From the NCBI GenBank assembly GCA_028872875.1, contig JAGWOC010000024.1, positions 1 to 41,930 on the forward strand: 41,930 nt of DNA. The letters run 5' to 3'. Shown piece after piece: positions 1 to 41,930 of this stretch; position 1 is the stretch's first letter; each line of letters begins with the position of its first letter. The notes under the pieces were generated by a model. It was given only the letters and a program-made list of their open reading frames with translations. It was not told the origin of the DNA and did no database searches. Both the position numbers and the translations under genes were made by a program. This DNA is from Chloroflexota bacterium (GTDB lineage: Bacteria; Chloroflexota; Dehalococcoidia; DSTF01; JACRBR01).

Positions 1-2
1 CG

Positions 3-140
3 TCGGCGCTGGCGGCGGTGGGCATCGTCGCGTCGCTGCTGATCGACGACAAGGCGGCGGCGGGGACGATGGCGCCGGCGCGCGTGCGCGCCGCGGCCGA
101 GACGGCGGACGAGGCGGAGGCGGCGGTAGTGGTGGGGTGA
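3..140 (+). CDS. C-terminal end of a membrane protein (partial)
   Basis: The reading frame is open from the left edge and stops at the TGA at 138-140. It encodes about 45 residues: a hydrophobic stretch (SALAAVGIVASLLI) that looks like the last transmembrane helix, then a short Ala/Glu-rich hydrophilic tail. This arrangement fits the C-terminus of a multi-pass transporter such as an MFS permease, but the rest of the gene lies outside the window, so the family is a guess. Codon use (gcg, gtg, gac) matches the high-GC host genes. The roughly 285 bases that follow, before the lower-GC island, hold nothing I can identify. Confidence 0.5.
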   Translation, partial: SALAAVGIVASLLIDDKAAAGTMAPARVRAAAETADEAEAAVVVG

Positions 141-424
141 GGTGGGAGGCCCGGGGCGCTGGGGATTGGACGCTGAGAGATGTGACTTGTCTCACAGCCC
201 CTGGAGCGCACCTTCGGCGAGAGCCGGCGGCGCGTGAGGTGATCGGCCGCCTGCCGGGAGAGCGCAGCTGCTTGTCGCTCGTCTGGGCCGCCCTCGGCGG
301 ACAGCCGCTGGTCGATCTCGGCGGTGTGGACCTCCTCGGCATACCTACGGGAGTCTACGCCCATCGCCACTTTTGCACCGGGATTGGGACGCCACCTCGT
401 TGTGCGACGTGGAGAAGCGCAACG

Positions 425-1465
425 CTACAGAGGGAAGATGCGTCTCCACGCGGCGATTGCGCCGGCTGTGTCTCCTTGCAGGAGTCGAAGCACAGCGTCG
501 TCAGCTGCGTGTAGTCCAATACACAATGCCAAGAAGCTGTCGCTGCGGTCCTTATAGTCAAGGTTCGTGTCCAGTGCAGGGCCGAGACCGGTTGGATCCG
601 AGCACCCGGCTCGCACTTGATCACGCAGGGAAAAAAGGCAGGCATGAACTGCCTGCGCGAGATTCGGAACTCGCCATTGTTCGAACGCATGCTCAACCAT
701 CACTTCGAGGTGGATGCCTTTGAGCCGCCCCTGGTTCCGGTTTGTGTTCCACCACTTCATCATGCGCACGGCTGGCAGGACGAGGCCGTTGTGCTTCTGG
801 TTGAGCTCCGTCAGCCGGCGCTGGTCCTCCTTCGGATTCGTCGCCTTCCACCACACCATATTGTGACCTTGTGGCATGAAATAGCGATCGCTTCCGTATT
901 CGGATCGCACGTTCTTCGCGTACATCACGGGAGTCACGTCGACGTTCAGATCCCCGAATCGCAAGAATGCCGACTTACCCTTGTCGCTGGGGCCGATTTC
1001 GTCGGCCGCGCTTGACAATCTGACAATGCTCTGTAGTTGAGTTACGAACCGCGCCAACACTTGGTGCGCTGAGATCCATCCCTCTTCTCTCAGGGACAAG
1101 TCAGTCTCAAGTGGCCCCGGCGTGTTGCCCTCCAAGTACCACGTGACGACGCCCTGCTTCATGACCACCGTGCCTGAGTTCAAGACAATGTAGATGTCGA
1201 CGTCATCGAGAGGCTGGCACTGCGTCTTGCGTCCGAAGGACCCCGCGCCGAAGCCCTCGTCGCGAATGATGAGCAGCCCGCGGGGACCGATCTGCGCCTC
1301 GATGAGGCGGATCACCGCATCCCGAATCTCGCGACCCCTCTTGGTGTCCTCCGCAGTCAGGTCAACGCTGCGAGCGCAGAATCGCTGAAACGCATCTTCC
1401 TCTTCGGGACTGAGAGGGTGCTGCATCAGCAACGTGACGCCTGCGGATGTTGTCATTCCTGCCAT
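425..1465 (-). CDS. CBASS-like CD-NTase (SMODS nucleotidyltransferase)
   Basis: A nucleotidyltransferase of the cGAS/DncV-like family, about 346 aa, which in known CBASS systems makes a cyclic oligonucleotide that activates an effector. The Pol-beta core is visible: a glycine-serine motif GAGSFGRKT at residues 73-81, the metal-binding pair D88 and D90 in LDDVDI, and the third carboxylate D176 in LNVDVTPV. Further on, MMKWWN and GIHLEVMVEHAF match the helical region typical of SMODS cyclases. I chose the ATG at 1465 because GGTGG lies 5 bases upstream. A GTG at 1474 and an ATG at 1456 (ATGA overlap with the upstream stop) are alternatives. The gene overlaps the 3' end of the upstream membrane-protein gene, so the two are probably coupled. 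GC content is visibly lower than in recJ next door, suggesting transfer. The nucleotide product cannot be read from sequence. Confidence 0.85.
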   Translation of the reverse strand: MAGMTTSAGVTLLMQHPLSPEEEDAFQRFCARSVDLTAEDTKRGREIRDAVIRLIEAQIGPRGLLIIRDEGFGAGSFGRKTQCQPLDDVDIYIVLNSGTVVMKQGVVTWYLEGNTPGPLETDLSLREEGWISAHQVLARFVTQLQSIVRLSSAADEIGPSDKGKSAFLRFGDLNVDVTPVMYAKNVRSEYGSDRYFMPQGHNMVWWKATNPKEDQRRLTELNQKHNGLVLPAVRMMKWWNTNRNQGRLKGIHLEVMVEHAFEQWRVPNLAQAVHACLFSLRDQVRAGCSDPTGLGPALDTNLDYKDRSDSFLALCIGLHAADDAVLRLLQGDTAGAIAAWRRIFPL

Positions 1466-1992
1466 AATTTCCACCAGCTGAGGCGTCGCCGGGCATCCGA
1501 GGCAAAACTACGAAGCTCAGATTCGACTGAGGGAATGCCGAGCGAGCCGATGTTCATGCCCGAGGGATTCTCAACGGGTGGCGCTAGCCATGCGTCCCGG
1601 AGAGGTTGCTCTGCAGCCTGTTTCACGGCGGCTACGAGGATTGAATAGGAACGCTCAGCCTGCAGCAGTTCGACGAGCATCCAGTTCTGATCGAAGAGCA
1701 AGCGCTCTTGGAGTTGGTGCATCTGATCTGCGAGGTTGTGCAGTGTTTCAGGATCACTGTTCATGCGGCGGCGGATGCGGTAGGGGAGCTCCAGCCACGC
1801 AAGCGCATCGGTGACGGCCCTCGCACACGTCGCCTTCTTTTCGTCCATGCGTCGTTGCCGAATAGCGAAGAAATAAGCGATTGCCGCGGCACCCGCGACG
1901 GCCCCAAGCGCGACGAGTTGCGTGAGCACATCACGTCTGACGGCCGCGAGCGATGAGATTGGATGGATGATCTGAACGACGTGGAGGAGCAT
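1453..1992 (-). CDS. Single-pass membrane protein, candidate CBASS effector
   Basis: A protein of 179 aa that I do not recognise as a named family. One clear transmembrane helix (LVALGAVAGAAAIAYFFAI) lies at about residues 23-42, followed by a basic stop-transfer stretch RQRRMDEKK. After it comes a soluble, mostly helical domain of about 130 residues. The start ATG at 1992 is supported by GAGGTG five bases upstream. The gene ends inside the start region of the CD-NTase gene (about 13 bases of overlap with the chosen start, or ATGA with the alternative), so the two are probably translated together. By analogy with CBASS operons, where a small membrane protein beside the cyclase is the killing effector, this is the best effector candidate. 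That role is inferred from position only. It lacks the 2TM or 4TM layout of the common CBASS membrane effectors. Confidence 0.6.
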   Translation of the reverse strand: MLLHVVQIIHPISSLAAVRRDVLTQLVALGAVAGAAAIAYFFAIRQRRMDEKKATCARAVTDALAWLELPYRIRRRMNSDPETLHNLADQMHQLQERLLFDQNWMLVELLQAERSYSILVAAVKQAAEQPLRDAWLAPPVENPSGMNIGSLGIPSVESELRSFASDARRRLSWWKLWQE

Positions 1993-2055
1993 TGACACCT
2001 CACACCCGTTGCCGCTGTGGCGGGCCGAACGCGACGTAGCGAGGGAGGTGCTCGT

Positions 2056-2646
2056 TCATGTCAGTTGCTGCCACATCTGCACAAATGCCGTGGCCTGCGC
2101 GCGCAGGTAAATGGGAAGATCGCTCTTCGTGAGCTTGCCTTCGATGAGCTTGCCAGTGGGTACGTCGAGTAGTGCGACATCGTGATTCGCGATGGCTTGA
2201 GAGACCAAGAGCAGAATGATGTCCGCGCGGTGTTTCGTCGGCCGTGGCTCCTTCTTGAAATAGAGCTTGACGCAGAGACGTCCACTTGGCGTCCTGTAGC
2301 ACAGTTCGGGATTCACACGCACGATGAGCCCATCGTGCTCCCAGCGATCCCTTTTGGGCCGCGTGGCGATCGTCCCCGGGCGTCGCCTAGCGAACTTCCG
2401 GAACCCGGCCAACGCGGCTTGGTAGTTCGCGCTCTTGCCTACTCGCGCGGCTAGTGCGAGCTGCTCGACTTGCCTTAGAGTCCGGCGCCCGTATTCGGCA
2501 TCGATGATCCACTCACGAAGGTCGCGCCAATAGTCGTGAGCGGGCTCATACTCCCCGCGCTGCTTTAGCTCCCTGACCTTGACAAGCTGCGACGGTCCGG
2601 GTGCGAGCGCATAGTCCACGAAGTCGGTGAGGCTTATCTCTGGCAT
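2056..2646 (-). CDS. Conserved hypothetical protein of the defence-like island
   Basis: A 196-aa soluble protein without signal peptide or membrane segment. The N-terminal part (TDFVDYALAPGPSQLVKVRE, then a region rich in charged helices) and the C-terminal part (VRVNPELCYRTPSGRLCVKL, later LIEGKLTKSDLPIYL) resemble a widespread conserved hypothetical family that I know only as uncharacterised. The C-terminal half reads like an alternating alpha/beta domain. The start ATG at 2646 is the first Met that gives the conserved-looking N-terminus; only a weak purine tract precedes it. It lies between the frameshifted small gene and the membrane protein (63-base gap to the latter) on the same strand, so all may share a transcript. 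I assign no function. Confidence 0.55.
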   Translation of the reverse strand: MPEISLTDFVDYALAPGPSQLVKVRELKQRGEYEPAHDYWRDLREWIIDAEYGRRTLRQVEQLALAARVGKSANYQAALAGFRKFARRRPGTIATRPKRDRWEHDGLIVRVNPELCYRTPSGRLCVKLYFKKEPRPTKHRADIILLLVSQAIANHDVALLDVPTGKLIEGKLTKSDLPIYLRAQATAFVQMWQQLT

Positions 2647-2864
2647 CTTTTCTCTGACGCGGTTAGCGCGCCCGTCTGGATGTACGGCCGCTGGTTCGTA
2701 GCCTTGAGCGACACGCCGAGATCCGATGCGCGCCATTGCACCGCCTCCGGCCCGGCCGATCTTGATGCCGATAACGCGGGTCGGCGTGTTGCCGCGTGCC
2801 AGGTCACGCAGTTTGGCGTCCGCGGTGGGCGTCCAGGGTGGCGGTGATTGGTTGGCTTGGCCAT
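2634..2864 (-). pseudogene. Frameshifted small DNA-binding-like gene
   Basis: Two reading frames together spell one small protein. It starts at the ATG at 2864 (MAKPTN) with a good ribosome site GGAGGG seven bases upstream. The core WTPTADAKLRDLARGN and TPTRVIGIKIGR is in a second frame. The tail EAVQWRASDLGVSLKATNQR is back in the first frame. This order matches a common small family of the form WT-x-L-x-LA-G-x-T-x-IG-x-LGR-x-AV-x-KAS-x-LG-x-S-L-K-x-TNQRPY, which looks like a helix-turn-helix or SANT-like DNA-binding protein. The shifts, one near 2834-2850 and one near 2745-2765, are single-base and compensate. Either the gene is decaying or there are two sequencing errors; both shifts sit in GC-rich runs. 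Its 3' end overlaps the start of the downstream gene by about 13 bases. Confidence 0.55.
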
Positions 2865-2900
2865 GGCGGGCCCTCCGAACAGATGATCTACTTCCAATCG

Positions 2901-2929
2901 ATCTACCTGATCCAGGCAACGGCCGTCAA
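2901..2929 (-). promoter_or_regulatory. Promoter of the CD-NTase island
   Basis: On the minus strand TTGACG (2929-2924) is separated by 17 bases from GTAGAT (2906-2901), about 37 bases before the ATG at 2864. GTAGATC occurs twice here with roughly 14 bases between copies (on the minus strand around 2906-2900 and 2891-2885), a possible operator. The 345-base divergent gap 2865-3209 between the island and recJ otherwise holds only the recJ promoter. Confidence 0.4.
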
Positions 2930-3196
2930 GGAGACCACGATATGATGCGCTCGACGGCTGCCCGGAGGCTCGCAACCACTACATCTGGGGTAGAGGGTGG
3001 CGTCCCATCCCTGGTGTAAGCGTGGGCGGGCGCTGACCCTTCTCTCCGCGTCATGTTACGCCGCCTGCGTCGTACGCGCTGCACGTCTCGTTGGGGCGGC
3101 GCGCGGTGGCGGGTCGGACAGCTCCCGGCGCAGCTCCCGCGGCAGGCGCGAGCGTCCTGCCTATGCCATGCGCCCCGCCCCGGCGGCACACCGTGC

Positions 3197-3202
3197 TACA
3201 CT
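3197..3202 (+). promoter_or_regulatory. -10 box of recJ, leaderless spacing
   Basis: TACACT lies 7 bases before the recJ ATG at 3210, so transcription would start at or next to the start codon. No Shine-Dalgarno sequence fits in the gap. Confidence 0.45.
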
Positions 3203-3209
3203 CGCGGCG

Positions 3210-4934
3210 ATGACGACGCCGCAGACGCCTGAGGCCATCGACGTGCCGCCGGGGCCGCGGCGGCGGCGCTGGCGCGGGCGGGAGCGGCCGGCAGCGAAGC
3301 CGGCGGGCGAGTGGCCGGAGATCATCGGCCGGCTGCTGGCGCTGCGCGGCATGACCGACGCCGCGGCGGCGCGCGCATTCATCGGCCCGCCGCAGGGGCT
3401 CCCGGACCCGTACGCACTGCCGCACCTCGACATCGCGGTCGCGCGGCTGCTGCGCGCCACCGAGACCGGCGAGACCGTCGCGGTGTTCGGCGACTTCGAC
3501 GTCGACGGCGTGACGTCGGTGGCACAGCTCAGCGAGGGGCTGGCGGCGCTCGGCGCGGTGCCGGTGCCGTACGTGCCGGATCGCTTCAGCGAGGGCTACG
3601 GGCTGAACGTCGCCGCCATCGAGCGGCTGCACGCGGGCGGCGCGACGCTGCTGCTGACGGCCGACTGCGGCACGAGCAGCATCGACGAGGTGGCGCGCGC
3701 GCGGCAGCTCGGAATGGACGTGATCATCCTCGACCATCACACCGTGCCGCCGGCGCTACCGGAGGCGACGGCGCTCGTCAACCCGAAGCTCAGGGACGCG
3801 CGGCCGGGCGGGCTGCTGGAGCTGGCGACGGCGGGGCTGGCGTTCCACGCCGTCGCGGCGCTGCACGCGGCGGCGGGCCGGGCGTTCGACGCGGACGCCT
3901 ACCTCGACCTGGCGGCGCTGGGCACGGTGTGCGACATGGCGCCGCTCGCCGACGAGAACCGGCGCCTCTTGCGCACGGGGCTGGGCGCGCTGGCGCGGAC
4001 GCGGCGGCCGGGCCTGCGCGCGCTGATGGAGGCTTCGGGCATCGAGCCGGGGCGCGTGACGGCGGAGGACATCGGCTACAAGCTGGGGCCGCGGCTGAAC
4101 GCGGCGGGGCGCATCGCCCACGCGAAGCTGGCGCTGGAGCTGCTGACGACGCGGGACGAAGAGCGCGGGCGCGACCTGGCGCGGCAGCTCGACGGGCTGA
4201 ACCGCGCGCGGCAGCAGCAGACGGCCGACGCGGTGGCGCTGGCGACGTCGATGCTGGGCGAGGGCGAGCCGCCGGCGCTGGTGATGATCGGCAGTGCGGA
4301 GTTCTCGTCGGGGATCGTCGGGCTGGTGGCGTCGAAGCTCGTGGACATCTACGCGCGGCCGGCGGTGGTGTACGAGCGGGGCGAGACGGTGAGCCGGGCG
4401 AGCTGCCGGAGCATCGACGAGTTCCACATCACCGACGCGCTGCGGGCGTGCGCGGACCTCTTCGTGCCGCCGCACGGGCGCTTCGGCGGGCACCGGGCCG
4501 CGGCGGGGTTTAGCATCGAGAACGAGAGGCTCGCCGAGCTGCGCGCGCGCCTGACGGCGGAGGCGGAGCGGGCGCTCTCGGGCGTCGAGCTTGTGCCGGT
4601 GCTGGAGATCGACTGCAACCTGCCGTTGCGGGCGCTGGGCGGCGAGGAGATCCGCTGGCTCGCGCGGCTGGGGCCGTTCGGCGTCGGCAATCCGGCACCG
4701 ACGTTCCTGGCGCGCGGCGTGACGGTGGCAGAGGCGCGCTACGTCGGCAACGGCGCGCAACACCTCAAGATGAAGCTACGGGACGGCGGCGCGACGTGGC
4801 CGGCGATCGGCTTCGACCTCGGCGAGTGCGCGGTGGAAGAGGGGGACCGCGTCGACGTGGTGTACGGGATCGGCGGCGACGGGTACGGCGGGACGCTGGA
4901 GCTGGCGGTGCTGGATGTGCGGGTAAGTTCATAG
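3210..4934 (+). CDS. recJ: Single-stranded-DNA-specific exonuclease RecJ
   Basis: RecJ, a 5'-to-3' exonuclease on single-stranded DNA used in recombination repair and mismatch repair, 574 aa, a normal bacterial length. The DHH-family motifs are in order: GDFDVDG at residues 94-100, ADCG at 151-154, the name-giving DHH at 175-177 (IILDHHTVPP), GTVCDMAPL with its metal-binding aspartate, GPRLNAAGRI, and the DHHA1-domain motif FGGHRAAAGF. A C-terminal beta-rich domain follows, as usual for RecJ. I chose the ATG at 3210 because it begins just before the conserved N-terminal region and has a -10 box 7 bases upstream; the longer open frame from 2997 has no family character. The gene stands alone and is divergent from the CD-NTase island. 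Confidence 0.95.
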   Translation: MTTPQTPEAIDVPPGPRRRRWRGRERPAAKPAGEWPEIIGRLLALRGMTDAAAARAFIGPPQGLPDPYALPHLDIAVARLLRATETGETVAVFGDFDVDGVTSVAQLSEGLAALGAVPVPYVPDRFSEGYGLNVAAIERLHAGGATLLLTADCGTSSIDEVARARQLGMDVIILDHHTVPPALPEATALVNPKLRDARPGGLLELATAGLAFHAVAALHAAAGRAFDADAYLDLAALGTVCDMAPLADENRRLLRTGLGALARTRRPGLRALMEASGIEPGRVTAEDIGYKLGPRLNAAGRIAHAKLALELLTTRDEERGRDLARQLDGLNRARQQQTADAVALATSMLGEGEPPALVMIGSAEFSSGIVGLVASKLVDIYARPAVVYERGETVSRASCRSIDEFHITDALRACADLFVPPHGRFGGHRAAAGFSIENERLAELRARLTAEAERALSGVELVPVLEIDCNLPLRALGGEEIRWLARLGPFGVGNPAPTFLARGVTVAEARYVGNGAQHLKMKLRDGGATWPAIGFDLGECAVEEGDRVDVVYGIGGDGYGGTLELAVLDVRVSS

Positions 4935-4968
4935 TTCATAGTTCATAGTTCATAGTGAATAGTCATAG
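4927..4968 (+). repeat. TTCATAG tandem repeat, left flank of the IVP cassette
   Basis: Four copies of TTCATAG in a row, then GTGAATAGTCATAG. The reverse complement matches the ACTATGAACTATTCACT repeat at 5383-5405 and the triplicated repeat at 41512-41559. It begins within the last codons of recJ. Confidence 0.8.
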
Positions 4969-4978
4969 GTTGAGAGAC

Positions 4979-5359
4979 ATGCAGGATTATCGGAAGCTGA
5001 GGGTGTGGCAGAAGTCGCACGAGCTGACGCTTGCGGTGTATCGGGCGAGTGAGCGATTTCCGAAGGCAGAAGTCTACGGGATCACGAGCCAGATGCGGAG
5101 ATCGTCGAGCTCGATCCCGACGAACATCGCGGAAGGTTGCGGACGATCCAGCAAGGCGGACTTTTTGCGCTTCCTACACGTCGCGCTGGGTTCGATCAAC
5201 GAGCTTTCGTACCAACTTCTGCTGTGCCGTGATCTCGGGATCCTCGACACGGGAGCCGATGAAGGACTCGCGGCGGATGCCCTCGAGATCCAGCGTATGC
5301 TCGGTGCGCTCATCCTGAAGATCAAGGCGGATTCGCAGGACATCGACACCACGACGTGA
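4979..5359 (+). CDS. Four-helix-bundle protein (23S rRNA intervening-sequence type)
   Basis: A 126-aa protein of the four-helix-bundle family first known from ORFs inside 23S rRNA intervening sequences and related to Avd of diversity-generating retroelements. Family signatures are visible: the N-terminal YRKLRVWQKSHELTLAVY, FPKAEVYGITSQMRRS, then SIPTNIAEGCGR, and LHVALGSINELSYQL. Members of the wider family form pentameric barrels of helical bundles and bind nucleic acid; the role of stand-alone copies is unknown. I took the ATG at 4979 because the family begins at QDYRKL; only the weak GAGAGA precedes it. The gene is framed by inverted copies of a short repeat and ends in a hairpin, as if it had arrived as a cassette between recJ and the desulfhydrase gene. 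No rRNA or reverse transcriptase is nearby. Confidence 0.9.
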   Translation: MQDYRKLRVWQKSHELTLAVYRASERFPKAEVYGITSQMRRSSSSIPTNIAEGCGRSSKADFLRFLHVALGSINELSYQLLLCRDLGILDTGADEGLAADALEIQRMLGALILKIKADSQDIDTTT

Positions 5360-5379
5360 TGACGACGCGCTCATCACGT
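5354..5379 (+). terminator. Hairpin at the 3' end of the IVP gene
   Basis: ACGTGATGA (5354-5362) pairs perfectly with TCATCACGT (5371-5379) around an 8-base loop. The stop codon of the four-helix-bundle gene is inside the left arm. There is no U tract, so it may be a terminator or a structural end of the cassette. Confidence 0.5.
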
Positions 5380-5382
5380 GAC

Positions 5383-5405
5383 CTATCCACTATGAACTAT
5401 TCACT
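5383..5405 (-). repeat. Inverted copy of the TTCATAG-type repeat
   Basis: CTATCCACTATGAACTATTC followed by ACT. Read on the minus strand it gives AGTGAATAGTTCATAGTG, the same motif as the left repeat at 4927-4968, so the four-helix-bundle gene is framed by inverted copies. Confidence 0.75.
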
Positions 5406-5421
5406 TCCCGGTGCGCTATGA
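5392..5421 (+). other. Leader minicistron coupled to the desulfhydrase gene
   Basis: An ATG inside the repeat opens a 9-codon frame (MNYSLPGAL) whose TGA overlaps the ATG of the next gene (CTATGA). The main gene has no Shine-Dalgarno sequence of its own, so termination-reinitiation is possible. It is too short to judge by coding bias. Confidence 0.35.
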
Positions 5422-6350
5422 CCCGCAAGCTCAACGTGCTGGCGCACCTGCCGACGCCGCTCGATGAGGCGCCGCGGCTGTCGGAGGCGCTCGGGGTGCG
5501 GGTGCTGATCAAGCGCGACGACCAGACGGGGCTCGCGCTGGGCGGCAACAAGGCGCGCAAGCTCGACTATCTGCTCGCGGACGCGATCGACAAGGGGTGC
5601 GACACGCTGGTGACGGCGGGCGGGCCGCAGTCGAACTTCGCGCGCATGACGGCGGCGGCGGCGGCGCGGTTTGGCATGGCGTGCCACCTGGTGCTGGGCG
5701 GCGAGGCGCCCGAGCGATACAGCGGCAACCTCGTGCTCGACCGGCTGTTCGGGGCGGAGCTGCACTTTGCCGGGACCGACAACTGGACCGTGCTCGAAGC
5801 CGAGGTCGAGCGCATCCGCAAGGAGCTGGGCACACGCGCGTACGCGATGCCCGTCGGCGGCGCGACGCCGGTGGGTGCGCTGGCGTACGTCGAGGCGGCG
5901 GACGAGCTGCTGGGGCAGATGCCGCAGCCTCCGGACTGGATCGTGGTCGCGGACGGCAGCGGCGGCACGCACGCGGGGCTGCTCGCGGGGCTGCCGGCAT
6001 CGGTGCGTGTGCTGGGCGTCGACGTCTCGCGGCCGGACGTACCGCTCGACCAGCGCGTGCGCGCGCTGGCGGCGAAGACGACGGAGGTGGCGGGGCGGCC
6101 GGCGCCGGCGGGTGAGGTGATCATCGCCGACCACACGGGGCCGCACTACGGTGCGATCACCGAAGAGTGCCGGGAGGCGGTGCGGCTCGTCGCGCGGACG
6201 GAGGGGATCCTGCTGGACCCGGTGTACACGGGGAAGGCGATGGCGGGGTTGATCGCGGCGGTCAGGCGGGGGCAGGTGGGCGGGACGGTGGTGTTCTGGC
6301 ACACCGGCGGCGCGGTGGCACTCTTCGCGGACGAGTACGCGGCGTTCTAA
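5418..6350 (+). CDS. PLP-dependent D-cysteine desulfhydrase / ACC deaminase family
   Basis: A 310-aa fold-type II PLP enzyme of the D-cysteine desulfhydrase/1-aminocyclopropane-1-carboxylate deaminase family. The Schiff-base lysine sits in GGNKARKLDYLL, the phosphate/substrate-binding stretch is TAGGPQSNFARMTAAAA, and the C-terminal LDPVYTGKAMAGL and FWHTGG are family motifs. Such enzymes break D-cysteine into pyruvate, ammonia and sulfide, or open ACC. The substrate cannot be fixed by eye, although the length and motifs sit closer to the DcyD type. The start at 5418 gives the expected N-terminus (LNVLAHLPTPL-x-EAPRLSEALG). It lies directly after the repeat-flanked cassette, which may have separated it from an older promoter; an overlapping 9-codon ORF precedes it. 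Confidence 0.85.
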   Translation: MTRKLNVLAHLPTPLDEAPRLSEALGVRVLIKRDDQTGLALGGNKARKLDYLLADAIDKGCDTLVTAGGPQSNFARMTAAAAARFGMACHLVLGGEAPERYSGNLVLDRLFGAELHFAGTDNWTVLEAEVERIRKELGTRAYAMPVGGATPVGALAYVEAADELLGQMPQPPDWIVVADGSGGTHAGLLAGLPASVRVLGVDVSRPDVPLDQRVRALAAKTTEVAGRPAPAGEVIIADHTGPHYGAITEECREAVRLVARTEGILLDPVYTGKAMAGLIAAVRRGQVGGTVVFWHTGGAVALFADEYAAF

Positions 6351-6451
6351 CGGCGCAGCGCTCTCGGCTGACGGCGGGACCGACGATCATCATCAGCGCC
6401 CGTTGCGTCGGAAAGCACGCTGGCGATTCGCCGGGCGCAGAAGCGCGGTGG

Positions 6452-6622
6452 TCAGGCCGGGTGGACCAGCCGCCTGACGAGGTCGAGCAGGTCGAAGACC
6501 TGGAAGAGGATGACGACCTCGATCGCAAGCATGGCGAGCATGAGGACGACCACCAGGAAGATGCCGGCGGCCATGAGCGTGAGTATCCCGCGGGGCACGG
6601 TCAGCGTCTCAGATGGGGTCAT
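6452..6622 (-). CDS. Small single-pass membrane protein (56 aa)
   Basis: A short frame from the ATG at 6622 encodes a hydrophilic N-terminus (MTPSETLTVPRG), then about 28 strongly hydrophobic residues (ILTLMAAGIFLVVVLMLAML and AIEVVILF), then an amphipathic, basic tail ending VRRLVHPA. The third-position GC bias (atc, gtc, ctc) and the clean membrane-protein profile argue that it is real. AGGG lies 14 bases upstream, a weak ribosome site. It lies 155 bases downstream of mreB on the same strand. I know no family for it. It might be a small partner of the envelope machinery, but that is only position. Confidence 0.5.
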   Translation of the reverse strand: MTPSETLTVPRGILTLMAAGIFLVVVLMLAMLAIEVVILFQVFDLLDLVRRLVHPA

Positions 6623-6777
6623 GGCACCGGCCGCCCTGGTTGGTGCGTCATGCGACCGATCAATGCACGACGCGCGCTCGGGAAACCACGGCCAAACGGC
6701 CCGTTTTCGCCGGGAACCCGCGTCCGAGAGCAGGGCGCCCGCCGATCTCTCGCATCCACCAACTGAAGGGCGCGAGA

Positions 6778-7839
6778 TTACCGCGGCGGCTTGCGGGCGG
6801 CGAGCGCGGATTGCACTTTCTGCAGCATGCGGGTCTCTTCGAGCACCTCGCCGGCGCCCTTGACGACGCAGAGCAGCGGGTCTTCGGCGACGTAGACGGG
6901 GAAGCGCGTCTCCTGCGCGAGGCGGCGGTCGAGGCCGCGCAGCATGGCGCCGCCGCCGGCGAGCGCGATGCCGCGATACATGAGGTCGGCGACGAGCTCC
7001 GGCGGCGTGATCTCAATCGTCGAGCGGACGGCGTCGATGACGGCGTTGATCGAGCCGGAGAGCGCGTCGCGGATCTCGACGGTACTGACCTCGACGGCCT
7101 TCGGGAGGCCGGTCGCGAGGTCGCGGCCACGCAGCTCGACGGTGCCCTCTTCTTCCAGTGGGAAGGCGGAGCCGGCCTCCATCTTGATCTCTTCGGCGGT
7201 GCGCTCGCCGATCAGCATGTTATGCACCTGGCGGGCGTAGGCCATGATCTCCTGGTCCATCTCGTCACCGGCCGTGCGGATCGACGTGCTGACGACGACG
7301 CCGCCGAGCGCGATCACGGCGACCTCGGTGGTGCCGCCGCCGATGTCGACCATCATGCAGCCGTTGGGCTCCATGATCGGCAGGCCGGCGCCAATCGCGG
7401 CCGCCATCGGCTCCTCGATGAGGTAGGCGGCACGGGCGCCGGCGTTGAGCGCGGCGTCGTGGACGGCGCGCTTCTCGACCTCGGTGACGCCGCTGGGGAT
7501 GCCGATGACGACGCGGGGCCGCGGGACGCCGAAGCCGAAGCGCTCGTGGACGGAGCGGATGAAGTACTGGAGCATCCGCTCGGTCACCTCGAAGTCGGAG
7601 ATGACGCCGTCCTTGAGGGGGCGGACGGCGACGATGTTGGCGGGGGTGCGGCCGACCATGCGCTTTGCCTCGGCGCCGATGGCGAGGATCTTCTTGGTCT
7701 GGCGGTCGATGGCGACGACGGAGGGCTCATCGATGACGATGCCGCGGCCCTTGACCATGACGAGGGTGTTGGCCGTGCCGAGGTCGATCCCGACGTCGTG
7801 GGAAAACAGGCCGAGGAGCGCGGTCAGAGGGTTAATCAT
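6778..7839 (-). CDS. mreB: Rod-shape-determining actin homologue MreB
   Basis: MreB, the bacterial actin that forms membrane-bound filaments and guides lateral wall synthesis, 353 aa, normal length. The actin-fold phosphate 1 motif is GIDLGTANTLV at the N-terminus, then VAIDRQTKKILAIGAEAKRM, the phosphate 2 motif MVDIGGGTTEVAVIALGG, and the adenosine motif IALAGGGAMLRGLD near the C-terminus. The protein begins MINPLTALLGLFSHDVGIDL, so a short N-terminal hydrophobic helix could help membrane binding. mreC and mreD do not follow; downstream is the small membrane ORF at 6452-6622. A TATAAT box lies about 60 bases upstream. Confidence 0.95.
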   Translation of the reverse strand: MINPLTALLGLFSHDVGIDLGTANTLVMVKGRGIVIDEPSVVAIDRQTKKILAIGAEAKRMVGRTPANIVAVRPLKDGVISDFEVTERMLQYFIRSVHERFGFGVPRPRVVIGIPSGVTEVEKRAVHDAALNAGARAAYLIEEPMAAAIGAGLPIMEPNGCMMVDIGGGTTEVAVIALGGVVVSTSIRTAGDEMDQEIMAYARQVHNMLIGERTAEEIKMEAGSAFPLEEEGTVELRGRDLATGLPKAVEVSTVEIRDALSGSINAVIDAVRSTIEITPPELVADLMYRGIALAGGGAMLRGLDRRLAQETRFPVYVAEDPLLCVVKGAGEVLEETRMLQKVQSALAARKPPR

Positions 7840-7896
7840 CAGTCCTGCGTCCGGTGAAGGGCGGCGAAGGGAGCTTCGGGGCGCGTATCGAGCGGC

Positions 7897-7902
7897 ATTA
7901 TA
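7897..7902 (-). promoter_or_regulatory. -10 box upstream of mreB
   Basis: TATAAT on the minus strand at 7902-7897, about 57 bases before the mreB ATG. No convincing -35 is visible. mreB therefore appears to have a leader, unlike many genes here. Confidence 0.4.
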
Positions 7903-8010
7903 GAGACCGAAGCTGATGCGGGGAAGAGCGGCCGCGATTTCGTGCTATGGAAACAGCCGGGACCGTTCTCGAAGCGCGAACGGCAACGGTTGCACCGCGT
8001 CGCGGCGGCG

Positions 8011-9384
8011 CTATGCCGCAGGGCCGATCCAGACGGTCTGGATGTTGACGAACTCGCGGATGCCGAAGGAGGACAGCTCGCGGCCGTAGCCGCTGCGCTT
8101 GACGCCGCCGAACGGCAGGCGCGGGTCGGAGGCGACCATGCCGTTGATGAACACGGAGCCTGACTCAACCTGGGCAGCGAGCCGACGGGCGCGCTCGACG
8201 TCGCGGCTCCAGAGCGAGGCCCCGAGCCCGTAGGGGGAGTCGTTGGCGAGCCGCAGGGCATCGTCCGCGTCGCGCGCGTAGATGATGGCGGCGGCGGGGC
8301 CGAAGGTCTCCTCGCAGGACATCGGCATGTCGGGCGCTACGCCGGCGACGACCGTCGGCGCGAAGTAGTAGCCGCGGCGCTCGATGCGCGCGCCGCCGAG
8401 CACGACGCGCGCGCCGGCAGCGACCGACGCGCGCACCTGCCGCTCGAGGGCGTCGCGCAGGTCGGCGCGCGCCAGCGGCCCGACCTGCGTCGTGCGCTCG
8501 GCGGGGTCGCCGACGACCAGCCGGGCGGCCCCGGCGGCGAAGCGCTCCGTGAACTCGCCGGCCACGGCCTCGGCGACGATGAAGCGCTTGGCGGCGATGC
8601 AGCTCTGGCCGGCGTTGAGGAAGCGCGCGCGCACGGCGGTCTCCGCGGCAAGCGCGAGATCCGCATCTTCGAGCACGACGAACGGGTCCGAGCCGCCGAG
8701 CTCGAGCACGTTCTTCTTCAGCGCGCGGCCCGCGGCGGCGGCAACCTTCGCACCGACGGCGTCGCTGCCGGTGAGCGTGACGGCGTGCACGCGCGGGTCG
8801 TCGATGATCCGCTCGACCGCGCCGGACGGCACGAGCAGCGTCTGGAAGACGCCGTCCGGCAGGCCGCCCGCGCGCAGCGCCTCGGCCAGCGCGAGGGCGC
8901 ACTGCGGCACGTTGGCGGCGTGCTTGAGGAGCGCGACGTTGCCGGCCATCAGCGCGGGCGCGGCGAAGCGGAAGACCTGCCAGAACGGGAAGTTCCACGG
9001 CATGATCGCGAGCACGGCGCCGAGCGGACGGAACGCGACGTAGCTCGCGCGCGCGTTCGTCTCGACCGGCTGATCGGCGAGGAAGCCGGCGCCCATGTCG
9101 GCGTAGTAGTCGCAGCACCAGGCGCACTTCTCGACCTCGGCCTCGGCCTCCGTGATCGGCTTGCCCATCTCCGCGGTGATCAGCGCGGCGTAGTGCGGGC
9201 GCTCCCCGCGCAGGTGCGCCGCGGTAGCGCGCAGCAGGCGTGCGCGCTCGTCGAACGGCGTGCGCCGCCAGTCGCGCGACGCGCGCTCGGCCGCCGCCAG
9301 CATCTGCTCGACCTGCTCCGGCGTGTGCTCATGGAACTCGGCGATCGTCTCTTCTGTCGCGGGGTTGATCGACCGGATGGGCAT
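8011..9384 (-). CDS. NAD(P)-dependent aldehyde dehydrogenase (succinate-semialdehyde type)
   Basis: An aldehyde dehydrogenase of 457 aa. The oxyanion/cofactor motif MPWNFPFWQVFRF, the Rossmann-like stretch VTLTGSDAVGAKVAAAAGR, the catalytic glutamate in LELGGSDPFVV and the catalytic cysteine in LNAGQSCIAAKRF are all present. So are the C-terminal EETFGPAAAII and LPFGGVKRSGYGRELSSFGI. The short length, the N-terminus IRSINPATEETIAEF and the GQSCIAAKRF version of the active site are typical of the succinate-semialdehyde dehydrogenase (Sad/GabD) branch; the substrate remains uncertain. The start at 9384 has a strong GGGAGG eight bases upstream. No gabT or other GABA gene is adjacent. Confidence 0.9.
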   Translation of the reverse strand: MPIRSINPATEETIAEFHEHTPEQVEQMLAAAERASRDWRRTPFDERARLLRATAAHLRGERPHYAALITAEMGKPITEAEAEVEKCAWCCDYYADMGAGFLADQPVETNARASYVAFRPLGAVLAIMPWNFPFWQVFRFAAPALMAGNVALLKHAANVPQCALALAEALRAGGLPDGVFQTLLVPSGAVERIIDDPRVHAVTLTGSDAVGAKVAAAAGRALKKNVLELGGSDPFVVLEDADLALAAETAVRARFLNAGQSCIAAKRFIVAEAVAGEFTERFAAGAARLVVGDPAERTTQVGPLARADLRDALERQVRASVAAGARVVLGGARIERRGYYFAPTVVAGVAPDMPMSCEETFGPAAAIIYARDADDALRLANDSPYGLGASLWSRDVERARRLAAQVESGSVFINGMVASDPRLPFGGVKRSGYGRELSSFGIREFVNIQTVWIGPAA

Positions 9385-9470
9385 GGCGTTCCTCCCGTGG
9401 TCTCGAAGCCGTCGGTCCGGGATGCTGCCATTGTGGCGCGCGCCTCACGCGCAGTCCACCGGCGGGGCGC

Positions 9471-9588
9471 GACGAGAGACAGCAGAGAACAGACAGCAGA
9501 GAACAGACAGCAGACAGCAGACAACAGACAACAGACGGGGGGGACGGCGGACAGCAGACAACAGACAACAGACGGGGGGACGGCGGAC
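9471..9588. repeat. CAGACA-type tandem repeat
   Basis: A run of variants of ACAGCAGAGA and ACAACAGAC fills the gap between the aldehyde dehydrogenase and the DUF3237 gene. It includes a 37-base segment (ACAGCAGACAACAGACAACA followed by GACGGGGG) that occurs twice, beginning at about 9514 and 9551. A related run lies at 38355-38393. Confidence 0.85.
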
Positions 9589-9656
9589 ACACCGATTGCT
9601 GGCGCGCAGGCGGGCGGCGACAATGGCGCATCGGCGCTGGTGGAAGCGAGGACGAG

Positions 9657-10127
9657 ATGCCGGACTATCCCGAAACGATCGCGACGGAGTGGCTCTTCGA
9701 CGCGGACATCGAGCTGGAGCCGGCGGAGGACATCGGCGCGGGGCCGTCCGGCCGGCGCCTGGTGTTCATCGTGCGGGGCGGCACGTTCGCGGGGCCGCGG
9801 CTGCGCGGTAGCTACCGTCCGGGCGGCGGCGACTGGTGGCTCTCGCTGGCGAACGGCGCGGGCGAGCTGGACGTGCGCGCGACGCTGGAGACGGAGGACG
9901 GCGCGCTGATCCTGATGACGTATCGCGGCGTGCTCGATGCGAGGCCCGAGATCGTGCGGCGCGCAACGTCGGGCGAAGACGTGAGCGCGCGCGACTACTA
10001 CTTCCGGACGACGCCGCGCTTCGAGACGGGCGACGCGCGCTACGCCTGGCTGAACACGACGGTGTGCGTGGGGACGGGGTGGATCGGGAAGGACCGCGTG
10101 GGGTACCGGGTGTTCGCGGTGCGCTGA
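9657..10127 (+). CDS. DUF3237 / UPF0311 family protein
   Basis: A 156-aa soluble beta-rich protein of the DUF3237 family. The family pattern is visible: the N-terminal strand LFDADIELEP, GPSGRRLVFIVRGGTFAGP-x-L-x-G, GGGDWWLS, a central LMTYRGVLDARPE, and the C-terminal YYFRTTPRFETGD-x-RYAWLN plus VGYRVFAV. Structures in the family are small beta-barrels; no reaction has been firmly assigned. The start at 9657 is preceded by GAGGACGAG, a usable ribosome site. No neighbour suggests a pathway: the upstream gene is divergent and purQ is convergent. Confidence 0.85.
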   Translation: MPDYPETIATEWLFDADIELEPAEDIGAGPSGRRLVFIVRGGTFAGPRLRGSYRPGGGDWWLSLANGAGELDVRATLETEDGALILMTYRGVLDARPEIVRRATSGEDVSARDYYFRTTPRFETGDARYAWLNTTVCVGTGWIGKDRVGYRVFAVR

Positions 10128-10167
10128 CGCGCGTGTCCGCGGCTGCGCACCCGCGGGCGGGGCGCGG

Positions 10168-10869
10168 TCAGGCGGTGGCGGCGACGGCGCTTTCGACCAT
10201 CGACCGCCAGATCACCAGGCCGTCGACGCCGCCCATCAGCGGCTCGGACGAGCGCTCGGGGTGCGGCATCATGCCGAGCACGTTGCCGCGCTCGTTGATG
10301 ATGCCGGCGATGTTGTGCACGGAGCCGTTGGGGTTCGCGGCGGGCGTGGCATCGCCCTGCGGCGTCACGTAGCGGAAGACGACGCGGCGCTCCGCCTCGA
10401 GCCGCGCGATGGTGTCGTCGTCGGCGTAGTAGTTGCCCTCGCCGTGGGAGATGGGGACGGTCAGCACGTCACCCTCGCGGCCGGCGCGCGTAAAGGTCGT
10501 GCCGGCGTTCTCGATGCGCAGGTGTGTGGGCATGCAGCGGAACTCGAGTGAGTCGTTGCGCATCAGCACGCCGGGCAACAGGTGCGACTCGCAGAGGATC
10601 TGGAAGCCGTTGCAGATGCCGATGACGGGCTTGCCGGCCGCGGCGTGGCGCAAGACGGCGTCCATCACCGGGGAGAAGCGGGCGATGGCGCCGGTGCGCA
10701 GGTGGTCGCCGTACGAGAAGCCGCCCGGGATCACGACGGCGTCGTAGCCATCGAGGTCCGACGCGCGGTGCCAGACGAGGTCGGCCTGCTGGCCCATCTC
10801 GTGCGTGAGCACGTAGTGGCAGTCGCGCTCGGACCAGGTGCCGGGGAAGACGAGGACGGCGAACTTCAC
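10168..10869 (-). CDS. purQ: Phosphoribosylformylglycinamidine synthase subunit PurQ
   Basis: The glutaminase subunit of FGAM synthase in purine synthesis, 233 aa. It releases ammonia from glutamine for PurL, in a complex with PurS. The class-I amidotransferase triad is visible: the nucleophile Cys in VIGICNGFQIL, and His and Glu in MMPHPERSSEP near the C-terminus. The N-terminus KFAVLVFPGTWSERDC is typical. Translation starts at a GTG (10869), six bases after a TACACT box, so the message is probably leaderless. Neither purS nor purL is beside it; the small upstream gene on this strand is not PurS. Confidence 0.93.
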   Translation of the reverse strand: MKFAVLVFPGTWSERDCHYVLTHEMGQQADLVWHRASDLDGYDAVVIPGGFSYGDHLRTGAIARFSPVMDAVLRHAAAGKPVIGICNGFQILCESHLLPGVLMRNDSLEFRCMPTHLRIENAGTTFTRAGREGDVLTVPISHGEGNYYADDDTIARLEAERRVVFRYVTPQGDATPAANPNGSVHNIAGIINERGNVLGMMPHPERSSEPLMGGVDGLVIWRSMVESAVAATA

Positions 10870-10875
10870 GATGGC

Positions 10876-10881
10876 AGTGTA
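10876..10881 (-). promoter_or_regulatory. -10 box of purQ, leaderless spacing
   Basis: TACACT on the minus strand, six bases before the GTG start of purQ; this leaves no room for a ribosome site. Confidence 0.45.
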
Positions 10882-10930
10882 GCGGCTGGGCGTCGTGCGG
10901 CGGGAGGCGCGGTCGCGGGCGGGCAGGCGG

Positions 10931-11116
10931 CTATGCCCGGAAGGTGATCACACGGCCGTTGATGTAGACCGTCTCGCCGTAGGCGACGACCGCGAGCTCG
11001 TTGCCGGCGTCGTCGTAGAGGTGGACGCCATCGTCCTGCGGCTCCATGCGGCGGACGCCGAGGAAGGCGCGGCCGCCGCCGCCGGCAGGGCGCAGGGCAT
11101 CGGACGGTCCGGACAC
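10931..11116 (-). CDS. Small unknown protein (61 aa)
   Basis: A 61-residue protein with a basic, Gly-rich N-terminus and a C-terminal part that reads as a small beta sheet (GVHLYDDAGNELAVVAYGET, then VYINGRVITF). I do not recognise a family; it is not PurS despite lying upstream of purQ on the same strand. The GTG at 11116 is supported by a TAGGAT box six bases upstream, the same leaderless geometry as its neighbours. A later Met at residue 24 would remove the low-complexity N-terminus and is the alternative. It ends 61 bases before the purQ start, but purQ has its own -10 box. Confidence 0.5.
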   Translation of the reverse strand: MSGPSDALRPAGGGGRAFLGVRRMEPQDDGVHLYDDAGNELAVVAYGETVYINGRVITFRA

Positions 11117-11122
11117 AGGATG

Positions 11123-11128
11123 ATCCTA
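11123..11128 (-). promoter_or_regulatory. -10 box of the small 61-aa gene
   Basis: TAGGAT on the minus strand, six bases before the GTG at 11116. Confidence 0.4.
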
Positions 11129-11169
11129 GGGCGCACGGCGGCGGCGGACAACGGCCACCCGCCGCGCGC

Positions 11170-11175
11170 TACGAT
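11170..11175 (+). promoter_or_regulatory. -10 box upstream of the flavin-reductase-like gene
   Basis: TACGAT, 49 bases before the ATG at 11225. This gene has a leader and a ribosome site (AAAGGA), in contrast to the leaderless genes nearby. Confidence 0.35.
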
Positions 11176-11224
11176 AGGTGCATTCCGATGCGCCTGCGCG
11201 CGCGTGTGACGAAAGGACAGAGCG

Positions 11225-11701
11225 ATGCCACCGGAAGCAGCCAAACCAGCGCTGGAGCAGATCTCCTACGGGCTCTACGTCGTGGGCTCGAAGAACGGCG
11301 ACGAGGTCAATGGCATGACGGCGAACTGGCTCACGCAGGTATCGTTCGAGCCGCGCATGGTGGCGGTGGCGGTCGAGGCGCAGTCGCACACCATGGCGAA
11401 CATCCGCGCATCCAGGGTGTTCAGCGTCAACGTGATCGCGGAGGCGGACACGCACCTGATCGAGAAGTTCGTGGAGCCGCAGCGGCGCGCCGGCAACAAG
11501 CTCGGCGGCGTCGCCTTCCGCGCGGGCGAGACGGGCTGCCCGATCCTGGAGCAGGCGATCGCGTGGATCGAGTGCGATGTCGAGCAGATCGTCGCGGCGG
11601 GCGACCACGAGCTGGTGATCGGCCGCGTCGTCGATGGGGGCGAGCAGCGCGAGGGAGAGCCGCTGACGCTGCGGGCGATGGGGTGGAGCTACGGCGAGTA
11701 G
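11225..11701 (+). CDS. Flavin reductase-like, FMN-binding split-barrel protein
   Basis: A 158-aa protein with the FMN-binding split-barrel fold of NAD(P)H:flavin oxidoreductases. The pattern is ISYGLYVVGSKNGDEVNGMT, then ANWLTQVSFEPRMVAVAV, HTMANIRASRVFSVNVI, and a C-terminal HELVIGRVVDG. Such proteins reduce free FMN or FAD for partner monooxygenases or act as flavoredoxins; the partner is unknown here. The ATG at 11225 follows AAAGGA with nine bases of spacing. The gene stands between a divergent small gene and the hairpin-repeat array. Confidence 0.85.
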   Translation: MPPEAAKPALEQISYGLYVVGSKNGDEVNGMTANWLTQVSFEPRMVAVAVEAQSHTMANIRASRVFSVNVIAEADTHLIEKFVEPQRRAGNKLGGVAFRAGETGCPILEQAIAWIECDVEQIVAAGDHELVIGRVVDGGEQREGEPLTLRAMGWSYGE

Positions 11702-11780
11702 CCGGCCGAGCGTGATCCGTGAGGGCTGAAGCTCCGCGGCTCGGTCGGCATCGGCAGGCGCCAGCGCGGATCCGGCAACT

Positions 11781-12335
11781 GGCGCGCCTGCGGGGGACGG
11801 AGCCGGACTCCTTCGCTACGGCTAAGTAGCCCGTGGCCGGGCGGACAGGTCTGAAGACCTGTCCTTACGGCGTGGTGCGCGTGCGGGTGTCCGGCGGCTG
11901 GTGCGCTTGCGGGGGACGGAGCTGAAGCTCCTTCGCTACGGCTGGGTAGGCCGTGGCCGGGCGGACAGGTCTGAAGACCTGTCCTTACGGCGCGGCGCTG
12001 CGCGTGCGGGTGTCGGGCGGCTGGTGCGCCTGCGGGGGACGGAGCCGGACTCCTTCGCTACGGCTGGGTACGGCGTGGCCGGGCGGACAGGTCTGAAGAC
12101 CTGTCCTTACGGCGCGGCGCTGCGCGCGCGGGTGTCCGGCGGCTGGTGCGCTTGCGGGGGACGGAGCTGAAGCTCCTTCGCTACGGCTGGGTAGGCCGTG
12201 GCCGGGCGGACAGGTCTGAAGACCTGTCCTTACGGCGTGGTGTTGCGCGTGCGGGTGTCCGGCGGCTGGTGCGCCTGCGGGGGACGGAGCTGAAGCTCCT
12301 TCGCTACGGCTGGGTAGCCCGAGGCCGGGCCTTCA
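11781..12335. repeat. Five tandem ~120-base units with two hairpins each
   Basis: Units begin at about 11791, 11910, 12033, 12155 and 12278 (spacings 119, 123, 122, 123). Each opens with CGGGGGACGGAGC. It then has a short hairpin (GGAGC-TGAA-GCTCC; units 1 and 3 read GGAGCCGGACTCC), CTTCGCTACGGCT, and a second hairpin GGACAGGTC-TGAA-GACCTGTCC, followed by TTACGGCG and a GC-rich spacer. The fifth unit is truncated before the second hairpin. The frames across it are open only because of composition. It fills most of the 707-base gap between the flavin-reductase-like gene and the O-methyltransferase gene; a partial hairpin (GGCTGAAGCTCC) also occurs near 11726. Confidence 0.9.
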
Positions 12336-12408
12336 GCCCGCGCACACGTGCGCGCCGGCCGCATCGCCCCCCTGCCCCGCGCCCACCGGCGCGGGCGCGG
12401 CGGCGCGG

Positions 12409-13047
12409 CTACACCTTGCGCACGAGCATGACGCCGTCGCGGACGCTGAGCAGGACGTTGGTGACACGGGCGTCGTGCTGGACGTGCTCGTTGAAGGCGA
12501 CGATCGCGCGATCGCTCTTCTCCTTCGGGTCGAGGACGCGGCCGCTCCAGAGTACGTTGTCGACGGCGATCAGACCGCGCGGCGCGAGCAGCGGCAGGGC
12601 GGCCTCGTAGTAGGCGATGTAGCGCTCCTTGTCGGCGTCGATGAAGGCGACGTCGAACGGCCCGCGCAGCGTCTTCATCGTCTCGAGCGCGGGGCCCTCG
12701 ACGAGCGTGATCTTGTGGCCGTCGGGGCTGCGCGCGAAGAAGCTCCGCGCGAGCGCGATCGCCTTCGGGTCGAGGTCGCAGGTGATGAGCTCGCCGTCGT
12801 CCGGGAGCGCGGCGGCCATCATCAGCGCGCTGAAGCCGGTGAAGGTGCCGATCTCGAGGACGCGCCTGGCCCCGGTCGCCGCGCAGAGCGCTTGCAGCAG
12901 CGTGCCCTCGACCTGGCCGGAGAGCATGCCCGCGGCCTCGCCCATGGCCTCGCGCGTCTTCGCGACGAGCTCGTCAAGCAGCGGCGGCAGCGGCGTCGTG
13001 TGCCGGGCGGCGTAGGTCTCGATCGCTTCGGGCACGAGGGTGAGCAT
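12409..13047 (-). CDS. Class I SAM-dependent O-methyltransferase (caffeoyl-CoA type)
   Basis: A 212-aa methyltransferase of the cation-dependent O-methyltransferase family (caffeoyl-CoA/catechol type). The SAM-binding motif I is VLEIGTFTGFSALMMA, the acidic residue ending motif II is in LITCDLDPKAI, and the metal/substrate motif AFIDADKERYIAYYEAAL is followed by LIAVDNVLWSGRV, all typical of the family. The bacterial substrate is unknown. The start at 13047 is preceded by GGAGG ten bases upstream. It lies 93 bases after glnB on the same strand and may be read through from amt-glnB, but no functional link is evident. Confidence 0.9.
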   Translation of the reverse strand: MLTLVPEAIETYAARHTTPLPPLLDELVAKTREAMGEAAGMLSGQVEGTLLQALCAATGARRVLEIGTFTGFSALMMAAALPDDGELITCDLDPKAIALARSFFARSPDGHKITLVEGPALETMKTLRGPFDVAFIDADKERYIAYYEAALPLLAPRGLIAVDNVLWSGRVLDPKEKSDRAIVAFNEHVQHDARVTNVLLSVRDGVMLVRKV

Positions 13048-13140
13048 GGCGGTGGCCTCCGGTGCGGGTGCGGGCGGACGGCGGGGCGGGCATCGTGCCC
13101 GCCCCTGCCGTATGGGTACCAGATGCCGCGGTGGGCGCGC

Positions 13141-13497
<357 letters not shown>

Positions 13498-14883
13498 CTA
13501 CTGTGCTCTGCCGTGCGAGGGCTGGAGCGCGTGCTCGGCGGCCGTGCCGGCCTGGTCTCCGTGCATGTGTACCGGAATCGCCTCCGGGATGCCCAGCACG
13601 GGGCCACTGCCGCCGAAGATGTAGGCGCGCTCGCCGTGCTGGGAGACGTCGAGGCCGGCGACCTCGTCTTCCTCGCTGACGCGGATCCCGAACACGAGGT
13701 CGAGCACCTTGAGGATCGCGAGCGTGATGACGAACGAGTAGGGCGCGACGGCGAGCACGCCCACGGCCTGCCGCCAGAGCTGGTCGAAGCCGCCGCCATG
13801 GGTAAGGCCGTTGACACCGGCGCCCAGCGCGTTGACGCCGGTGGTCGCGGCGGCGACGGCGAAGACGCCGGTGAGCAGCGCGCCGGTCATGCCGCCGACG
13901 CCGTGCACGGCGACGACGTCCAGCGAGTCGTCGAGCGAGGTGCGCGTGCGCCACTGGACGGCGAGGAAGCAGAGGATGCCGGCGATGGCGCCGATGCCGA
14001 TCGCCTCCATCGGCTGGACGTAGCCCGAGGCGGGCGTGATCGCGACGAGGCCCGCGACGGCGCCCGCGGCCGCGCCGACGACGCTGGGCTTGCCGGTACG
14101 CCACCAGCTCATCCCGACCCAGGCGAGGGCGGCGGCGGCAGCGGCCGTGTTGGTGACCGTGAAGGCGTTGACGGCGACGGGGCTCGCGGCGCCCGCGCTG
14201 CCAGCATTGAAGCCGAACCAGCCGAACCAGAGGATGCTGGCGCCGAGTACCACCATCGTGATGTCGTGCGGTTCCATCGGCTCCTGCTTGAAGCCCTTGC
14301 GGCGGCCGAACATGATTGCGGCGGCGAGCGCGGCGGCGCCGGCGTTGACGTGGATCGCCGTCCCGCCCGCGAAGTCGACCCCCTTAATGTCGGAGGCGAT
14401 CCAGCCGCTCGATGCGAAGACCCAGTGCGCCACCGGGGCATACACCAGCAGCGACCACGCCGCCATGAAGATCAGGAACGGGCCGAACTTGGCCCGCTCG
14501 GCGAAGGCGCCCGTGATCAGCGCCGGGGTGATGATCGCGAACATGGCCTGGAAGATCATGAACGCCTCGGCGGGGATCGCCGGGCCGGCCTGGGAGTTCC
14601 CGAGGGCGCCGACATGGCGGAGGCCGACGAAGTCGAGGTTGCCGATCAGCCCCCAGCCCTTGACGTCGGGCCCGAACGCGAGTGAATAGCCGATGAGCAC
14701 CCAGAGGACGCCCACGAGTCCCATGACCACGAAGCTCTGCATGATCGTGCCCAGGACGTTCTTGTTACGGACGAAGCCGCCGTAGAAGAACGCCAGCCCG
14801 GGCGTCATGAACAGCACGAGCGCCGAGGCAGCCAGCACCCACGCGGTGTCGCCGGCCGAAAGTGGTATGTCCGTCAACGTCAT
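13498..14883 (-). CDS. amt: Ammonium transporter Amt
   Basis: A 461-aa Amt/Mep/Rh family ammonium channel with about eleven transmembrane helices. The N-terminal helix LVLFMTPGLAFFYGGFV is diagnostic, followed by the Phe-gate/conserved His region GGTAIHVNAGAAALAAA, then MVVLGASILWFGWFGFNAGS and a C-terminal tail beginning after VFGIRVSEEDEVAGLDVSQH that contacts GlnK. The Asp and His of the pore (WVFASSGWIASDIKG and AIHVNAG) are in place. The start at 14883 has a strong GGGGAGG seven bases upstream. It is the first gene of an amt-glnK unit, likely controlled by nitrogen; see the site at 14919-14949. Confidence 0.95.
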   Translation of the reverse strand: MTLTDIPLSAGDTAWVLAASALVLFMTPGLAFFYGGFVRNKNVLGTIMQSFVVMGLVGVLWVLIGYSLAFGPDVKGWGLIGNLDFVGLRHVGALGNSQAGPAIPAEAFMIFQAMFAIITPALITGAFAERAKFGPFLIFMAAWSLLVYAPVAHWVFASSGWIASDIKGVDFAGGTAIHVNAGAAALAAAIMFGRRKGFKQEPMEPHDITMVVLGASILWFGWFGFNAGSAGAASPVAVNAFTVTNTAAAAAALAWVGMSWWRTGKPSVVGAAAGAVAGLVAITPASGYVQPMEAIGIGAIAGILCFLAVQWRTRTSLDDSLDVVAVHGVGGMTGALLTGVFAVAAATTGVNALGAGVNGLTHGGGFDQLWRQAVGVLAVAPYSFVITLAILKVLDLVFGIRVSEEDEVAGLDVSQHGERAYIFGGSGPVLGIPEAIPVHMHGDQAGTAAEHALQPSHGRAQ

Positions 14884-14918
14884 CGCTCTCCTCCCCTGTC
14901 ATCCTGTGGTTCAGGGGA

Positions 14919-14949
14919 GCATAGCGGGGGCATGTTACGGACAGGTTTC
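14919..14949 (-). promoter_or_regulatory. amt promoter with a GlnR-like box
   Basis: On the minus strand TATGCT (14924-14919) is the -10 candidate. The -35 zone is occupied by GAAAC-n6-GTAAC (14949-14934), which matches half of the actinobacterial GlnR consensus GTnAC-n6-GAAAC when the consensus is extended as a tandem (GAAAC-n6-GTnAC). CCCCTG and CAGGGG in the leader can pair close to the ribosome site. Confidence 0.35.
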
Positions 14950-14973
14950 GTGGTGGGGGTTTTCGTTGGACTT

Positions 14974-15004
14974 CCAAAACTTTCTGCGTCTCGCAGGGCG
15001 CAGA
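14974..15004 (-). terminator. Probable Rho-independent terminator
   Basis: On the minus strand TCTGCG (15004-14999) pairs with CGCAGA (14988-14983), followed by AAGTTTTGG. It lies about 60 bases after the stop of the 15067-15675 gene and before the amt promoter. The stem is only six base pairs. Confidence 0.4.
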
Positions 15005-15066
15005 GAGGCGGCCGCGTACGGCGTACCGGGGTGCACGCAGGGGGGAGGTGGCGCGGGCCGCGGGGG

Positions 15067-15675
15067 TTACGGAGCGGCGCACTGAGCCGCCAGCGCGTCG
15101 ATGAAACGTTGCGCCGCGGCGAGGGCGGAGGCTTCGGTCGTTGAAACGGGGAAGTAGAGGCGCGCATCGACGGTGACGCCGCCGCAGCGCACGGTGCCGG
15201 CGAGGGTGCGGGGCGCGACCGTGCGCGGCGCGCTCGCGGGCGGCGCGGCGGGCTGCGCCCTGGATTCGACGAGCAGGACGGTCGGGCCCGCGGCTGTCTG
15301 CGCGGGGAAGCGGATCTCGCCCTTGCGCGCGCCGGCGGCGTCGGGCTGCGTCGCATCGAAGCGCGGCGTGGCGGCGGTGCCCTGGGGGAGCGCGCGGGGG
15401 AGCACCGGGGCGAAGCCGACGAACTGCTGGAACTGGCGTGCGTCGGCGAGCGGCGTCAGCAGCTCGAGGCCGCCGGGGAGGGAGAAGCCCTGTGCTGGCG
15501 CCTGCGGCGCCACGGCGGGAGCGCGGCGCATGTCGCGGACGACGTAGAGCGCCGCATAGACCGCGCCGGCGATCAGCGCGGAGGCTGCCAGGCTGCGGGC
15601 GAACAGCCAGAGGAGGCGGAGCGGCTCGTGCGGGTCGCGGCCGGCAATGGTCATTGCACGATCAACGTCGGTCAT
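15067..15675 (-). CDS. Membrane-anchored protein of unknown function
   Basis: A 202-aa protein with a short cytoplasmic N-terminus, one membrane helix (LLWLFARSLAASALIAGAVY, about residues 21-40) and an extracytoplasmic part. The outside part starts with a Pro/Ala-rich linker. It then has FVGFAPVLPRALPQGTAATP, which resembles the start of DUF4367-like or anti-sigma-associated domains, and a beta-rich C-terminus with two cysteines (VRCGG and AAQCAAP). I recognise no exact family. The ATG at 15675 is preceded by the weak GGGCAGG. It lies upstream of amt on the same strand, but a hairpin and the amt promoter separate them. Confidence 0.6.
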   Translation of the reverse strand: MTDVDRAMTIAGRDPHEPLRLLWLFARSLAASALIAGAVYAALYVVRDMRRAPAVAPQAPAQGFSLPGGLELLTPLADARQFQQFVGFAPVLPRALPQGTAATPRFDATQPDAAGARKGEIRFPAQTAAGPTVLLVESRAQPAAPPASAPRTVAPRTLAGTVRCGGVTVDARLYFPVSTTEASALAAAQRFIDALAAQCAAP

Positions 15676-15737
15676 CCTGCCCGCTTCCGTACCGCGCGGT
15701 GCCAGCGGACGCTCGGAGGTCGCAGCCGCTTCGATCG

Positions 15738-15835
15738 ATAGTACGCGTCACCAGCAGCCGAAGCGAGAGCAGGGACGGCCGCGTGTCAAGTTCGCCGCCG
15801 CCTACCAGGGGGACAACGAGAAGCGTGTGGTCTGA
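15738..15835 (+). pseudogene. C-terminal remnant of a phage-module gene
   Basis: Just before the module, a frame ends in VKFAAAYQGDNEKRVV and a TGA at 15833-15835. Its codons have the same C-ending bias as the module. The next gene starts inside its last codons (GTG at 15825), an overlap typical of phage gene order. No start or longer frame is visible, because the sequence upstream belongs to the promoter side of the minus-strand gene at 15675. I read it as the truncated left edge of the module. The left limit is approximate. Confidence 0.3.
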
Positions 15836-16280
15836 ACCCCTCACAGCCGCCAGCGCCGACGACGGCCGCAGCGTCGTCACCGTCACCGTGCTCGACGGCC
15901 AGGGCGCACCCGTCGCCCACGTCCGCTGCGACTACAACCGCGCAGCACACACCGGCCTCTTCGGCGAGATGGTCATCACCGCCACAGGCGGCAGCCCGCA
16001 GCAGCGCGTACGCGCGCTCGTCCTCCTCGTGCGCCAGGCGCTCGCTGCCGCCGACGCGCTCGGCCTCACCCGCGTCCGCACCGAGGCCGCGGCCCGCCTC
16101 CTGCCCTTCGCCGAGCGCATGAGCAACCTCCGCGGCCGCGAGCTCCACGCCGGCGGCCGCTTCGACCTGGCCGGCGACCTCCACAGCGTCCGCACGCACG
16201 TCCTGGACACGACCGGCGCCGACGGCAGCGACACCGCGATCTCCCCCTCTCCCAAGTTGGGAGAGGGGGCCGGGGGGTGA
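15825..16280 (+). CDS. Small phage-module protein, unknown function
   Basis: A 151-aa protein starting with GTG at 15825. It reads as two beta strands (SVVTVTVLDGQGAPVAHVRC), a GEMVITATGG turn, then helices (QQRVRALVLLVRQALAAADA) and a second half around RVRTEAAARLLPFAERM. I do not recognise a family; the alternation is faintly like an acyltransferase fold, but no acetyl-CoA motif is visible. The C-terminus (PSPKLGEGAGG) is encoded by a dispersed palindromic repeat that supplies the stop codon, so the native C-terminus was probably altered. It overlaps the truncated upstream frame and precedes the DNRLRE-like gene by six bases. Confidence 0.45.
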   Translation: MWSEPLTAASADDGRSVVTVTVLDGQGAPVAHVRCDYNRAAHTGLFGEMVITATGGSPQQRVRALVLLVRQALAAADALGLTRVRTEAAARLLPFAERMSNLRGRELHAGGRFDLAGDLHSVRTHVLDTTGADGSDTAISPSPKLGEGAGG

Positions 16281-16282
16281 GG
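16241..16282. repeat. REP-like palindrome (CCCTCTCCC...GGGAGAGGG)
   Basis: CCCCCTCTCCCAA faces TTGGGAGAGGGGG, followed by CCGGGGGGTGAGG. The same element in the opposite orientation is at 25201-25243. It forms a long GC-rich hairpin and lies in the last codons of the 15825 gene. Confidence 0.8.
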
Positions 16283-16286
16283 CCCA

Positions 16287-16988
16287 ATGCCCACCGCAAC
16301 CTGGCGCTGCGACCGCGAGAACATGGGGGACGAGTTCTTCGACAACGCCTCCGGCGAGCAGCCGCTCGTCGGCGTGATCATCAGCGGCGGCAGCAAGGTC
16401 GGCAAGCGCCGCGCCTTCATCGGCTTCGACCTCACGCGCGACCCCGACATCGGCGCCCGCCCGGAGCCCGGCGCGCAACTCGCCGCCGCCGACCTCCTCC
16501 TCGACATCACGATCCTCGACGGCGTCTCCGCATGGGCGGCCCGCATCGAGCGCATCACCCGCCTCGACTGGGCCGGCTACCCAAACGCCTCGTGGCTCGG
16601 CTACAAGCCATACACCCACTGGACGACGCCAGGCGGCGACGTAGACCCCGCCTCAGCCGTCGCCTTCACATCGCCCGCCGCCCTCGGCCCCTACCAGACC
16701 GGCGGCCTGCTGCCCCTGGTACAGGACGCCTACGCCGCACGCGGCGGCCTCTGCCTGATCCGCCTCATGTCGCCGGACGCGGAAGCCAGCAGCTTCACGG
16801 CCCACTTCGGCACCGCCTTCGGCGCCACCAACGACCTCCGGCCCCGCCTCCAACTCACCTTCGCCGCTGCCGCCGCGATCGACGACCGCGACCCACCCGG
16901 ACCACGCCTCGCCGGCGTCCGCCCCGCCTTCGCCATCCGCCCAGCAAACGCAGCCAGGCCGGCCCGGCCGGCGCCACCCCGGAGGTAG
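16287..16988 (+). CDS. DNRLRE-like phage-module protein
   Basis: A 233-aa protein with the layout of DNRLRE-type carbohydrate/structural domains. A strand-rich start (TATWRCDRENMGDEFFDNAS) is followed by KRRAFIGFDLTRDPDIGARP, where such domains have R-x-L-x-x-F-D-L-S, and by AADLLLDITILDG. The middle holds WAGYPNASWLGYKPYTHWTT and QTGGLLPLVQDAY. The C-terminal 40 residues are Pro/Ala/Arg-rich. In phages and phage-derived particles such proteins are virion surface or tail-fibre components. The ATG at 16287 lies just after the repeat with no clear ribosome site. It is followed after three bases by the adaptor-like gene. Confidence 0.5.
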   Translation: MPTATWRCDRENMGDEFFDNASGEQPLVGVIISGGSKVGKRRAFIGFDLTRDPDIGARPEPGAQLAAADLLLDITILDGVSAWAARIERITRLDWAGYPNASWLGYKPYTHWTTPGGDVDPASAVAFTSPAALGPYQTGGLLPLVQDAYAARGGLCLIRLMSPDAEASSFTAHFGTAFGATNDLRPRLQLTFAAAAAIDDRDPPGPRLAGVRPAFAIRPANAARPARPAPPRR

Positions 16989-16991
16989 CCC

Positions 16992-17633
16992 ATGGCCGCG
17001 AACATCACCGCCATCCGCTCCAACGTCCGCAAAGACCTACACGACGAGGACGCCGCCGCCTACCGCTGGACGGACGCCAGCCTCGACCGCCACATCACGC
17101 GCGCCGTCGCCGACTACTCGCTCGCCGCGCCGCTCGAGCAGCGCAGCACGCTCACCACGACGGCCGGCAGCCGCGATCTCTCGGTCGCCTCGCTCGCAGG
17201 CCTGATCGCCATCGAGGCGGTCGAATGGCCGCTCGGAGAATTCCCACCCCGCCGCGTCGCCTGGTCGCAGTGGCAGACGACGATCACCATGGACGTGGTC
17301 GGGGCTCCGTCCGGCGCCGAGAACGCATACGTGTTCTGGCTCAAGACCCACACGCTCGACGCCAGCTCGAGCACCATCCCTCCGTACCACGACGAGCTGA
17401 TCACCGAGGGCGCGGCCGGCTACGCGGCCCTGGACTGGACGAGCTTCGCCACGAACCGCCTCAACATCGGCAGCGCCGATGTCTGGGGCCGCTACAAGGC
17501 CTTCGCCGACGAGCGGCTGCGCCAGTTCCGCGCCGACCTCATGCGGCTCGGCAGGGCCAACGCCGTCCGCGTCCGCCGCCTCTACGGCACAGACGCGCCC
17601 TCGATCTTCGAGCAGCAGCGGGTCAAATATTGA
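16992..17633 (+). CDS. Phage head-tail adaptor-like protein
   Basis: A 213-aa protein whose N-terminus has the pattern of phage connector/adaptor proteins: ITAIRSNVRKDLHDEDAAAY, RWTDASLDRHITRAVADYSL, then TTTAGSRDLSVASL and a middle beta region with VAWSQWQTTITMDV. The C-terminal half is helical (ELITEGAAGYAALDW, then RYKAFADERLRQFRADL). Adaptors of this type join the portal ring to the tail in phages. GGAGGTAGCCC before the ATG at 16992 is a good ribosome site. It sits between the DNRLRE-like gene and the tail-hub-like gene, on the same strand. Confidence 0.5.
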   Translation: MAANITAIRSNVRKDLHDEDAAAYRWTDASLDRHITRAVADYSLAAPLEQRSTLTTTAGSRDLSVASLAGLIAIEAVEWPLGEFPPRRVAWSQWQTTITMDVVGAPSGAENAYVFWLKTHTLDASSSTIPPYHDELITEGAAGYAALDWTSFATNRLNIGSADVWGRYKAFADERLRQFRADLMRLGRANAVRVRRLYGTDAPSIFEQQRVKY

Positions 17634-17765
17634 ACGAGACATGCACATCTTGAGACTTTGCGCAAACCCTCAAGCCGCCCCCCACACAGACCGCCCCGCG
17701 TTTGCTGCTTGCTCCGCGGCGCCGCCGCCGCCGTTTGCTCTTTGCTGCCGTCGCGGAGCGCCGTC

Positions 17766-19727
17766 ATGAGAACCATCAGCGCGGCCCTGCTCGCCGCCCA
17801 GCAGTCGGCGTCCGCGGAACCCGCCGTGCAGGCCGTCGCCTACAACATGCAGGCCGGCGTCATCCGCCTCGACTTCACCACGGCCGACGCCACCGCCAAC
17901 CCCATCAGGCGCCACGGCGCGGCCGTCGCCGGCGACGGCTCGCTCACCCGCGTCAGCATGGACACCGGCGCGGTCCTGACCAACCGCTCACCCGCGCCCG
18001 ACACGGCCATCAGCACCGGATGGTCAATCCAGCAGTCGAACAAGGGCACCCAGATCGCGGTGTGCGCGGCAGGCGCCCGCGTCGCCGTCGCGTACACCGA
18101 CGCCGCCGGCACGGGGCTCAAAATCATCGAAAGCTCAGACTATGGCGCCACCTACGCCGCCGAGGTCGCGGTCGCTACCGCGCCCGCAGCCGTCGCCGGG
18201 CTCGCCGCCGCCTACCGCGACAGCGGCGGCGACATGGCGATCGCCTGGATCGAGGCCGCGGCCCTGCGCATCGTCAAGCGCACGGCCGGCGTCTGGGGCG
18301 CCCCGTCGGCGTCACCCGCTGTCGTATCGTCCTACAACGGCATCGGGATGACGTTCGTCTTCGACTGGAACATCGCCGTCACCGGCGTCGAGGCGACGAC
18401 GCTCAAGCCCACGCTCTGGACGACGACCTACGGCGACGGGATCGACGTGCCAGCGAACACCTGGGGCGCGGCCTACGTGCAGCAGCAGACCGAGGCCGAC
18501 GCGCAGGTCACGTACCGCGCCCCCTTCCTCGCCTATATCAGCACGTACCGGCTGACGTTCGTAGAGGCCGACGCCTTCGCCGGCGGCGCCACCCGCACGT
18601 ACCGCTCGCACCTGATCTACCCGCTCGTCTGGACCAGCGGCCCCTACACCTGGCGCACGCCCGCACCCGTCGACTACACGCAGACCGAGGGGCTGGCGCT
18701 CGCCGCCGGCACGTCCTGGGCCTTCGAGTCCGCGCCCGACCACGTACACCGCGCCTCACGCGCGCTCGTCACGGCCGACCTCTCGGCGGAGCTGATCGCG
18801 GCCGACGTGCGCGAAAGCGCCTTCGACACAACCGGCTACATCGAGATCGACAACTCGGACGGCGCATACGCAGGCCCACCGGCGCCGCTCGCGGTCGGCA
18901 ACCTCGTACGCCTCAGTTGGGGCTACAAGACCCCGGCGACCGACACCTCGACCATGGCCGACCTCTGGATCGCGGGCTTCGAGTACCGCCGCACCGGCGG
19001 CATCTCGACCCTGCGCCTGGTGCTCGCCGGCGGCTGGGCGCAGCTCCGCCGCGACCGGCAGCGGACGAGCATCTTCCACGCCGCGGGCTCTGCGAGCTAC
19101 GGCCAGATCCTCACGCGCCTCATGGCCCGCGCCGGCATCAACCTCACGACCTCGGGCGCCTCGGCGCGCCAGGGCGCCGTATTCCCGGCGTTCCAGATCG
19201 CCCCCACGACGGACGCCCACACGGCCACCCGCCAGCTCCTCGACTTCATCGCCGACCGCATCATCATGCGCACGGGCACGGCCGTGCTCACGGAACCGCT
19301 CGCCACCGCCCCGAGCGTCTACACGTTCGGCGGCGCGCACGCGGTGTACGAGGCGCGTATCGCGGTCGAGCCGCCACAGGCCTCCGAAGCCCACGCCTTC
19401 GGCGCGGCCGTCTTCGGCGAGGCCATCGACTTCGCCGCCGCCCAGGCCTACATCGGCACGCGCGTCATCCGTCGCGACCTCACCAGCACGACCCCGGCGC
19501 AGGCCGCCGCGACCGCGGCCGCGCACCTGCGGCAACGCGCCCTCGACGAGCCCGGCGGCACGCTCACCGTGCCGCCCGCCTGCGGCCTCGAGCTGCTCGA
19601 CGTGCTGGACATCACCGACCCGCTGATCGCCGCGGCCGCCGTCAAGCGCCGCGTGCAGGCCATTCTCTGGCGCTGGGACGCGCCGGCGGGCCACTACGAG
19701 CAGGTGATCAGCCTGGGGGCCGTATGA
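17766..19727 (+). CDS. Large tail-hub-like protein with N-terminal beta-propeller-like region
   Basis: A 653-aa protein. Residues about 60-330 read like a BNR/sialidase-type beta-propeller, with the Asp-box-like SSDYGATY and repeated VAVA/AIAW strands. From about residue 340 (LVTADLSAELIAADVRESAF, YIEIDNSDGAYAGPPAPL) it takes the form of phage tail hub/baseplate proteins. The signs are a strand-rich pseudo-barrel, FEYRRTGGISTLRLVLAGG, a helical insert (YGQILTRLMARAGINLTT) and a C-terminal VLDITDPLIAAAAVKRRVQ. I chose the ATG at 17766, preceded by GGAGCG; the long open stretch before it contains TTTGCT-type repeats. The next gene starts inside its stop (ATGA). Codons are strongly C-ending, unlike the host genes on either side. 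Confidence 0.55.
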   Translation: MRTISAALLAAQQSASAEPAVQAVAYNMQAGVIRLDFTTADATANPIRRHGAAVAGDGSLTRVSMDTGAVLTNRSPAPDTAISTGWSIQQSNKGTQIAVCAAGARVAVAYTDAAGTGLKIIESSDYGATYAAEVAVATAPAAVAGLAAAYRDSGGDMAIAWIEAAALRIVKRTAGVWGAPSASPAVVSSYNGIGMTFVFDWNIAVTGVEATTLKPTLWTTTYGDGIDVPANTWGAAYVQQQTEADAQVTYRAPFLAYISTYRLTFVEADAFAGGATRTYRSHLIYPLVWTSGPYTWRTPAPVDYTQTEGLALAAGTSWAFESAPDHVHRASRALVTADLSAELIAADVRESAFDTTGYIEIDNSDGAYAGPPAPLAVGNLVRLSWGYKTPATDTSTMADLWIAGFEYRRTGGISTLRLVLAGGWAQLRRDRQRTSIFHAAGSASYGQILTRLMARAGINLTTSGASARQGAVFPAFQIAPTTDAHTATRQLLDFIADRIIMRTGTAVLTEPLATAPSVYTFGGAHAVYEARIAVEPPQASEAHAFGAAVFGEAIDFAAAQAYIGTRVIRRDLTSTTPAQAAATAAAHLRQRALDEPGGTLTVPPACGLELLDVLDITDPLIAAAAVKRRVQAILWRWDAPAGHYEQVISLGAV

Positions 19728-19942
19728 CAACCGAGATTCACGGCGCCATCCTCAAGGCCTGGAACGCCGGCGCCTACCTGGCCGACGTGCAGCTCACGGG
19801 CAGCCTCACGCTCTGGCTCAAGAGCGTCCCCACGTCGCGCGGCATCCCGTCCGCCGAGATGGTTGTAGGCCGCAAGGTCGCCGTGCTACTGTTCGACCCG
19901 TCCAACCCGGCGGACGCCGTCATCACCGCCGTCTACACATGA
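19724..19942 (+). CDS. Small tail-associated beta-barrel-like protein (72 aa)
   Basis: This short gene starts in the ATGA overlap with the stop of the tail-hub-like gene. It encodes 72 residues in alternating strands: TEIHGAILKAWNAGAYLADV, QLTGSLTLWLKSVPTSRGIP, GRKVAVLLFDPSNPADAVIT. The pattern (strand, GSL-x-x-W-L, VP-x-x-RGI, VAVLLFD, NPADAVITAVY) is like the OB-fold spike/baseplate proteins that cap tail hubs, although no named family is certain. It is the last gene of the phage-like module; the host MBL gene promoter begins 24 bases later. Confidence 0.55.
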   Translation: MTTEIHGAILKAWNAGAYLADVQLTGSLTLWLKSVPTSRGIPSAEMVVGRKVAVLLFDPSNPADAVITAVYT

Positions 19943-19965
19943 GCGGTGGCGGACGCGGAGCGTGA

Positions 19966-19971
19966 TAGCAT
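19966..19971 (+). promoter_or_regulatory. -10 box of the MBL gene, leaderless spacing
   Basis: TAGCAT, six bases before the GTG start at 19978. Confidence 0.45.
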
Positions 19972-19977
19972 AGCGGC

Positions 19978-20985
19978 GTGGCGGAGACGCAGACGATCGC
20001 GCTGGAGCCGGTCGACACGGTCGAAATCACGACGCTCGTCGACAACACGGTCGACCACCTGCTGCCGGCCAGCGGGCAAGCGCGGCGCGCCTCGCTCGGC
20101 GGCGTGCCAGGCGGGCCCAGCGTCGAGACGCCGCTGCTCGCCGAGCCGCGCATTGCCGATGCGCTGGTCGCCGAGCACGGGTTCTCGGCGCTCGTGCAGG
20201 TGTCGCGCGGCGGCCGCACGCACCGCCTGCTCTTCGACACTGGCCTGAGCCCGGGCGGAGTCGCGCACAACATGGATGTGCTCGGCGTCAGGCTGGCGGA
20301 CGTCGAAGCGATCGTGATGAGCCACGGACACATCGACCACACGGGCGGGCTGCACGGCCTCGCCGCGCGCAACGGCAGGCGGCTGCCGATGCTGCTCCAC
20401 CCGGACTTCTGGCTCGAGCGCCGCATCGCGCCGCCGGACATGGAGCCGCTGGAGCTGCCGACGGTCAGCCGCGGCGCGCTCGCGGGCGCGGGATTCGAGG
20501 TCATCGAGGGCGCACGGCCGTCGTTGCTACTCGACGGCTCGGTGCTGATCACGGGCGAAGTCGCGCGCAGCACGGCGTTCGAGCGCGGCTTCCCGGTGCA
20601 CCAGGCGAAGCGCGACGGGGCGTGGACGCCCGACCCGCTGATCCTCGACGACCAGGCGCTGGTGGCGGACGTGCGCGGCCGCGGTCTGGTCGTGCTCACG
20701 GGGTGCGGGCACGCCGGCATCGTCAACATCGTCCGGCACGCGCAGAGGCTGACGGGCGAGTCGCGCATCGCGGCCATCGTCGGCGGCTTCCACCTGAGCG
20801 GGCCGCTCTTCGACCCGATCATCCCGGCGACAGTCGAAGCGCTGGCAGGCTTCGCGCCGGAGCTGGTCGTGCCCGCGCACTGCAGCGGCTTCGCCGCGAT
20901 GCGGGCAATCTCGCTGGCGCTGCCGGACGCCTTCGTGCAGAGCAGCACGGGCACGCGCTACATCGTCGGAGCCGGGAGGGAGTGA
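19978..20985 (+). CDS. MBL-fold metallohydrolase, archaeal-DHPS-like subgroup
   Basis: A 335-aa metallo-beta-lactamase-fold protein. The metal motif is MSHGHIDHTGGLHGL, with the N-terminal FDTGLSPGGVAHNMDVLG, the strand VLTGCGHAGIVNIVRHAQRL and the later VVPAHCSGF. This layout (extra GCGHAGI segment, about 300 residues) is that of the subgroup containing Methanocaldococcus MJ0301, assigned to pterin/beta-RFAP dihydropteroate synthesis in archaea; most bacterial members are untested. GTG start, six bases after a TAGCAT box. It ends six bases before folP, so it heads the folate cluster. A role in pterin metabolism is attractive but inferred. Confidence 0.8.
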   Translation: MAETQTIALEPVDTVEITTLVDNTVDHLLPASGQARRASLGGVPGGPSVETPLLAEPRIADALVAEHGFSALVQVSRGGRTHRLLFDTGLSPGGVAHNMDVLGVRLADVEAIVMSHGHIDHTGGLHGLAARNGRRLPMLLHPDFWLERRIAPPDMEPLELPTVSRGALAGAGFEVIEGARPSLLLDGSVLITGEVARSTAFERGFPVHQAKRDGAWTPDPLILDDQALVADVRGRGLVVLTGCGHAGIVNIVRHAQRLTGESRIAAIVGGFHLSGPLFDPIIPATVEALAGFAPELVVPAHCSGFAAMRAISLALPDAFVQSSTGTRYIVGAGRE

Positions 20986-20990
20986 CGGCG

Positions 20991-21869
20991 ATGGCGCGAC
21001 AGCTCCTGACGAACGAGACGCGCATCGGCCCGCGGGTGTTCGCGTGGGGGACGCGCACGTACGTGATGGGCGTGATCAACGTCTCGCCGGAGTCGTTCTC
21101 GGGCGACGGGCTCTCCGACGCCGGCGCCGCGGTGGAGCAGGCGCGCCGCTTCATGGCGGAGGGCGCGGACATCCTCGATGTCGGCGGGCAGTCGACGCGC
21201 CCGGGCCCGGTGAAGACGGACGACGGGTTCGAGGAGATCGCGCCGGGCGAGGAGGTGCGGCGCGTGCTGCCGGTGATCGAAGGCATCCGCCGCGCGCTTC
21301 CGGATGCGCCGATCAGCGTCGACACGTACAAGCCGGCCGTGGCGCGCGCGGCGCTCGACGCGGGGGCCCACATGCTCAACGACGTGATGGGGCTGCGCCG
21401 CGACCCGGAGTTGGCGCGCATCGCCGCGCGCGCACGCGTGCCCATCGTCGTCATGCACAACCAGCGCGGGAGGCAGGCGGAGGACGTGATGAGCGCGGTC
21501 CTCGAAGGGCTGCGCGCGTCGCTGCGGATCGCCGGGGAGGCCGGGATCGCGCGCGGCGACGTGATCGTCGACCCGGGGTTTGGGTTCGGCTGGACGCCGG
21601 AGCAGAACATCGAGATCCTGCGCCGCCTGCGCGAGCTGGAGGCGCTCGAGGCGCCGGTGCTCGTCGGCACGTCGCGCAAGTCGACGGTCGGCATCGCGCT
21701 CGGCGGCGCGCCCGTGCACGAGCGCGTCTTCGGCACGGCGGCGACGGTCGCGCTGGCGATCGCGCACGGCGCGGACATCGTGCGCGTGCACGACGTCGCG
21801 GAAATGGTGCAGGTGGCGCGCGTGTCCGACGCGATCGTCCGCGGCCGCATGCCGGGAGAGGGCCCGTGA
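20991..21869 (+). CDS. folP: Dihydropteroate synthase
   Basis: Dihydropteroate synthase, which joins 6-hydroxymethyl-dihydropterin diphosphate to p-aminobenzoate; 292 aa, TIM barrel. Motifs in order: YVMGVINVSPESFSGDGL (usual form NVTPDSFSDGG), ADILDVGGQSTRPGP, ISVDTYKPAVARAAL, MLNDVMGLRRDPEL, VPIVVMHNQRG, VIVDPGFGFGWTPEQNIEIL, VLVGTSRKSTVG and the C-terminal IVRVHDVAEM. The pterin- and pABA-loop residues look intact. The ATG at 20991 has GGGAGGG about ten bases upstream. Its TGA overlaps the GTG of folK (GTGA), so the two are translationally coupled. Confidence 0.95.
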   Translation: MARQLLTNETRIGPRVFAWGTRTYVMGVINVSPESFSGDGLSDAGAAVEQARRFMAEGADILDVGGQSTRPGPVKTDDGFEEIAPGEEVRRVLPVIEGIRRALPDAPISVDTYKPAVARAALDAGAHMLNDVMGLRRDPELARIAARARVPIVVMHNQRGRQAEDVMSAVLEGLRASLRIAGEAGIARGDVIVDPGFGFGWTPEQNIEILRRLRELEALEAPVLVGTSRKSTVGIALGGAPVHERVFGTAATVALAIAHGADIVRVHDVAEMVQVARVSDAIVRGRMPGEGP

Positions 21870-22399
21870 CGCGGGTCTTCCTCGGGCTCGGCGCGAACGT
21901 CGGAAACCGGGAGGAGAACCTGCGCACGGCGCTGCGCATGATCGAGGGCGCGTGCCGCGTGGTGGCGGTGTCATCGCTCTACCGGTCGATGGCGGTGGTG
22001 CCGGAGGGCGAGCCGCCGGGCCCCGACTACCTGAATGCAGCCTGCGAGGTGGACACGGCCCTGGACCCGACGGAGCTGCTCCGCTTCGTGAAGCAGGTCG
22101 AGCACGACATCGGGCGGCGGCCGGCGCCGCGCTGGTCGGCGCGGCCGATCGACATCGACATCCTGCTGTACGGGGCGCGCGTCATTGACACGGCGGAGCT
22201 GCGCGTGCCGCACCCGCTGCTCGCCGAGCGCAACTTCGTGCTCGTGCCGCTGGCCGAGCTGGCGCCGGAGGCGGCGCACCCGGCCAGCGGCCGGACGATC
22301 GGCGAACTGGCGGAGGACGTCGACCTCGGCGGGCTGGCGCACCTGCGCGGGCCTGAGTGGGCCGCGGGCGGCGCAGGGGCCGACGAGGCCGCCGAATGA
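21866..22399 (+). CDS. folK: 2-amino-4-hydroxy-6-hydroxymethyldihydropteridine diphosphokinase
   Basis: FolK transfers diphosphate from ATP to 6-hydroxymethyl-dihydropterin, the step before FolP; 177 aa. Motifs: RVFLGLGANVGNREENLRTA at the N-terminus, VVAVSSLYRSMAV, DYLNAACEVDTAL, the metal-binding RPIDIDILLYG, and LRVPHPLLAERNFVLVPLAE. The start is a GTG overlapping the folP stop (GTGA). The C-terminus extends about 20 residues beyond the catalytic domain and is rich in Gly and Ala. No folB gene is fused or adjacent; see the PTPS-III gene. Confidence 0.95.
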   Translation: MTRVFLGLGANVGNREENLRTALRMIEGACRVVAVSSLYRSMAVVPEGEPPGPDYLNAACEVDTALDPTELLRFVKQVEHDIGRRPAPRWSARPIDIDILLYGARVIDTAELRVPHPLLAERNFVLVPLAELAPEAAHPASGRTIGELAEDVDLGGLAHLRGPEWAAGGAGADEAAE

Positions 22400-22434
22400 G
22401 CGGCGCGCGCCGCGCGTTGACACTCAGCAGCGCG

Positions 22435-22440
22435 TACGAT
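22435..22440 (+). promoter_or_regulatory. -10 box within the folate cluster
   Basis: TACGAT lies six bases before an ATG at 22447 that is in frame with the next gene, and 45 bases before the ATG with the strong ribosome site. TTGACA at 22417-22422 is too close (12 bases) to be its -35. Confidence 0.35.
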
Positions 22441-22485
22441 GCAATGATGCGCCCGAGCAGGCGCGGCCCGGAACGGGAGGAGGAG

Positions 22486-22746
22486 ATGTTGGAGCTTGAC
22501 CCGAGCCAGTTGGGCACCCTCGAGCTCGATGGCACGTGGGTGCCGTGCCTGGACCTGAACGACCCGGCGTTCGTGCCGACGCGGGTGATCATGGCAGGCA
22601 AGGAGTACGCCTTCGCACAGAGCTTCAACATCAAGGGCCACGGCGCGGTCATGCCGCAGGCGGTTCGCGCCTTGCAGGACCAGGGCAAGCGGCCGCTGGT
22701 GATCGCGCGCAACGAGCGCTACTACGTGTACGTGACGCCGCCCTGA
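22486..22746 (+). CDS. Small conserved-looking protein, unknown function (86 aa)
   Basis: An 86-aa protein with a compact strand-helix-strand layout: LGTLELDGTWVPCLDLNDPA, VIMAGKEYAFAQSFNIKGHG, PQAVRALQDQGKRPLVI, then YYVYVTPP. I recognise no family. I chose the ATG at 22486 because GGGAGG lies nine bases upstream and the conserved-looking part begins there. An in-frame ATG at 22447, six bases after a TACGAT box, would add 13 charged residues from a leaderless message, so both starts may be used. It lies between folK and PTPS-III but has its own promoter candidate. Confidence 0.6.
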   Translation: MLELDPSQLGTLELDGTWVPCLDLNDPAFVPTRVIMAGKEYAFAQSFNIKGHGAVMPQAVRALQDQGKRPLVIARNERYYVYVTPP

Positions 22747-22756
22747 CCCCGGGACC

Positions 22757-22948
22757 ATGCCTCCGAAGAAGAAGATCAACGAGCCGCATGTGAAGCTGTA
22801 CCAGTCCGACTGTCCGGCCTGCGGGCGCCACTACGAGGGCAACTTCCCGATGTGGGTGCGGATCGGCGACTTCCCGTGCATCTGCGGCGCCATCGTGCCG
22901 GCGCCGGCCGGCCAGGGCGGCTACGGCGACTACCGGTTCGAGGACTGA
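22757..22948 (+). CDS. Small zinc-ribbon-like protein (63 aa)
   Basis: A 63-aa protein with a lysine-rich start (PPKKKINEPHVKLYQ) and four cysteines in two pairs: CPAC at residues 19-22 and CIC at 41-43. The second pair is followed by GAIVPAPAG. The spacing fits a small zinc ribbon. No function is known to me. It begins ten bases after the previous stop and ends three bases before the PTPS gene, so it is in the same transcript. The ATG at 22757 has GGGACC before it, a weak ribosome site. Confidence 0.6.
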   Translation: MPPKKKINEPHVKLYQSDCPACGRHYEGNFPMWVRIGDFPCICGAIVPAPAGQGGYGDYRFED

Positions 22949-22951
22949 CCG

Positions 22952-23446
22952 ATGCCCGCCACGGAGTACCGCGTCCGCGTCGAGCGCAACAGGCTGAAGT
23001 TCGCGGCGGCGCACTTCGCGACGTTCGAGGGGAGCTGCGAGCCGCTCCACGGCCACAACTACGCCGTGACGATCGAGGTCGCGGGGACGCTGACGGACGA
23101 CGCGTGGGTAGCCGACTTCTCGACGCTCAAGACGCTGGGCAGGGCGCTGTGCGATGAGCTGGACCACAAGTTCCTGCTGCAGCGCGACAGCCGCGTCCTC
23201 CAGGTCGACGAGGGCATGAGCAACTGGAAGGTGCGCTTCCTCGAGCGCGGCTTCGTCTTCCCGAAATCCGACGTGATCGCATTGCCGATCGACAACACGA
23301 CCGCCGAGCGGCTGGCAGAGTGGTTCGCCGGCCGTTTGCGCGACGGCCTGCGAGCGCGCGGTGCGTCGAACCTGACGTCGCTCATCGTCGGCGTCGAAGA
23401 GGCGCCGGGGCAGGCGGGCTGGTGTGAGATGGCGCTGGGCGCCTGA
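22952..23446 (+). CDS. 6-pyruvoyltetrahydropterin synthase paralogue, PTPS-III type
   Basis: A 164-aa tunnelling-fold enzyme of the QueD/PTPS family. Zinc ligands are H21 (FAAAHF) and H33/H35 in the motif C29-E30-P-L-H-G-H. The catalytic D71-H72 pair (LDHKFLL) and a C-terminal glutamate (VGVEEAPG) are also present. The tandem Cys-Glu is the published mark of PTPS-III proteins (glutamate replacing or accompanying the catalytic cysteine). These convert dihydroneopterin triphosphate to 6-hydroxymethyl-dihydropterin and bypass FolB. With folP and folK just upstream and no folB visible, this is the likely dihydroneopterin-step enzyme of the cluster. A dual QueD role in queuosine synthesis is possible because the cysteine is kept. 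Confidence 0.85.
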   Translation: MPATEYRVRVERNRLKFAAAHFATFEGSCEPLHGHNYAVTIEVAGTLTDDAWVADFSTLKTLGRALCDELDHKFLLQRDSRVLQVDEGMSNWKVRFLERGFVFPKSDVIALPIDNTTAERLAEWFAGRLRDGLRARGASNLTSLIVGVEEAPGQAGWCEMALGA

Positions 23447-23543
23447 GCCCGGCGCCCGCGCACGGCCGGGCGCGAAGGCCCCGGGGCCAGCCGCGGCCGG
23501 CAAACTCGGCGCCAAAGGGATACATCTTGTACCACATTTTCCA

Positions 23544-23573
23544 TTGACAGCCGCGCGGATTTGGGCCCACGAT
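23544..23573 (+). promoter_or_regulatory. Promoter of the XRE-family regulator
   Basis: TTGACA (23544-23549), 18-base spacer, CACGAT (23568-23573), seven bases before the ATG at 23581. This is the best complete -35/-10 pair in the window, again with leaderless spacing. Lower-GC sequence lies just upstream (CATCTTGTACCACATTTTCC at 23523-23542) and may hold an operator. Confidence 0.5.
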
Positions 23574-23580
23574 CGGCGCC

Positions 23581-24393
23581 ATGGACGACCACGCGTGGAG
23601 CGAGCGGTTGCGGCGGGCGCGGCGCGGCGCGGGGCTGACGCAGACGGAGGTCGCGCGCATCGCCGGGCTGTCGATGCAGACGGTACGCGCGTACGAGCGC
23701 CGGCGCCGGCACCCGACGCGCCCGCGCCTCATCGCCATCCTCGACGCGCTCCACGTCGAATGGGCGGAGCGCAACGCGATCCTGACGGCGGCGGGGTACG
23801 CGCCGGACGGGCACGGGCCCGGTGCCCGACGCCCGATCGCCGGATGCACCCGCGCTGAGGCGGCCGGCGAACTCGCGCACTACTCGTGGCCGGTCTTCAT
23901 GCTGGATCCGTACGGGACGGTCGTGGCCGCAAACGCGGCTACGCAACGCCTGTGGGGCATCGACCTGCCGCGCGAATCGGGCGAGCGCAGCGGGCGCAAC
24001 GTGCTGACGGTGCTCGCCGACCCGCGATTCTCGGACCGGCTGCTGAACTGGGACGCGGCGGCCATGCGGATGATCGCGATGTTCAAGGGCAACCACCGGG
24101 GAGCAGAGGGCATCGATGATGGGGAGCCCCAGTTCCGCGCGGTGCTGAACCGGCTGCTGTGCGGCGACGCGGGATACGCGGCGCGGCTCCTGCGCCTCTG
24201 GCAGACAACGGCCGCCACCGCCGCCCGGACCCGCTGGTCGTACCCGATCGTCTGGCGCGGACCGGCGGGCGAGGCGCTGCGCTTCCACGGGTTCGCCAGC
24301 CCCGCGGACGAAGACGCGGGCCTGCTCTTCCACGACTGGATCCCACTCGACGGGGCGGCGTGGGCGGGACTCGCGGCGCTCGGCGGCTGCTGA
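23581..24393 (+). CDS. XRE-family regulator with MmyB-like ligand-binding domain
   Basis: A 270-aa transcription regulator. Residues 8-62 form an XRE helix-turn-helix (SERLRRARRGAGLTQTEVAR, IAGLSMQTVRAYERRRRHPT). From about residue 95 follows a PAS-like MmyB-type domain (SWPVFMLDPYGTVVAANAAT, QRLWGIDLPRE, then NVLTVLADPRFSDRL). The wording (WPV-x-x-LD-x-x-x-x-V-x-x-N) is typical of that family, whose ligands are thought to be fatty-acid-like. It has its own promoter with leaderless spacing and probably controls itself. No obvious target gene of the SDR type lies next to it. Confidence 0.85.
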   Translation: MDDHAWSERLRRARRGAGLTQTEVARIAGLSMQTVRAYERRRRHPTRPRLIAILDALHVEWAERNAILTAAGYAPDGHGPGARRPIAGCTRAEAAGELAHYSWPVFMLDPYGTVVAANAATQRLWGIDLPRESGERSGRNVLTVLADPRFSDRLLNWDAAAMRMIAMFKGNHRGAEGIDDGEPQFRAVLNRLLCGDAGYAARLLRLWQTTAATAARTRWSYPIVWRGPAGEALRFHGFASPADEDAGLLFHDWIPLDGAAWAGLAALGGC

Positions 24394-24404
24394 TCGCCAC
24401 CTGC

Positions 24405-24410
24405 TATGAT
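24405..24410 (+). promoter_or_regulatory. -10 box of scpA, leaderless spacing
   Basis: TATGAT, seven bases before the ATG at 24418. Two more in-frame ATG codons lie inside or next to the box. Confidence 0.45.
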
Positions 24411-24417
24411 GCGCGCG

Positions 24418-25194
24418 ATGAGCATCTCGCCGCCCGCCGAGGGATACCAGCTCACGCTGCCGATCTTCGAAGGGCCGCTCGACCTGCTGTTGCACCTCAT
24501 CGAGCGGGAAGAGCTGGACATCACGGACATCGCGCTGGTCACGGTCACCGACCAGTACATGCGGTACCTGCACGCGGGTGATCAGCTCAACATCGACGCG
24601 CTCGCCGACTTCATCGCCATCGGTGCCCGGCTGCTCTTCCTGAAGTCGCGCGCGCTGCTGCCGCGGCCGTCATCAACGGAAGACGGCGGCGAAGAGGAAG
24701 ACGACGCCGGCGACGACCTGACGCGCCAGCTCATCGAGTACAAGCTGTTCAAGGAAGCGGCCGGGCGGCTGCGGGCTATCGAAGCCGCGGGCCTGCACTC
24801 CTACCCGCGCATCGCGCCGCCGCCGGAGTTCCCGCCGCCGACCGGACTCGACGGTGTGACGCTCGACCTGCTCCAGCGCATCGTCGAGGCGGCGCTCACG
24901 CGCACGCGCGTGGAAGAGCCGGTGCAGGTGATCCACCCGCACCGCTTCACCGTGAGCGAGAAGATCGCGCTGATCCGCGACCTGCTGGCCGCCGAAGGGC
25001 GCGCGAGCTTCCGCGCGCTCGTCGAGGGGTGCCGGACGCGCATGGAGGTCGTCGTATCGTTCATGGCGGTGCTGGAGCTGATCAAGTCGCGCGCCATCGA
25101 GGCCGTGCAGGACGCGGCGTTCGAGGACATCGTCCTGGTGCCGTCGGAGGACGCGCCGCTCGACGTCCCGGTAACATCGGAGTTCGACGACTAG
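24418..25194 (+). CDS. scpA: Segregation and condensation protein A
   Basis: ScpA, the kleisin subunit that bridges SMC heads in the bacterial condensin complex, 258 aa. The N-terminal signature is YQLTLPIFEGPLDLLLHLIE, followed by REELDITDIALVTVTDQYM, ADFIAIGARLLFLKSRALL, an acidic linker (EDGGEEEDDAGDD), and a C-terminal winged-helix region with VSFMAVLELIKSRAIEAVQ. I start at 24418, seven bases after a TATGAT box; in-frame ATGs at 24406 and 24409 are unlikely because they overlap it. scpB, the usual next gene, is not here; a REP element and an alcohol dehydrogenase gene follow. Confidence 0.93.
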   Translation: MSISPPAEGYQLTLPIFEGPLDLLLHLIEREELDITDIALVTVTDQYMRYLHAGDQLNIDALADFIAIGARLLFLKSRALLPRPSSTEDGGEEEDDAGDDLTRQLIEYKLFKEAAGRLRAIEAAGLHSYPRIAPPPEFPPPTGLDGVTLDLLQRIVEAALTRTRVEEPVQVIHPHRFTVSEKIALIRDLLAAEGRASFRALVEGCRTRMEVVVSFMAVLELIKSRAIEAVQDAAFEDIVLVPSEDAPLDVPVTSEFDD

Positions 25195-25200
25195 CGGACA

Positions 25201-25243
25201 CCTCACCCCCCGGCCCCCTCTCCAGTGCGATGGAGAGGGGGAG
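25201..25243. repeat. REP-like palindrome, inverted copy
   Basis: CCTCACCCCCCGGCCCCCTC is followed by TCCAGTGCGATGGAGAGGGG. This is the opposite orientation of the element at 16241-16282, here after the scpA stop. The hairpin could also serve as a 3' end. Confidence 0.75.
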
Positions 25244-25324
25244 ACAAGCGTGCGACGAGGGGGGATAGGCGTCGAACGTGTCCACCCGCTCGCCTGCCGC
25301 CGGCCGGCCGGGTCTCGCAGCGGG

Positions 25325-25330
25325 TACGAT
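25325..25330 (+). promoter_or_regulatory. -10 box of the alcohol dehydrogenase gene
   Basis: TACGAT, six bases before the ATG at 25337. Confidence 0.45.
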
Positions 25331-25336
25331 CTGGTC

Positions 25337-26341
25337 ATGAAGGCGCAGGTGCTGCACGAGACCGGCGACGCCGGGACGCCGAGGCTGCGCCTCGAGGATG
25401 TGCCGGAGCCGGCGCCTGGCCCCGGGCAGGTGCTGATCGCCGTCGAGGCGTGCGGGGTGTGCCGCACGGACCTCCACATCGTCGAGGGCGAGGTGCGCGG
25501 CCGGCTGCCGCTGATCCCGGGGCACCAGGCGGCGGGCCGCGTCGTCGCGCCCGGGGCGGGCGTCGATGCCTTCGCGCCGGGTGACGCCGTGGGCGTCGGC
25601 TGGCTGTTCAGCACCTGCGGCGCCTGCCGCTTCTGCGCGAGCGGGCGCGAGAACCTCTGCGAGCAGGCGCGCTTCACCGGCCGCGACGAGCACGGCGGCT
25701 ACGCCGAACGGATGATCGCCGACGCGCGGTACGTGTACCGGCTGCCGCCGTCATTCGCCGCGGCCGACGCTGCGCCGCTGCTCTGCGCGGGGATCATTGG
25801 GTATCGCGCGCTGCGGCTCTCGGGGATCCGGCCGGGCGGGCGGCTGGGGCTCGTCGGCTTCGGCGCATCCGCGCACCTGGCGATCCAGGTCGCGCTGCAC
25901 TGGAACTGCGAGGTCTACGCGTTCACGCGCGAAGAGCACCACCGCCGGCTCGCACGCGAGCTGGGCGCGGCGTGGGCGGGGCAGGCGTGGGATGACCCCG
26001 GCGTACCGCTCGACGCGGCGGTGATCTTCGCGCCGGCGGGCGAGCTGATCCCGCAGACGCTGGCACACCTCGACCGGGGAGCGACGCTCGCCGTCAACGC
26101 GATCCACATGACCGCGATCCCCTCGTTCTCGTACGACGTCCTCTACCACGAGCGCACGGTGCGCAGCGTCGCGAACTTCACGCGGCGCGACGCGGAGGAG
26201 TTCCTCGCGCTCGCGGCGGCGATCCCCGTGCGCGTCGAGGTCGAACGCTATCCGCTCGAAGGCGCGAACGAGGTGCTGCTGCGCCTGAAGCGCGGTGCGG
26301 TGCACGGCGCGGCGGTGCTGGAGATCGGCACCAGCGGGTAA
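25337..26341 (+). CDS. Zinc-dependent alcohol dehydrogenase (MDR family)
   Basis: A 334-aa medium-chain zinc alcohol dehydrogenase. The catalytic zinc site is C42 (EACGVCRTDLH), H63 (PGHQAAGRV, with Gln where Glu is usual) and a later Cys (APLLCAGIIGY). The structural zinc lobe is STCGACRFCASGRENLC. The nucleotide site is GLVGFGASAHLAIQVA, where the last Gly of the usual GxGxxG is altered (GFGASA). The C-terminus LEGANEVLLRLKRGAVHGAA is typical. It belongs to the branch that oxidises simple alcohols. The start at 25337 follows a TACGAT box by six bases. It converges on the molybdoenzyme gene with a 20-base gap. Confidence 0.9.
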   Translation: MKAQVLHETGDAGTPRLRLEDVPEPAPGPGQVLIAVEACGVCRTDLHIVEGEVRGRLPLIPGHQAAGRVVAPGAGVDAFAPGDAVGVGWLFSTCGACRFCASGRENLCEQARFTGRDEHGGYAERMIADARYVYRLPPSFAAADAAPLLCAGIIGYRALRLSGIRPGGRLGLVGFGASAHLAIQVALHWNCEVYAFTREEHHRRLARELGAAWAGQAWDDPGVPLDAAVIFAPAGELIPQTLAHLDRGATLAVNAIHMTAIPSFSYDVLYHERTVRSVANFTRRDAEEFLALAAAIPVRVEVERYPLEGANEVLLRLKRGAVHGAAVLEIGTSG

Positions 26342-26361
26342 CGGCGCACGGCGCCCCGGGC

Positions 26362-29163
26362 TCAGCCGCCGGGCGTGCGTCCTGCCTTCTCGATCTCGAC
26401 GCGGACGCCGCGGTCGATCGGCACGGGCTGCCAGTGCAGCGCGCGATAGCGCAGGTGGCCGTAGCCGCCGGCAAAGTGCAGCCACTTCACCATGCCGGGC
26501 TCGACGTTCGACGTGTCGCGCCAGCCCTCGAACTGGTACGGCTCGAAGCCGTTGTACATGATCAGTTGCCCGGGCCGGACCGCCGGCGTCACGCGCGCTT
26601 CGACGAACGCCTCCGAGATATCGTTGTACACACGCATCTGGTCGCCATCGGCGATGCCGCGCGAGAGGGCGTCGCCGTCGTTGACGTAGGCGGTCGGGTG
26701 GCCGCGGTGCGTGTTCAGGATCACGTGGTTGGTCATGTTCGTGGAGTTCGTGCTCCAGCGCGGGTGGCCGCCGGTCATTTCGAGCGGGTAGCAGCCGCCC
26801 TGCGCCGGCGGCTCCTTGTGCACCGGCAGCTCCTCGCCCGCCTCGAGGAACCAGTCGTGGTCGATGTAGAACTGGGCACGGCGGGTCAGCGTCGGGAATG
26901 GCTCCTTCTTCTCCGTCTGCCAGCGGAACGGGGCGTGCGTGCGGTCGGGCGCGAGGTCGGACGCCTGCGCCAGCGCCATCGGCGAGCGGCCCCAGCCGGT
27001 GAAGCGCACGTAGCCGCTCTCTCGCAGCGTCGCCAGCGTCGTGTCGGGCGGGATGGTGCCGGTCGCGGCGGAATCGGTCACCATCTCGTTGATCACGGTG
27101 TCGTCGCCGGCGAAGTAACCGTCGCCGGTGATCTGCTCGTGGAGGTTGTCGAGCCGGACGGGCATGCCGAGCCGCGACGTGAACTCGGTGAAGCCGCGCG
27201 CCACGGCCCGCGCCGACAGCACGCGGGCGAGCGCCTGGGCGAACTGCCACTCGGTCTTCGTGTCCTCGGGCGGGTCGACGACGCGGTCGGAGAGCGTGAG
27301 GTTCATGACGTCCGGCGTCGTGTAGGGGAAGTTCGGCTTCTCGTAGTGATGCGCCGCGGGCAGCACGATGTCGGACCAGAGCCCCGTCGTCGTCATCCGC
27401 ACGTCGAGCGAGACGACGAGGTCGAGCTTCGGCCAGAGATGCGTGAGCAGTTGCTGCTGGCCGCCGCGCGTGCGGCGCAGCAGGTTGCCGCCGATCTCGA
27501 ACAGCACGCGCGGCGGCGCGTCGGGCGCCGGCTGCTGCGCGCCGTCCCACCAGCCACGGTCGACCGCCTCCTGCACGTACTCGGAGAACGTGCGCTTCAT
27601 CGACGGGTCGCTCCAGCCGGCCCGCTCCCACGCCTCGCGGTAGCCGCAGTGATTCAGCCAAAAGAAGGCGGCCGGCACGTTGCCGCCCAGCGCCGCGCCG
27701 CGATACCCCATCTCGTGCGAAAGGATCTCGTCGGTGAGTGTCGGGTCCTGCGCCTTCATCGCGGCAGCCATCGTGGTCAGGGCCGTATCGAGCGCGCGCG
27801 CCGCCTCCGGTCCCGGCGTGGGCTTCGACGACCACGTGAACATGCCGTCGAACATGCCGACGGCCCAACTGCGGATGCCGGCGCCCTGCTTGCCCCAGTT
27901 GCCGGTGAGCGCGAGCAGCAGGCACAGCGAGCGCTCCATGAGGTCGCCGTGGTACGACTTGCCGAAGGTCCAGCCGTCGAGGATGTGCGTCTTGCCACCG
28001 GCCACCATGCGCGCGAGCCGCTCGATCACGGACGGGTGTACGCCGCACGCCCCCGAGGCGGCCGCCGGCGCGTAGTCGCGCAGCCGCTCTTCGAGCAGCA
28101 CGAACGCAGGGATGACGTCGACCTCGCTGCCATCGGCGAGGCGCGCGCGATAGGTGCCGCGCAGCGCCGGGCGGATGGCGCCGAGCGCGAGCGTGCGCGG
28201 CGCTTCGACGATCGCGCCGGTGCGCTCGTCGAACATGGAGAAGATGTCGTCGCGGCCGCCATCGACGATGTCCCGCTGGCGCAGGAAGCGGCGGTTGTCG
28301 CGCCGCACGAGCAGCGGCAGGTCGGTCTGCTCGCGCACGAAGCCCTCGTCCATCAGCCCTTCATCGAGGATCACGCGGCACATCGACAGCGCCAGCGCGG
28401 CATCGCTGCCGATGCGCACCGGCACGAAGAGGTCCGCGTGCGGCGCCGAGGGGCTGTAATCCGGCCCGACGATCACGACCTGGGCGCCGTGGTAGCGCGC
28501 TTCGGTGATGTAGTGGAAGAGGGGGATGTCGCTGTACGCGGGGTTGTTCGCCCAGATGACGATGACGTCGGAGTGGAACCAGTCGTCGTTGCTGGCGCAC
28601 GGGTCGAAGCGCCCGAAGGTGACGTAGATACCCGGGCTCCAGTCGTTGATCTCCGCCTGGACATCGGTGAGCGTGCAGCCGAGCTTGTTGAACACCGCCC
28701 CGGCAAGCGCGATGCTCTGGACGCCGCCCTGGCCCGGCGTGCCGACGCGGACGATGCTCTCGGGGCCGGCCGCCTGGATGGCGTCGAGCATGCGCTCGGC
28801 GATCTCGCCGAGCGCGTCGTCCCAGGAGACCTGCTGCCAGCGCCCCTCGCCGCGCGCGCCGGCGCGGCGCAGCGGGTGCAGGATGCGCTCGCCGCCGGAG
28901 AGGAGCCGGCTCCACGAGCCGCCCTTCTGGCAGCCCATCGGGTTCATGTCGGGCACGCCGGGCTCGATGACCGGGAAGGTGCCGGCCTGCTCCTCGCGCA
29001 CGATCGCGCCGTCCCTGACGTACACGCGATACGGACAGTTGCCGGGGTAGCAGTCGACGCAGTGGCTGCCCCAGCCCCAGCGGTCGTACGCGGACGCGCC
29101 ACGGTAGGCGTCCTCGCCGGGGTGCGCATCGCGGGGGTGCGGGCGCTTCGCCTTGCTGACCAT
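26362..29163 (-). CDS. DMSO-reductase-family type II molybdoenzyme, catalytic subunit
   Basis: A 933-aa molybdenum enzyme with bis-MGD cofactor. The N-terminal Fe-S site is SHCVDCYPGNCPYRVYVRDG (H34, C35, C38, C43) plus C78 in NPMGCQKGG. The molybdenum ligand is probably D174 in AEINDWSPGIY, the place of the NarG aspartate, which puts it in the type II group with NarG and the ethylbenzene, selenate and chlorate enzymes. VIVIWANNPAYSDIPLFHYI, ARYHGAQVVIVGPDYSPSAP and GSDAALALSMCRVILDEGLM follow NarG order. No twin-arginine signal is visible, suggesting a cytoplasmic enzyme. The beta, gamma and chaperone genes are absent. The ATG at 29163 has GGAGGG directly upstream. Substrate unknown. Confidence 0.85.
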   Translation of the reverse strand: MVSKAKRPHPRDAHPGEDAYRGASAYDRWGWGSHCVDCYPGNCPYRVYVRDGAIVREEQAGTFPVIEPGVPDMNPMGCQKGGSWSRLLSGGERILHPLRRAGARGEGRWQQVSWDDALGEIAERMLDAIQAAGPESIVRVGTPGQGGVQSIALAGAVFNKLGCTLTDVQAEINDWSPGIYVTFGRFDPCASNDDWFHSDVIVIWANNPAYSDIPLFHYITEARYHGAQVVIVGPDYSPSAPHADLFVPVRIGSDAALALSMCRVILDEGLMDEGFVREQTDLPLLVRRDNRRFLRQRDIVDGGRDDIFSMFDERTGAIVEAPRTLALGAIRPALRGTYRARLADGSEVDVIPAFVLLEERLRDYAPAAASGACGVHPSVIERLARMVAGGKTHILDGWTFGKSYHGDLMERSLCLLLALTGNWGKQGAGIRSWAVGMFDGMFTWSSKPTPGPEAARALDTALTTMAAAMKAQDPTLTDEILSHEMGYRGAALGGNVPAAFFWLNHCGYREAWERAGWSDPSMKRTFSEYVQEAVDRGWWDGAQQPAPDAPPRVLFEIGGNLLRRTRGGQQQLLTHLWPKLDLVVSLDVRMTTTGLWSDIVLPAAHHYEKPNFPYTTPDVMNLTLSDRVVDPPEDTKTEWQFAQALARVLSARAVARGFTEFTSRLGMPVRLDNLHEQITGDGYFAGDDTVINEMVTDSAATGTIPPDTTLATLRESGYVRFTGWGRSPMALAQASDLAPDRTHAPFRWQTEKKEPFPTLTRRAQFYIDHDWFLEAGEELPVHKEPPAQGGCYPLEMTGGHPRWSTNSTNMTNHVILNTHRGHPTAYVNDGDALSRGIADGDQMRVYNDISEAFVEARVTPAVRPGQLIMYNGFEPYQFEGWRDTSNVEPGMVKWLHFAGGYGHLRYRALHWQPVPIDRGVRVEIEKAGRTPGG

Positions 29164-29309
29164 GATCCCTCCGTCGCAGACCGGGCGCACTCATGGTCGG
29201 GGGTGCGCGGGCCGAGCGGCAAGGGCCGGATCGCGCGGGCCGCGGGCCATTCGGCCCGACGGCGGGGGCGCGCAGGACCGATGATCACGACGGGAGAGGG
29301 TAACGGAGC

Positions 29310-29561
29310 ATGCGCGCCGGCCGTCCCGGCGCGCGACCGGCCATGTCCGCACCGGACGACGCAACGGGACGCACGCGCGAGGTGGTGCTAGGCCCCGACG
29401 GCCAGCCGATGTTCACCTGCGCACGCTGCGGCGCGCCGCTCACGAAGGACGACTTCTTCGACCTCGGCCTGCGGCTGCCGGACGCCGGCGAGCGCCGCGA
29501 GGACTACGCCGACGCGGAGCTCATCGACACGGTCCGGCACGCGATGTGCCCGGATCAATGA
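29310..29561 (+). CDS. Small cysteine-pair protein (83 aa)
   Basis: An 83-aa protein (or 72 aa if it starts at the ATG at 29343) with CARCGAPLTKDDFFDLGLRL after a strand ending GQPMFT, and a single C-terminal cysteine in HAMCPDQ. It looks like a small zinc-binding or redox peptide. No family is recognised. It is divergent from the molybdoenzyme gene, 146 bases away, so a link as a metal-handling or Fe-S partner is possible but unsupported. The start at 29310 has GGGAGAGGG about 12 bases upstream, and I prefer it on that ground. Confidence 0.5.
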   Translation: MRAGRPGARPAMSAPDDATGRTREVVLGPDGQPMFTCARCGAPLTKDDFFDLGLRLPDAGERREDYADAELIDTVRHAMCPDQ

Positions 29562-29632
29562 CCGGGGTAGAACGCCGAACACGCCCACGTCAATCTTGAA
29601 GATCTCTCACGCCACAGCCTCCCCGCACACCG

Positions 29633-29638
29633 TATGCT
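29633..29638 (+). promoter_or_regulatory. -10 box of the beta-helix gene
   Basis: TATGCT, about 50 bases before the ATG at 29688, which has its own GGAGG. No good -35 is visible. Confidence 0.35.
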
Positions 29639-29687
29639 ATGGGAAACATTGGGCGCTCCCCGATCGACTGCCGGAGGATGTCACACC

Positions 29688-30602
29688 ATGCAATCCTTCA
29701 TCAACCGGGCCGGCTGGGTACTCGCGGCGGCGCTCGGCGTCTTCGTCGTTGCCGCGCTGGCCGGCGTCGTGCGCGGCGGGCCACTCGACCCGCCGGGAGC
29801 GCCCGGGCCGACGCTGCCCCAGGTGCAGCCGCGCAGCCCGATCCCCCCGGTCGGCTGGAACGGCACGTTTCCCATCGTACTCAGCCAGCCGGGGTCGTAC
29901 TTTCTCACGCGCAACATCGATATGAGCACGCCGGGGAACGCGATCGAGATCAGCTCGAACGACGTGTCGCTTGACCTCAACGGGTTCAGGGTCGATGGGC
30001 ACGGTTCGGGTACGGAGGGCATCGCGGTTACCAGCACGATCAACAACCTCAGGGTGCACAACGGTATCGTCCGCGGTTGGAGCACCGGCATCAGCGCCAC
30101 GTTCAGCAACACGGCCTTCGCGCAGGGCGGAGACTTCGAGGACCTGCAGATCAGCGGCAACAGCCATGGCGGGATCCGGGCCGATTCGGGCTCCGTCATC
30201 CGGCACGTCACCGTGGAGGCGAACACGGACTGGGGCATCTACCTGAGCGATGCCGGAAACGCCTACTACGGCGGCCTCATCGAGGACTCCGTGGTCACGA
30301 GGAACGGCATCGGCGTGGAGGTCAACGCGAACAACGTCACCCTGCGTCGCTGCGTGATCGATAGCAGCATCAACGGGGGTGTCACGGTGGCGGGCGCGTT
30401 CGACGTGGTGACGGACAACACCATCCAGGGCACCAATTTCGGTGCGGGCGTCACGCTGACCGGCAGCTCCAATACCGTGGCGCGCAACATCTTCGCGAAC
30501 GTGGCCGGGGGTGCGGTGCAGAACCTCGGGTCCGGCAACCGCATCGGCCCGCTCGACGGCACGCTCGCCGGCACGCAGCCGTGGTCGAACGCGGGGCCGT
30601 AG
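29688..30602 (+). CDS. Secreted right-handed parallel beta-helix protein
   Basis: A 304-aa exported protein. Residues 1-30 are a signal peptide (NRAGWVLAAALGVFVVAALA), followed by a Pro-rich linker and then short beta-helix turns: SQPGSYFLTRNIDMSTPGNA, IEISSNDVSLDLNGFRVDGH, NNLRVHNGIVRGWSTGI and similar runs of N-N-x-V-x-x-N-x-I to the end (SNTVARNIFANVAGGAVQNL). Such proteins (pectate-lyase-like fold) often bind or cut polysaccharides, but no catalytic residues can be named. Lower GC and more varied codons than its neighbours hint at transfer. Its start has GGAGG 11 bases upstream. The next gene, also secreted, follows after 45 bases and may be cotranscribed. Confidence 0.75.
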   Translation: MQSFINRAGWVLAAALGVFVVAALAGVVRGGPLDPPGAPGPTLPQVQPRSPIPPVGWNGTFPIVLSQPGSYFLTRNIDMSTPGNAIEISSNDVSLDLNGFRVDGHGSGTEGIAVTSTINNLRVHNGIVRGWSTGISATFSNTAFAQGGDFEDLQISGNSHGGIRADSGSVIRHVTVEANTDWGIYLSDAGNAYYGGLIEDSVVTRNGIGVEVNANNVTLRRCVIDSSINGGVTVAGAFDVVTDNTIQGTNFGAGVTLTGSSNTVARNIFANVAGGAVQNLGSGNRIGPLDGTLAGTQPWSNAGP

Positions 30603-30647
30603 CGGCTCCGCGCGACAGAAGAGACGTGGCCGGAGGGAGGTCACAGC

Positions 30648-31481
30648 GTGCGCGGACTGATGCACATGCCGCTGGTGGTCGTGGTCCTGCTCGTCGCCCT
30701 GCTAGCGCTGGCGACGGGTGTGCTCGCCGACAACACGGACCAGAGCAACAACGGCTCCCGCTACGCCTGGGGGGAGAACATCGGCTGGCTGAAGGCACGG
30801 CCGGCGAGCGAGGCCTACGCCGCCGGTGGCTCGGGCGTGCAGGTCACCGACACGGACGTGCTCGGCTACCTCTGGGGGGAGAACATCGGCTGGGTCAACC
30901 TCTCCTGCAAGAACGATGCGTCATGCGCGGGCCCGGCGGGGAACTGGGGTGTGAAGAACGACGGCGCCGGCCACCTCTCGGGCTACGCCTGGGGGGAGAA
31001 CGTCGGCTGGATCAACTTCTCATGCAGCAACGACGGTAGCTGCGGCACTGCGAACTTTGGCGTCACGATCGCCACGCCGGGACCGTACGACTACCTGGCG
31101 GACTGGGGCATCTTCCACGGCTACGCCTGGGCCGAGAACGTTGGCTGGATCAGCTTCAACTGCCAGAACGACAGCACGTGCGGGACGGCGCCCTACCAGG
31201 CGCAGAGCGGCTGGCCGAACAGCTCGGGCGATGGCTACACCGACGCGCAGCACATCGCGTTGAGCAAGGACCCGTTCACGTACTGCCCGATCATGCGGGC
31301 GGACGTCAACGGGAGCGGCACGGTGAACATCTTCGATCTCGCGAACGAGGCGCAGCACTACGGTCAGTTGATCCCGCCAGGGCCCGCGCGCGACGACCAG
31401 AACAGCGACCGGAAGATCAATATTTTCGATCTGGCATTGACCGCGCAGCAGTACGGCAAGTCCGTCACCGCATGCCCGTGA
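30648..31481 (+). CDS. Secreted WGEN-repeat protein with dockerin-like C-terminus
   Basis: A 277-aa exported protein. The N-terminus is a signal peptide (MPLVVVVLLVALLALATGVLA). Four imperfect repeats follow: YAWGENIGWLK, YLWGENIGWVNLSC, YAWGENVGWINFSC and YAWAENVGWISFNC, each later followed by N-D-x-S-C. The C-terminal 60 residues have two calcium-loop motifs like type I dockerin repeats (MRADVNGSGTVNIFDLANEA and DDQNSDRKINIFDLALTAQQ). Dockerins attach enzymes to cohesin scaffolds; alone they may just be a calcium-folded cell-surface domain. GTG start at 30648 with a strong GGAGG. It ends 27 bases before a perfect terminator. Confidence 0.75.
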   Translation: MRGLMHMPLVVVVLLVALLALATGVLADNTDQSNNGSRYAWGENIGWLKARPASEAYAAGGSGVQVTDTDVLGYLWGENIGWVNLSCKNDASCAGPAGNWGVKNDGAGHLSGYAWGENVGWINFSCSNDGSCGTANFGVTIATPGPYDYLADWGIFHGYAWAENVGWISFNCQNDSTCGTAPYQAQSGWPNSSGDGYTDAQHIALSKDPFTYCPIMRADVNGSGTVNIFDLANEAQHYGQLIPPGPARDDQNSDRKINIFDLALTAQQYGKSVTACP

Positions 31482-31508
31482 TCCGGCGTCCGGCGTAGAA
31501 GAACGCGC

Positions 31509-31543
31509 AGGAAGCGCCCGCCGATGGTTGGCGGGCGCTTCCT
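31509..31543. terminator. Strong bidirectional hairpin terminator
   Basis: AGGAAGCGCCCGCC (31509-31522) pairs perfectly with GGCGGGCGCTTCCT (31530-31543): 14 base pairs around a 7-base loop. It lies between the convergent genes at 30648-31481 and 31605-32132 and can serve both. There is no U tract. Confidence 0.75.
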
Positions 31544-31604
31544 GACGATCGGTCTCCGTGCGCGGTGCAGGGGTGGGAGGGGGTGCGCGCGCACGCGGTC
31601 GATG

Positions 31605-32132
31605 TTACGGCTTGTGCGCGTCCGACTCGCCGTGGGCGCCGGGCGTCGCGTGGGCGTGGGGCTGCTCCGTCGGCTCGGGCTGGCTCGTCGCCTCAGCCAC
31701 CTCGGTCGGCTCCACGGTCTTGCTGTTGTGCTCGTCCGGGCCGGGCGTCTTGTCGGCTTCGGGCGTCTCCGCGTTGTGGATGGCCTGGCACGGCACGTTC
31801 ACCTGCACGCCGGCCGGCGTCGTCTTGACGGCGGTGTCGCCGCGCTCGCAGGCGCCGGGCGTCTCCGCCATGTCGTGCGCGGGGTTCGTCGTCGGGATGC
31901 CGTGCACCTCGCCCGGCGTTGGCGTCGAGGGCGGTGCCGGCGTGTTGGTCGCGCCAACCTGGCTCGTGGCCGTCGGCGATGCGTCGAGCGAGGCCAGGAT
32001 GATGCCGTGCGCCTGTCCGGGCAGCTTGTCCTGGGCCGCGAAGGTGCCCACTGCCGCCCCGCTGGCGAGGACCGCGACCGCGATGCCCAGAGCGACCTTG
32101 TGCGTCGCAAGGAGTGCCGTAAGGATGTTCAT
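31605..32132 (-). CDS. Exported or anchored Pro/Thr/Glu-rich protein
   Basis: A 175-aa protein. The N-terminus (LLATHKVALGIAVAVLASGA then AVGTFAAQDKLPGQ) is a signal peptide or single anchor. The rest is low-complexity and rich in Thr, Pro, Glu and His (PTATSQVGATNTPAPPSTPT, later PEPTEQPHAHATPGAHGE), with one disulfide-capable pair (GACERGD and VNVPCQA). No catalytic domain is visible. It may be a surface linker or metal-binding protein. The start at 32132 follows AGAGGTG by nine bases; the GTG at 32141 is an alternative. Confidence 0.55.
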   Translation of the reverse strand: MNILTALLATHKVALGIAVAVLASGAAVGTFAAQDKLPGQAHGIILASLDASPTATSQVGATNTPAPPSTPTPGEVHGIPTTNPAHDMAETPGACERGDTAVKTTPAGVQVNVPCQAIHNAETPEADKTPGPDEHNSKTVEPTEVAEATSQPEPTEQPHAHATPGAHGESDAHKP

Positions 32133-32515
32133 CGTGTTCACCTCTTTTCACCCCGCCTAACGGACGCGAACCGCAGAAAGTGACGCCCTGTCATTCCGGG
32201 CGGGCACATTCCCGGTCGTCGGTTTCTCGCTGGTCAGGGCGGGAGGCAGAGGTCGCGGGGCGGCTCATCGTCGCCAGCAGCACGACGAGGATCCTGCATG
32301 GCGGTGCTGTGATAGCGGGGCCCGGCGTACGCAGCGGGGATGCACATGCTGGTGTTCGCCATCAGGACGCACGACGTGGCCTCGGTGGGCGGCAACGACC
32401 GCATCAAGGTCGGCGGCATGCGCTGCCGCGTGCGCCGGCGCCGGTGTGTTGGTGGTGCTGCGTACACGCCGCGGCGGTACGTGATCGGACGACGCGGCGG
32501 GCGCGGTTGCGCGCC
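32133..32515. other. Gap without a supported gene
   Basis: This 383-base stretch lies between two minus-strand genes. A 77-codon open frame on the minus strand (32467-32234) has no coding character. GC-rich direct and inverted bits are present (GCGCTGCCGCGTGCGCCGGC near 32420), but I see no RNA gene or clear promoter. Confidence 0.5.
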
Positions 32516-32914
32516 TTATCCGACGAACGAGGCGATCTGCTTCGCGATCTGACCCTCGATGTGCAGGTTCCAGGCCATCTCCGGCACGTCCACGAGGATG
32601 AAGAGGCTCGACAGCAGGAGGGTCTCGACCACCGCGACACCGAGGTGCTCGATCCACTTCCCGACCCCGATGCGGACGGTGAAGTTGTCCGGCTCGCCGT
32701 CGATGAGGATCGTCATCGCCCGGTCAGCCACGATGACGGCGCTCAGGAAGCCGCCCTTCTTCGCCTGGATCACCGTGCCATGGGTGCTCGGCACGGATGT
32801 CTGTACCTCGAACCCGTCGTCCTTCAGGTACGCTTCGATCTTGCCGGCCAGCCCGGCGAGGTCCGTGTGCTTGTTTTCGAAGTGCTGAACTGATTCGCCG
32901 ATCGCCACGGTCAT
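32516..32914 (-). CDS. Unknown protein with one C-terminal membrane segment
   Basis: A 132-aa protein. The first part is helical and charged (HFENKHTDLAGLAGKIEAYL) and then beta-rich (VQTSVPSTHGTVIQAKKGGF, TILIDGEPDNFTVRIGVGKW). The C-terminal part has one hydrophobic segment (LGVAVVETLLLSSLFILVDV) and a short tail. I know no family. GGAGG lies only one base before the ATG at 32914, inside a 3-codon ORF (ATG-GAG-GCA-TGA, 32922-32911) that overlaps the start. A longer start at 32983 would add 23 residues. It stands alone, between the Pro/Thr/Glu-rich gene and tRNA-Lys. Confidence 0.5.
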   Translation of the reverse strand: MTVAIGESVQHFENKHTDLAGLAGKIEAYLKDDGFEVQTSVPSTHGTVIQAKKGGFLSAVIVADRAMTILIDGEPDNFTVRIGVGKWIEHLGVAVVETLLLSSLFILVDVPEMAWNLHIEGQIAKQIASFVG

Positions 32915-33153
32915 GCCTCCATGCTGCTGATGCGGTACGTCCTGAAGGGTACGCACTACCGATGAAGCGAGCAACGGGAGCATGATGGATCTTGCGCGTC
33001 ACGCCGCCCCGCGAGGGCAAGATTGGCCCATGGCGGGCGTGCTCCGGCGCTGTGCGTGAACGAGTCCGATGCGCCGATTGGAAGCGGCCATCCTCACCGA
33101 GCGCGCGGCGTCCTCTCCGCGCCTCCAAGCTCGAACCTCTCACGCCCGGACAG

Positions 33154-33230
33154 TGGTGGGCCCTCAGGGATTCGAACCCTGGACCGACGGATTAAAAGTC
33201 CGCTGCTCTGCCAGACTGAGCTAAGGGCCC
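33154..33230 (-). tRNA. tRNA-Lys (UUU anticodon)
   Basis: On the minus strand a complete cloverleaf: acceptor GGGCCCT pairing with AGGGCCC, D arm with TTAGCTCAGTCTGGCAGAGC, anticodon arm CGGACTTTTAATCCG with anticodon TTT, and T arm CCAGGGTTCGAATCCCTGAG. The 3' CCA is encoded (33156-33154). It stands alone. Forward-strand open frames across it are artefacts. Confidence 0.95.
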
Positions 33231-33315
33231 ACGCCCGCAGTGTAGTCGGCGGCGTCGGCGAGGGCACGGCGGGGGATGTCAGTGTGGACGCGCGCCGGCC
33301 GTCCGGCGTTCGCCG

Positions 33316-34764
33316 CTACTGTCCCGGGCTCGTCGAGGGCGTCGCGGTGGGCGTCGCGGTCGGCGTGGGCGCGGGCGTCTGCACGGTGATGCTGTTCAGC
33401 ACGTAGAGCGGGATGTCCGCCAGCGAGCCGTACGTCGCCCGCAGCACGGCCGGGTCCACGACGAGCACGCTGCCATCGGGCTGCGTCATGCGCATCTGGA
33501 CCTCCTGGAAGTTGCCGTTCACCTGCTGGTACCAGTACATGTCGCCGTTGCGCGAATTCAGGATGATCAGCGACGTCGCATCGACGTTCGACAGGTGCAC
33601 CAGCGTCGGCACGGGCGCCGCGTAGTCGATGCCCGCCAGGTGCCAGCCGTCGACCTCGGACGGGATCAGCGCCGAGATGTAGCCGACGACGATCCGCTTC
33701 CACAGCACGCCCAGGTCGCTGCCGACCGGGGTCGCGCCGACGTTCAGCGGGCGGCTCGCCGTGGGCGCGACGGGCGGCGTCGCCGGCGGCGCGGGCGCCG
33801 TTGCGGTCGGCGGCGCAGCGCCGGGCGTCTCCGACGCGCCCGGGCCAGGGGTCGCCGAGGGCTGGGGCGTGTCCGTCGGCTGCGGCGTCGGCGTCAGGAG
33901 CACCGTGCCCTTCATCACGCTGGGCCGGGTCTTGACGATCGCCACCGTGGCAACGCGCAACGCATCCTGAGAGACGCCGACGGCGTCCGCGAGCGCGGGT
34001 CCGGCGCCCGGCGCCACGTACGGCGCCGCCTGCTGCAGGACGAGGTTCGACTTCTCGGAGACGGCCTGCAGCTTCGCCAGATCGTTCGCGTCCCAACCAC
34101 CGTTACTGGCGTCGCGGACGAGTGCCGACGTCTGCTGCGCGAGCCGCTGGAGCTCGGCGCTGTCGATTCGCTGGCCGTGCTGCGCCAACTGCTGGATCTC
34201 GCGCATGCGCTCGGCGGTGATGTCGAGCTTGACGCTGCGCCGGTCATCCTTCGTGAAGGCCAGCGCCAGCCGGATGCGCTCGGTCTCGAGCTTCACCGGA
34301 TAGTTCCAGTCGCCGGGCAGGGCGCGCCCCGCCGATGCCACCGCGTAGGTCGAGAAGGAGAAGAACAGGAGCAGCACGGCCGCCATGCCGGCGAGCGCCC
34401 GCGAGCCGGGCAGGAGCCGGCGGTGATCCGGCCGCCGCGCGAACTGGCCATCGCGCCGCATGCGGTGCGCCGCCATCAGGAAGCGCACGCGCGCCGCCGC
34501 GAAGAACGACGGCGAGGGCTCGATGTCGTACGCCTCCGCGAGCGGCTTGCCGCTCGCCACCAGGAAGCGCGCCCGCGCGCGCGCGGCGAACGCGCGCCGC
34601 GGCGCCGTGCCGGCGTACGCCTGCCGGACGGCGGCGACGGCGGCGAGCCTCGGGCGCAGCGCATCGGCGTGCCGCGGGTACTGCCGCAGACACTCGTCGA
34701 CCGTCCAGCGGCCCTCACGGAGCGCGTCGAGGCAGATCTCGAGGGCGCGATCGAAGTCGCTCAT
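33316..34764 (-). CDS. Membrane anti-sigma-like protein with DUF5667
   Basis: A 482-aa protein. The cytoplasmic N-terminus (about 1-120) begins ALEICLDALREGRWTVDECL, a helical anti-sigma-like segment. One membrane helix follows (ALAGMAAVLLLFFSFSTYAV). Outside it carries a DUF5667-type helical domain (GDWNYPVKLETERIRLALAF, SVKLDITAERMREIQQLAQH), a Pro/Thr-rich linker of about 60 residues and a C-terminal beta domain with YWYQQVNGNFQEVQMRM. It starts in an ATGA overlap with the stop of the ECF sigma gene, so the two are coupled; this pairing is the usual sign of an anti-sigma factor. The signal it senses is unknown. Confidence 0.8.
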   Translation of the reverse strand: MSDFDRALEICLDALREGRWTVDECLRQYPRHADALRPRLAAVAAVRQAYAGTAPRRAFAARARARFLVASGKPLAEAYDIEPSPSFFAAARVRFLMAAHRMRRDGQFARRPDHRRLLPGSRALAGMAAVLLLFFSFSTYAVASAGRALPGDWNYPVKLETERIRLALAFTKDDRRSVKLDITAERMREIQQLAQHGQRIDSAELQRLAQQTSALVRDASNGGWDANDLAKLQAVSEKSNLVLQQAAPYVAPGAGPALADAVGVSQDALRVATVAIVKTRPSVMKGTVLLTPTPQPTDTPQPSATPGPGASETPGAAPPTATAPAPPATPPVAPTASRPLNVGATPVGSDLGVLWKRIVVGYISALIPSEVDGWHLAGIDYAAPVPTLVHLSNVDATSLIILNSRNGDMYWYQQVNGNFQEVQMRMTQPDGSVLVVDPAVLRATYGSLADIPLYVLNSITVQTPAPTPTATPTATPSTSPGQ

Positions 34765-35399
34765 GGCCGGCTCACCGCATCCGCTCCGGACCCGTCCGGG
34801 ATCAGCATCTTCTGCAGTTTCCCGACGGCCTTGTGCTGCAGCGCCTTGATGTTGCCCTCGCGCTTGCCGAGGACCTTCGCCGTATCCGAGATCGATAGCC
34901 CGACAGCGAAGCGCAGGGCGATCACCTCACGCTGGGCGTCGGGCAGCAGCGCGGCCGCGCGCTGGACCTCTTGGAGCGTCACGCGTTCTTCGACGGCGGC
35001 CGCGAAGTCGCCACGCGCGTCGATCAGCTCCTCCGGGATCTCGGACGTCGGGCCGCCGCGCTGTGCCGTGCGCCGGAAGTGCGTGGCGACATGGTTGTGG
35101 GCGATGCGGAAGATCCAGGACGAGAACGGCACGTCCTTCCAGCGGAAGTCTCCGATCGCGCCGAGCATCTTCAAGAACACCTCTTCCGTCAGGTCTTCGG
35201 CCTCCGCGATGTTCCCGATCCGCGCGAGCGCGTAGCGGTACACACGCGGCATGTACCAGTCGTACAGGTCGGCGAGCGCCTGCTGGTCGCCGGTGCGGGC
35301 GCGGTCGACCGCCGCCCGCTCGACGTCCGCCGGGACGCCCGCTGGGGCCTGCGGGCCCGCCCGGGATACCTCGCGATCGAACGAAGGGATCAGGGACAT
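34761..35399 (-). CDS. ECF-type RNA polymerase sigma factor
   Basis: A 212-aa sigma-70 family factor of the ECF group with regions 2 and 4 only. Region 2: QQALADLYDWYMPRVYRYAL, NIAEAEDLTEEVFLKMLGAI, VPFSSWIFRIAHNHVATHFR. Region 4: LPDAQREVIALRFAVGLSIS and DTAKVLGKREGNIKALQHKA, a clear helix-turn-helix. I chose the ATG at 35399 because it begins close to the conserved part; the GTG at 35432 is the alternative and neither has a perfect ribosome site. Its stop overlaps the start of the anti-sigma-like gene. A promoter-like pair upstream suggests self-regulation. Confidence 0.93.
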   Translation of the reverse strand: MSLIPSFDREVSRAGPQAPAGVPADVERAAVDRARTGDQQALADLYDWYMPRVYRYALARIGNIAEAEDLTEEVFLKMLGAIGDFRWKDVPFSSWIFRIAHNHVATHFRRTAQRGGPTSEIPEELIDARGDFAAAVEERVTLQEVQRAAALLPDAQREVIALRFAVGLSISDTAKVLGKREGNIKALQHKAVGKLQKMLIPDGSGADAVSRP

Positions 35400-35449
35400 A
35401 CGCCCACCATCCCGCTGGTCGGCCCCGGCCACAGGCGCACAGCACCCTT

Positions 35450-35481
35450 GGTAGAACGCTCCATCATCTCAAAAGGTTAAC
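35450..35481 (-). promoter_or_regulatory. ECF-like promoter upstream of the sigma gene
   Basis: On the minus strand GTTAACC (35481-35475), 16 bases, then CGTTCTACC (35458-35450). The AACC-N16-CGTT geometry is that of many ECF promoters, so the sigma factor may activate its own operon. Confidence 0.4.
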
Positions 35482-35535
35482 ACCATCCCCCTGTCCCGTG
35501 CCGGGCTTGACAGCCGGGGCCCCGGCCCCTGCCGT

Positions 35536-38193
35536 TCAGCGGGGGAGCTCCGGCGCGCCGGGCTGCCAGCGGCGCAGGGCCTCGCGGACCTGCGTGTAGA
35601 GCCTCGGCTCGGCCTGCTGCCAGCCTCCGGGGATCAGCGGCACCACGGGCGAGACCCGGTCGTTCTTCATGCGGTAGTAGAGGATGGAGATGAGGTCAGC
35701 CTGCTGCGCGGCGCCGCCGGCGGCGACGAGCGCACGCAGACGCGCCGCGACATCGGCGGGCACCTGGCCGGCGGGGTACGACTCCCCGAGCAGCAGCAGC
35801 GACTCGGGCTCCTGGAGCTGGCCGCCGATCACCCACTGGCGCCGCGCCTGGGCGATCTGCCCCTTGGCCTGGTACCAGCGCCCCAGCTCGGTGCGCGCCG
35901 GCCCGAAGTCGGGCTGGCGCCGCACCGCGGCCTCGAGGTGCGCGAACGCATCGGCGAAGTTGCCCTGCTGCATCAGGATCTGCGCGAGCGCGACGCGCTG
36001 GGTCAGGTTGTTCGGGTCGCTGAACACGAGGAGGCGGCAGCCATCGGCATCGGCGACAAGGCCGGCGAGCGACGACGACGGCTCCGCCGCGTGGGCGGCG
36101 ACGAGGTACGCGCCGTGCGTGCAGGGGTTGATGCCGAGCGATGACCGGGCGAGGATCTCGCCGAAGTGGGCGCGGCGGAACGCCGTCTGCTGCCAGAACG
36201 TCGCGTCGGCCAGCGAGGCGTTGATCGAGACGGCCTGCGCGTAGGTATTGATCGCGTCTTCCTGGCGGCCGAGATCCTCGTACACCTCGCCCACCATGAG
36301 CACCGGCTGGACGTGGTCGCGGGCGATGAAGCGCGTCTTCGCCGCCTCGGCCGCGGCGGCGTCCGCGTGCCCGGCGAGCTGGTAGGCGCGGGCGAGGTCG
36401 GCGTGCGCCAGGTCGCTGCGCGGGTCGAGCGCGACGGCGCGCCGCAGGTGCACGACGGCGGCGGCGATGAGCGCGCTGTCGTGCCTGCCGGACTCCTCGT
36501 ACGCCGTCGCCTGCATCTGCCCGAGCTGGAGCTGGTAGACCATCATGCTCGTGTCGGCGTTGACCGCGTCCTGCATCTCGGCGATCGCCTGCGCGCCGGC
36601 GCCCGGGTGCTGCGGATCGCCGCGCTGGTTGAAGTGCTCCATCGCGAGCCAGTAGTCATGGTGTGCGGCGTCGATGCGGTACCAGCCGAGGAAGGGCACG
36701 ACCATCAGCGCCAGCAGCGCGACGCGCGGCGCACGCGGTGCGAGACGGCGCGCCAGACGGGCCGCACGGCCGTCGATGCGCGTCGCGCCACCGGTGGCCG
36801 CCGCGCGCGCCGGCCGTTCGAGGTAGTTGCGCGCGATGATCGCGCCGACGAGGGCGAGCGCGATCGCCGGCGCTTTCCAGATATTTCCCGCATCGACGAT
36901 GTTGTGCACGCCGAAGCCGATCAGGGCTGCGGCGCAGGCCACCGCCAGCAGCCGCTGCTCCACCGCACCCTCGCGCCACGTGCGATACAGCATGTAGCCC
37001 GCCGCCGCGACGACCGCGGCCAGGGCGGCGATGCCGAGCAGGCCCGTGTCGTCGGCGAGCTGGAGGAAGCCGTTGTGCGCGTGCAGCGTGTGCACCGGGA
37101 ACTTGCCGCTGTACTGGTTGTAGAGCAGGCCGAAGCTGTTCGGCCCGGCACCCGTCCAGAGATGGTCGCGGAAGATGTGCCAGCCGGTGCTCCAGGCATC
37201 CTCGCGCGGCGACAGCGAGCTGCGGAAGAGCCAGCCCGGGCGCGTCGACGACCGCGCCAGGAACGCCAGCGTGCCGAAGGCGACGAGCGCGAGCGCGCCG
37301 CCGATCGCGGCGACGGCGGTCGGCGTCAGGCCGCGCGGGAGAACGTCGCCCCAGCGGAGCGGCCTGCCCGCCCGCTCCTGTTCGGCGACGCGCATCGTGA
37401 GCCAGGCACCGGCGATGGCCAGCGCGATGCCCGTGGCGGCGCCGGCCCAGCCACCGCGCGACAGCGTCAGGAAGAGCGCCATCGCGCCGACGACCACGCC
37501 GCCCGCCGCGGCCACGCGCTCCCATCGCGACGGCGCGCGGTACACCGTCAGCGTGTAGAACGGCATGGCGAGCACGAGCAGCATCGCCAGGATGTTCGGG
37601 TTGTCGCTGACGTCGTGCACACGTGGCACCGTCGGCGGAAAGATGTTACTCGCGTGCAGGCCCTCGACGCTGCGCGTCAGCCGGAGATAATCAGCGTAGT
37701 CGTTGCCGACGACCCAGAGCGCGTAGAGCGAGAGCGCGGCGCCCACCAGCATCAGCGCGCGGGCGAGCTGCTGCGCGGTCAGGCCCGGCAGCCCGGAGAG
37801 CGCGTAGAAGACGATGATCGCCGCCCCTACCATGAGCGTCTGTTCGAGGCTCACGCGCCAGTACAGCGACGTGTACGTCGCGACGGCGTAGGCGGCGATG
37901 AAGCCCAGCAGCGCGAGGTCGAGCGGCGTCCCGCCCGGCAGGCGGCGCGACGCCGCGAGCCAGACGACGTATACGGCGGCGAGCGCGCCGATGAGGATGT
38001 GCAGCGTCACCGTGCGCGGGTACACCTCGAGGGTGAGCTGCGGCATGCCGGTGAACAGGAAGTAGCCGATCCAGCCGCCGGCCACGACGAGCGCGGCGCC
38101 GCGGCCTATGCGCTGCCAGCCTTGCGACCCGTCCGCGTTGACGGCGCGATCCGCGGCCGCAGCGGCCCCGCGCGCGCCGGCGAGATCGCTCAT
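35536..38193 (-). CDS. O-antigen ligase/polymerase-like membrane protein with TPR tail
   Basis: An 885-aa protein. The first ~460 residues hold about a dozen membrane helices (ALVVAGGWIGYFLFTGMPQL, LHILIGALAAVYVVWLAASR and more). The large periplasmic loop of the Wzy_C family follows (SSLSPREDAWSTGWHIFRDH, LWTGAGPNSFGLLYNQYSG, HTLHAHNGFLQLADDTGLLG), with the conserved R and H residues. The C-terminal ~330 residues are TPR-like helices (DLAHADLARAYQLAGHADAA, YEDLGRQEDAINTYAQAVSI, FADAFAHLEAAVRRQPDFGP). It probably ligates or polymerises surface glycans. The ATG at 38193 has no ribosome site but overlaps the stop of a 21-codon ORF that does; see 38190-38255. Confidence 0.85.
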   Translation of the reverse strand: MSDLAGARGAAAAADRAVNADGSQGWQRIGRGAALVVAGGWIGYFLFTGMPQLTLEVYPRTVTLHILIGALAAVYVVWLAASRRLPGGTPLDLALLGFIAAYAVATYTSLYWRVSLEQTLMVGAAIIVFYALSGLPGLTAQQLARALMLVGAALSLYALWVVGNDYADYLRLTRSVEGLHASNIFPPTVPRVHDVSDNPNILAMLLVLAMPFYTLTVYRAPSRWERVAAAGGVVVGAMALFLTLSRGGWAGAATGIALAIAGAWLTMRVAEQERAGRPLRWGDVLPRGLTPTAVAAIGGALALVAFGTLAFLARSSTRPGWLFRSSLSPREDAWSTGWHIFRDHLWTGAGPNSFGLLYNQYSGKFPVHTLHAHNGFLQLADDTGLLGIAALAAVVAAAGYMLYRTWREGAVEQRLLAVACAAALIGFGVHNIVDAGNIWKAPAIALALVGAIIARNYLERPARAAATGGATRIDGRAARLARRLAPRAPRVALLALMVVPFLGWYRIDAAHHDYWLAMEHFNQRGDPQHPGAGAQAIAEMQDAVNADTSMMVYQLQLGQMQATAYEESGRHDSALIAAAVVHLRRAVALDPRSDLAHADLARAYQLAGHADAAAAEAAKTRFIARDHVQPVLMVGEVYEDLGRQEDAINTYAQAVSINASLADATFWQQTAFRRAHFGEILARSSLGINPCTHGAYLVAAHAAEPSSSLAGLVADADGCRLLVFSDPNNLTQRVALAQILMQQGNFADAFAHLEAAVRRQPDFGPARTELGRWYQAKGQIAQARRQWVIGGQLQEPESLLLLGESYPAGQVPADVAARLRALVAAGGAAQQADLISILYYRMKNDRVSPVVPLIPGGWQQAEPRLYTQVREALRRWQPGAPELPR

Positions 38194-38255
38194 CGAAGCG
38201 CCGATGCGCCCCGGCGCGTGCCGCGTATCGGGTGGGGTGGGCGATGCGGGGTCAT
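38190..38255 (-). other. 21-codon leader ORF coupled to the O-antigen-ligase gene
   Basis: From the ATG at 38255 a frame encodes MTPHRPPHPIRGTRRGASAL-R and stops at a TGA (38192-38190) that overlaps the ATG of the main gene (CGATGAGC). GAGGAG lies about 11 bases upstream of the leader ATG, while the main ATG has none. The peptide is basic and has no recognisable motif. Translational coupling is the simplest reading. Confidence 0.4.
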
Positions 38256-38283
38256 GCGTGGCGGGCTCCTCGCAAATCGCCGA

Positions 38284-38289
38284 ATTGTA
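38284..38289 (-). promoter_or_regulatory. -10 box upstream of the leader ORF
   Basis: TACAAT on the minus strand, 28 bases before the leader ATG at 38255. This gives a short leader that contains the GAGGAG site. Confidence 0.4.
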
Positions 38290-38354
38290 GCACGGCCCAT
38301 CGGCGGCGCCGCGTGCCGGCGTCACGTGCCGGAAGGTGTCGTTGGCGGTGGAAG

Positions 38355-38393
38355 ACGACAGGCGACAGGCAACAGCCGGCAGACAGCAGAGAG
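38355..38393. repeat. GACAGGC/CAGACAGCAGA tandem repeat
   Basis: GACGACAGGCGACAGGCAAC then AGCCGGCAGACAGCAGAGA. It is related to the longer CAGACA repeat at 9471-9588 and lies in the divergent gap before the DUF192 gene. Confidence 0.7.
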
Positions 38394-38412
38394 GCTGCGG
38401 GCGGCCGCGCGG

Positions 38413-38418
38413 TACCAT
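38413..38418 (+). promoter_or_regulatory. -10 box of the DUF192 lipoprotein gene
   Basis: TACCAT, six bases before the GTG at 38425. Confidence 0.4.
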
Positions 38419-38424
38419 CAGCCC

Positions 38425-38961
38425 GTGAAGCATCGGCCTGCCGCCGCCGTCGTGTTGCTTGCGGCGCTCGCGCTCGCTGGCTGCGGCGGCTCATCGGCGC
38501 CAATGTCGACGCCGGCGGTGCAGCCGCATCCGACATCGCCCGCGGGGCTGCCGACGACGACGCTGCGCGTGGCCGGGCACACGATCGCGGTGGAGGTCGC
38601 CGCCGACGAAGCGTCGCGGGAGCGCGGGCTCTCGGGCCGCGCCGCGCTGCCGCCGGACGCCGGCATGCTCTTCGACATGGGACAGGTGATGACGCCGCGG
38701 TTCTGGATGAAGGAGATGCGCTTCGCGCTCGACCTCGTCTGGATCGGCGCGGACAAGCGGGTCGCCGGCGTGTCGGCGGATGTGCCGCCGCAGCCGGGCG
38801 TGCCGGACAGCGGGCTCCGGCTCTACGCCTCGCCGGCGCCGGTGCGCTACGTGCTCGAGGTGAACGCAGGCGCCGCACAGCGGCTCGGGCTGCGCCAGGG
38901 GGCGCAGGTGGCGTTCGACCTGCCGCCCCCGGCGCTCACGGCGACGCCCGCGGCGCGCTGA
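38425..38961 (+). CDS. DUF192 family lipoprotein
   Basis: A 178-aa lipoprotein. The GTG-started N-terminus has a basic start (KHRPAAA), a hydrophobic core and the lipobox LALAGC (Cys at residue 20). After a Pro/Thr linker comes the DUF192 domain: VAADEASRERGLSGRAALPP, GMLFDMGQVMTPRFWMKEMR and FALDLVWIGADKRVAGVSAD, ending in the conserved VLEVNAGAAQRLGLRQGAQV. The family's function is unknown. The gene has leaderless spacing. Its 3' end overlaps the convergent GDPD gene by 26 bases. Confidence 0.85.
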   Translation: MKHRPAAAVVLLAALALAGCGGSSAPMSTPAVQPHPTSPAGLPTTTLRVAGHTIAVEVAADEASRERGLSGRAALPPDAGMLFDMGQVMTPRFWMKEMRFALDLVWIGADKRVAGVSADVPPQPGVPDSGLRLYASPAPVRYVLEVNAGAAQRLGLRQGAQVAFDLPPPALTATPAAR

Positions 38962-39853
38962 GCGCGCGCGTCCAGGCGGGTGTCGTGTTCGTCGTGACCC
39001 GCGCGACGCCGGCCGCGGCGAGGCGCTCGAACGCGCGCATCGCCGCCTCGCCGTCGTAGTCCAGCGTCCAGACGTTGGCATCGATGCCGCGATTCCTCAG
39101 CCAGGCGACAGCGTCGAAGCCGTCGTCGCGCATCCGCAGCACGAGGCCGTAGCGCAAGAACCACTCGCGGGAGGCCGGCACCTGCGTCGCGAGCGCCTCC
39201 ATGCGCTCGCGCAGGTACGCCGCGGGCTCCAGCGTGCGCCCCAGGGCGAGCGGGTGGTCGTCGCGATAGCCGTATGCGCCCTCGGTGCGCGGCAGGAACG
39301 CCGGCTCGCCGGGCGGCAGGACGTCGAGGTACAGCCCGGGGTCGAAGCCGACCGCGAGCGACGGCGCGGCCGCGAGCAGGCGCCGCAGGTTCCAGTCCTG
39401 CCCGCTGGAGACGATGACGCGCTCGTGCACCGGTCCGACCGCGCGCAGCAACGCCTCGATGCGCTCCGGCGCTGGCGGGCGCCAGTCCTTCAGGTCGAGT
39501 TGCAGCTCGGTCTCGCAGCCCGCCGCCATCGCCGCCACCTCGCTCAGCAGGGGCGGCCGGTCCCCCGCGTCGTGCAGGAAGCGGGCGGCGCGGACGTCGT
39601 CGGGCGTCGCGCGGCCGACGGGGCCGCGGCCGGTGGTCTCGTGCTCCAACCGGCGGGCGTGCGTGACGATGAAGTCGCCGCCGTCGAGCGAGTGGACGTC
39701 GATCTCGATGCGCCCGACACCCTGCTCGAAGCACTCGCGGATGGCCGCAATGGTATTCGGGCGATGGGCGCCGGAGAGCACGCCCATGTGGGCGACGAGC
39801 GACGGCTCACCGAAGCGCGGGGCCGCCCGCCGGCCTGGCGTGATCGCTGGCAT
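38936..39853 (-). CDS. Glycerophosphodiester phosphodiesterase-like protein, divergent active site
   Basis: A 305-aa GDPD-fold protein. The family frame is present: LVAHMGVLSGAHRPNTIAAI, GRIEIDVHSLDGGDFIVTHA, ELQLDLKDW, a middle strand ERVIVSSGQDWNLRRLL, and the C-terminal GIDANVWTLDY and ARVTTN. The first motif is altered: normal enzymes have HRG...PENT, here HMG...RPNT, and HD is HA. The metal ligands (E and D of EIDV, the two His) look kept, but the Arg and the PENT glutamate are not. Activity is therefore uncertain. The ATG at 39853 has GGAGG eight bases upstream. Convergent with the DUF192 gene. Confidence 0.75.
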   Translation of the reverse strand: MPAITPGRRAAPRFGEPSLVAHMGVLSGAHRPNTIAAIRECFEQGVGRIEIDVHSLDGGDFIVTHARRLEHETTGRGPVGRATPDDVRAARFLHDAGDRPPLLSEVAAMAAGCETELQLDLKDWRPPAPERIEALLRAVGPVHERVIVSSGQDWNLRRLLAAAPSLAVGFDPGLYLDVLPPGEPAFLPRTEGAYGYRDDHPLALGRTLEPAAYLRERMEALATQVPASREWFLRYGLVLRMRDDGFDAVAWLRNRGIDANVWTLDYDGEAAMRAFERLAAAGVARVTTNTTPAWTRALSAPRASP

Positions 39854-39997
39854 CCGTCGCACCTCCACCGCGGTGCCGCGCACCTGTACGGGTTGTAGCG
39901 TCCCGCGGGCCGGGCGGCCAGCGCCGGGCGGTGCTGCGGCGAGCGGCGTCCCGCCATCCCGGTGACGCCGCACCGCGCGTGCGGGCGTCCCCTGGCA

Positions 39998-40032
39998 TGC
40001 GGGGGACGGGGCTGAAGCTCCTTCGCCACGGG
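39998..40032. repeat. Solitary copy of the array's first hairpin
   Basis: GCGGGGGACGGGGCTGAAGC then TCCTTCGCCACGGG. It matches the opening of the 120-base units at 11781-12335 (CGGGGGACGGAGCTGAAGCT, CCTTCGCTACGG) but without the second hairpin. The element is therefore dispersed and modular. Confidence 0.75.
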
Positions 40033-40067
40033 CGGCCCCACGTGCCGCCGCGCTACGACGCAGCCGC

Positions 40068-40073
40068 TATACT
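40068..40073 (+). promoter_or_regulatory. -10 box upstream of the RNHCP leader ORF
   Basis: TATACT, 12 bases before the ATG of the 15-codon leader ORF at 40086. This leaves an almost leaderless message whose first ORF is the leader. Confidence 0.45.
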
Positions 40074-40085
40074 TGCCGCGCAGCC

Positions 40086-40133
40086 ATGCGCGATCCCGAC
40101 CTCCCAGCGCCCAACGCCGCGGTGCATCGATGA
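40086..40133 (+). other. 15-codon leader ORF coupled to the RNHCP gene
   Basis: ATG at 40086 encodes MRDPDLPAPNAAVHR and stops at the TGA at 40131-40133, which overlaps the ATG of the RNHCP gene (CGATGACC). The main gene has no ribosome site. The arrangement is the same as at 38190-38255. Confidence 0.4.
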
Positions 40134-40492
40134 CCACCAACGCCCGCCGCCGTCCCGACGCCGAAGCTGAGAGCTTCCGCTGCGCCCGCTGCGGCGACAC
40201 CGTGAGCGTGGACGCCTACGGCACCCAGCATCGCAACCACTGCCCGCGCTGCCTCTGGAGCCTGCACGTCGACGACCGCCCCGGCGACCGCGCGTCCGGC
40301 TGCGGCGGCCGCATGGAGCCCATCGCCATCTGGGTGCGCGACGACGAATGGGTGCTCGTCCACCGCTGCCAGCGCTGCGAGGCGCTGCGGCCGAACCGCA
40401 TCGCCGGCGATGATAGCCCCGCCGCCCTGCTCGCCCTCGCCGCCAGAGCGCTCGCGAACCCGCCGTTCCCCCTCGACCGCCCGATGGCGTAG
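40130..40492 (+). CDS. RNHCP domain protein
   Basis: A 120-aa protein of the RNHCP family, named after the motif seen here: HRNHCPRCLWSLHVD. Three further zinc-type pairs or Cys are present: RCARCGDTVSVDAYG, ASGCGGRMEPI and VHRCQRCEALRPNRI. It is probably a zinc-binding, nucleic-acid-associated protein; the family's function is not known. The start at 40130 is the one in the ATGA overlap with the leader ORF; starts further upstream in this frame add only low-complexity sequence. Confidence 0.85.
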   Translation: MTTNARRRPDAEAESFRCARCGDTVSVDAYGTQHRNHCPRCLWSLHVDDRPGDRASGCGGRMEPIAIWVRDDEWVLVHRCQRCEALRPNRIAGDDSPAALLALAARALANPPFPLDRPMA

Positions 40493-40529
40493 GGGCAGGG
40501 GGTCGGGGGCCGGAAGACGGGCGCCCCGC

Positions 40530-40561
40530 CTCCAACGTCCAACATCTAACATCTAACATCC
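40530..40561. repeat. CCAACATCTAACATC tandem repeat
   Basis: TCCAACGTCCAACATCTAAC then ATCTAACATCCG: short repeats of a 7-8 base word, in the gap between the RNHCP and ChbG-like genes. It is one of several unrelated short-word arrays in this window. Confidence 0.75.
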
Positions 40562-40567
40562 GCCGCA

Positions 40568-40596
40568 TTGACTGCCAATCCCCGATCGGCCAGCAT
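40568..40596 (+). promoter_or_regulatory. Promoter of the ChbG-like gene
   Basis: TTGACT (40568-40573), 17-base spacer, CAGCAT (40591-40596), six bases before the ATG at 40603: leaderless geometry with a good -35. A 3-codon ORF (ATG-GCG-CCA-TGA) also overlaps the start but would lie inside the -10 box, so it is probably chance. Confidence 0.4.
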
Positions 40597-40602
40597 GGCG
40601 CC

Positions 40603-41505
40603 ATGACCACAACACTCGAACGCCTGGGCTACGCACCGGACGACCGCGTCCTGATCATCCATGCGGACGACGTCGGCTTCTCGCACGCCTCGAACGTCGC
40701 CGCCTTCGAGGCGATGCTGCACGGCAGCCTCACCTGCATGTCGACGCTCGTGCCGGCGCCATGGTTTATGGAGACGGCGGCGCTCCAGAAGCAGCACCCG
40801 CGGGCCGACATCGGCGTCCACATGACGCTCACCGCCGAGTACGAGACGTACCGCTGGCGCTCGCTGACGGGCGGCGCCGGCTCGCCGCTGCACGCGCCCG
40901 ACGGCGGCATGTGGCGCGACGTCCCGAGCGTGCTCGCGCACGTGAGCACGGAGGACGCGCACGCCGAGCTGCGGGCGCAGATCGAGCACGCGCTGGCGAT
41001 GGGCATCGACGTGACGCACCTCGACACGCACATGGGCACGGTGATCTTCCCCGCCTACCTGCCGGCGTACGTCGACCTGGCGGTCGAGCACCGGCTGCCG
41101 CTCTTCCTCGTCCGCCCGAGCGACCACCGGCTCGACGCGCTCGGCGAGGGCGCCGCCGTCTACCAGCGGCAGGTCGACCGGCTCGACGCGCTGGGATGGC
41201 CGCTGCTCGACCAGATCATCCACCGTACGCTGAGCGAGATCGCGCCCGCGGACAAGGAGCCAACGTTCCGCCGGATGTTCGCCGAGCTGCGCCCCGGCCT
41301 CACCCACTTCCTCGTCCACCCCGCCGCCGGCGGCGACGAGCTCGACGCGATGACCCCGGTCGACTGCAAGCACCGCGCCGCCGACTACGCCGTCTTCCGC
41401 ACGCCCGCGATGCGCGAGTACTGCCAGTCGCTCGGCATCAAGCTCACCGGCTACCGCGAGATCCGCGACCGCCTCCGCGCCTCCCTCCCGGCGAGCGTCG
41501 GGTAG
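40603..41505 (+). CDS. ChbG/YdjC-family carbohydrate deacetylase
   Basis: A 300-aa deacetylase of the YdjC/ChbG family, which removes acetyl groups from chito-oligosaccharides or related sugars with a metal-bound water. Motifs: ILIIHADDVGFSHASN with the metal and catalytic aspartates, IGVHMTLTAEYETYRWRSLT, and VTHLDTHMGTVIF with the metal histidine. LTHFLVHPAAGGDEL closes the core. The ATG at 40603 follows a TTGACT/CAGCAT promoter by six bases. Bacterial members are diverse, so the sugar is unknown. The gene is followed by the triple repeat and the SDR gene. Confidence 0.88.
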   Translation: MTTTLERLGYAPDDRVLIIHADDVGFSHASNVAAFEAMLHGSLTCMSTLVPAPWFMETAALQKQHPRADIGVHMTLTAEYETYRWRSLTGGAGSPLHAPDGGMWRDVPSVLAHVSTEDAHAELRAQIEHALAMGIDVTHLDTHMGTVIFPAYLPAYVDLAVEHRLPLFLVRPSDHRLDALGEGAAVYQRQVDRLDALGWPLLDQIIHRTLSEIAPADKEPTFRRMFAELRPGLTHFLVHPAAGGDELDAMTPVDCKHRAADYAVFRTPAMREYCQSLGIKLTGYREIRDRLRASLPASVG

Positions 41506-41511
41506 CGCCCC

Positions 41512-41559
41512 ACTATGAACTATTCACTATGAACTATTCACTATGAACCATTCACTATG
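41512..41559 (+). repeat. Triplicate 14-base repeat made of chained minicistrons
   Basis: Three 14-base units with ATGs at 41515, 41529 and 41543, and a fourth ATG at 41557 that starts the SDR gene. Each unit reads ATG-AAC-TAT-TCA-CTA-TGA (MNYSL, MNYSL, MNHSL), and each TGA overlaps the next ATG. The same word is found in the repeats around the four-helix-bundle gene at 4927-5405. Confidence 0.7.
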
Positions 41560-41930
41560 AACCTCAACGGCAGCGTCGTCATCGTCACGGGCGCCAGCAG
41601 CGGCATCGGCCGCGAGACCGCGCTCGCGTTCGCGCGGCGCGGCGCCAACGTCGTGCTCGCCGCCCGACGCGAGGAGCGCCTGCGCGAGCTCGCGGGCCGC
41701 ATCGAGCGCATGGGCGTCGAGGCGCTCGTCGTGCCGGCGGACGTCGGCCGGCCCGAAGATATCGAGCATCTCGTGCGGGCGGCGCTCGACCGCTTCGGCC
41801 GCATCGACGTGCTGGTGAACAACGCCGGCTTCGGCTTCAGCGGCACCATCGAGGAGACGACCGAAGCGGACATGCGCGAGCTGTGGGACGTCAACTACAT
41901 GAGCGCGTTCCTGGCGACGAAGGCCGTGCT
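41557..41930 (+). CDS. Short-chain dehydrogenase/reductase (partial)
   Basis: The N-terminal 124 residues of a classical SDR; the gene runs off the right edge. The cofactor motif is IVTGASSGIGRETALAF with the following RRGANVVLAARREERL (Arg after the second strand suggests NADP preference), then NNAGFGFSG and the helix around LWDVNYMSAF. The catalytic Ser-Tyr-Lys lies beyond the window. The ATG at 41557 is the last of the repeat's ATGs; no ribosome site is present, so coupling from the minicistrons or a leaderless start is likely. Confidence 0.9.
   Translation, partial: MNLNGSVVIVTGASSGIGRETALAFARRGANVVLAARREERLRELAGRIERMGVEALVVPADVGRPEDIEHLVRAALDRFGRIDVLVNNAGFGFSGTIEETTEADMRELWDVNYMSAFLATKAV

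Follow-up and report, generated by a model that had tools for sequence, protein, structure and literature searches.

The five genes at positions 15825-19942 of the window were found to form part of a particle gene set that is spread over several loci. With a probability of roughly 0.7, we read them as the locus for the tail of a DNA-packaging particle that derives from a phage, is encoded by the host and functions in the manner of a gene transfer agent (GTA). The window, namely the whole stretch of 41,930 nucleotides that was analyzed, is the entire contig C42 of its source MAG (G000; 3.4 Mb, 234 contigs, 95.5% complete). In other genera of the class the head and tail genes are contiguous, and therefore the window holds one part of the multi-locus set.

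The tail locus consists of five intact plus-strand genes – P1, P2, adaptor, hub and cap. It is preceded by a host gene on the minus strand (15067-15654) and followed by a folate-synthesis operon. The first-pass annotation had described a one-strand run of open frames with an ATGA overlap, and this was borne out: the five genes are co-directional and open, and the hub and cap genes overlap as ATGA at 19724. The downstream host gene was found to start at GTG 19978, which is 35 bases past the module and not 24 bases as given before. The same chromosomal site, with the folate genes and the c9 gene, is occupied by the tail locus in genera of the host's family, so the comparison of the site among relatives that had been proposed as a check showed conservation within the family. 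The module had also been said to carry C-ending codons distinct from those of the host. This holds against the downstream host genes (C3 of 0.61-0.72 in the module vs 0.41-0.48), but C3 also reaches 0.58-0.61 in the host genes upstream on the minus strand, and the partner particle genes elsewhere in the genome lack the C-ending style (Mann-Whitney p = 0.22). Codon style was thus rejected as a sign of foreign origin, since it is local only and the upstream host genes are similar. Elsewhere in the window, a tandem array with a 123-base unit (4.6 copies, 91% matches) was observed between host genes at 11771-12330, and spurious reading frames cross it.

P1 (151 aa from GTG; 15825..16280, plus strand) is the first gene of the tail locus in this family of genomes, and family profile searches gave no match above chance for it. 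It had been taken for a truncated frame; read from GTG 15825, however, the product matches an intact ortholog of 137 aa at the same site in G003 (L050:7514-7927), and the earlier view was abandoned. A perfect palindrome, CTCTCCCAAGTTGGGAGAG, was observed at 16247-16265 within the 3' end of P1, where it supplies the last residues of the protein; it is missing from the protein of the ortholog and looks like an inserted short palindromic element. P2 (233 aa; 16287..16988, plus strand) is matched by orthologs at the corresponding place in families f1 and f4 (L050 and L047). Its earlier description as DNRLRE-like is retained as a weak likeness, seen in the ortholog only and below the cut-off (NF033679, E = 6e-5), and P2 is possibly a fibre or spike-associated protein. 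The third product (213 aa; 16992..17633, plus strand), which had been called adaptor-like, does resemble the head-to-tail adaptor of phage SU10: it matched Pfam PF24175 over most of its length slightly under the cut-off (E = 2.5e-5), as well as phrog_399 (3.2e-5), and a member of its family matched PF24175 above the cut-off (E = 3.6e-8).

Structure prediction, which had been suggested for the last two products, was performed with AlphaFold2. The hub (653 aa; 17766..19727, plus strand) had no family match in family profile searches, and its model (34-sequence alignment) reached a pLDDT of 93.3 and a pTM of 0.90. The model matched 9gtr_q, a baseplate protein of a contractile injection system, with Z = 25.2 (an alignment of 321 residues within model residues 11-653), and among the viral models in BFVD it matched tail proteins (E = 1e-15). 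Residues 43-335 (17892..18770), the range aligned with lectins and sialidases, matched fucose lectins with Z of about 25, and sialidases also matched. According to the model, the 653-aa product is a gp27/VgrG-type baseplate hub with an inserted six-bladed, lectin-like propeller, in agreement with the earlier propeller/tail-hub description, and the propeller is proposed to be the putative receptor-binding part. The propeller was not seen to evolve faster than the remainder of the hub (dN/dS 0.28 vs 0.29). The cap (72 aa; 19724..19942, plus strand) was modelled as an OB fold with a pLDDT of 93.0, as had been supposed, and it matched the Mu baseplate protein 9ki1_V (Z = 9.3), a T6SS VgrG (Z = 8.8) and, in BFVD, Gp5/VgrG OB-fold phage proteins. 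OB folds are common, and many others also matched the model.

No terminase, portal, capsid, sheath or integrase gene was seen beside the module, as had been stated before. The interpretation as a minimal tail module without a head holds only for the neighbourhood of the module, because the head genes are absent from the window for the reason that they are located elsewhere in the same genome. Profile searches of the contigs of the window's own genome found one copy each of capsid, portal and TerL, and the head and packaging genes, all open and intact, lie at two other loci. On contig C23, a holin-like small membrane protein, a TerS-like protein, an XhlA-like protein, TerL, an HTH protein with a cysteine cluster (a candidate regulator) and the portal are encoded on one strand, flanked by transporter-like and Tad pilus genes. 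Contig C144 carries a scaffold gene and an epsilon15-type capsid gene, flanked by luciferase-like, MarR and phosphofructokinase genes. The host genes flanking the three own loci thus comprise MBL, DHPS, HPPK, Tad, MarR, PFK and luciferase-like genes, and no integrase or replication genes were seen at these loci, nor an integrase in their flanks. The capsid is a member of the epsilon15 gp7 family (NF045672, E = 8e-60, above the cut-off; phrog_212, E = 1e-73), the portal is SPP1-like and matches PF05133, and the match of TerL to phrog_5909 is weak; the homolog of the TerS-like gene at L055 matches phage TerS families. The names XhlA-like and holin-like, which stand for two lysis-like small membrane proteins, were given on the look of the sequences and their position only, and in the own genome these genes had no useful Pfam or PHROG match. 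Among the genes found with the particle set, no tail tube or tape measure was recognised, and in most genomes no endolysin, which counts against the GTA-like reading; no sheath or tube genes were recognised in the loci that were read. Gene calls on L148 and L149 were made with the codon model of the window. Two more capsid genes, of HK97 type, were observed in G000 at C50:6858-7706 (L382) and C17:19198-20043 (L383), one of them with protease-like and connector-like neighbours; both are ordinary prophage-type elements unrelated to the capsid of the particle.

The distribution of the set was analyzed in 99 relatives within the class, with TerL, portal, capsid, adaptor and hub as the core parts. 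Adaptor homologs were found in 58 and hub homologs in 54 of the 99 relatives. All five core parts were present in 39 genomes and four in 16 (at least four in 55/99), while 31 genomes had none; under independence, 6.3 genomes with five parts and 1.3 with none would be expected. The particle set, which is nearly always single copy, is thus present or absent largely as a unit. With kinship ignored, the bearer genomes are larger (median 2.7 vs 1.6 Mb), and ComEC was found in 50 of 55 bearers vs 22 of 35 non-bearers (p = 0.002, likewise with kinship ignored). In many relatives that bear the hub and adaptor, the capsid, scaffold, portal, terminase and HTH genes lie on the same strand. In genomes of few contigs the particle genes are spread over about 200 kb (G075) or about 160 kb (G091), and in the Dehalogenimonas-like G271 (L369) the set is found within about 12 kb. 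Family f17 of the class includes genomes made up of one contig, each of which carries 20-37 reductive dehalogenase genes; we infer that these are Dehalococcoides (g26) and Dehalogenimonas (g72) and that the class is Dehalococcoidia.

In a sample of 400 genomes from across the phylum, 47 had capsid homologs, and 22 of these 47 belong to other classes. Hub homologs were found in 100 of the 400, and many of them are full-length, occur once per genome and come from large genomes outside the class. Some of the weaker hub matches cover the propeller only. At four loci from other Chloroflexota classes (L356, L358, L359 and L363), the hub and adaptor were observed together with TerL or portal-like genes and with a different protein of roughly 700 aa in the position of the capsid, possibly a case of capsid exchange.

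The descent of the particle genes was analyzed by comparing their trees with that of rpoB, and it was found to be largely vertical. Each of nine families tested formed one group in the rpoB tree, and likewise in every one of the five gene trees where it had at least two members, and 13-16 splits per gene were common to the gene tree and rpoB vs 0.2-0.3 with shuffled labels. Two of the points weighed against the GTA-like reading concern descent. Between 2 and 6 strong splits per gene conflict with rpoB, and the f3 capsids group with those of f7, and therefore some exchange occurred; the gene trees do not unite the order (f1-f4), which may reflect exchange or limited resolution at depth. In addition, between G000 and G001, of the same genus, dS is 0.49 for the hub and 0.67 for the adaptor, compared with 0.11-0.17 for capsid, portal, TerL and rpoB, which suggests local exchange or a faster-changing locus at 16992-19942.

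Selection on the particle genes, as judged from these sequence comparisons, is purifying. Between G000 and G001, the dN/dS check that had been proposed gave values of 0.07-0.28 (portal 0.07, capsid 0.10, adaptor 0.10, TerL 0.24, cap 0.26 and hub 0.28), with 0.07 for rpoB. In TerL, the lysine of Walker A, the two acidic residues of Walker B and the aspartates of the nuclease are invariant in 41 of 41 sequences. These results bear on the prophage scar that had been offered as one interpretation, in which the genes would be decaying leftovers of an ordinary prophage, kept by chance. Decay does occur within the class: broken frames were found in G060, G030, G142 and G321, Dehalococcoides keeps pieces only of the set, and the decay or loss of the set in G030, G142, G060 and G065 was also weighed against the GTA-like reading. 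At L055 (9022-11127) and L370 (Dehalococcoides-like), a large deletion that joins portal and hub was observed in G030; the capsid is gone, and TerS, TerL, HTH and cap are still open. Nevertheless, intact orthologs exist in dozens of families, the site is conserved within the family, and a scar is already contradicted by the low dN/dS, the invariant catalytic residues of TerL and the class-wide retention, so that we regard it as highly improbable. The other interpretation made at first, a domesticated and retained particle component, is supported by the class-wide orthologs, the low dN/dS and the conserved site.

When phages were searched, the best capsid matches were about 42% identical at most, the closest being Pseudomonas phages of the Ab18 group within the same epsilon15/phrog_212 family, and the portal and TerL matches were 22-30% identical. 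Hub and adaptor had no sequence match in the phage collection (tblastn for the adaptor), although the adaptor has PF24175 in common with phage SU10, and a hub search with P0004 alone found no sequence relatives in phages or viral contigs. Profiles of the capsid, TerL and hub gave no significant PDB sequence match, and that of the portal matched a gp45 portal entry only. In a capsid tree with ten phages, the class capsids and seven IMG/VR sequences formed one group of their own (support 89) with short branches, and the capsids of other-class Chloroflexota were adjacent to it.

The IMG/VR search gave 363 hits, and hubs adjoin the capsid on IMG/VR contigs. Most of the best 80 of the 363 (L168-L247) measure 4-13 kb, and the longest reaches 27 kb. 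They have the same gene order, and several of them end in other-strand genes, one of which is a response regulator. Contigs with the cluster are probably fragments of host chromosomes filed as viruses. Hundreds of viral records with these genes, together with the signs of exchange at the hub and adaptor loci, could also point to a still-living Chloroflexota virus or satellite group that integrates frequently, the single copies being recent integrations. We think this unlikely: the gene trees track the host families, the genes lie apart at unlinked loci that adjoin host genes and at which neither integrase nor replication genes were seen, and the best 80 contigs are short, with ends of the kind described above.

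According to a published definition, GTAs have six features, which include caudoviricete-derived proteins, mostly vertical inheritance with co-diversification with hosts, own genes that cannot be fully packaged given heads that are too small, packaging of mostly random host DNA, and delivery of what was packaged to other cells; few functional GTAs are known, from alphaproteobacteria, a deltaproteobacterium, a spirochete and a methanogen (PMC9662315). From genes alone, three of the six were found here. Caudoviricete-derived proteins are present (capsid, portal, adaptor, TerL with its weak match, and the hub and cap folds), the layout is multi-locus, with C23, C144 and C42 each beside host genes, and inheritance is vertical with few strong conflicts, the order not being one group. 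As for the packaging limit, the unlinked loci make joint packaging unlikely here, yet the L369 set spans only about 12 kb. We therefore call the set GTA-like and claim no proof of a GTA; packaging and delivery are what we infer from its genes. A prophage would have its integration and replication genes next to the structural ones in one contiguous genome, and no such arrangement was found at the three own loci. The hub occurs together with capsid, portal and terminase, which sets the particle apart from contractile injection systems and tailocins.

The set resembles RcGTA (alphaproteobacteria, Rhodogtaviriformidae), BaGTA (Bartonella) and BhGTA (Brachyspira) in being caudoviricete-derived, distributed over several host loci and mostly vertical, with no replication genes seen. 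Unlike them, it belongs to another phylum and is known from genes alone, and it has an epsilon15-type capsid with a separate scaffold, an SPP1-like portal, an SU10-like adaptor and a hub with a lectin propeller, with no tube or tape measure recognised; in the PDB sequence search, no significant match to the described GTAs came up. A search of papers available without subscription found no GTA reports for Dehalococcoidia, SAR202, Dehalogenimonas or Chloroflexota. The hub and cap folds are like those of contractile injection systems, phage gp27/gp5 and VgrG, but the hub contains a propeller, and head and packaging genes are found in place of sheath and tube.

A domesticated particle that serves some purpose apart from DNA transfer, for instance to kill relatives or to deliver protein, would fit the hub's best structural matches, among which are baseplate hubs from contractile injection systems, and the wider occurrence of the hub than of the capsid in the phylum sample. 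Part of this excess, however, consists of weak matches to the propeller alone, and in other classes some hubs are found next to TerL and portal-like genes. Moreover, a terminase with intact ATPase and nuclease residues, a portal and a scaffold, which serve DNA packaging, are kept together with the tail parts, and such a use is in our judgment unlikely.

Under the GTA-like reading, the cell would build small capsids in response to some host signal, and the terminase would fill them with host DNA. The adaptor, hub and OB cap would form a very short tail, whose lectin-like propeller would bind sugars on related cells. The producers would lyse via the small membrane proteins, and the recipients would take up the DNA, perhaps via ComEC. 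At about even odds, the set may represent an ancient, phylum-wide GTA lineage of Chloroflexota, independent of the described GTAs, with a minimal short-tailed particle and a lectin-propeller hub, inherited since before Dehalococcoidia diverged, with capsids swapped in other classes and with its genes widely misfiled as viruses.

The tail genes of the window therefore belong to a phage-derived DNA-packaging particle set that Dehalococcoidia have kept intact and passed largely from parent to daughter. This suggests that Dehalococcoidia may make their own virus-like particles that pass DNA among themselves, and the GTA reading can be tested in culture via Dehalogenimonas. If it is true, many records in virus collections would be host genes, and a further, apparently independent origin of GTAs would have been retained through the class, including the cultured Dehalogenimonas, which would be relevant to the question of why such particles are kept by bacteria. 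The GTA reading would also suggest a route by which genes move within a phylum that has few cultured members and that includes the organohalide respirers.
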